Assembly: GCF_013044125.1 (NCBI RefSeq)
Contig: NZ_JABEVC010000154.1
Span: 1 to 32,419 of the forward strand
Origin: Acidocella sp.
Lineage (GTDB): Bacteria > Pseudomonadota > Alphaproteobacteria > Acetobacterales > Acetobacteraceae
DNA: 32,419 nucleotides
Direction of reading: 5' to 3'
Below are positions 1 to 32,419 of the stretch, one piece after another (position 1 is the stretch's first letter; each line of letters starts with the position of its first letter). The notes beneath the pieces are model-generated. The model worked only from the letters and a program-made list of their open reading frames with translations. It did not search any database and was not told the DNA's origin. The position numbers and the translations under genes were made by a program.

Positions 1-209
1 GCCCCGATCCCCGCCGCCGCCAGCGCCTCGGGCACCGCCCGGCACAACGCGGCAAACCATTCCGCCGGGTCCTGCTCAGACCATCCCGGCCGCGCCACCA
101 CGGTGGTCACCGGCGCGCTCGCCTCGCCCGCAACCTCCCCGGCCGCGTTGATGATCGAGACCTTGAGGCTGCTCGCCCCCAGATCGATGCCGCACAGAAA
201 TTTTGTCAT
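1..209 (-). CDS. FGGY-family carbohydrate kinase, N-terminal part (cut by window edge)
   Basis: The first about 69 residues of a sugar kinase run off the left edge. The start reads MTKFLCGIDLGASSLKVSII, the phosphate-1 loop of the actin-like FGGY kinases (xylulokinase, glycerol kinase). It is followed by GWSEQDPAEWF, the usual P-G-W-x-E-x-D-P-xx-W segment of xylulokinase-like members. FGGY enzymes phosphorylate sugars or polyols with ATP in the cytoplasm; the substrate cannot be told from this fragment. The ATG overlaps the murI stop codon (ATGA), so the gene is probably the last visible member of the mreC-to-murI operon and translationally coupled to murI. The sugar-binding and ATP-binding C-terminal half lies outside the window. 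Confidence 0.8.
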   Translation of the reverse strand, partial: MTKFLCGIDLGASSLKVSIINAAGEVAGEASAPVTTVVARPGWSEQDPAEWFAALCRAVPEALAAAGIG

Positions 210-985
210 AACGCCCCCTGACAGATTTCATAAAACCCGAATTCCGCCAGCCGCGGCTGCATGACATCCATATCCGCCAACGGCGCGGTAAACCACGCCG
301 CCCCCGCGCGCGCCGCCGCTGGGGTGGAAATTCCCCCCGTCACCGCCAGCGTGCGCCTTGCCACCGGCAGCGCCGGATCAAACCACGTCACCCCCGGATA
401 AAGCGCCTCGAACTCCGGGTGCAGAAACGTGTAATGCGTGCAGCCCAGCGCCACCGCATCCATCCGCCCGGCCCCCGGCTGGCTGAACAGCGGCGCCACC
501 GCACTGGCCACATCCACCGCCTGGCCGCGGAATTTCCGCTCCGCCAGCGCCGCCAGCGTGGGCGCGCCGAGGCTGTGAATTTCACAATCGGGCGCGAATG
601 TTTCAATCAACTCGCGCAAATACGCCCGGCGCACCGTCGCGGCGGTCGCCAGAACGCCGATCACCCTGGTTTTGCTCGCCGCCGCCGCCGGCTTGATCGG
701 CGGCACGCAGCCGATGAAGGGCAGCGCATACGCCGCCCGCAACGCCCCCAGCGCGATGGTGCTAGCGGTGTTGCACGCCACCACCACCGCATCTGGTTTC
801 AAAAACTCTATGGCCCTGCCAATAAGCCCCACGATATGCGCCAGCAGCGCCGCATCTGGTTTTTCACCATAGGGGAAAAACCCGTTATCGGCGAGGTAGC
901 TGATCCGCGCGCGCGGCTGCAACCGGCGGATCTCGCGCACCACCCCCAGCCCGCCAATCCCTGAATCAAAAACAAGCAGATGCAT
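206..985 (-). CDS. murI: glutamate racemase MurI
   Basis: Interconverts L- and D-glutamate in the cytoplasm, supplying D-Glu for peptidoglycan. The 259-residue protein has the family landmarks: DSGIGGLGV at residues 7-15 with the base-assisting Asp7, the first catalytic cysteine in VVACNTAS (Cys71), and the second in ALGCTHYTFL (Cys182). NGFFPYGEK (34-42) matches the conserved N-x-P-Y-G substrate loop. Length is normal. A GAGG ribosome site overlapping the rodA stop lies seven bases before the ATG, and the stop overlaps the next gene's ATG. Its place after rodA joins D-Glu supply to the wall-elongation genes upstream. MurI is confident; the paralogous aspartate racemases lack this GCTH context. 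Confidence 0.96.
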   Translation of the reverse strand: MHLLVFDSGIGGLGVVREIRRLQPRARISYLADNGFFPYGEKPDAALLAHIVGLIGRAIEFLKPDAVVVACNTASTIALGALRAAYALPFIGCVPPIKPAAAASKTRVIGVLATAATVRRAYLRELIETFAPDCEIHSLGAPTLAALAERKFRGQAVDVASAVAPLFSQPGAGRMDAVALGCTHYTFLHPEFEALYPGVTWFDPALPVARRTLAVTGGISTPAAARAGAAWFTAPLADMDVMQPRLAEFGFYEICQGAL

Positions 986-994
986 GGCGCCGCC

Positions 995-2155
995 TCAAAA
1001 CTCCTCGCTGGCGAATTCCACGTCGCGGTGCACATGCACTGACATCAACACGCCAAACCCCAGCATCACCGCCGTCAGTGCCGAGCCGCCATAGGAGATC
1101 AGCGGCAGCGGCACGCCCCCCACGGGGATCAGCCCCATCACCATCGAGAGATTGACAAAGCAGTACAGGAAAAAATTCGCCGCCACCCCCAGCGCCACCA
1201 GCCGCCCATACACATGCCCGCATGAAATCGCGGTATAAAGCGCCATGGCGATAATGGAGAACAGCAGCACCAGCACCGCCATGCTGCCCAGAAAACCAAA
1301 CTCCTCGGCGATGATGGTGAACACGAAATCGGTCTGTTTCTCGGGCAGGAAATTAAGCTGGTTCTGCGTGCCGTGCAGATACCCCTGGCCGGTCAACCCG
1401 CCCGAACCCAGCGCGATCTTCGACTGGATGATGTTATACCCGGCCCCCAGCGGGTCCGAGCCCGGATTTAGGAAGGTGGTGATGCGCGCGCGCTGGTAGT
1501 CATGCAGGTGATGGTAAAGCAGGGGGGCCGCCACCAGCATCACCCCCAGCAAAATCGCGAACTTCCACCAGCGCACCCCCGCCCCCAGCATCACCGTGGC
1601 GCCGATCATCGCGGTGATCACGGCCGTGCCCAGGTTCGGCTCCTTCAATATCAGCCCTACAGGCAGCAAAATCGCCGCCACCGCCGGCAGCAGGAACAAG
1701 GCCTCGTTCAGCCGCTCCTGCGTGGCGCGGCGGAAATACGCGGCCAGCCCCAGGGTGAGAAACAGCTTCATCAGCTCGCTCGGCTGAATTTCCATGCCCC
1801 CCACGGTCATCCACCGCTTCGCGCCCAGCCCGGTATGACCGAACTTCATCACCACCAGCAGCAGCAGCACCCCCAGCGCGTAGGCGGGCCAGGAAATTTT
1901 GGCGATCTGGCGGATATCCACCATCGCGATCCCCAGCATCAGCACCAGCGCGCCGATGAAGCGGAACAGCTGGCTGTCGGCATAGGGCCGGGGCGCGCCC
2001 CCGGCGGCGGAATACAGCGCCGTATACCCCACCCCCGCCAGCAGGCAGACACACAGCACGAACAGCCAGTTGACACGCAGGAGCTTGCGCATCAGGCCGA
2101 AGGAACGGTCGCGAAACGGCCGTTGCGGCGCCAGCCTTTCGGAATCCATCATCAT
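995..2155 (-). CDS. rodA: RodA, SEDS peptidoglycan glycosyltransferase of the elongasome
   Basis: Multi-pass inner-membrane protein of the SEDS (RodA/FtsW/SpoVE) family that polymerises glycan strands from lipid II together with PBP2. The 386 residues hold about ten hydrophobic segments. SEDS signatures are GAKRWMTVGGMEIQPSELMK, EPNLGTAVI, the large extracellular loop with GYNIIQSKIALGSGGLTGQG and LPEKQTDFVFTIIAEEFGF, and GVPLPLISYGGSA near the C-terminus. RodA is favoured over FtsW because the gene directly follows the PBP2 gene in a mre cluster. Three consecutive ATG codons open the frame; the first overlaps the mrdA stop (ATGA), so translation is probably coupled. The hydrophilic N-terminal 25 residues are cytoplasmic. 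Confidence 0.96.
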   Translation of the reverse strand: MMMDSERLAPQRPFRDRSFGLMRKLLRVNWLFVLCVCLLAGVGYTALYSAAGGAPRPYADSQLFRFIGALVLMLGIAMVDIRQIAKISWPAYALGVLLLLVVMKFGHTGLGAKRWMTVGGMEIQPSELMKLFLTLGLAAYFRRATQERLNEALFLLPAVAAILLPVGLILKEPNLGTAVITAMIGATVMLGAGVRWWKFAILLGVMLVAAPLLYHHLHDYQRARITTFLNPGSDPLGAGYNIIQSKIALGSGGLTGQGYLHGTQNQLNFLPEKQTDFVFTIIAEEFGFLGSMAVLVLLFSIIAMALYTAISCGHVYGRLVALGVAANFFLYCFVNLSMVMGLIPVGGVPLPLISYGGSALTAVMLGFGVLMSVHVHRDVEFASEEF

Positions 2156-4002
2156 GCGCCGCCGCCGCCCAGCGGCACATCCCGCCCGGCTGGATCATGG
2201 GTCAGCGCATGGGTCATCAACGTATGGGCGATCGGCGCCGCCGCCACCCCGCCGTAATTGCCATGTTCGATCACCACGGCCACCGCATAGCGCGGATTGT
2301 CATACGGCGCGAAGGCGACAAAGAGCGCATTCGGCCGCGCCGCCCAGGCCATGGTGAGGTCATTAAACCCCTGCCGCTTCTCGGCCGCGGTGTTGTCGTG
2401 CACCTGGGCGGTGCCGGTCTTGCCCGCCATCTGCACATCCGGCAGATCAAGCCGGTCGGCATAGGCCGTGCCCGCCGGGGTATTCACCACCTCGAACAAC
2501 CCCTGGCGGACAACCGCCAGATGCGCCGGGTCAACATCGAGCACCGGCCAGTCGCCCGGGGTGGAGCCAATCTGCAAAGTCCCGGCAATCCGCCGCGTGA
2601 TATGCGGGCCAACCGCGCTGCCAGTCGCCACCCGCGCGATCATCGTCGCCAGTGCCAGCGGCGTGAGCTGGGTGTAACCCTGGCCGATCCCCTGCACCAC
2701 GGTGCTGCCCTCCACCCAGTGAATCCCATGCTGGCGCGCCCAGTCCAGCGTCGGCACCAGCCCCGTCTCGGCATCGGGCAGATCCACGCCCAGATCGGTG
2801 CCCAGCCCCATCAGCGTGGCCATCTCCGCGATCCGGTCGATCCCCACCCCCAGCGCCACCTGATAGAAAAACACGTCACAGCTCACCTGCAACGCCGTGG
2901 TCACGGTGATGGAGCCATGGGCCGTATGGTTGTCGCACCAGAACACATGGTCACCCAGCTTGAAAAAACCCGGGCAGGTCAAAATCGTCTCCGCCGTGAG
3001 GGTGCCTGCCTTCATCGCCGCCAGCGCCACGGTGGGCTTGAAGGTGGAGCCGGGCGCAAACAAACCCGAGACCGCCTTGTTCTGCAACGGGTGGCCCGGA
3101 TCGGCCATCCAGGCATTCCAGGTCGCCTGCGGCACCCCCTTGTCAAACAGCGACGGATCAAACGAGGGACTGCTCGCCATCGCCAGAATCTCGCCGGTGC
3201 TGGCGTCAAGCATCACCACCGCCCCGGTCTGGTCTTTCAGCCCCTGCACCGCCAGCGCCTGCAACCCGGCATCCAGCGCCAGCGTCACCTCCTGCCCCGG
3301 CGTGCCCGGGTCATGCGCCACCTGGCGCACCACCTGGCCATGCACGTTGGTCTCCATCTGCACGAATCCAGGCACACCGCGCAGCACCGCGTCCTGCGCC
3401 GCTTCCACCCCGGTGCGGCCAATGCGCATGCCCGGCAGGCTGAGCACCGGGTCCGCCGCCGCCTCGCGCTGGTTGGGCCGGGCCACATAGCCAACCGCAT
3501 GCGCAAGCCCCGGGCCGAACGGGTAGGAGCGGCTGGCCCCCACCTCCACCACAACGCCGGGCAGGTCCGGCGTGTTCACCTCCAGCGCCGCCATGTCCGG
3601 CCAGTCCAGATAATCCTTCAGCAGCACCGGAATATAGCCGGGCCGGTGCGCCAGCTCAGCGGCGATGCGCGCCTTCTCGTCATCGGGCAAGGGCACCAGC
3701 CGGTAGAAATTATCCAGCACCGCTTGCGGGTCGGGCGCCAGCGCCTGCATGAAAAGGGCGCGCCAGTGCTGCTGGTTGCCCGCCAGCACGGTGCCGAAGC
3801 GGTCTGTGATCAGCCCGCGCAGCGGTGCTTCCAGCCGCTCGGAGATCGAGTTCTGCTCGGCCAGCAACGCGTATTTGCCATGCTTGGCGACCTGCAGATT
3901 ATACAGCCGCCCCGCGATGGCGCCAAAGATGCCAAATTGCGCGGTGCCGATGAGCAGCGCGCGGCGGGTAAAGGCGGCGCGGTCCTTGGCATCACGCTTC
4001 AT
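2152..4002 (-). CDS. mrdA: penicillin-binding protein 2 (peptidoglycan transpeptidase)
   Basis: Class B penicillin-binding protein that cross-links peptidoglycan during cell elongation. At 616 residues it has normal length: a single membrane anchor near residues 14-34, a dimerisation domain (EAPLRGLITDRFG at 58-70), and a C-terminal transpeptidase domain. The active-site motifs are GSTFKP with the acylated Ser319 and Lys322, SCD at 374-376, and KTGTAQ at 528-533. The SCD form of the second motif and the short C-terminal tail fit PBP2 rather than FtsI. It sits between mreD and rodA, the classic elongasome order. A G-rich site eight bases upstream of the ATG can serve as ribosome binding site. 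Beta-lactams of the mecillinam type target this family. Confidence 0.96.
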   Translation of the reverse strand: MKRDAKDRAAFTRRALLIGTAQFGIFGAIAGRLYNLQVAKHGKYALLAEQNSISERLEAPLRGLITDRFGTVLAGNQQHWRALFMQALAPDPQAVLDNFYRLVPLPDDEKARIAAELAHRPGYIPVLLKDYLDWPDMAALEVNTPDLPGVVVEVGASRSYPFGPGLAHAVGYVARPNQREAAADPVLSLPGMRIGRTGVEAAQDAVLRGVPGFVQMETNVHGQVVRQVAHDPGTPGQEVTLALDAGLQALAVQGLKDQTGAVVMLDASTGEILAMASSPSFDPSLFDKGVPQATWNAWMADPGHPLQNKAVSGLFAPGSTFKPTVALAAMKAGTLTAETILTCPGFFKLGDHVFWCDNHTAHGSITVTTALQVSCDVFFYQVALGVGIDRIAEMATLMGLGTDLGVDLPDAETGLVPTLDWARQHGIHWVEGSTVVQGIGQGYTQLTPLALATMIARVATGSAVGPHITRRIAGTLQIGSTPGDWPVLDVDPAHLAVVRQGLFEVVNTPAGTAYADRLDLPDVQMAGKTGTAQVHDNTAAEKRQGFNDLTMAWAARPNALFVAFAPYDNPRYAVAVVIEHGNYGGVAAAPIAHTLMTHALTHDPAGRDVPLGGGGA

Positions 4003-4038
4003 GGCGCACGCCCCCCGCCGGCAGGCGCAAACCCGGCA

Positions 4039-4563
4039 TCAGGCCAATTCAGCCGCTGCGGGGCCGCGATGCACACGAATGAACAGCGCCGCCAGCGCCG
4101 GGTAGAGCAACACCGAGAAGCCGGTTTGCGTCAGCACCGGGCGCAGCGGCAGCATGCCCTGCCCGAGCAGCGATTGCGCGCCCCACGCCAGCACGAACGC
4201 CCCGGCGGCCAAGCCGGAAAAAACCGGCCAGGTGAATAAAAACCCCCGTTGCACCAGACGGCGGCGCAGCGCCAGCACCAAGCCGTGCAGCAGCAGCAGC
4301 AGCACCGCCCACAGCCCGACCGGCGAGAAGCCCAGCAGGTCCAGCAGCACCCCGCCCGCCATCACCGCCGGGGCGGGCAACGCGGACGGCCGGTACAGCG
4401 ACCAGAAAAACACACAGGCCAACGCATAAACCGGGCGCAGCTGCGCCTGTCCGGGCAGGCCGAAATTCAGGCCCAGCACCACCAGCCCCGCCACCAGCGT
4501 ACCGAAGGGAACAGCATAACGCGCCGCCGCATCCAACCGGCGCCACAAGCCTTGCCGCCGCAT
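4039..4563 (-). CDS. mreD: rod shape-determining protein MreD
   Basis: Small inner-membrane protein of the elongasome, 174 residues. It has five to six hydrophobic segments separated by short Arg-rich loops and few charged residues elsewhere. Sequence conservation in this family is low, so the call rests on size, hydrophobic pattern and position directly between mreC (3-base gap) and mrdA. PVYALACVFFWSLYRPSALP and LLDLLGFSPVGLWAVLLLL resemble the family's conserved D-L-L-x-x-x-P-x-G segment. MreD bridges MreC and the PBP2/RodA pair; the exact role is not settled in the family. The start is supported by tight spacing to the mreC stop. Confidence 0.88.
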   Translation of the reverse strand: MRRQGLWRRLDAAARYAVPFGTLVAGLVVLGLNFGLPGQAQLRPVYALACVFFWSLYRPSALPAPAVMAGGVLLDLLGFSPVGLWAVLLLLLHGLVLALRRRLVQRGFLFTWPVFSGLAAGAFVLAWGAQSLLGQGMLPLRPVLTQTGFSVLLYPALAALFIRVHRGPAAAELA

Positions 4564-4566
4564 GCG

Positions 4567-5454
4567 CTATTTTTTCCGGTGATGGACGATGGCGGCGGGC
4601 TTGGCCTTGGTGTGCGGGATCGGCGTCAGCACCGGCAGATTATCCGGGTAGCTGAACAACCGCAGCAGGCGCAGCGAGTCCAAATCCGCCAGCGGCAGCA
4701 CCACAGGCTGGTTCTGCGCATCGTAATGCACCACGCCAACCGGCAGGCCGGGCGGAAACGCGCCGCCAACCGCGCTGGTCAGCACCATCGCGCCTTCTGC
4801 GGGCGGCTGGCCCGGCGCCCAGTAGAGCAATGCCGGGGTGGGGCCGTTGGTTCCGGCCATCAGCGCAGGCGCGCCGCTGGCGCCCAGCGCCACTGGAATC
4901 CGGCTGTTGATATCGGTGATGAGCAGCACCCGCGCCGAGCGGCTTCCCGCCTCGACCACGCGCCCCGCAACGCCGCGCCCGTCCATCGCCACGGCGCCCA
5001 TCAGCGGCACGGAGCTGCCGCCGGGCGGCAACACCACCAGCACCGAACGGTCATAAACCCCGCCCAGATCCGCCACCACATCGCCGGTGGAAAACGCCGG
5101 CGCGGCGGGCGGCGTGTAGTTCAGCGTGGCCTTCAGCGCGTTGTTCTGCGCCTCCAGCGCCATCGCCACCGCCTGCCATTGCAGCAGCTTGGCGTTTTCC
5201 GCGCGCAATTGCGCGTTCTCGGCGCTCAATGAAAACAAATGCCCGATCGCCCCGGTGCCGCTCTCCGCTGCCTCAATCGGCCCCGCGAACACGCCGTATA
5301 CCGGCGCCAGCACATCATCGAGCCCGGTGCGCAGCGCCCCGGACATTCCCTGGTCAGCGCGGCCGATCAGCACGATGCCAAACGACAGCATCAGCATCAC
5401 CGGAAACGTGAGCCGCGATACAGCCTGCCGGAACGGGACCGATAATCTGATCAC
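4567..5454 (-). CDS. mreC: rod shape-determining protein MreC
   Basis: Bitopic inner-membrane protein whose periplasmic domain scaffolds the elongasome and activates PBP2. After a short basic N-terminus comes one membrane segment (about PVMLMLSFGIVLIGRA), then a helical coiled-coil stretch (FSLSAENAQLRAENAKLLQWQ... region, residues about 75-105), then the beta-rich MreC core with VVLPPGGSSVPLMGAVAMDGRGVAGRVVEAG and LLITDINSRIPV. I prefer a GTG start at 5454, which gives a normal N-terminus VIRLSVPFRQ and has a GGAG ten bases upstream. An in-frame TTG at 5475 would add seven residues. It is the first gene of the operon visible here. mreB, usually directly upstream, is absent: the next gene upstream is yggS. 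Confidence 0.93.
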   Translation of the reverse strand: MIRLSVPFRQAVSRLTFPVMLMLSFGIVLIGRADQGMSGALRTGLDDVLAPVYGVFAGPIEAAESGTGAIGHLFSLSAENAQLRAENAKLLQWQAVAMALEAQNNALKATLNYTPPAAPAFSTGDVVADLGGVYDRSVLVVLPPGGSSVPLMGAVAMDGRGVAGRVVEAGSRSARVLLITDINSRIPVALGASGAPALMAGTNGPTPALLYWAPGQPPAEGAMVLTSAVGGAFPPGLPVGVVHYDAQNQPVVLPLADLDSLRLLRLFSYPDNLPVLTPIPHTKAKPAAIVHHRKK

Positions 5455-5557
5455 CGGGGGTGCTCTCCACAACAAAAATACAAATCGCTGAAACGAGCGC
5501 AGGCATTACAGCCAATTTACGCAAGCGGACAGGTCCAGCCGCGCCGATTCCGCCCGC

Positions 5558-6253
5558 CTAAGTAAGATTTAATAATGCGCTGCCGGAATCACGCGCCGGA
5601 CGGGCGCCAAAAATCGCCGAGCCGACGCGCACATGCGTGGCCCCGGCGGCAATCGCGATTTCGAAATCGCCTGACATGCCCATCGAGCGCACCGCCAGCC
5701 CGTGCACATCCGCCATCGCCGCCAGGCGCCTGAAATAGGGCAGCGGGTCCACCCCCTCGGGCGGAATGCACATCAACCCCTTCAGCGCCGCGCCAAAACG
5801 CGCCCGGCTGGCCTTTATGAACCCATCCGCCGCCGCCAGGGGCACGCCGGCCTTCTGCGGCTCGTCACCTATATTCACCTGCACCAGCAGCTCCGGCAGC
5901 CGCCCGGCAGCCGCAGCCGCTTTCTCGATGGCATCGCTCAGGCGCGCGCGGTCCAGGCTGTCGATCGCATCGGCGATGCGCACCGCCTGCGCCGCCTTGT
6001 TGGTCTGCAATGCGCCGATCAGATGCAGCTTTGCCCCGGGGATGGGAAATTTTGCCTCCGCCTCCTGCACCTTGTTCTCGCCGAACACCGCCTGCCCCGC
6101 CGCCAGCGCGGCCAGCACCGCCGCGCGCGGGTGGGTCTTGCTCACCGCGATCAGCGTCACATCCGCGGGGGCGCGCCCAGCGGCGCGCGCGGCCGCGGCG
6201 ATACGGGCATGAATATTTTCCAGATTCGCCGCGATCATCGTAAGGTCAGCCAT
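5558..6253 (-). CDS. yggS: YggS-family PLP homeostasis protein
   Basis: Pyridoxal-phosphate-binding protein of the YggS/PROSC (PLPBP) family, a monomeric alanine-racemase-like barrel that buffers free PLP; no enzymatic activity is established for the family. The PLP lysine is in LIAVSKTHP (Lys39 counting from MADLT). Other conserved blocks are FGENKVQEAEAKF, HLIGALQTNKA, LDSLDRARLSDAIEKAA, LVQVNIGDEPQKAGV, LKGLMCIPP, and the C-terminal SMGMSGDFEIAIAAGATHVRVGSAIFG. Two starts are possible: ATG 6253 (MADLT) and ATG 6238 (MIAANLENI); neither has a strong ribosome site. The 6253 start overlaps the start codon of the divergent gene in the palindrome CCATGG. It is followed by mreC on the same strand after about 100 bases. 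Confidence 0.95.
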   Translation of the reverse strand: MADLTMIAANLENIHARIAAAARAAGRAPADVTLIAVSKTHPRAAVLAALAAGQAVFGENKVQEAEAKFPIPGAKLHLIGALQTNKAAQAVRIADAIDSLDRARLSDAIEKAAAAAGRLPELLVQVNIGDEPQKAGVPLAAADGFIKASRARFGAALKGLMCIPPEGVDPLPYFRRLAAMADVHGLAVRSMGMSGDFEIAIAAGATHVRVGSAIFGARPARDSGSALLNLT

Positions 6254-6851
6254 GGATATACGGTTAATCGCCTGGGGCCGGAGGGTAAAGCGGGGCGGCG
6301 CGCCGCCGCCGCTTTGGCTCTTCTCAGACCCCGCGCGAACGCCGGACCTGCTGGCGGTGGTGCGCGCCTTACCACCCAGGCTCTGCGGCGTGGTGTTCCG
6401 GCATGATGCCGCGCCGGAGCGCGCCGCGCTGGGTGTGCAACTCGCCGCGCTATGCCGCGCGCGGCACATTGCCTTGGTGGTCGCGGGGGACGCGCGGCTG
6501 GCGGCCCGCCTGAAAGCCGGGGTGCATCTGCGCGGCGGCCGGCGCGCCGGGGTGCTGGCGCTGCCGCGCCACGCGCCCATTACCGCCTCGGCCCATAACC
6601 TGGCACAACTGCGCCAGGCCCGGCTGGCAGGCGCGCGCATCGCCTTCATCTCCCCGGTTTTCCCCACCGCCAGCCATCCCGGCGCCCCGGCGCTGGGCGG
6701 CCTGGGCTTTCGCAATCTGGCACGCCGGGCCGGGCGGACAAAACCCTTCGCCCTGGGAGGAATTAACGGCGGAAGCATCCGCCAACTGGGCAAATTCTGC
6801 ACCGGAGCCGGGGCAATCGAGGCTTTGGCCGCCGCCGCCACACGGCGATAA
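6252..6851 (+). CDS. TenI/ThiE-like (TMP-TENI) barrel protein, probably not a standard thiamine-phosphate synthase
   Basis: A 199-residue protein with the thiamine-phosphate synthase/TenI fold. GVHLRGG (about residues 90-96) stands for the usual G-x-H-x-x-Q/G strand, ITASAHNLAQLRQARLAGA for the S-x-H-x-x-x-E/L-x-x-A segment, FISPVFPTASHPGAPALGGLGF for the family's PxFPTxxxPGxxxxG loop, and PFALGGING for the phosphate-binding GGI(N). In true ThiE the loop carries lysines (TKxK type) that hold the substrate; here it reads TASHPG, as in TenI-like proteins. TenI of Bacillus is a thiazole tautomerase and keeps a catalytic histidine, which AHN could supply. No other thiamine gene is nearby. The 5' end overlaps yggS; an AAGG seven bases before the ATG supports this start. 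Name by family only. Confidence 0.8.
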   Translation: MDIRLIAWGRRVKRGGAPPPLWLFSDPARTPDLLAVVRALPPRLCGVVFRHDAAPERAALGVQLAALCRARHIALVVAGDARLAARLKAGVHLRGGRRAGVLALPRHAPITASAHNLAQLRQARLAGARIAFISPVFPTASHPGAPALGGLGFRNLARRAGRTKPFALGGINGGSIRQLGKFCTGAGAIEALAAAATRR

Positions 6852-7164
6852 TGTGACGCTTATTGCCTATCGAATAAGTATTCATACGCTTGCGAAACTG
6901 TAATGATCGACAAAATGTTACGGTTTTTCCAAGTGCTTTAAAATTCAAATTTCACACTATTGTCATATACATGTGCTGTTTTCGCCACAGGTGTTACAAA
7001 ACTCCCCCGCTTCACAATTACGAGATTGCCTCGGCGCCGGTATGCGGCTTTTAAGGGCGCATCCGAGCGGTCGGCCCCCGCGGCTGGCCGTTCAGAATGG
7101 GGTTTTTTAACCCGCCGCTAATTTTTCCCGCCGGGTCTCCGGCTTAAAAGAGAAGGATTTTTTC
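6852..7164. other. AT-rich intergenic region and porin leader
   Basis: A 313-base gap without a coding frame I can support. It is clearly more AT-rich than its surroundings, especially 6860-6970, as expected for a strong promoter region. It holds a short perfect inverted repeat, GAATA-AG-TATTC at about 6879-6890, and TTGTCA (6960-6965), which resembles a -35 box but lacks a -10 at normal spacing. The GC-rich second half (7035-7140) can form several weak hairpins and ends in AGAGAAGGA, the porin ribosome site. I cannot place a confident promoter. Confidence 0.5.
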
Positions 7165-8445
7165 ATGCGCAAACTGCTCCTGGCCTCTGCGGCCTCGATG
7201 GGCGCTCTGCTCGCCGCCACCTCCGGCGCCATGGCCCAGCCGGCCAAGCCGGTCGCCCCCGGCACCGTCGCCGTGCACCTGAACGGCTATCTGCAGTTCG
7301 CCATCGGCGACGTTGGCGGCAACGGCATGACCGGCGGCAGCGGCGCCACCGCTTATAAGCTGAGCCCGGTCGGCACCATTGGCGATGTCCGCCTGTACCC
7401 CGGCATTGACGGCATGACCGACAACGGCATTGCCTACGGCGCCCAGGTTGAGCTGCGCACCACCACCTCCAACGCCACCGGCAAGGGCGTGAACAACGCC
7501 TCCACCAACACCACCGCCGGTGTGAACAGCATCTATGTCCGCCGCGCCTATGGCTATATCGGCACGACCGAGTTCGGCTATGTCCGCTTCGGCCAGACCG
7601 ACGGCGCCTTCACCCTGCTGCAGCGCGGCGTGATCGAGGCGTTCGGCGACGGCGCGCAGTGGACCGCTGAAGGCGCTCCCGTCAACCTGCTGCCGAGCGG
7701 CGCTCCCGGCCAGTTCATCTATGCCGACCAGGGCGCGCTCTACACCACTGACAAGCTGGTCTACATCTCACCGGCCCTGGCCGAGCCGATGCTGGACGGC
7801 AAGTTCAGCGCCGTGATCAGCTTTGAGCCGAACTCCAACGGCATCAAGGAAGGCTACGCCAACCTGGGCAGCATCTACGGCGCGCAGGCTTCCTCCATCG
7901 CCGGTGGCAGCGCCACCCGCCGCCGCAACACGTTTGACGGCATGGTCAACTACGGTGTGAACCTCGGCGGCTTCGCCACCCAGGTCTCCGGCGGCTACCT
8001 GGCCTCTTCGCCGCTCGGCAACATCGGCGCCGCACAGGCTTACAGCAGCATGGGCGTGTTCCAGGCCGGCGCGCAGACCACCTATGGCGGGCTGACCGTT
8101 GGCGCCAACCTCAAGAGCGGCTCGGTTGAAGACGGCTACGCCTTCAAGCCCCGCGGCGCCCGCAACGCGCTGGCCTACACCGTGGGCGCCGTCTACGCTG
8201 TCGGCCCCTACTCGGTCGGCGCGTCCTACTTCAACTCGCAAACCTCCGGCGGCTGGTCGGCCACCAACGGCGATGCCCGCACGCTGAGCGAATACGGCTT
8301 CGCCACCGGCGCGAACTACGCGGTCGCCAAGCCGGTCTCGCTGTTCGTGGAATACATGTACGGCCACAAGCACCAGCCGGCTGCGGCCACCAAGGGCAAC
8401 GGCCAGGCGCAGGTCGTCGCGGCGGGCGCCACCATCAAGTGGTAA
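7165..8445 (+). CDS. outer-membrane porin
   Basis: A 426-residue beta-barrel porin. Residues 1-24 form a classic signal peptide (MRKLLLASAA start, hydrophobic core, cleavage after AMA before QPAKP). The mature protein is rich in Gly, Ala, Tyr, Thr and Asn, with alternating polar/aromatic strands, for example VAVHLNGYLQFAIGD, SIYVRRAYGYIGTTEFGYVRFGQTDGAF, and a C-terminal strand ending in an aromatic residue (AQVVAAGATIKW), the signal read by the Bam assembly machine. RRAYGYIGTTEFGYVRFGQ matches the Gram-negative general porin pattern in which a short helix on loop 3 narrows the pore. An AGAAGGA ribosome site precedes the ATG. Codon use looks strongly biased, as expected for an abundant protein. 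A strong terminator follows. Substrate specificity is unknown. Confidence 0.93.
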   Translation: MRKLLLASAASMGALLAATSGAMAQPAKPVAPGTVAVHLNGYLQFAIGDVGGNGMTGGSGATAYKLSPVGTIGDVRLYPGIDGMTDNGIAYGAQVELRTTTSNATGKGVNNASTNTTAGVNSIYVRRAYGYIGTTEFGYVRFGQTDGAFTLLQRGVIEAFGDGAQWTAEGAPVNLLPSGAPGQFIYADQGALYTTDKLVYISPALAEPMLDGKFSAVISFEPNSNGIKEGYANLGSIYGAQASSIAGGSATRRRNTFDGMVNYGVNLGGFATQVSGGYLASSPLGNIGAAQAYSSMGVFQAGAQTTYGGLTVGANLKSGSVEDGYAFKPRGARNALAYTVGAVYAVGPYSVGASYFNSQTSGGWSATNGDARTLSEYGFATGANYAVAKPVSLFVEYMYGHKHQPAAATKGNGQAQVVAAGATIKW

Positions 8446-8450
8446 CAGCC

Positions 8451-8556
8451 TGGAGCGCGATCGTTTGAGGGTCGCTCAACTGAGCGGGCCGAAAGCGTGA
8501 ATCGCCCTCCGGAAAATAGCTGGAGCCTGATCGTGCTTAAACCAGTCAGGCTCTAG
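8451..8556. repeat. Two related imperfect palindromes (REP-like) after the porin gene
   Basis: Two segments share the pattern TGGAGCnnGATCGT. The second (8523-8553) is an inverted repeat with perfect 8-base arms, GAGCCTGA (8523-8530) and TCAGGCTC (8546-8553). The first (8453-8477) has arms GAGCGcGA and TCGCTC with one bulged base. They lie between the porin stop and its terminator and have no coding frame. They look like copies of a dispersed palindromic repeat, but one window cannot show copy number. Confidence 0.5.
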
Positions 8557-8578
8557 CCAATACGGCACGGCAAGCAGA

Positions 8579-8608
8579 GGGGTGGCGGGCAACCGCCACC
8601 CCTTTTTT
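8579..8608 (+). terminator. Rho-independent terminator of the porin gene
   Basis: A perfect 10-base-pair stem, GGGGTGGCGG (8579-8588) with CCGCCACCCC (8593-8602), closed by a GCAA tetraloop of the stable GNRA class and followed by six T (8603-8608). Confidence 0.93.
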
Positions 8609-8687
8609 GCCCCGCATGCCGCGCGCCCTTGGCGGATGCGCGCATGACGGCTAAACAGCATGCAGTTTTACGCCTTGGAGAGCTGAT

Positions 8688-9227
8688 TTGCGAATTCTAC
8701 GAAAATTTGCCGTCCCCGCCACCGTGGCCGTCAGCCTGCTCACGCTGGCCGGTTGCAGCGGCGTGAAAACCTCGGCGGCGGACATCAACAGCCCGCTCGT
8801 CCCCCAGGGCAGCAGCCCCGCCCAAGTGGCGGACAGTTCCTCCGGAACGCTCTTCACCTTCGGCCGGGGCTCCAGCGGCGGCGGCACCGCCCAGGCCACG
8901 CAAATCCAGGTCAACGCCTATCTCTGGCGCGCGACACTCAGCACGCTGGCATTCATGCCGCTGGTCTCGGCGGACCCGTTCGGCGGCGTTGTCATCACCG
9001 ATTGGTACACCCCCCCCGCCACGCCTGATGAGCGCTTCAAGGTGAACGCCTATATTCTCGGGCGCGAGCTCACCGCCAACGCCATCCAGGTGAGCGTGTT
9101 CCACCAGACCGAGCAGAACGGCCAGTGGGTTGATACCCCGGCCGACCCGGCGACCGCCAGCGGGCTTGAAGACCGCATCCTGGCCAATGCCGCCAACCTG
9201 CAGGCGGCGGCCCAGCACACCAACTGA
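8688..9227 (+). CDS. DUF3576-family outer-membrane lipoprotein
   Basis: A 179-residue predicted lipoprotein. The signal sequence ends in a lipobox LAGC with lipidated Cys23; Ser follows, so sorting to the outer membrane is expected. The conserved part, NAYLWRATLSTLAFMPLVSADPFGGVVITDWY then ERFKVNAYILGRELTANAIQVSVFHQ and a C-terminal LEDRILANAANLQ helix, fits my recollection of the alphaproteobacterial DUF3576 family, whose function is unknown. The start is TTG at 8688, with GGAG at 8677-8680; there is no better upstream ATG. Promoter and function cannot be read from the sequence. A terminator follows at 9245. The gene lies alone between two terminators, so it is probably monocistronic. Confidence 0.88.
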   Translation: MRILRKFAVPATVAVSLLTLAGCSGVKTSAADINSPLVPQGSSPAQVADSSSGTLFTFGRGSSGGGTAQATQIQVNAYLWRATLSTLAFMPLVSADPFGGVVITDWYTPPATPDERFKVNAYILGRELTANAIQVSVFHQTEQNGQWVDTPADPATASGLEDRILANAANLQAAAQHTN

Positions 9228-9244
9228 CACCGCGCCAAAAATAA

Positions 9245-9279
9245 GGCCAGGCGGGCTTTGCCCCCTGGCCGTTTTTTTT
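9245..9279. terminator. Bidirectional terminator between the lipoprotein gene and the convergent acidic-protein gene
   Basis: GGCCAGG-c-GGGC (9245-9256) pairs with GCCC-CCTGGCC (9260-9270) across a TTT loop. Eight T follow on the plus strand (9272-9279). On the other strand the stem is followed by TTATTTTTGG, so it can also end the minus-strand transcript from 9760. Confidence 0.85.
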
Positions 9280-9295
9280 AAGAGCGCTTCCCGCT

Positions 9296-9760
9296 CTACC
9301 CCACGGTGACGACAATCACATGCCCCGCGTCGGCTTCGGCCAGCGCGGTGTGCAACGCGGCGATGCCCGCCAGCATCATCTCGCCCGCGTCCTCGTCCTC
9401 TTCCTCGGTGAAGTCATGATAGGCGTCGCCCAACTCTTCCTCATCGAAATTATCCGGGTTCAGCGCCTCCAGATATTTATCCTGGTCCTCGGCGGTCATG
9501 ATGAACACCAGCGTCTCCGTGGCTTCGGCGATATCGGCCACCACCTCGTTCTCGCTGGCTTCCAGCTCGATGTCATAATCATCGGAGAGAATGGGCAGCA
9601 GCACCGGGAATACCGCGCCATCGTAATCGAAATCCGCCACCGTGGTGCCGTTGGCGGCGAGAAACGCCTGCAGCGCGTGCGGGTCATCATCCTGCGCGGC
9701 CGCCACCAGCTCGCCCAGATCCGCGCGCGGCAAACGAGTGAAAACAGCAGTGGCCGCCAT
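9296..9760 (-). CDS. highly acidic protein of unknown function
   Basis: A 154-residue soluble protein that I do not recognise. It has 38 Asp/Glu but only 3 Lys/Arg, so its isoelectric point should be very low. The N-terminal part (LPRADLGELVAAAQDDDPHALQAFLAAN) looks helical; VFPVLLPILSDDYDIELEASENEV and VFIMTAED look like strands; an acidic run (about DEEELGDAYHDFTEEEDEDAGE, residues 107-128) precedes a final helix and strand (IAALHTALAEADAGHVIVVTVG). There is no signal peptide, membrane segment or cysteine. A GGGAG ribosome site precedes the ATG. It follows metZ on the same strand after a 59-base gap and could share its transcript. The reading frame looks real by codon bias and a good ribosome site. 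Confidence 0.72.
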   Translation of the reverse strand: MAATAVFTRLPRADLGELVAAAQDDDPHALQAFLAANGTTVADFDYDGAVFPVLLPILSDDYDIELEASENEVVADIAEATETLVFIMTAEDQDKYLEALNPDNFDEEELGDAYHDFTEEEDEDAGEMMLAGIAALHTALAEADAGHVIVVTVG

Positions 9761-9819
9761 GTTTATCTCCCAATAATAATGGCGGTGAGCTTACCAGCCC
9801 GCCTGCCCGGTAGACAAGC

Positions 9820-11007
9820 TCATCCCACGCGGGCCAGCGCCTGGGTCAGATCATCAATGAGGTCGGCCGGATCTTCCAGTCCCACCGAGAGGCGGATGGT
9901 GCCATCGCTGATGCCCAGGCGCGCGCGCTCCTGCGGGCCGATGCGCATGTGGGTGGTGGTGGCCGGATGGGTCGCGAGGGATTTCGTGTCGCCCAGGTTG
10001 TTGGAAATGGTGATGATTTTAAATGCGTTCATCAACGCGAAGGCCGCCGCCTTACCGCCCTTCAGCTCGAAGGTGACCATGGTGCCGCCGCCGCTCAGCT
10101 GGCTCATGGCGAGTTCGCGTTGCGGGTGCGAGGCCAGCGTGGGGTAGAGCGCGCGCGAGACCTTGGGGCTCTGCTCCAGAAACACCGCAATGGCCTCCGC
10201 CGAGGCTGACTGCGCCTTCACCCGCAGGGCCATGGTCTCCAGCCCCTTGAGGATGACCCATGCATTGAAGGGCGAGAGCGCCGGGCCGGTGTTGCGGAAA
10301 AACGGCTGGAAAACCTCCTCCATCCATTGCTTCGCCCCCAGCACGGCGCCGCCGAGCACGCGGCCCTGGCCGTCCATATGCTTGGTGGCGGAATACACCA
10401 CCACATCGGCGCCAAATTCCAGCGGGCGTTGCAGCAGCGGGGTGGCGAACACGTTATCCACCACCACGAGGGCGCCGGCGGCATGCGCCAGATCGCACAC
10501 CGCGCGCAGATCCACCATGTCGAGCATCGGGTTGGAGGGCGTCTCCAGCAGCACCATGGCCGCCGGTTCGGCCAGCGCCTTGGCCCAGGCAGCGAGGTCC
10601 GCACCGTCCACAAACTCGGTCGCGATGCCGTATTGCGGCAGCAGGGTGCTCACGATCCAGTGGCAGGAGCCAAACAGCGCGCGGGCCGCCACCACGCGGT
10701 CCCCCGTCTTCAGCCCGGCCAGCATGGCCGAGGAAACCGCGGCCATGCCCGTCGCCGTGCAGCGGCAGACCTCCGCCCCCTCGATGGCCGCGAGCTTCTG
10801 CTCCAGCATGCTCACCGTCGGGTTGGCGAAACGCGAATACTGGTAGTGCTGGATCTGGTTGGCGAACACCGCCTCGGCCATGTCCGCGCTCTCATAGGCG
10901 AAACCCGAGGTCAGGAAGAGCGCCTCGGCGTTTTCGTCCAAATTCGTGCGGATACGCCCGGCGTGGATCAGCTTCGTCGCCAGCCGCTGGTTATCGGTAT
11001 CGCTCAT
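9820..11007 (-). CDS. metZ: O-succinylhomoserine sulfhydrylase MetZ
   Basis: PLP enzyme of the Cys/Met metabolism family that makes homocysteine from O-succinylhomoserine and sulfide. Landmarks in the 395-residue form: YQYSRFANPTVSMLEQKLAAIEG (active-site Tyr/Arg of the neighbouring subunit), VVVDNVFATP (cofactor Asp184), and VVYSATKHMDGQGRVLGG with PLP-binding Lys209. The HMDGQGR context and overall pattern fit MetZ better than cystathionine gamma-synthase or MetY. I use the ATG at 11007 (MSDTDNQRLATKLIHAGR), with GAGGGG about seven bases upstream; an in-frame GTG at 11046 would add 13 residues without a ribosome site. A SAM-II riboswitch upstream means repression when S-adenosylmethionine is abundant, consistent with methionine synthesis. 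Confidence 0.95.
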   Translation of the reverse strand: MSDTDNQRLATKLIHAGRIRTNLDENAEALFLTSGFAYESADMAEAVFANQIQHYQYSRFANPTVSMLEQKLAAIEGAEVCRCTATGMAAVSSAMLAGLKTGDRVVAARALFGSCHWIVSTLLPQYGIATEFVDGADLAAWAKALAEPAAMVLLETPSNPMLDMVDLRAVCDLAHAAGALVVVDNVFATPLLQRPLEFGADVVVYSATKHMDGQGRVLGGAVLGAKQWMEEVFQPFFRNTGPALSPFNAWVILKGLETMALRVKAQSASAEAIAVFLEQSPKVSRALYPTLASHPQRELAMSQLSGGGTMVTFELKGGKAAAFALMNAFKIITISNNLGDTKSLATHPATTTHMRIGPQERARLGISDGTIRLSVGLEDPADLIDDLTQALARVG

Positions 11008-11023
11008 CTCAAATCCCCTCGCT

Positions 11024-11086
11024 TCACAAACATGTCTGGCCGTCACATGTCCAGCCGCGGGGGGAAGTGGCGCATAGCAGCGCCAC
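11024..11086 (-). other. Possible 20-codon leader peptide between the SAM-II element and metZ
   Basis: A GTG at 11086 opens MALLCATSPRGWTCDGQTCL and a stop at 11024, just before the metZ ribosome site. Three of 20 codons are Cys. The GAGG that SAM-II would mask lies only two bases before this GTG, which is short for good initiation. A second, overlapping frame of ten codons starts at ATG 11075 and stops at 11043. Either could be chance. Confidence 0.2.
11067..11086 (-). promoter_or_regulatory. Hairpin between the SAM-II aptamer and metZ
   Basis: A perfect 7-base-pair stem, GTGGCGC with GCGCCAC, and a 6-base loop directly follow the GCTAAAGAGG end of the riboswitch. No T-run follows (TTCCCCCC), so it is not a normal terminator. 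It may be part of the expression platform or isolate the aptamer from the downstream leader. Confidence 0.5.
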
Positions 11087-11165
11087 AGCCTCTTTAGCGC
11101 GTTTATTTAATGGCATCCGGGGGATGCCGCCTCGCCGCAATCCGGCCGGACAAATCACGAGGCAG
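11086..11165 (-). ncRNA. SAM-II riboswitch (metA motif) controlling metZ
   Basis: On the minus strand, P1 is GCCTCG (11163-11158) paired with CGAGGC (11134-11129). The loop reads TGATTTG...ATTGCGG, the SAM-II core. After P1 comes an extra hairpin (GGCATCC...GGATGCC), then ATTAAATAAACGCGCTAAAGAGG, matching the conserved TAAA...GCTAAA and the Shine-Dalgarno-like tail that takes part in the pseudoknot. SAM-II binds S-adenosylmethionine and hides the ribosome site; it is known mainly from alphaproteobacterial methionine genes. The unusual points are the extra hairpin and a gap of about 80 bases to the metZ ATG. Confidence 0.92.
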
Positions 11166-11170
11166 CCTCC

Positions 11171-11199
11171 CGCCTAGACCTGCCCGGCGGGCCGGTCAA
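11171..11199 (-). promoter_or_regulatory. Probable metZ promoter
   Basis: TTGACC (11199-11194 on the minus strand) and TAGGCG (11176-11171) are separated by 17 bases. The -35 matches five of six bases, while the -10 is weak. The start point would fall near 11164, exactly at the 5' edge of the riboswitch P1 stem, which supports the placement. Confidence 0.5.
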
Positions 11200-11211
11200 C
11201 CAGTGTCCCGC

Positions 11212-11240
11212 TTGCGCAGTCCGGCGGGGCAGATTATGTG
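11212..11240 (+). promoter_or_regulatory. Probable tRNA-Gly promoter
   Basis: TTGCGC (11212-11217) and TATGTG (11235-11240) with a 17-base spacer put the start about five bases before the tRNA 5' end. It lies back to back with the metZ promoter. Confidence 0.45.
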
Positions 11241-11251
11241 TGCGCTCATGA

Positions 11252-11325
11252 GCGGGTATGATGTAATGGTAGCCTGTTAGCTTCCCAAGCTTGATGCGCG
11301 GGTTCGATTCCCGCTACCCGCTCCA
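11252..11325 (+). tRNA. tRNA-Gly, anticodon CCC
   Basis: A 74-base tRNA with encoded CCA. The acceptor stem GCGGGTA/TACCCGC is perfect, the T arm is GCGGG-TTCGATT-CCCGC, and the D loop carries AATGGTA. The anticodon loop TTCCCAA puts CCC at 11284-11286, reading GGG glycine codons. One D-stem pair (T-C) and one anticodon-stem pair (T-T) are mismatched in my fold, but all invariant bases are present, so I take it as functional. Confidence 0.95.
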
Positions 11326-11355
11326 GTTTCCCTGAACACCTGCCGCGCTTGCCGC

Positions 11356-11390
11356 AAAAAAAAGACCCGCGGCCTATGGGCCTGCGGGTC
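11356..11390 (-). terminator. Rho-independent terminator on the minus strand
   Basis: GACCCGC(a)GGCC pairs with GGCC-GCGGGTC around a short CATA-type loop (plus-strand coordinates 11364-11390). On the minus strand the stem is followed by TTTTTTTT (11363-11356). It also lies just after the plus-strand tRNA, but the plus strand has no T-run after the stem. Confidence 0.88.
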
Positions 11391-11483
11391 AAGTCAACAG
11401 GGAGGCTTCACGTCTGGGAGACGTTGGGACCAAGGTCCCAATCCAACCCTCGCGGGCTGAACGTGTCCGGCTCGCACCGAACA
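11356..11483 (-). ncRNA. Candidate small RNA with three hairpins and anti-Shine-Dalgarno segments
   Basis: On the minus strand a probable -10 (TATATA, 11495-11490; weak -35 TTAAAT at 11518-11513) is followed by about 128 bases with no good reading frame. They form hairpin 1 (TTGGGACC-TT-GGTCCCAA, 11441-11424), hairpin 2 (ACGTCT-CCC-AGACGT, 11424-11410), a linker with CCTCCC, and a strong intrinsic terminator (stem 11390-11364, then eight T at 11363-11356). No protein gene needs a terminator exactly here. The CTCCC in hairpin 2 and CCTCCC in the linker could pair with Shine-Dalgarno sequences of target mRNAs, as known for several alphaproteobacterial small RNAs. It could alternatively be the 3' region of the LysR transcript. 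Confidence 0.5.
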
Positions 11484-11620
11484 ATGTTGTATATAGGCCA
11501 CAATCGAAAAATATTTAAGTGTTAAATTCGTAATGTCGGCCTTTTCGCAACCGCTGGCCGCGCGCCTGCCACGCGCTTCATGCATAATAGCGCGCCACTT
11601 TGCCTAAAAACCAGCCTTAT

Positions 11621-11668
11621 CCGCCGGTTCCAGGGTACGATGGCTGAGATGCCATCGCACTCTGGCGG
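11621..11668. repeat. Extended imperfect hairpin downstream of the LysR gene
   Basis: The inner stem CGATGGC (11638-11644)/GCCATCG (11651-11657) with loop TGAGAT is flanked by CCAG/CTGG and CCGCC/GGCGG arms, giving a 48-base hairpin. There is no T-run on either side. Its position 16 bases past the LysR stop suggests a 3' processing or protective structure, or a U-less terminator. Confidence 0.4.
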
Positions 11669-11684
11669 TTCCCGGACGGCCCGT

Positions 11685-12596
11685 TCAGGGCTTGTGCGCG
11701 CCGCGCTCGGAGATGCTGTTAATCAGAAAATCACGGAAAACCGAGACCCGCTTGCTGTTGCGCAGCTCTTCGGGATACACAAAATACATCTCATTGGCCG
11801 GCTTCTTCAGCTCCGGCAGCACGTTCACCAGCCCGGTTGGGTCCTGCACCAGATAATCCGGCACCGCGCCGATGCCCATGCCGTTGCGGATGCAAACCAG
11901 CATCGCCTGCAGGGAGTTCACCTCCAGCACGCCCCGGCGCGGCGTGCCGTCCTTGCGGCCCACCTCGGCCAGCCAGTTCACATCAGGCACCGGCGGCTTG
12001 CGGTCCCCAAAGAGGATCAGCTTGTGATGGTCGAGATCCTCCACGATCTGGGGCGTGCCGTTGGCCTTCAGATATTCCGCCGAGGCCCATATCTGGCTGC
12101 GGATTTCGCCCAGATGGCGCTGCACCAGGTCGGGCTGGCGCGGCGGATGCATGCGGATGGCCACATCGGCCTCGCGCATCGCCAGGTCCAGATCGGTGTC
12201 ATCGAGCAGCAGCGTCACGGTCACATCCGGGTGCGCGGCCAGAAAGGTCTTCAGCCGCGGCGCCAGCCAGGTCACGCCAAAGCTGTGCGTGGTGGTCACC
12301 TTCAGCCGCCCGGCCGGTTTTTCCTTGCTTTCGGCCAGCAGCGCCTCGGTCATCGCCAGCTTGGCGAACACCTCGCGCACGGTGCGGTTCAGCGCCTCGC
12401 CCTGCTCGGTGAGGATCAGCCCGCGCGCATGGCGATGGAACAGCGGCACCGAGAGCGCCTCCTCCAGCGCCGAAATCTGGCGCGATACCGCCGACTGGCT
12501 AAGGTTAAGCGTATCACCCGCATGGGTGAAGCTGCCCGCCTCCGCCACCGCGTGGAATACGCGCAGCTTGTCCCAATCCATTTTTTGCCCCGTCAT
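11685..12596 (-). CDS. LysR-family transcriptional regulator
   Basis: A 303-residue LysR regulator. The N-terminal winged helix-turn-helix reads MDWDKLRVFHAVAEAGSFTHAGDTLNLSQSAVSRQISALEEALSVPLFHR (from residue 6), with the recognition helix SQSAVSRQI. A linker helix and a periplasmic-binding-like effector domain follow (GRLKVTTTHSFGVTWLAPRL, DVAIRM, NSLQAMLVCIRNGMGIGAVPDYL). Such proteins act as DNA-binding tetramers answering a small molecule; this one's ligand is unknown. The trxB stop (TAA) abuts its ATG, so it is transcribed with thioredoxin reductase, and a role in redox or stress control is possible but not shown. An alternative start at ATG 12581 (MDWDKL) also has a G-rich site in front. 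A large hairpin lies after its stop. Confidence 0.93.
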   Translation of the reverse strand: MTGQKMDWDKLRVFHAVAEAGSFTHAGDTLNLSQSAVSRQISALEEALSVPLFHRHARGLILTEQGEALNRTVREVFAKLAMTEALLAESKEKPAGRLKVTTTHSFGVTWLAPRLKTFLAAHPDVTVTLLLDDTDLDLAMREADVAIRMHPPRQPDLVQRHLGEIRSQIWASAEYLKANGTPQIVEDLDHHKLILFGDRKPPVPDVNWLAEVGRKDGTPRRGVLEVNSLQAMLVCIRNGMGIGAVPDYLVQDPTGLVNVLPELKKPANEMYFVYPEELRNSKRVSVFRDFLINSISERGAHKP

Positions 12597-13562
12597 TTAT
12601 GCTGCCTCACTTGCCTGCTGGGGTAACTGCGCCAGATATTTCTCCGCCTCCAGCGCTGCCATGCAGCCGGTCCCGGCGGCTGTCACCGCCTGGCGGAAAA
12701 TTTTATCCTGCACGTCGCCCGCCGCGAAAACGCCGGGCACCGAGGTCTCGGTGCTGCCGGGTTTCGTTATGATGAAACCCTCCGCGTCAGTGTTCACCTG
12801 CCCGCCGAAAACGCCGGTGGCGGGGGAGTGGCCGATGGCGATGAACACGCCATCCACGCTGATCTCCTGCGCGGCCCCGGTCTTCACATTACGCAGCCGC
12901 GCCCCGGTAACAACCGCCGGGCTGCCGCCGCCCAGAATCTCATCCACCGCATGGTCCCAGATCACGGTAATCTTCGGGTTGGCGAACAGCCGGTCCTGCA
13001 AAATTTTCTCGGCACGGAAACTGTCGCGCCGGTGCACCAGGGTCACGTGGCTGGCGTGGTGGGTGAGGTAGAGCGCCTCCTCAACCGCCGTGTTGCCGCC
13101 GCCGACCACGGCGACCTTTTTGCCCCGGTAGAAAAACCCGTCACAGGTGGCGCAGGCGGAAACCCCGGCGCCCTGGTAGATCTTCTCCGAATCCAGCCCC
13201 AGCCAGCGCGCCTGCGCCCCGGTCGCGATCACCACGGCATCCGCCACGAATTCCACCCCGGCATCCGACCATGCGCGATAAGGCCGGGCGGAGAAATCCA
13301 CCTTGGTGATGATATCGTAGATCACCTCGGTGCCGACATGCACGGCCTGCTTTTCCATCTGCTCCATCAGCCAGGGGCCCTGAATGGTCTCGGCAAACCC
13401 GGGGTAATTCTCCACATCCGTGGTGATCGTGAGCTGCCCGCCCGGCTGCAACCCGGCCACCATCACCGGCGCCAGATTGGCGCGCGCCGCATAAATTGCC
13501 GCCGTGTAACCAGCCGGCCCGGCGCCGATGATCAGTATGCGGGTTTTCCTCACCTCAGCCAT
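12597..13562 (-). CDS. trxB: thioredoxin reductase TrxB
   Basis: NADPH-dependent flavoenzyme that reduces thioredoxin. The 321-residue protein has the FAD site GAGPAGYTAAIYAARA (residues 13-28) and the PGGQL and ENYPGF motifs. The redox-active disulfide is CATC at 137-140, the NADPH site is GGGNTAVEEALYL followed by HRRDSFRA, and the C-terminal FAD motif is GVFAAGDVQD. Length is typical of low-molecular-weight bacterial TrxB. The gene is divergent from an Lrp/AsnC gene, the same neighbour pair as trxB-lrp in E. coli, so this linkage is old. A likely promoter on the minus strand lies near 13603-13634. The downstream LysR gene begins immediately after its stop. Confidence 0.97.
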   Translation of the reverse strand: MAEVRKTRILIIGAGPAGYTAAIYAARANLAPVMVAGLQPGGQLTITTDVENYPGFAETIQGPWLMEQMEKQAVHVGTEVIYDIITKVDFSARPYRAWSDAGVEFVADAVVIATGAQARWLGLDSEKIYQGAGVSACATCDGFFYRGKKVAVVGGGNTAVEEALYLTHHASHVTLVHRRDSFRAEKILQDRLFANPKITVIWDHAVDEILGGGSPAVVTGARLRNVKTGAAQEISVDGVFIAIGHSPATGVFGGQVNTDAEGFIITKPGSTETSVPGVFAAGDVQDKIFRQAVTAAGTGCMAALEAEKYLAQLPQQASEAA

Positions 13563-13602
13563 TCTCGTTTATCATCCACTCAATTAATTAAGAATCAGGA
13601 AT

Positions 13603-13634
13603 GCAGCATATCTGTTGACATCGCGCCGATACAA
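13603..13634 (-). promoter_or_regulatory. Possible trxB promoter
   Basis: On the minus strand TTGTAT is followed, after a spacer of about 18 bases, by TATGCT, about 40 bases before the trxB ATG. The match is moderate. The same 181-base gap must also hold the lrp promoter, probably in the AT-rich block 13685-13710, where no clear hexamer pair stands out. Confidence 0.35.
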
Positions 13635-13743
13635 GCGCGCGTTTATGATACGGGGCGCGGAAGTTGGCAATTTCCACCCATGGTCAAATGAATTTGTGTA
13701 ATTATATTGCGCGGAACCATCTGCCAGTGTTTTAGGACCAGCC

Positions 13744-14235
13744 ATGCCAACTGACCCCGACCCGATCCAGCTCGACGAAATCGACCGCAAGATCATCGCC
13801 GAACTGCAGGAGGACGGCCGCATGACCAATGTGGAGCTGGCCAGGCGGGCCGGAATTTCGCCCCCGCCCTGCCTGCGCCGCGTGCGCCGGCTGGAGGAGG
13901 CCGGCTTCATTCAGGGCTACCACGCCCGCACGGACGGCCAAAAACTCGGCTGGCAGATCGCCTTCTTCGTCATCGTCGGGCTGGAGAGCCAGAAACAGGC
14001 GGTGCTGGATGGTTTCGAGGCCCTGGTCGCCACCTGGCCCGAGGTGCGCGAATGCCACATGATCCGCGGCGGCGGCGATTTCCTGCTCAAGCTGGTCGCG
14101 CGCGACGCCGCGCACGAGAACCAGCTCACCGCCCGGCTCACCGGCGCCGCGCATGTCGCCCGGGTGCAAACCCTGCAAACAATACGCACCAGCCGGGACC
14201 TCGCCGGCGTGCCGATGGATCGTTCAAATGCTTGA
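13744..14235 (+). CDS. Lrp/AsnC-family transcriptional regulator
   Basis: A 163-residue feast/famine regulator. The N-terminal helix-turn-helix is LDEIDRKIIAELQEDGRMTNVELARRAGISPPPCLRRVRRLEEAGFIQGY (residues about 10-59, read in two parts), with the typical S-P-x-x-C-x-x-R-V recognition helix. The C-terminal RAM domain (FFVIVGLES..., EVRECHMIRGGGDFLLKLVARD) forms the octamer and binds an amino acid; the GGGDFLL turn is the effector region. It lies divergent to trxB, as lrp does in E. coli. An AGGA site six bases before the ATG supports the start. Its stop overlaps the following membrane-protein start by eight bases. The regulon and ligand are unknown; leucine or another branched-chain amino acid is possible. 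Confidence 0.94.
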   Translation: MPTDPDPIQLDEIDRKIIAELQEDGRMTNVELARRAGISPPPCLRRVRRLEEAGFIQGYHARTDGQKLGWQIAFFVIVGLESQKQAVLDGFEALVATWPEVRECHMIRGGGDFLLKLVARDAAHENQLTARLTGAAHVARVQTLQTIRTSRDLAGVPMDRSNA

Positions 14236-15157
14236 TTTCCTGATTCTGCTGGCCGCCGTCATCGTCGACCTGCTGTGCCGCTACGTTCCGGCCCATCTGC
14301 CCTACCTGTTCCCCTTCGTCTTCAACGCGCCGGTGTTCCTCGGCTGCTGGTTCATGCTGCTGTGGTACCTGCGCGGCATGGCCCGCGTCGCGCCGGAGCA
14401 AAAACCCGGCCGCCTGCGCCAATGGTTCTTCCTGCTCGGCCTGGGCAGCATCTATTTCGTGCTGCAAACGCATTTTGAATACATCTCCCAGCACATGTTC
14501 TTCCTCAACCGCATCCAGGCGGTCACTATCGGCATGGTGGCGCCCTTTGGCATCGCCATCGGCTGGATGCCCGAGGTTCTGCGCCTTGGCGTCCCGCCCT
14601 GGGTGCTGCGCGCCTGCCAGAGCCGGGTTGTGCACAGGCTCAGCCGCGTACTGGCCCACCCGCTGCCCGCCATGGCGATCTTTCTCATCACCACCGATGT
14701 CTGGCTGATCCCCGCGGTGCATTTCGCGGCCATGATCAACCCGTTCCTCTATGCGGTGATGAACATCTCCTGCCTGCTCGGCGGCCTGCTGTTCTGGCTC
14801 GTGGTGCTGGACCCGCGGCCAAAACCCGCCGCGCGTTTCTCCTACCTCACCCGCGCCGCAGCCGGCTTCCTGGTGATGTTCCCGCAGATCGCCGTCAGCT
14901 CCTACATCGCGCTGAGCACTGATAATCTGTACTCTTTTTACACACTTTGCGGCCGGCTCTTTCCCTCCATTTCCCCGCTTTATGATCAAATGCTCGGCGG
15001 GCTGATCCAGTGGATACCGCCCGGCATGCTCAACACCGCCGCCCTGCTCATCAGCCTCAACGCGCTGCGCCTCTCCGACATCAAAGCCGAAGAATCCTTT
15101 GTTCCGCCTCCTGGCGCGAAGATTTACGAAGCCAAGTGGACCGGACAGAAAAAATAG
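14228..15157 (+). CDS. CtaG/Caa3-type membrane protein (cytochrome oxidase assembly family)
   Basis: A 309-residue integral membrane protein with about seven hydrophobic segments. HFEYISQHMFFLNRIQAVTIGMVAPFGIAIGW (residues 82 on) has the spaced histidines (His82, His89) and M-V-A-P of the caa3-type CtaG family. The C-terminal YDQMLGGLIQWIPPGMLNT (252-270) matches the conserved D-Q-x-x-G-G-x-I-x-W-x-P-x-G. The family helps assemble copper centres of heme-copper oxidases; it is unrelated to the Cox11-type CtaG. The start at 14228 overlaps the lrp gene end by eight bases; an upstream ATG at 14153 would add a hydrophilic stretch unlike the family. No oxidase genes lie nearby, so the physiological partner is open. 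Confidence 0.75.
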   Translation: MLDFLILLAAVIVDLLCRYVPAHLPYLFPFVFNAPVFLGCWFMLLWYLRGMARVAPEQKPGRLRQWFFLLGLGSIYFVLQTHFEYISQHMFFLNRIQAVTIGMVAPFGIAIGWMPEVLRLGVPPWVLRACQSRVVHRLSRVLAHPLPAMAIFLITTDVWLIPAVHFAAMINPFLYAVMNISCLLGGLLFWLVVLDPRPKPAARFSYLTRAAAGFLVMFPQIAVSSYIALSTDNLYSFYTLCGRLFPSISPLYDQMLGGLIQWIPPGMLNTAALLISLNALRLSDIKAEESFVPPPGAKIYEAKWTGQKK

Positions 15158-15162
15158 CCGGC

Positions 15163-15203
15163 TTTTGTTGCGTTGCAGCACGGTTTTTTGTTGCGCTGCA
15201 CCA
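15163..15203 (+). promoter_or_regulatory. Two direct repeats with TGC-N3-GCA cores (PhaR/AniA-like operator)
   Basis: TTTTGTTGCGTTGCAGCA (15163-15180) and TTTTGTTGCGCTGCACCA (15186-15203) are near-identical, 23 bases apart, or about two helical turns. Each has a dyad TGC-N3-GCA, resembling the CTGC-N3-GCAG site known for the polyhydroxybutyrate/carbon-flux regulator PhaR (AniA) of alphaproteobacteria. They lie about 145-185 bases before the CoA-transferase gene and right after the preceding stop codon. Confidence 0.5.
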
Positions 15204-15337
15204 TGCGTTTTGCCACCCGCGCGATATCGGCGCAGCCCAGCTTTGAAATTTTGGACCAAGTTTCCGCGGTGATTTGATCTATGACAATCCCTCCCCGAGC
15301 GTGAGCGGCTAAAGCCCGTTCACATCAAAAATTATGA

Positions 15338-16870
<1,533 letters not shown>

Positions 16871-16886
16871 GCCTGCGCCCAGCTAC

Positions 16887-16913
16887 AAAAAAGGGGGCCG
16901 TGGCCCCCTTTTT
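16887..16913. terminator. Bidirectional terminator between aarC and the zinc-ribbon gene
   Basis: GGGGGCC (16893-16899) pairs with GGCCCCC (16902-16908) across GT. Runs of A before and T after the stem allow it to work for both convergent transcripts. Confidence 0.9.
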
Positions 16914-16942
16914 CGTGTCCCGGCGCAAATGTTTTTCCGCCG

Positions 16943-17488
16943 TCAGGTCATATGGCCAAGAAACGCCAGCCCGGCCAATCCGGCCGCCAGCAGCAGCACC
17001 AGAGTCAGCACCAGCCGCAAATTGCTGATTTTAACCGGCGGCGGCGGTCGCTTTTCCGGCTCGTATTCAACCTCGTTGTTGCGCGCCGCATGCACCAGAT
17101 CCGCGAAGGAATCCCCCTGGCCGGGCTGATGCAACGGCGCCACGCCGTCATCGCCGCCGCTGGTCAGGAACATCGGCAGCCCCAACGCCGGGTCGGTCTC
17201 ACTCACCGGCACGCTCATCACCCCCGCCGCCGCCAATGGCGCATCGGCAAGCTGAGCATCAGCGAAATCGGCATCAGCCCGTTGTACGTCCGCATACGCG
17301 GCGGCCTGGGTTTCACCTGCCGTCTCCTGCGCCGCCGCAAAATCTGAAACCGCAGCCAAACCGGGGGAAAGCGGCTCGCTGCGCCAGCCGGTTCCGCACC
17401 GCGCGCATTGCAACTTGCGGCTGCGCCCCGCCAGCGCCGCATCGGGCACTTCGTACACAGCTGAACAATTCGGGCATAAAAGGCGCAT
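16943..17488 (-). CDS. zinc-ribbon (MJ0042-type) membrane protein
   Basis: A 181-residue protein with an N-terminal zinc ribbon, MRLLCPNCSAVYEVPDAAL...LQCARCG (Cys5, Cys8, Cys28, Cys31), typical of the MJ0042 zinc-finger family in alphaproteobacteria. A low-complexity Ala/Asp-rich middle (about 50-95), a proline-basic stretch (EKRPPPPVK) and one C-terminal membrane segment (LRLVLTLVLLLAAGLAGLAFLG) follow. The topology suggests a cytoplasmic ribbon tethered to the inner membrane. The function is unknown. It lies divergent from ftsE, an arrangement I recall in other alphaproteobacteria, which hints at a link with division or envelope. ATG at 17488 fits the family start. An upstream ATG would place 23 unrelated residues before the ribbon. 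No clear ribosome site is visible. Confidence 0.85.
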   Translation of the reverse strand: MRLLCPNCSAVYEVPDAALAGRSRKLQCARCGTGWRSEPLSPGLAAVSDFAAAQETAGETQAAAYADVQRADADFADAQLADAPLAAAGVMSVPVSETDPALGLPMFLTSGGDDGVAPLHQPGQGDSFADLVHAARNNEVEYEPEKRPPPPVKISNLRLVLTLVLLLAAGLAGLAFLGHMT

Positions 17489-17566
17489 GATCAGCTTTAT
17501 GAATGGCATTTCTGGCGTGTTCGCGCAATAACAACTTGCATGACCTTCGGCCGCCAATCAATTCAA

Positions 17567-17594
17567 TTGACACAAATTTTGGTCTATCTAAACG
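17567..17594 (+). promoter_or_regulatory. Probable ftsE operon promoter
   Basis: A perfect TTGACA (17567-17572) followed by TAAACG (17589-17594) with a 16-base spacer. Transcription would start near 17601, leaving a leader of about 95 bases before ftsE. The -35 is convincing, the -10 modest. Confidence 0.5.
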
Positions 17595-17696
17595 TTATCC
17601 ACGCGCGGCAGTCTCAACGCCCGGGGGCTGATCCGGGCCGCGGCCGCGCCGCAAAAACCGGGTTAACCCCCTGGCGCAAAACAACTTTAAGGTACA

Positions 17697-18380
17697 ATGA
17701 TTAGATTTGACGACGTCTGGTTGAAATACCGCCATCAGGACCGTGGCCCGGGGGCTTTGGCGCGCGATGTGCTGCGCGGTGTCGATTTTAAAATCCCCGA
17801 GGGCGGTTTCCGCTGGCTCACCGGCCCTTCGGGCGCGGGAAAAACCACCCTGCTCAAGCTCATCTACCTGGCCGAACACCCGACCCAGGGCCGGATTGAC
17901 ATCATGGGCACCCATGCCGCCAGAATCTCCCGGCGCGACGCCGCGCTGCTGCGCCGGCGCATCGGCGTAGTCTACCAGGATTTCCGCCTCCTCGCGCATC
18001 TCTCCGCGTATGACAACGTGGCCCTGCCGATGCGCCTGGCACGCCGCGCCGAGCATCAGGTCCACGCCGATGTCACTGAAATCCTCCGCTGGGTCGGCCT
18101 CGCCAACCGGCTTGGCGCGCTGCCCGACGAACTCTCCGGCGGCGAGCAGCAGCGCGTCGCCATCGCGCGCGCCGTGGTCGGGCGGCCGAAACTGCTGGTC
18201 GCCGACGAACCCACCGGCAATCTGGACGATGAACAGGCCGGGCGGCTGATGACCCTGATCACCGCGCTCAACCGGCTTGGCACCACCGTCATCGTGGCCA
18301 CGCACAACCACGCGCTGGTTTCCGCCTACCCCGCCCCCTTGCTGGAAATGGCCGAAGGCCGGCTCACCGCGCATGGCTAA
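17697..18380 (+). CDS. ftsE: cell-division ATP-binding protein FtsE
   Basis: ABC-type ATPase that works with FtsX at the septum to activate peptidoglycan hydrolases. The 227 residues contain the Walker A GPSGAGKT (43-50), the Q-loop YQDFRLL, the signature LSGGEQQR, the Walker B LLVADEP with TGNLD, and the switch histidine in [16 protein letters not shown] is the common FtsE opening, and the Q-loop sequence VYQDFRLL is typical of FtsE. An AAGG five bases before the ATG supports the start. The stop overlaps the ftsX start by eight bases. Compared with the general ABC transporter family it lacks any extra domain. It is the first gene of a four-gene run ftsE-ftsX-ydcF-plsC. Confidence 0.96.
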
Positions 18381-19275
18381 ACGCCATACCGACCCGCTGG
18401 GTCTGCACTCGGTGCTGGAGGACTGGATGCTGCCGGTCCTGGTCGCTGCCATGAGCTTCCTCGCCGCCCTGGCCGTGGCCGGGGCGCTGGCCAGCACCGT
18501 GCTCGCCGCGCAATGGCAGAACGACACCGCCGCCGCGCTCACCATCCAGGTGCCCCAGCCCGGCGCGCCGGACGCCACAGGCAACGCCACCCGCCTGGCC
18601 GCCGTGCAAGCCGCGCTGCAAACCATGCCGGGCGTCAGCAGCCCGCGCCTGCTGAGCGCTGATGCGCTGAACCGCCTGCTCGCCCCCTGGCTCGGCACGG
18701 ATGCGGCGGCGCTCGGCCTGCCCCTCCCCGCTGTCATCACCGCCACCTGGAACGGCCCCGGCCCGGGCGATGCCATCGCCGCGGCGCTGAACAAACCAGC
18801 CCCCGGCACCCTGGCGCAAACCGGCGTGCAATGGGCCGCGCGCGTCACCGCGCTCACCGGCAGCCTGCAAACCTGCGCCGCCGCGGTGCTGGTTATCGTC
18901 GCCCTGGTCGGCGGCGCGCTGGTCGCGCTGGCCACCCGCGCGGGCCTCGCGCAACGGCGCGAGACCATCGAGATCATCCATGGCCTCGGCGCGCAGGATG
19001 GCGACATCGCCAGCCGCTTCGCCAGCCGCGCCACCGCCCTCGCCGTGACAGGCGCCGCCGCCGGGGCGCTGCTGGCGCTGCCCGTGCTGCTGTGGCTGGC
19101 CGCTCTGGCCGCGCCTTTCAGCGGGCCGCCCCAGCTTAGCGGCCTGCAACACGGGCTGGCCGGCCTGCCGCCCGCGCTGTGGACGGCGCTGCCCTGCCTG
19201 CCGCTGGCCGCCGCCGTGATCGGATGGAGCTCGGCGCAGCTCACCGTGCGGGGCTGGCTACGGAAACTGGTCTGA
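18373..19275 (+). CDS. ftsX: cell-division membrane protein FtsX
   Basis: Inner-membrane partner of FtsE, 300 residues from the ATG at 18373. The pattern is FtsX-like: a cytoplasmic N-terminus ([21 protein letters not shown]), the first membrane segment at about 23-45, and a periplasmic domain of about 120 residues that in the family contacts amidase activators. Then come three more membrane segments in the C-terminal half, with ARAGLAQRRETIEIIHGLGAQDGDIASRF between the second and third; this cytoplasmic coupling helix is the conserved part of the family. Sequence outside this block is Ala/Leu-rich and weakly conserved. It overlaps ftsE by eight bases and its stop shares one base with the next ATG. 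Confidence 0.93.
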   Translation: MAKRHTDPLGLHSVLEDWMLPVLVAAMSFLAALAVAGALASTVLAAQWQNDTAAALTIQVPQPGAPDATGNATRLAAVQAALQTMPGVSSPRLLSADALNRLLAPWLGTDAAALGLPLPAVITATWNGPGPGDAIAAALNKPAPGTLAQTGVQWAARVTALTGSLQTCAAAVLVIVALVGGALVALATRAGLAQRRETIEIIHGLGAQDGDIASRFASRATALAVTGAAAGALLALPVLLWLAALAAPFSGPPQLSGLQHGLAGLPPALWTALPCLPLAAAVIGWSSAQLTVRGWLRKLV

Positions 19276-19904
19276 TGCCCCGCGCCCGCCGTTTCCGCCG
19301 CCGCCGCTTCTCCGTGCTGCGCTTGTTCGCCAAGGGCTTCATCGTCCTCGGCGGCCTCTGGCTGGCCGGCTTTGTCATCTTCCTCGCCGTGGTCCTCACC
19401 GCCGCGCCGCCCAACCCCATGCCCCATGCCGGCGGCATCGTCGCGCTCACCGGCGGGGATGACCGCGTCAGCGCCGCCCTCGCCCTGCTGGCTGACCGCG
19501 ACGCCCCGCTGCTGCTCATCTCCGGCGCCGGGCGCGGCACCTATCTGGGTGACTTCACCGCCGACGACGCCGCCGCCGCTACCCGCTATGCCAGCGCCAT
19601 AACCCTCGGCCACATGGCCGGCACCACCCACGGCAACGCGCTAGAGACCACCAACTGGGTCCGCGCCCACGGCATCCACTCGCTCATCGTCGTCACCGCT
19701 GACTATCATATGCCCCGCGCCATGCAGGAAATGCGTCAGGCCCTGCCCGATATCACCCTCATCGCCGCCCCGGTGCGCCCGCCCGCCATGCGCAACCTCT
19801 TCAGCCTGCCCACATTGCGGTTGCTCGCCGGAGAATATAGCAAGTACCTCGTGGTGCGCTCAGGTCTCAGCCGGTTCGCCACCAGCCTCATAACCCAGGA
19901 TTGA
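19275..19904 (+). CDS. YdcF/SanA-like DUF218 membrane protein
   Basis: A 209-residue protein with an Arg-rich N-terminus (MPRARRFRRRRF), one membrane anchor at about 22-44, and a periplasmic DUF218 domain: GGIVALTGGDDRVSAALALL, LLISGAGRGT, THGNALETTNW and VVTADYHMPRAM. These are the conserved polar segments of the YdcF/ElyC/SanA family, which has been tied to envelope integrity, but no reaction is established. It follows ftsX with a one-base overlap (TGATG) and precedes plsC, whose TTG overlaps its stop, so the run is tightly coupled. The order ftsE-ftsX-ydcF-plsC looks like a conserved alphaproteobacterial envelope operon. A longer in-frame reading from 19179 lies inside ftsX and is unlikely. 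Confidence 0.88.
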   Translation: MPRARRFRRRRFSVLRLFAKGFIVLGGLWLAGFVIFLAVVLTAAPPNPMPHAGGIVALTGGDDRVSAALALLADRDAPLLLISGAGRGTYLGDFTADDAAAATRYASAITLGHMAGTTHGNALETTNWVRAHGIHSLIVVTADYHMPRAMQEMRQALPDITLIAAPVRPPAMRNLFSLPTLRLLAGEYSKYLVVRSGLSRFATSLITQD

Positions 19905-20608
19905 TCAACCTGCGCTTCCTCCGCTCCCTCGCCTTCAACGCCGTCATGTTCGGCACCGGCACCGTGCTCAGCCTTTGGGGCATCCTGCTTTGGCGGCTGG
20001 GCTATTCGCGGCTTGACCGCGTGCCGATCCTCTGGGCCAAAATCTGCCTCGCCGGTCTGCGCCTGTTCTGCGGTGTCCGGCTGCGCATCGAGGGGCGCGA
20101 ACACCTGCCGCCTCCCGGCGCCGCCATCGTCGCGGCACAGCACCAGTCCACGCTGGATGTCCTCATCTGGCTGAGCCTGCTGCACCACCCCTCCTTCGTG
20201 TTCAAGCGTGAGCTGGCCAAAATCCCGCTGTTCGGGGTGCTGCTGGAACCTACCGGCATGGTCCCGGTGGACCGCGGCGGCGCCGGCCACGCCCTGCGTA
20301 AAATGATGTCGGGCTGCGCCAAGGCCCTCGCCGCCGGCCGCCAGATCATCCTCTTCCCCGAGGGCACGCGCGTTCTCCCCGGCAAGCGCGCCCGCCTGCA
20401 CCCCGGCATCGTCGCCCTGGCCAAGGCCAACAACCTGCCACTCATCCCCGCCGCCACTGATTCCGGCCTCTCCTGGGGCGCGAAAGCCTTCCGCATTTCA
20501 CCCGGCACCGTCACCGTGAAGCTCTACCCGCCCATCGCGCCCAAAACCCCGCAGGATGAAATGCTCGCCCGCCTCGCCACCTGCTTTTATGACCCCGGCG
20601 TAGAGTAA
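19901..20608 (+). CDS. plsC: 1-acyl-sn-glycerol-3-phosphate acyltransferase (PlsC family)
   Basis: Inner-membrane enzyme that acylates lysophosphatidic acid to phosphatidic acid in phospholipid synthesis. The 235 residues have an N-terminal hydrophobic segment (about 10-32). The acyltransferase motifs are AAQHQSTLDV (HX4D: His81, Asp86), FKRELAKIPLFG (motif II), LFPEGTR (152-157, motif III) and PLIPAATDSG (motif IV). Length is normal. The TTG start at 19901 overlaps the stop of the preceding gene (TTGA), indicating coupling; the next ATG lies 15 codons inside the hydrophobic segment. It converges on envZ with only six bases between the stops and no hairpin there, so transcripts may run into each other. 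Confidence 0.94.
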   Translation: MINLRFLRSLAFNAVMFGTGTVLSLWGILLWRLGYSRLDRVPILWAKICLAGLRLFCGVRLRIEGREHLPPPGAAIVAAQHQSTLDVLIWLSLLHHPSFVFKRELAKIPLFGVLLEPTGMVPVDRGGAGHALRKMMSGCAKALAAGRQIILFPEGTRVLPGKRARLHPGIVALAKANNLPLIPAATDSGLSWGAKAFRISPGTVTVKLYPPIAPKTPQDEMLARLATCFYDPGVE

Positions 20609-20614
20609 ACCGCC

Positions 20615-21940
20615 TCACGCCGGCAGTTCGATCACCACGCGCAGGCCGCCGCCTGGGCGGTCCAGCAGAAAAATATCCCCGCCATGCGCGCCGACGATAT
20701 CGCGGGCAATGGCCAGGCCCAGGCCGGTGCCACCTGCCGAGGCCGTCTCGAACGGGCGGAACACGGCCTCACGCTGGCTGGCCGGAATCCCGGGGCCATC
20801 ATCCTCAATCACAATCCGCAGCGTCCGCCCGCTCATCGCCGCGCCGAGCCACATCTGCCCGGCATGGCGGCGGGCATTGTCAATCAGGTTGGTCAGCACC
20901 CGGCGCATCGCCTCGGGGCGCAAGGTCGCGCTCAACCCCTCGGGGGCATCGCAATCTATCCGTGCCCCCGCCCGCCGCGCGGCCGCCGCCACATCCTCCA
21001 GCAACCCCGTCACATCGGTGGGCACGGCCTGTTCGCTGCCCTCGCCGCGCGCAAAACTGAGATAAGTGGCAATCAGCTGCTCCATCTCCTCAATGTCGCC
21101 GGTCATCTCCGCCATCTCGCCCGCATCGGCTTCCGGCAGCATCGCCAAAGAGAGCCGCAGCCGGGTGAGCGGCGTGCGCAGATCATGCGACACCCCGGCC
21201 AGCATGGTGGTCCGCTGCGCCAGGAATCGCCGCAGGCGCTCCTGCATCCGGTTGAACGCCGCGGCCGCGCGGCGCACCTCCACCGCTCCCTCGGGCTTGA
21301 TCGGCCCGGGGTCGCGCCCCATGCCGAAGGCCTCCGCCGCCACCGCGAGACGGGTGATCCCGCGCACCTGGGTGCGTAAAAACAGCGCCGAGATGCCAAA
21401 CAGCAGCCCGGCGGTGCCGATCACCCAAATCAGGAACAAATAAAACGTGCCGATATAGAGCCGCTTGCGCGACACATCGATGCTCAGCACCCCGTCAGCC
21501 ATCTGCACATTGATACGGATGAACCCCGGCGTGGTATTCCAGGCGACGTTGAACGGCCGGTGCAGATTCTGCGCCAGCCCGCGGGCAAGATCGTCATCAA
21601 CCGGGCCCGGCGCATCCGGCGGCGGCAGGCGCCGCAGCACCTGGTTGCGCAGAAACACGGTGCTGAACTGAAAATACCGGTCGGTCTCCTGGATAATGAG
21701 CCCCCGGGTATCCGGCGCGCGGTCGATCTCATCGATCATGAACCCCACCTCGCCGGCGACCCCCCCGGCCAGGCGGCGGGAAAGCTCGTTGAGGTGATTG
21801 CCATAGAACAGCAGCAGCGCCACCGCCTGCAGCAGCACCAGCGGGATCAGCACGATCAGCAGCGAACGGCCAAAGAGGGTGCGCGGCAGAAACCTGCGCA
21901 GCACCCGGTCGGCCGAAAATCCGCCGGGGCGTAGTTTCAT
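20615..21940 (-). CDS. EnvZ-like sensor histidine kinase
   Basis: A 441-residue two-component sensor. Two membrane segments (about 27-47 and 164-188) flank a periplasmic domain of about 115 residues. Then come a HAMP domain (about 189-240), the HisKA dimerisation domain with [18 protein letters not shown] (phospho-accepting His252), and a catalytic ATPase domain with N box [10 protein letters not shown] (351-360), G1 DGPGIP (381-386) and [10 protein letters not shown]. Sequence and layout are EnvZ/OmpR-type. Its ATG overlaps the stop of the OmpR-type regulator (ATGA), so the two form a pair. The signal is unknown. A MarR-family gene heads the operon, so the whole unit is marR-ompR-envZ. Confidence 0.93.
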
Positions 21941-22632
21941 GGCCCTGGTTTCAGCGTATAGCCCTTGCCGCGCACGGTGTGCAGAAACCGCGGCTCGCGC
22001 GGGTCTGGCTCTATCTTGCGGCGCAGGCGCGTCACCTGCACGTCGATCGCGCGCTCGTTCACATCGTCCAGCCCCAGGGCCGCCGCCAGCGCCTCGCGCG
22101 AGAGGATCTCATGCGGGCGGGCCGCCAGCGCCATCAGCAGCGCAAGCTCGGCCCCGGTCAGCCGCACCCGGCTGTTGGGCCCCACCAGCTCGGCGCGCGA
22201 TGCGTCAAACATCTTGCCGCCCAGCTGCAACGGCCCGGCGGGCAATGCCGGCGGCTGCGCCCGGCGCAGCATGGCACGGATGCGCGCCAGCAGCACCCGC
22301 GGGTCAAACGGCTTGCCCAGGTAGTCATCCGCCCCGGCCTCGAAACCCGCGATAATATCCTCCGGCGCATCGCGCGCGGTGAGCAGCAGTATCGGCATAT
22401 CGGGGGCGCGCTCACCGCGCAGGCCGCCGGTCAGCTCCAGCCCGCTCTCGCCGGGCATCATCACATCCAGCACCATCAAATCAAAATCCATGAACCTCAG
22501 CTTGTCGCGCGCCTGCGCGGCGGACTCCGCCATCGTCACGCGGAACCCCTGCTCGGTGAGGTAACGGCTCAACAGCCCGCGCAACCGCGGTTCGTCATCA
22601 ACGACAAGAATATGCGCCCCTTCGCTGCTCAT
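21937..22632 (-). CDS. OmpR-family response regulator
   Basis: A 231-residue response regulator. The receiver domain holds the acidic pocket VVDDEPRL (Asp12, Asp13), the phosphorylated Asp56 in [13 protein letters not shown], and the switch Lys in YLGKPFDP. The C-terminal winged helix ([53 protein letters not shown]) is OmpR-type. The ATG at 22632 fits the family N-terminus, with AGGG about eight bases upstream. Paired with the overlapping histidine kinase and preceded by a MarR gene, it resembles petR of Rhodobacter, which lies beside the MarR-type petP and is needed for the cytochrome bc1 complex; this parallel is inference from gene order and family. Confidence 0.94.
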
Positions 22633-22642
22633 CGCACCGGCC

Positions 22643-23209
22643 CTAACGCGCGCCCCGGCTGCGGTGGACGTCCAGGCTGTCAATATAGTCGCGCCCCTGC
22701 TTCAGGGTTAGCCCGCGCAACACCCGGCGGAATCCTTCCACCGCCGGCCCGCCCGCCTCCCGGTAGGCCGCGAGAAAACGGTCCCGCTGGCAGTCAAACA
22801 ACCGCCGCTCCAGCGCCTGGCCCTTCTCGGTGAGGGTGAGCAGCCGCTGCCGCCGGTCCTGCGCGCCCGCCGTCTGCGCCACGTAGCCATCGCGGATCAA
22901 CGGCCCCAGCACACGGGTCAGGCTCTGCTTGGTAATGCCCAGAAACGCCAACAGTTCCCCCACCGTCAGCCCCGGCTTACGGCCGATCCAGTGCAGCGTG
23001 CGATGATGCGCCCGCCCCAGCCCAAACTCGGACAAAATCGCCAGCGGCGCGGCGGTGATGTCACGCATCGCGAAAAACATCATGTCCTGCGCAACCCGCA
23101 ACTCCTCCTCGCGCAGAAACAACAGCCCCGCGCCGGGCTGCGCGTGCGTGGAGCCGGCCGGCAGATCGCGCTTCAAACGGTTGAGACCTTGAGTTGGAGT
23201 GTCTTGCAT
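22643..23209 (-). CDS. MarR-family transcriptional regulator (PetP-like)
   Basis: A 188-residue winged-helix regulator. The core runs from about [38 protein letters not shown] (recognition helix [14 protein letters not shown]) to the wing with [28 protein letters not shown], the D-R-R/L-T-x-x-G pattern of MarR. A 40-residue N-terminal extension before the first helix is unusual. It heads the operon with the OmpR-type regulator ten bases downstream and is divergent from ilvE. MarR proteins usually bind palindromes near their own start; AGTA-N5-TACT lies in the intergenic region near 23252. The pairing with a response regulator recalls petP-petR of Rhodobacter. The ligand is unknown. Confidence 0.9.
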
Positions 23210-23419
23210 GGCAGATTCGCAATCTTACGAGGTTTCCAGCACCTATTATGACAGTATTGCTTACTTATCTGCAAGGGGTTTCCACCATAATATCACGGCG
23301 TATGATTGTTTTAGGATGATGCCCCCTGGCGTCAACTTAAAATTATACGCTCAATCAACGGCTCGAAACCACTAACCCGCCGCCTGTTCGCCACCAGCCT
23401 TACCGGAGTTTTTTTAACC
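23210..23419. promoter_or_regulatory. Divergent promoter region between marR and ilvE
   Basis: This AT-rich 210-base gap must hold promoters in both directions. AGTA-N5-TACT near 23252-23264 is a short dyad that could be a MarR operator. TATGAT near 23300 has a weak -35 (TTTCCA) 16 bases upstream and could drive ilvE. The ilvE ribosome site (CGGAG) is far from its ATG, about 12 bases, separated by seven T. Confidence 0.35.
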
Positions 23420-24319
23420 ATGCCGCTTATCCCTTTTGACGATCGTGATGGATTCATCTGGTGGGAAGGCAAGCTGATTGCCTGGCGCGACGCGAAAATT
23501 CATGTGCTCAGCCATGGGCTGCACTACGCCTCCGCCGTGTTCGAGGGCGAGCGCGCCTACGCCGGCAACATCTTCAAGCTCCAGGCGCATACCGAGCGGC
23601 TGATCAACTCCGGCAAGATCCTGGGGTTTGATATTCCCTACACCGCCGATGAGATCAACAAGGCGTGCTACGAAATCATGGCCGCCAACAATCTGACCGA
23701 TGCCTACATCCGCCCCATCGCCTGGCGCGGCACGGAGCAGCTCGCCGTCTCCGCCCAGCACACCAAAATCCACCTCGCCATCGCCTGCTGGAACTGGCCC
23801 AATTTCTTGGGCGCTGACCGTCTCAAGGGTGTGACCCTGCAAACCGCCCATTGGCGCCGGCCGCACCCGCAAACCGCGCCCACCGCCTCAAAGGCGGCCG
23901 GGCTGTACATGATCGGCACGCTCTCCAAACACGCGGCCGAGGCCGCCGGCTTCACCGATGCGCTGATGCTCACCTGGGACGGTTTTCTGGCTGAATCCAC
24001 CGGGGCCAACATGTTCCTGGCCATTGACGGCAAGCTCCACACCCCGATCCCGGACTGCTTCCTTGACGGCATCACCCGCCGCACGATCATCGCGCTGGCC
24101 AAGGCCCGCGGCATTGAGGTCATCGAGCGCCACATTCCACCAGAGGACCTCGCCTTGGCGCAGGAGGTTTTCCTCGCCGGAACCGCCGCCGAGGTCACCG
24201 CGGTCCGCCAGATCGACGATCACCACTTCACCCCCGGCCAAATCACCGAAACCCTGCTGCACGACTACGAAGCCCTGGTTCTCATGGCGCCTGAGGAAGT
24301 CGCCAAGCGCGCCGCCTGA
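23420..24319 (+). CDS. ilvE: branched-chain amino-acid aminotransferase
   Basis: Fold-type IV PLP enzyme for the last step of Val, Leu and Ile synthesis. Landmarks in the 299 residues: the opening FDDRDGFIWWEGKLIAWRDAKIHVLSHGLHYASAVFEGERAY (residues 6-47, read in parts), IRPIAWRG, WRRPHPQTAPTASKAAGLYM with PLP-binding Lys158, DALMLTWDGFLAESTGANMF, and LDGITRRTII with the phosphate-binding G-I-T-R. The usual E-G/E-S-x-x-N motif reads ESTGANMF. Length is close to E. coli IlvE (309). D-amino-acid transaminase and aminodeoxychorismate lyase share the fold, but the W-x-R-P segment and FEGERAY favour IlvE. It converges on ppsR with a shared hairpin at the end. Confidence 0.94.
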   Translation: MPLIPFDDRDGFIWWEGKLIAWRDAKIHVLSHGLHYASAVFEGERAYAGNIFKLQAHTERLINSGKILGFDIPYTADEINKACYEIMAANNLTDAYIRPIAWRGTEQLAVSAQHTKIHLAIACWNWPNFLGADRLKGVTLQTAHWRRPHPQTAPTASKAAGLYMIGTLSKHAAEAAGFTDALMLTWDGFLAESTGANMFLAIDGKLHTPIPDCFLDGITRRTIIALAKARGIEVIERHIPPEDLALAQEVFLAGTAAEVTAVRQIDDHHFTPGQITETLLHDYEALVLMAPEEVAKRAA

Positions 24320-24335
24320 GTTAAATCCAAAAAGC

Positions 24336-24359
24336 AGAGGGCGATGACAATCGCCCTCT
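24336..24359. terminator. Terminator hairpin shared by ilvE and ppsR
   Basis: A perfect 10-base stem AGAGGGCGAT/ATCGCCCTCT with loop GACA. On the minus strand it is followed by GCTTTTTGG, so it is a good terminator for ppsR; the ppsR stop codon lies at its edge. On the plus strand only a weak T content follows. Confidence 0.8.
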
Positions 24360-25224
24360 ATTCGCCTTCTCCCGCCGGCTTGTCGTGCTTGGCGTGCCAG
24401 GCATCCATGAGCTTAAGCACCGTGGCCGCCGTTTCCTCGATGGAGCGGCGCGTTACATCGATGGTAGGCCAGCCCCGCGCGTTGCACAGCCGCCTGGCCC
24501 ATAGCAGCTCCTTTTCTACCGCTTCAAAATCCACATATTCGCCATTGTCCTTCTGGGCAAAGCCCGGCTGGGCCCCCGCGCCGATCAGGCGCAGGCGGTG
24601 GCGGCGAATATCAATCAGCGATTTCGGATCGATGGTCAGGCCGATCACCGGGCAGTTCGGCTCTTTCAGCAATTCCGGCGGCTCAATTCCCGGCACCAGC
24701 GGAATATTGGCGGCCTTGATGCCTCTGTTGGCGAGGTAGAAGCAGGTTGGCGTCTTGGACGAGCGGGACACGCCCACAAGCACGACATCCGCCTCCGCCA
24801 TGCCCCGGTGCGCCTGTCCGTCATCGTGCGAAATCACATAATGCATGGCGTCGATGCGGCGGAAATAATCCGCATCCAGCACATACTGGCGGCCTGGCTT
24901 ATGCTTCGCCGGGGCGCCGAACTGCCCCTGCAGCAGCTCCAGCAGCGGGTCCAGCACATGCAGCAGCGGCACGCCCAGGCGCGCGCAGGCCGCATCCAGC
25001 TCCTCGCGGAGCGCGGTATCCAGCAAAGAACACAATACCAGCCCCGGTTCGGCGTGAATGCCTTCCAGCACGCGGTGCAGCTGCAATCGTGAACGAATCA
25101 ACGACCAGCGATGGTAATTAACCTGGCTTTCATCAAACTGGGCTACGGCTGCCCTTGCCAGCGCACTTAATGTGTCGCCGGTCGCGTCGGATATCAGGTG
25201 TATATCGTGTTTATAACTTTCCAT
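24358..25224 (-). CDS. ppsR: pyruvate, phosphate dikinase / PEP synthase regulatory protein (DUF299)
   Basis: Bifunctional kinase/pyrophosphorylase of the DUF299 family that turns PEP synthase or pyruvate phosphate dikinase off by ADP-dependent phosphorylation and on by phosphorolysis. The 288 residues start with the family opening ([21 protein letters not shown]) and hold the nucleotide P-loop [10 protein letters not shown] (151-160), [24 protein letters not shown] and the C-terminal [15 protein letters not shown]. Length is normal. It is divergent from hemE across a gap with DnaA boxes, the same gene pair that borders the replication origin in several alphaproteobacteria. The start has no strong ribosome site. 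No PEP synthase gene is in view. A terminator hairpin overlaps its end. Confidence 0.95.
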
Positions 25225-25393
25225 GCCGCTGTTGATAGCGTGGATTGTTTTCCCGCGCGCGGAGAATTTTCCGGCGACCGGGGATAAAGTTACGAAACAG
25301 TAAACTGGGGATGCTTCCCAGGGGGTCCCCTACTCACTTGTGGGAAAACTAGCCCGATACGTTAGAATCAACAGCTTAAAGCTTGTATCTTGC

Positions 25394-25447
25394 TGTGGAT
25401 AACCTTGTGGACTTTATCCGTGCTTACCTTAACCCCCGCTATCCACA
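25394..25447. promoter_or_regulatory. Cluster of DnaA boxes
   Basis: Within 54 bases there are a perfect box on the minus strand (25394-25402), overlapping weaker boxes (25406-25414 minus, 25414-25422 plus), and a strong plus-strand box (25439-25447). The two strongest boxes face each other in opposite orientation. Confidence 0.75.
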
Positions 25448-25489
25448 GGGTACCACTGCCCCCCCCTTCGTTTAACTTAAAAGAGATAA

Positions 25490-25573
25490 AGAGGGTGGTT
25501 TTCCCCCTCTCACAGCCATCCCCGATTTTTCTCCGGGATGGGTTTTAGAACCCGCCATCTTGCTCTAAGCGGG
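25490..25573 (+). promoter_or_regulatory. Structured hemE leader with alternative pairings over the ribosome site
   Basis: Four possible stems: A, AGAGGG(t)GG/CCCCCTCT at 25490-25510; B, CCATCCC/GGGATGG at 25516-25541; C, GGGTT/AACCC at 25540-25553; D, CCCGC (25551-25555) with GCGGG (25569-25573), which covers the hemE Shine-Dalgarno. B and C share two bases; C and D share three. The arrangement could be a switch, but pairing by chance is possible in a GC-rich leader. Confidence 0.35.
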
Positions 25574-25577
25574 AGTT

Positions 25578-26600
25578 ATGAAATTACTGCATGTGTTGAA
25601 CAACGAGGCCATCTCGCCGCCGCCGGTGTGGCTGATGCGTCAGGCTGGGCGATACCTGCCTGAATACCGCGCCGTGCGCGGCCAGGCGGGAGACTTCATC
25701 TCGCTCTGCCTGAACCCGGAACTCGCCACCGAAGTCACCTTACAGCCCATCCGCCGTTATGGGTTCGACGCCGCGATCCTCTTTTCCGACATTCTCATCC
25801 TCCCCATGGCTCTAGGGCAGGGTCTGCGTTTTGCCGAAGGCGAGGGCCCGCTCCTGCCGCCGCTGCAAAACACCACCGGGCTGAACATTGCCGCCGCTCC
25901 AGACGTCTACGCGCCGGTGCTGGAGACCGTGCGGCGCGTCCGCGCAGCCCTGCCACCGGAAACCGCGCTGATCGGCTTTGCCGGCGGCCCGGCGACCGTG
26001 GCGTGCTACATGCTGGACGGCAAGGGCGGCGGCGAGTTCCCGCGCACCCGCGCATTGGCTTATGAAAATCCCGCCCTGGTGCAATCCGTTCTGGATATTC
26101 TGGCCGCCGCCACCATCACCTATCTGCAAGGCCAGATCACCGCCGGCGCCAATTGTGTTATGCTGTTTGAGAGCTGGGCCGGGATTTTCCCGGCGCCGCA
26201 ATTCCGCCAATTCGTCATCGAGCCGAACCGGCGCATCGTCGCCGCGCTTAAATCCGCCAATCCGGGCATAAAAATCATCGGCTTTCCCCGGCTATGCGGC
26301 TTGCTGCTGGGCGAATATGTGCGCGAAACAGGCGTGGACGCCGTTAGCCTGGACACGGTGACAGACCCCGCCGCCGCCATTGCCGCCTGCCCGCCGGGCA
26401 CGGTGTTTCAGGGCAATCTGGACCCGCTGCTGCTCAAATCCGGCGGCGCGGCGCTGGAGACCGGGGTTACACGGCTGCTGCAAGCCTTCCGCGGTATCCC
26501 CCATGTCTTTAATCTCGGCCATGGCATCACCCCGGAAGTGCCGCCGGAAAATATAGCGCGGCTGATGGAATTGATCCGCAACAACGCGATGCCTGCATGA
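25578..26600 (+). CDS. hemE: uroporphyrinogen decarboxylase HemE
   Basis: Removes four carboxyl groups from uroporphyrinogen III to give coproporphyrinogen III in heme synthesis. The 340-residue protein has the N-terminal signature PPVWLMRQAGRYLPEYR (residues 15-31), the active-site segment FDAAILFSDILILP with the catalytic Asp, GFAGGPATVACYMLDGKGG, VMLFESWAG and the C-terminal FNLGHGITPEVPPENI. Length is normal. The ribosome site GGGAG lies only two bases before the ATG, unusually close, and sits in a possible hairpin. The stop overlaps the hemH ATG (ATGA). It opens a heme operon hemE-hemH-HAD-hemJ running away from the likely replication origin. Confidence 0.97.
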   Translation: MKLLHVLNNEAISPPPVWLMRQAGRYLPEYRAVRGQAGDFISLCLNPELATEVTLQPIRRYGFDAAILFSDILILPMALGQGLRFAEGEGPLLPPLQNTTGLNIAAAPDVYAPVLETVRRVRAALPPETALIGFAGGPATVACYMLDGKGGGEFPRTRALAYENPALVQSVLDILAAATITYLQGQITAGANCVMLFESWAGIFPAPQFRQFVIEPNRRIVAALKSANPGIKIIGFPRLCGLLLGEYVRETGVDAVSLDTVTDPAAAIAACPPGTVFQGNLDPLLLKSGGAALETGVTRLLQAFRGIPHVFNLGHGITPEVPPENIARLMELIRNNAMPA

Positions 26601-27640
26601 AAACCGCCATCGTCCTGTTCAACCTTGGCGGACCCGACAGCCCGGCGGCGATAAAAAAATTCCGCGTCAATCTGTTTTCCGACAAAGCGATCATCCGCGC
26701 GCCGATTTTCATCCGCTTTTGGCTGGCCCGGCTCATCGCGCGTTCCTCAGCCAAGGCGGCGGAAAAAAACTACGCGCTCATGGGCGGAAAATCCCCCCTG
26801 CTGGCCACGACCCAGGCGCAGGCTGCCGCGCTGGAGAGCGCCATGGGGGGCGATACCAAAACCTTCATCGCGATGCGCTACTGGCACCCCTTCGCTCTGG
26901 AGGCCGCGCGCGCGGTGAAAGCCTATAATCCTGATCGCATTCTTCTCCTGCCGCTCTATCCGCAGTTTTCCACCACCACCACCGGCTCTTCGCTGAACAA
27001 TTGGCACGAGGCGGCGGCGCAGGCCGGGTTGATCAAGCCCACCACCACGCTTTGCTGCTATTTTGACGATCCGGCCTATGCCGGCGCCATCGCCGCGCTG
27101 GTGGATGCCGCCAGCGCCCAGGCCAAGGCCAGCCTGCCCCCCGGCGCGCGGCTGCGCCTGTTGTTCTCGGCGCACGGCCTGCCTGAATCCATCATCGCGC
27201 GGGGCGATCCGTATCAATCCCAGATTGAAGCCTCCGTCACTTCTGTCATGGCCCGGCTCAAGGACAGGCAAGTCGAACATCTGGTTTGCTACCAATCGCG
27301 CGCGACCCCGCAAAAATGGATCTCGCCCAGTACGATTGAAGCCATAGAACAGGCCGGGGCGGATAAAACCGCCGTACTGGTCATCCCCATCGCCTTCGTC
27401 TCCGACCATATCGAGACGCTGGTGGAGCTTGATATCGAAAACCGCGAGCTTGCCGCCCATTGCGGCGTCCCCGGTTATTTCCGCGCCCCCGTGCCCAATA
27501 GCGACCCCGCGTTCATCGCGGCGCTGGCCGGTCTCGCCCGCCGCGCGCTGGCTCATGGCAACGGCCTTTGTTCGCATCAGGGCGGCCGCGCCTGCGCCGC
27601 CACACATAAAAACTGCCCATGGACAAAATATGCGGCCTGA
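26597..27640 (+). CDS. hemH: ferrochelatase HemH
   Basis: Inserts ferrous iron into protoporphyrin IX, the last step of heme b synthesis; membrane-associated. The 347 residues include the opening VLFNLGGPDSPAAIKKFRVNLFSD, MRYWHPF, PLYPQFSTTTTGSS, LLFSAHGLPESIIARGDPY with the metal-binding His193, CYQSRATPQKWISPS, and PIAFVSDHIETLVELDIE with the acidic Glu273. The C-terminus is Cys-rich: Cys325, Cys333 and Cys340 in a basic tail. Some bacterial ferrochelatases, such as that of Caulobacter, carry a [2Fe-2S] cluster in this region, so a cluster is possible here but not shown. It overlaps hemE by four bases and the next gene by eleven. Confidence 0.96.
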   Translation: MKTAIVLFNLGGPDSPAAIKKFRVNLFSDKAIIRAPIFIRFWLARLIARSSAKAAEKNYALMGGKSPLLATTQAQAAALESAMGGDTKTFIAMRYWHPFALEAARAVKAYNPDRILLLPLYPQFSTTTTGSSLNNWHEAAAQAGLIKPTTTLCCYFDDPAYAGAIAALVDAASAQAKASLPPGARLRLLFSAHGLPESIIARGDPYQSQIEASVTSVMARLKDRQVEHLVCYQSRATPQKWISPSTIEAIEQAGADKTAVLVIPIAFVSDHIETLVELDIENRELAAHCGVPGYFRAPVPNSDPAFIAALAGLARRALAHGNGLCSHQGGRACAATHKNCPWTKYAA

Positions 27641-28289
27641 ACTGATTATTTTTGACTGTGACGGCGTGCTCATTGACAGTGAAGGCGTCGCCTCCACCGT
27701 CTGCGCGCGCGCGCTTTGCGAACTTGGCTGGGAGATCACCGCGCAGCAGGCGCAGGATCGTTTTCTCGGCATGTCGATCACCGATATGCAGCCGGTCATC
27801 GAGGCCCGTCTCGGCCGCACCCTCCCGGCCACCTGGCGCGCCGGTCTTGCGCAAAAACTCGTGACAGCGCTTGGCACGGAATCGAAACTCATTCCCGGCG
27901 CGCGGGAAATGCTGGAGCGCGTGACTACGCTTGGCATCCCCTGGTGCATCGCCTCCAATTCATCGGATGAAGAGCTGGACGTTAAATTTTCCCGCACCGG
28001 CATTGCCCATCTCACCGCTGGCCGCGCCTATTCGGCCGCCGGTGTCATCGCCAAGGGCGGGCGCGCCAAACCCGCGCCGGATCTGTTTCTCGCCGCGGCC
28101 GCCGGGTCGCAAACCCAGCCGCAAAACTGCCTGGTGCTGGAAGACAGCGTGCTAGGCGTCACCGGCGCGGTTGCCGCCGGCATGGTGTGCTACGGCTTTT
28201 CCCCGCATGACAATGGCGCGCCCCTGCTTGCCGCCGGCGCCCGCGCCATTTTGCAAAACCTGAGTGATCTGTTCGGATTTCTTGCATGA
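27630..28289 (+). CDS. HAD-superfamily phosphatase (beta-phosphoglucomutase/Gph-like)
   Basis: A 219-residue haloacid dehalogenase-type hydrolase with a helical cap. Motif I is IIFDCDGVLIDSEG (nucleophile Asp9, acid/base Asp11), motif II is CIASNSSDEEL, and motif III Lys in KPAPDLFL pairs with motif IV LVLEDSVLGV. The D-x-D-G-V-L-x-D-S-E form is typical of the subgroup with beta-phosphoglucomutase, phosphoglycolate phosphatase and YniC-like sugar phosphatases. The substrate is unknown. The start overlaps the end of hemH by eleven bases and its stop overlaps the hemJ ATG (ATGA), so it is an integral part of the heme operon. A longer in-frame reading back to 27429 lies inside hemH and is not credible. 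The gene may serve metabolite repair or simply share the transcript. Confidence 0.9.
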   Translation: MRPELIIFDCDGVLIDSEGVASTVCARALCELGWEITAQQAQDRFLGMSITDMQPVIEARLGRTLPATWRAGLAQKLVTALGTESKLIPGAREMLERVTTLGIPWCIASNSSDEELDVKFSRTGIAHLTAGRAYSAAGVIAKGGRAKPAPDLFLAAAAGSQTQPQNCLVLEDSVLGVTGAVAAGMVCYGFSPHDNGAPLLAAGARAILQNLSDLFGFLA

Positions 28290-28729
28290 CAATCGCGGCG
28301 CTTACGCCTTATTTCCACATCCTCCTGGCCTTCCACATCATCTCCTTCACAGCGTGGATGGCCGGAATGTTCTACCTGCCGCGCCTCTATGTGTATCATT
28401 GCCAGCTTGCGCCGGGCTCGGCTGAATCCGCGCGCTTCAAGGTGATGGAACGCAGACTCCTGCGCCAGATCATCAATCCGGCGATGCTCTCCACCTTCTT
28501 CTTCGGCATCCTGCTCATCCTCACCCCGGGGGCTGTGAACTGGCACGCCGCCTGGTGGTGGACCAAGCTGACGGCGATCCTCCTGATGACCGGCTTTCAC
28601 GGAAATCTCTCGAAATGGCGCCGGGATTTCCTGAATGACGCAAACACGAAATCCGAAAAATTCTACCGTATCGCCAATGAAATCCCGACGGTTCTGTTCG
28701 TCATCATCGTCTTCTGCGTCGTTGCTTAA
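28286..28729 (+). CDS. hemJ: HemJ-type protoporphyrinogen IX oxidase
   Basis: A 147-residue membrane protein that oxidises protoporphyrinogen IX to protoporphyrin IX in bacteria lacking HemG/HemY. It has four hydrophobic segments and the family blocks AFHIISFTAWMAGMFYLPRLYVYH (with conserved His17), VMERRLLRQIINPAM, WWTKLTAILLMTGFHG (conserved Lys94) and RIANEIPTVLFVIIVF. His and Lys at these places are essential in studied HemJ proteins. It acts directly before ferrochelatase, so together with hemE and hemH the operon covers three of the late heme steps. The ATG overlaps the preceding stop. Its stop overlaps the stop codon of the convergent SDR gene in TTAA, leaving no room for a terminator. 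Confidence 0.93.
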   Translation: MTIAALTPYFHILLAFHIISFTAWMAGMFYLPRLYVYHCQLAPGSAESARFKVMERRLLRQIINPAMLSTFFFGILLILTPGAVNWHAAWWWTKLTAILLMTGFHGNLSKWRRDFLNDANTKSEKFYRIANEIPTVLFVIIVFCVVA

Positions 28730-29505
28730 ATCGTATCATCAATCACATACGCGCTGGTCAGCCCGCCATCCACGACATAGGCTGACCCGGTCATGAAACT
28801 GGCTTCATCCGAGGCCAGAAACGCCACCAGATTGGCGATTTCCTCCGGCTGCGCCAACCGGCCCATTGGCAAATGTTGCCGGCGCAGCCTCCAGGCTTGC
28901 TCATCCGCCAGAAACGCCTTCACCAGCGGTGTCGCGGTCGGCCCTGGGCATAGTGCCACCGCCCTTAATCCCTTGCGCGCATACATCACGGCGATTTCAC
29001 GGGTCATCGCCAGTACACCGCCTTTCGCGGCGGTATAGGCGATCTGCGGAAACGCCGAGCCGACCAACGCCACAATCGAGGCGTTGTTGATGATCACGCC
29101 GTTCCCATTCTGCAATAAATACGGAATCCCCGCCTTGCAGCACAAAAAAACGGAAGTGAGATTGATTGCGATGGTGCGGTTCCACACGCTGAGGCCGGTT
29201 TCCACCGGCCCGTCATCGCCGCTCAAACACACCCCGGCATTGTTGAAAATGACATCGATCCCGCCAAACGCCGCCGCCCCTTCGGCAAAAGCCTTGTTGC
29301 AGGCTGCTTCATCTGTCAGATCCGCGATCACCGCCACAGCGCTGCCGCCTGCATCCGCCACTGCGCGCACGCTCTGCATGGCGGCTTCGGGGTTGATATC
29401 GCAAACAATCACCCGCGCGCCCTCGGCGGCGCATTTCAGCGCGCTGGCCCGGCCTATGCCGCCGCCCGCCCCGGTGATAAAAACCCTTTTATCCTTCAGG
29501 CGCAT
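28726..29505 (-). CDS. short-chain dehydrogenase/reductase
   Basis: A 259-residue classical SDR oxidoreductase. It has the cofactor motif TGAGGGIG (11-18), Asp36 after the second strand (VIVCDINP), which favours NAD(H) over NADP(H), NNAG (88-91), and the catalytic Ser143, Tyr157 and Lys161 (YTAAK). The C-terminal MGRLAQPEEIANLVAFLASDEASFMTGSAYVVDGG fits the large group annotated as glucose-1-dehydrogenase or 3-oxoacyl-ACP reductase-like; the substrate is not readable. It follows ftsY by 27 bases on the same strand and may be the last gene of a pgm-dapF-ftsY transcript. AAGGA lies about ten bases before the ATG. It ends in the hemJ stop codon on the other strand. Confidence 0.92.
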   Translation of the reverse strand: MRLKDKRVFITGAGGGIGRASALKCAAEGARVIVCDINPEAAMQSVRAVADAGGSAVAVIADLTDEAACNKAFAEGAAAFGGIDVIFNNAGVCLSGDDGPVETGLSVWNRTIAINLTSVFLCCKAGIPYLLQNGNGVIINNASIVALVGSAFPQIAYTAAKGGVLAMTREIAVMYARKGLRAVALCPGPTATPLVKAFLADEQAWRLRRQHLPMGRLAQPEEIANLVAFLASDEASFMTGSAYVVDGGLTSAYVIDDTI

Positions 29506-29532
29506 TCCCGCGGTTCCTTCTGCTGCGTTCCA

Positions 29533-30450
29533 TCACTCCCCGACCAGCGCGCGCGCGAACTCCTCGGGGTCGAACTCCCGCAGATCGTCTATCTGCTCGC
29601 CGGTGCCCACCGCATGAATCGGCAACCCGAATTTCTCCGCCAGCGCAACCACGATGCCCCCGCGCGCCGAGCCGTCCAGCTTGGTCACGATCAGCCCGGT
29701 CAGGTCCACCATATCCTTGAAAATCCCCACCTGCGTCACCGCGTTCTGCCCGGTGGTGGCATCCAGCGTGAGCAAAACCGCATGCGGCGCGCTCTCATCG
29801 AGCTTGCGGATCACCCGGATGATCTTGCGCAGCTCTTCCATCAGCGCCGTCTTGTTGTGCAGCCGCCCGGCGGTGTCGATCAGCAATACATCCGCCCCCG
29901 CCTTTTGCGCGCGCGCCAGGGCGTCATGCGCCAGCGAGGCGGCATCGGAGTTCGCCGGCGCGGTCACAACCTCCGCCCCCGCGCGCAGGCCCCAAACCTG
30001 CAATTGCTCCACCGCGGCTGCGCGGAAGGTATCTCCCGCCGCCATCATCACCACCAGCCCGGCCTGGCGGTAGCGCGCCGCCAGCTTGCCGATGGTCGTG
30101 GTCTTGCCCGCGCCATTCACCCCGGCCATGAGAATCACGAACGGCTTGCGCCCCGCATCCACCTCCAGCGGCCTTGCCACGGGGGCCAGAATCCGGCTGA
30201 TTTCGCCAGCCAGCGTCTCGCGCACCTCCTGCTGGCTCACCTCCTTGCCAAATCTGGTGCTGCGGAAATTCTTGATAATCCGCGCCGCCACCGTGGCGCC
30301 CAGGTCAGCCGCGATTAGCTGTTCCTCCAGTTCCTCCAGCGCCGCGTCATCAAGCTTGCGCTTGGTGAACACCCCGGCGATGCCGCCCGTCAGCTTGGCG
30401 GCGCTGCGCGAAAGCCCCGCCTTCAGCCGCCCGAAAAATCCTGACGCCAT
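29533..30450 (-). CDS. ftsY: signal recognition particle receptor FtsY
   Basis: GTPase that receives ribosome-SRP complexes at the inner membrane. The 305-residue form starts at 30450 ([24 protein letters not shown]), whose amphipathic helix matches the membrane-binding start of the N domain. The NG core follows: LDDAALEELEEQLIAADLGA, the P-loop GVNGAGKTTTIGKLA, DTFRAAAVEQL, DTAGRLHNKTALMEEL, TKLDGSARGG and the C-terminal GTGEQIDDLREFDPEEFA. It lacks the long acidic A domain of E. coli FtsY, as is common in alphaproteobacteria. Its ATG shares a base with the dapF stop (TAATG). An upstream extension within dapF is not credible. The usual mtaB gene between dapF and ftsY is absent. Confidence 0.96.
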   Translation of the reverse strand: MASGFFGRLKAGLSRSAAKLTGGIAGVFTKRKLDDAALEELEEQLIAADLGATVAARIIKNFRSTRFGKEVSQQEVRETLAGEISRILAPVARPLEVDAGRKPFVILMAGVNGAGKTTTIGKLAARYRQAGLVVMMAAGDTFRAAAVEQLQVWGLRAGAEVVTAPANSDAASLAHDALARAQKAGADVLLIDTAGRLHNKTALMEELRKIIRVIRKLDESAPHAVLLTLDATTGQNAVTQVGIFKDMVDLTGLIVTKLDGSARGGIVVALAEKFGLPIHAVGTGEQIDDLREFDPEEFARALVGE

Positions 30451-31271
30451 TACATAATCTCCGGCAGCACGCCCGTGAACGCGGTCTCGGCCGGGCCGCG
30501 CATCAGCACATGCCCATCTCCGCCGGCCCAGCTTATCAACAATTCGCCGCCATCCATCACCACGCTCACCGGCCCGTGCGTCAGCCCCCGGCGCTGCGCG
30601 TTCACCACCGCCGCGCACGCGCCCGAGCCGCAGGCCTGCGTCAGCCCCGCCCCGCGCTCCCAAACCTTCAAGCGTATCCGCTGCGGGCTTTCCACCTTGG
30701 CGAAGCCGATATTCGCCCGCTCGGGAAACATCTTATGCCGCTCCAGCTGCGGCCCGATATTCTCGATGGGCAGTAGAAAATCCTCGACGAAGAACGTCGC
30801 ATGCGGGTTGCCCATGGAGCACGCCGCGGGATCAAAAACCGGCCCTAGCCCCAGGTTCAGGTGCAGCGTGTCGGCCGGGCTGCTCAGCGGTATCTCGCCC
30901 CACTCCAGCCGCGGCGGGCCCATGTCCACCTCAACCAGCCCAGGCCCCAGAATCTCCGCCTTCAGCAGGCCGGAAATGGTGCGGATGCTCACCTGCCGCT
31001 CGCCGCTCTCCTCGGCCAGCAGCGCCGCCACGCAGCGCGTTGCATTGCCGCAGGCGCCGGCCTCGGTGCCATCCGCATTCAAAATGCGCATGAACACATC
31101 CGCCCCTTCGGCATCGGGCTCCAATATCACCAGCTGGTCGCAGCCGACGCCCAACCGGCGGTCGGCGACATGGCGCACCACCGCCGCAGGCAGGTTCAAC
31201 GGCGCCTCGCGCCCATCCAGCACGACAAAATCGTTGCCGGCCCCATGCATCTTTATAAACGGTATCGACAT
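30450..31271 (-). CDS. dapF: diaminopimelate epimerase DapF
   Basis: Converts LL- to meso-diaminopimelate for lysine and peptidoglycan synthesis, without PLP. The 273-residue form starts at 31271 with [15 protein letters not shown]. The two catalytic cysteines are in GACGNATRC (Cys74) and QACGSGAC (Cys214). Other family blocks are [39 protein letters not shown] and VWERGAGLT. Length is normal. The dapF stop codon shares a base with the ftsY start. The ribosome site is weak (GCGGG region). A 64-base gap separates it from the phosphomannomutase gene upstream on the same strand; no terminator is visible there, so cotranscription is likely. Confidence 0.96.
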
Positions 31272-31335
31272 ACCCGCTTTTAGCGCGGCGGACGCAAAAG
31301 GCGAAGCCGCATTGCGCAGCTCCGCCCTTACTTTT

Positions 31336-32419
31336 TTAATGCCCGGCGTTGGCGCCGGAGAAGTCAGGCGCCAGGCCGGAGGCGGCGAGCTGGCCCGCCA
31401 GCTCCGATTTGAGCCGCAAGAGCCCGGCCTCCGAGGTGCTTTCGGCCCGCGCCACCAGCACCGCCTGCGTATTGGAGGCGCGCAGCAGCCACCAGCCATC
31501 CTCGGTGTTCACCCGCACGCCATCGGTATCGGAGACTTTGTCCCCGCTGGCCTTCAGCCGCGCCGCGACCTCTTTCACCACCTCGAATTTCCGGTCCTCG
31601 GTGCAATCGAACCGCAGTTCCGGCGTGTTCACCACATGCGGCAGGCTGGCGCGGAACTGCGCCACGCTCTCGCCGCTGCGCGCAATCACCCCCAGCACCC
31701 GCACGGCGGCATACAGCGCGTCGTCAAACCCATACCATTTGTCGTTATAGAAGATATGGCCCGACATTTCCCCCGCCAGCGGCGAGCCGAGTTCCGCCAT
31801 CTTGGACTTGATGAGCGAATGCCCGGTCTTCCACATCAGCGGCTTGCCGCCGGCTTTCGCCACCTCGTCGAACAACACCTGGCTGGCCTTCACATCGGCG
31901 ATGATCGTCCCGCCCGGGTGTTCGCGCAGCACATCGCGCGCCATCAAAATCAAAAACTGGTCGCCAAAGAGGATATTGCCCTCATTGTCCACCAGGCCGA
32001 TCCGGTCCGCATCGCCGTCAAAGGCCACGCCCACATCCGCGCCTTCCTTGCGCACCGCGTCGATCAGCTGTTCCAGGTTCTTAGGCACGGTCGGGTCCGG
32101 GTGATGCGCGGGGAAGGTCCCGTCGATCTTGCCGTTCAAAACCTTGTGCCTGCCGGGGAGTTTCTTCACCAGCTCGGCCAGCACATCGCCCGCCGCGCCA
32201 TTGCCGTTATCCCAGACCACGTTCAGCTTCTTCTCGCCGTCCCAATCCTGCATGATCCGCGCGATATACGCCGCTGACACATCCTTTTGCGTCACGCTTC
32301 CCCTGGCCTCGGGCACAACCTCGCCCGCCGCCGCCCGCTTGCCCAGGTTCAGAATATCCTGGCCAAAGAACGGCTTCTTGCCCAGCATCATCTTGAACCC
32401 GTTGTAGTTGGACGGGTTA
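31336..32419 (-). CDS. phosphomannomutase/phosphoglucomutase, C-terminal part (cut by window edge)
   Basis: About 360 residues of an alpha-D-phosphohexomutase (AlgC/ManB type), which moves phosphate between C1 and C6 of mannose or glucose. The window begins inside the active-site loop: [13 protein letters not shown] follows the phosphoserine motif (T-G-S-H-N-P), whose serine lies just outside. Visible motifs are the metal-binding loop [19 protein letters not shown], the sugar-binding AGEMSGHIF, and the phosphate-binding [14 protein letters not shown] in domain 4. The N-terminal roughly 100 residues lie beyond the right edge; the ATG at 32391 is internal, not the start. The product would supply mannose-1-phosphate or glucose-1-phosphate for surface polysaccharides. 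Phosphoglucosamine mutase (GlmM) is less likely because of the E-M-S-G-H form. Confidence 0.93.

Follow-up and report, generated by a model that had tools for sequence, protein, structure and literature searches.

A probable chromosomal replication origin in the intergenic gap between ppsR and hemE of Acidocella

The gap between the ppsR and hemE genes of an Acidocella draft genome raises the question of whether the chromosome begins to replicate there. The gap lies in the window, the whole 32,419-nucleotide stretch of DNA that was analyzed, which is contig C56 of a 2.68-Mb draft genome in 222 contigs. The preliminary description proposed a probable chromosomal origin at this position, and the proposal holds as the best reading on the grounds of box architecture, uniqueness of the box cluster, parAB genes in relatives, parS sites near hemE in family members, and the position of the skew minimum in genome G114. 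We consider it probable that the gap is the chromosomal replication origin (oriC); from architecture, uniqueness, and par context, it is the best candidate by far, although it is not proven.

Seven criteria (a to g), not all of them required, are described for alphaproteobacterial oriC regions flanked by hemE and COG1806 (PMC1914354), and several of these features are present here. The gap spans 353 bp (25225-25577), within the range of 200 to 1,000 bp given in PMC1914354, and has the divergent hemE/COG1806 boundary and the DnaA and IHF sites listed there. On the left it is bounded by ppsR (24358-25224, minus strand; COG1806/DUF299, PEP synthase regulator), which matches NF003742 at 308 bits (cut-off, 225), and on the right by hemE (25578-26600, plus strand; uroporphyrinogen decarboxylase), which matches TIGR01464 at 363 bits (cut-off, 303); both NCBIfam matches are above cut-off. 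The genes are divergent and point away from the gap, as was first reported. The gap is 51% GC, compared with 58 to 73% in 1-kb bins of the window, and its 49% AT against ∼35% in the window corresponds to the higher AT content described in PMC1914354. The ppsR gene is 98% identical to that of A. aquatica, the nearest named relatives are Acidocella species, and the neighbors beyond ppsR are ilvE and a two-component pair. An Rfam search of positions 24000 to 26700 gave nothing convincing, the one match having an E value of 0.68, far under its gathering score.

The layout of the gap is that of an ordinary bacterial origin, with weak boxes, an IHF site, strong boxes, and a putative unwinding element. 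The perfect and 8/9 DnaA boxes noted previously within 54 bases are TTATCCACA at 25394-25402 (minus strand) and CTATCCACA at 25439-25447 (plus strand), the latter within the conserved island TTAACCCCCG(T/C)TATCCACAGGGTAC. This pair contains the only boxes in the gap with no more than one mismatch, of which there are six in the whole 32.4-kb window, and the two boxes do face each other, as an inverted pair with the TTAT ends inward. The further weaker boxes are also present, as three two-mismatch boxes starting at 25230, 25279, and 25339; the second of these (TTATCCCCG, 25279-25287, minus strand) is in a conserved island, and the third (TTTCCCACA, 25339-25347, minus strand) has a perfect or 8/9 box as its positional counterpart in a number of relatives. 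There are two additional degenerate boxes: CAATCCACG (25239-25247, minus strand), in an island (AGCGTGGATT) that is nearly invariant in 33 Acidocella gaps and with several Acidocella gaps reading TTATCCACG at the box position, and AAGTCCACA (25406-25414, minus strand), which is 12 bp from the perfect box and has the genus consensus AAATCCACA. The match to the IHF consensus WATCAAN4TTR is confirmed at 25366-25378 (AATCAACAGCTTA, plus strand), is one of two in the window, and is located between the weak boxes and the strong boxes. The AT-rich blocks of the preliminary description are likewise there, and the least stable 30 bp of the gap (25471-25501) is a candidate DNA-unwinding element, but the softest 40 bp of the gap is surpassed in instability at six other places in the window.

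This arrangement was compared across 33 distinct Acidocella gaps, 25 gaps from other genera of the family, and six from other families of the class, with duplicates dropped and locus L023 (with its copy, L055) left out of the set as its matches fall short of the gene starts. Twenty-five of the Acidocella gaps come from same-genus genomes and eight were assigned by ppsR identity (81 to 95%), and the other-genus gaps are not a random sample, as 24 were taken as the top hemE matches from beyond the genus (one being L057) and the remaining one is from G114. Both ppsR and hemE flank all of the 33 Acidocella and 25 other-genus gaps, which were chosen for having the pair or as best hemE matches; in eight of eight Acetobacter loci (L059 to L066), no hemE was found within the 10 kb examined around ppsR. 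The conserved islands of the 33 Acidocella gaps (25234-25246, 25277-25287, ∼25306-25313, 25338-25347, 25390-25402, 25405-25414, and 25429-25452) coincide with the boxes, and conservation among close relatives, another of the features described in PMC1914354, is thus evident. A perfect box is present in 32/33 Acidocella, 13/25 other-genus, and 2/6 other-family gaps, and an inverted pair spaced 43 to 45 nt in 32/33, 8/25 (13/25 when up to two mismatches are allowed), and 0/6, respectively. The IHF motif in its WATCARN4TTR form occurs somewhere in the gap in 23/33 Acidocella, 3/25 other genera, and 0/6 other families, and the least stable 30 bp starts 15 to 45 nt past the plus-strand box in 28/32 Acidocella and 11/13 other-genus gaps. 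TTAA-N7-TTAA CtrA sites are absent from all 33 Acidocella and all 25 other-genus gaps and present in one of the six from other families. With no CtrA consensus in the gap of the window, even with one mismatch, Caulobacter-type CtrA repression at the origin is therefore not expected. For the CtrA protein, the best match in the genome of the window to NF045991, a model named as a Rhodobacter form, scores 217 bits against a cut-off of 350.

Gap length varies by clade, at 353 to 362 bp in six genomes forming the clade of the window and 279 to 283 bp in the other 27 of the 33 Acidocella. The ∼70 extra bases lie within 25490-25577, between the unwinding block and hemE, and contain three predicted hairpins (single-strand fold z score of −2.97, with 1 of 200 shuffles as good).

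The box cluster is also unusual within the genome. There are 14 perfect boxes in the genome of the window, and a survey of the sequence stretches around all of these shows that only the one in the gap has a box with no more than one mismatch within 240 bp, the next closest such pair being 241 bp apart; as far as surveyed around perfect boxes, the gap thus has more sites than other intergenic regions, a further criterion described in PMC1914354. The pattern TGTGGATAA-N(20-45)-TATCCACA is found in 29 of 38 Acidocella genomes, at one place in each, with no occurrences of a control pattern; at least 19 of the 29 places adjoin ppsR or hemE coordinates. In six of six Acidocella contig stretches (32 to 200 kb), the gap is the top box cluster.

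The par genes and sites are consistent with an origin nearby. On the ppsR side there is a mnmG-rsmG-parA-parB group, whose parB is no more than 10 kb from the gap in 12 of the 19 Acidocella loci having at least 9.5 kb of flank on that side, and no parB within 10 kb in the other seven (L032, L033, L034, L036, L046, L055, and the window). Among loci with shorter flanks, parB is present in L050 and parA in L043 and L054. The distance from gap to parB is 43 kb in G009, the A. aquatica genome that contains L033, and 7 kb in G114, and in the genome of the window parAB is on another contig, C24, where a lone perfect DnaA box is located ∼35 bp downstream of parB (L245 4273-4281, G000 C24). Of 29 family genomes searched for parS with no more than one mismatch, all 19 that have one have it within 100 kb of hemE; G114, G230, G055, G141, and G146 have additional sites more than 100 kb away or on another contig. 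Canonical parS, at the same threshold, is absent from eight of eight Acidocella genomes (G000, G002, G007, G009, G010, G012, G016, and G210) and from G217 and G088. The parS-less Acidocella genomes that were examined do contain parB, and in a search of six genomes allowing two mismatches, TGCTTCACGTGAAGCA was found at a single place in G007, at a distance of 7 kb from the gap, and at eight scattered places in G009.

Strand composition is a real contrary result. A skew minimum at the gap was suggested as a check on the origin, and because the draft is in 222 contigs, skew was taken locally and sampled in relatives. Locally, the expectation fails in the window, which shows no GC skew switch at the gap (−0.109 on the left and −0.143 on the right), and in most Acidocella; only three Acidocella loci have their minimum at the gap (L041, −0.1 kb; L042, +0.1 kb; and L045 of G016, +0.4 kb). 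It lies −3.7 to −5.3 kb from the gap in L038, L049 (G010), L053, L054, and L056, and is displaced in the other direction in L039 (+4.7 kb), L048 (+8.5 kb), G007 (+16 kb), and G002 (+35 kb). A. aquatica (G009) has a terminus-like plus-to-minus change at the gap and its minimum at −36 kb, and in the other Acidocella loci surveyed the minimum is at the hemE-side end of the analyzed flank. The skew shift that PMC1914354 describes falls on the gap in those three loci, lies no more than 2.3 kb from it in G114, and is displaced or absent elsewhere.

Outside the genus, the sampled pattern of G114 is clean. Skew of this genome, which is in one contig, stays positive up to 1.26 Mb in the samples and is negative from 1.38 Mb onward to the record end, and the minimum (in 40 kb across the record ends) is at base 301, 2.3 kb from the gap at ∼2613-2997; dnaA is 188 kb from the gap, on the positive arm. 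In G149 the skew changes sign around the record ends, which is also where hemE is located, whereas the turn in G057 falls in the interval from 1.67 to 1.855 Mb and hemE is at 1.875 Mb; in the stretches read, ppsR is not beside hemE in either genome. The skew of G215 is a mosaic that changes sign many times over 20 sampled stretches of 20 kb each and 4 more, and it is positive throughout the 10 kb on either side of the gap (∼3.071 Mb), with parS at 3.007 Mb and a minus-to-plus change between 3.007 and 3.06 Mb. Skew is weak in G204, where there is no more than a suggestive sign change near 2.72 Mb.

A bidirectional origin between ppsR and hemE is expected to leave both genes with positive coding-strand skew. 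The coding-strand GC3 skew of the two genes is instead opposite in 29 of 33 Acidocella (13 one way and 16 the other), both positive in three, and both negative in one, as if a single fork crossed both genes. In other genera it is opposite in 14 of 25 (both positive in seven, both negative in three, and with a zero in one), and in other families in two of six (both positive in one and both negative in three). This polarity of the core differs between close relatives, such as L002 (+0.13, −0.12) and L006 (−0.26, +0.31), whose ppsR proteins are 97% identical. Gene order is heavily shuffled around the ppsR-hemE-hemH-HAD-hemJ core, and skew moves with inverted blocks, as with murI-mreC, which is inverted in G002 with its skew reversed. 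A murI-plsC block that sits to the left of ppsR in the window occupies +23 to +45 kb in A. aquatica (G009), and part of it is inverted in G002. Rearrangement as the cause of the missing switch would cover the mosaics of the flanks but not the opposite polarity of ppsR and hemE, and was rejected because an inversion that keeps both genes beside the origin cannot give them opposite polarity.

These displaced minima and the opposite, relative-to-relative polarity of the core are what favor the strongest alternative, that forks diverge some kilobases from the gap in most Acidocella, and that the array is either an origin-side regulatory element that titrates or reloads DnaA or an origin whose forks start elsewhere. 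Other origins at the displaced minima were sought and rejected: in G007, the intergenic region beside aat has no box with one mismatch or fewer and a single two-mismatch box, and at the G010 minimum (mnmG-rplT, a gap covered by the scan of the whole stretch for boxes with no more than one mismatch) there are only one perfect and one near box inside mnmG, with the ppsR-hemE gap still the top cluster. Further points against this explanation, which we regard as quite unlikely, are that the easily melted block is conserved next to the boxes, that many loci have parAB near the gap, and that the minimum is at the gap in three loci. A related proposal, that Acidocella fork divergence is decoupled from the conserved array, is unlikely as well; here the array would keep its place between ppsR and hemE and the strand-composition switch would move, by group, to ∼4 kb on one side, 5 to 35 kb on the other, or onto the array itself, with one fork crossing both genes in a direction that flips between close species.

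A second alternative is that the boxes serve in the control of the hemE and/or ppsR promoters by DnaA and that the origin is elsewhere, for example at dnaA. Box pairs do occur at gene starts: G016 (L264 1001-1034) and G210 (L265 2070-2103) each have two perfect DnaA boxes 25 bp apart overlapping the start of a gene that we take from its protein sequence to be uvrC-like, beside a presumed folB-like gene. These, and a pair of perfect boxes 114 bp apart in G007, look like promoter sites. G007 also has a perfect box ∼0.6 kb upstream of a DnaA domain match, oriC of Acetobacter pasteurianus 386B is placed near dnaA (PMC3751514), and PMC4403523 lists bacteria in which dnaA and hemE each mark a putative origin. 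However, dnaA in the genome of the window has one box with no more than one mismatch in the surrounding 11.4 kb, including the 1.0 kb upstream to the contig end, and dnaA is 0.19 to 1.3 Mb from hemE in G114, G204, G057, G149, G153, and G215 (in G088, dnaA could be close to hemE). With parS clustering with hemE, and with an ordered array, IHF site, and melting block that promoter control does not need, this explanation is very improbable.

A chance cluster of boxes in an ordinary divergent promoter gap has a negligible probability, as one perfect and one 8/9 box would alone be a modest signal, but the arrangement is conserved in 32 of 33 gaps and a perfect box with a second box (one mismatch or fewer) within 45 bp arose in none of 300 first-order Markov resamplings of the window. 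When the gap itself was resampled 20,000 times, a perfect box appeared 30 times, a perfect box with another 3 times, and an IHF match 187 times. Random 350-bp segments drawn from the retrieved loci (n = 19,942; those containing the middle of a gap were excluded and partial overlaps kept) had two TATCCACA in 12 cases, a perfect box in 48, and a WATCAR-form IHF match in 201. Chance therefore falls far short of accounting for the box pair, and an IHF match by itself would be expected about 1% of the time.

If the gap is the origin, then from general knowledge of bacterial oriC, DnaA would fill the array starting from the strong boxes and IHF would bend the DNA, bringing in the outer weak boxes. 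The complex would then melt 25471-25501, where the helicase would be loaded and two forks launched. The likely Acidocella origin is thereby placed at hemE/ppsR and not at dnaA, as probably is that of other Acetobacteraceae keeping the gene pair. The defined order of boxes can be footprinted and is usable for replicating vectors or for coverage-based estimates of growth rate, and the failure of the strand-composition switch to coincide with a conserved DnaA array poses a concrete and testable puzzle as to how far GC skew should be trusted near an origin.

The use of hemE as an alphaproteobacterial origin marker is established (PMC1914354, PMC4741004, PMC2275245), and among the literature matches listed, no description of an Acidocella or Acidiphilium origin at hemE was recognized. 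Within the same family, the dnaA-proximal oriC of A. pasteurianus 386B is an in silico prediction (PMC3751514), and another Acetobacter paper gives an origin position in a passage where hemE is not mentioned (PMC13209655). A hemE-adjacent origin is predicted for Sphingopyxis granuli and other Sphingomonadaceae on the basis of the same conserved gene cluster (PMC4741004), although these belong to another family. The predicted origins of Rickettsia, Wolbachia, Ehrlichia, and Anaplasma share the hemE boundary, DnaA and IHF sites, and AT richness, and differ from the gap in other box layouts and, in most, CtrA sites (PMC1914354). Cori of Caulobacter crescentus shares the hemE and COG1806/ppsR boundaries, DnaA boxes, one IHF site, and an AT-rich block, but is cited as longer than 400 bp and has five CtrA sites (PMC1914354), whereas the Acidocella gap is shorter and lacks the TTAA-N7-TTAA motif. 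The ilvE gene and two-component pair beyond ppsR in the window also contrast with C. crescentus. The gap thus most likely belongs to the already known class of alphaproteobacterial origins flanked by hemE and ppsR, to which Acidocella is newly added.
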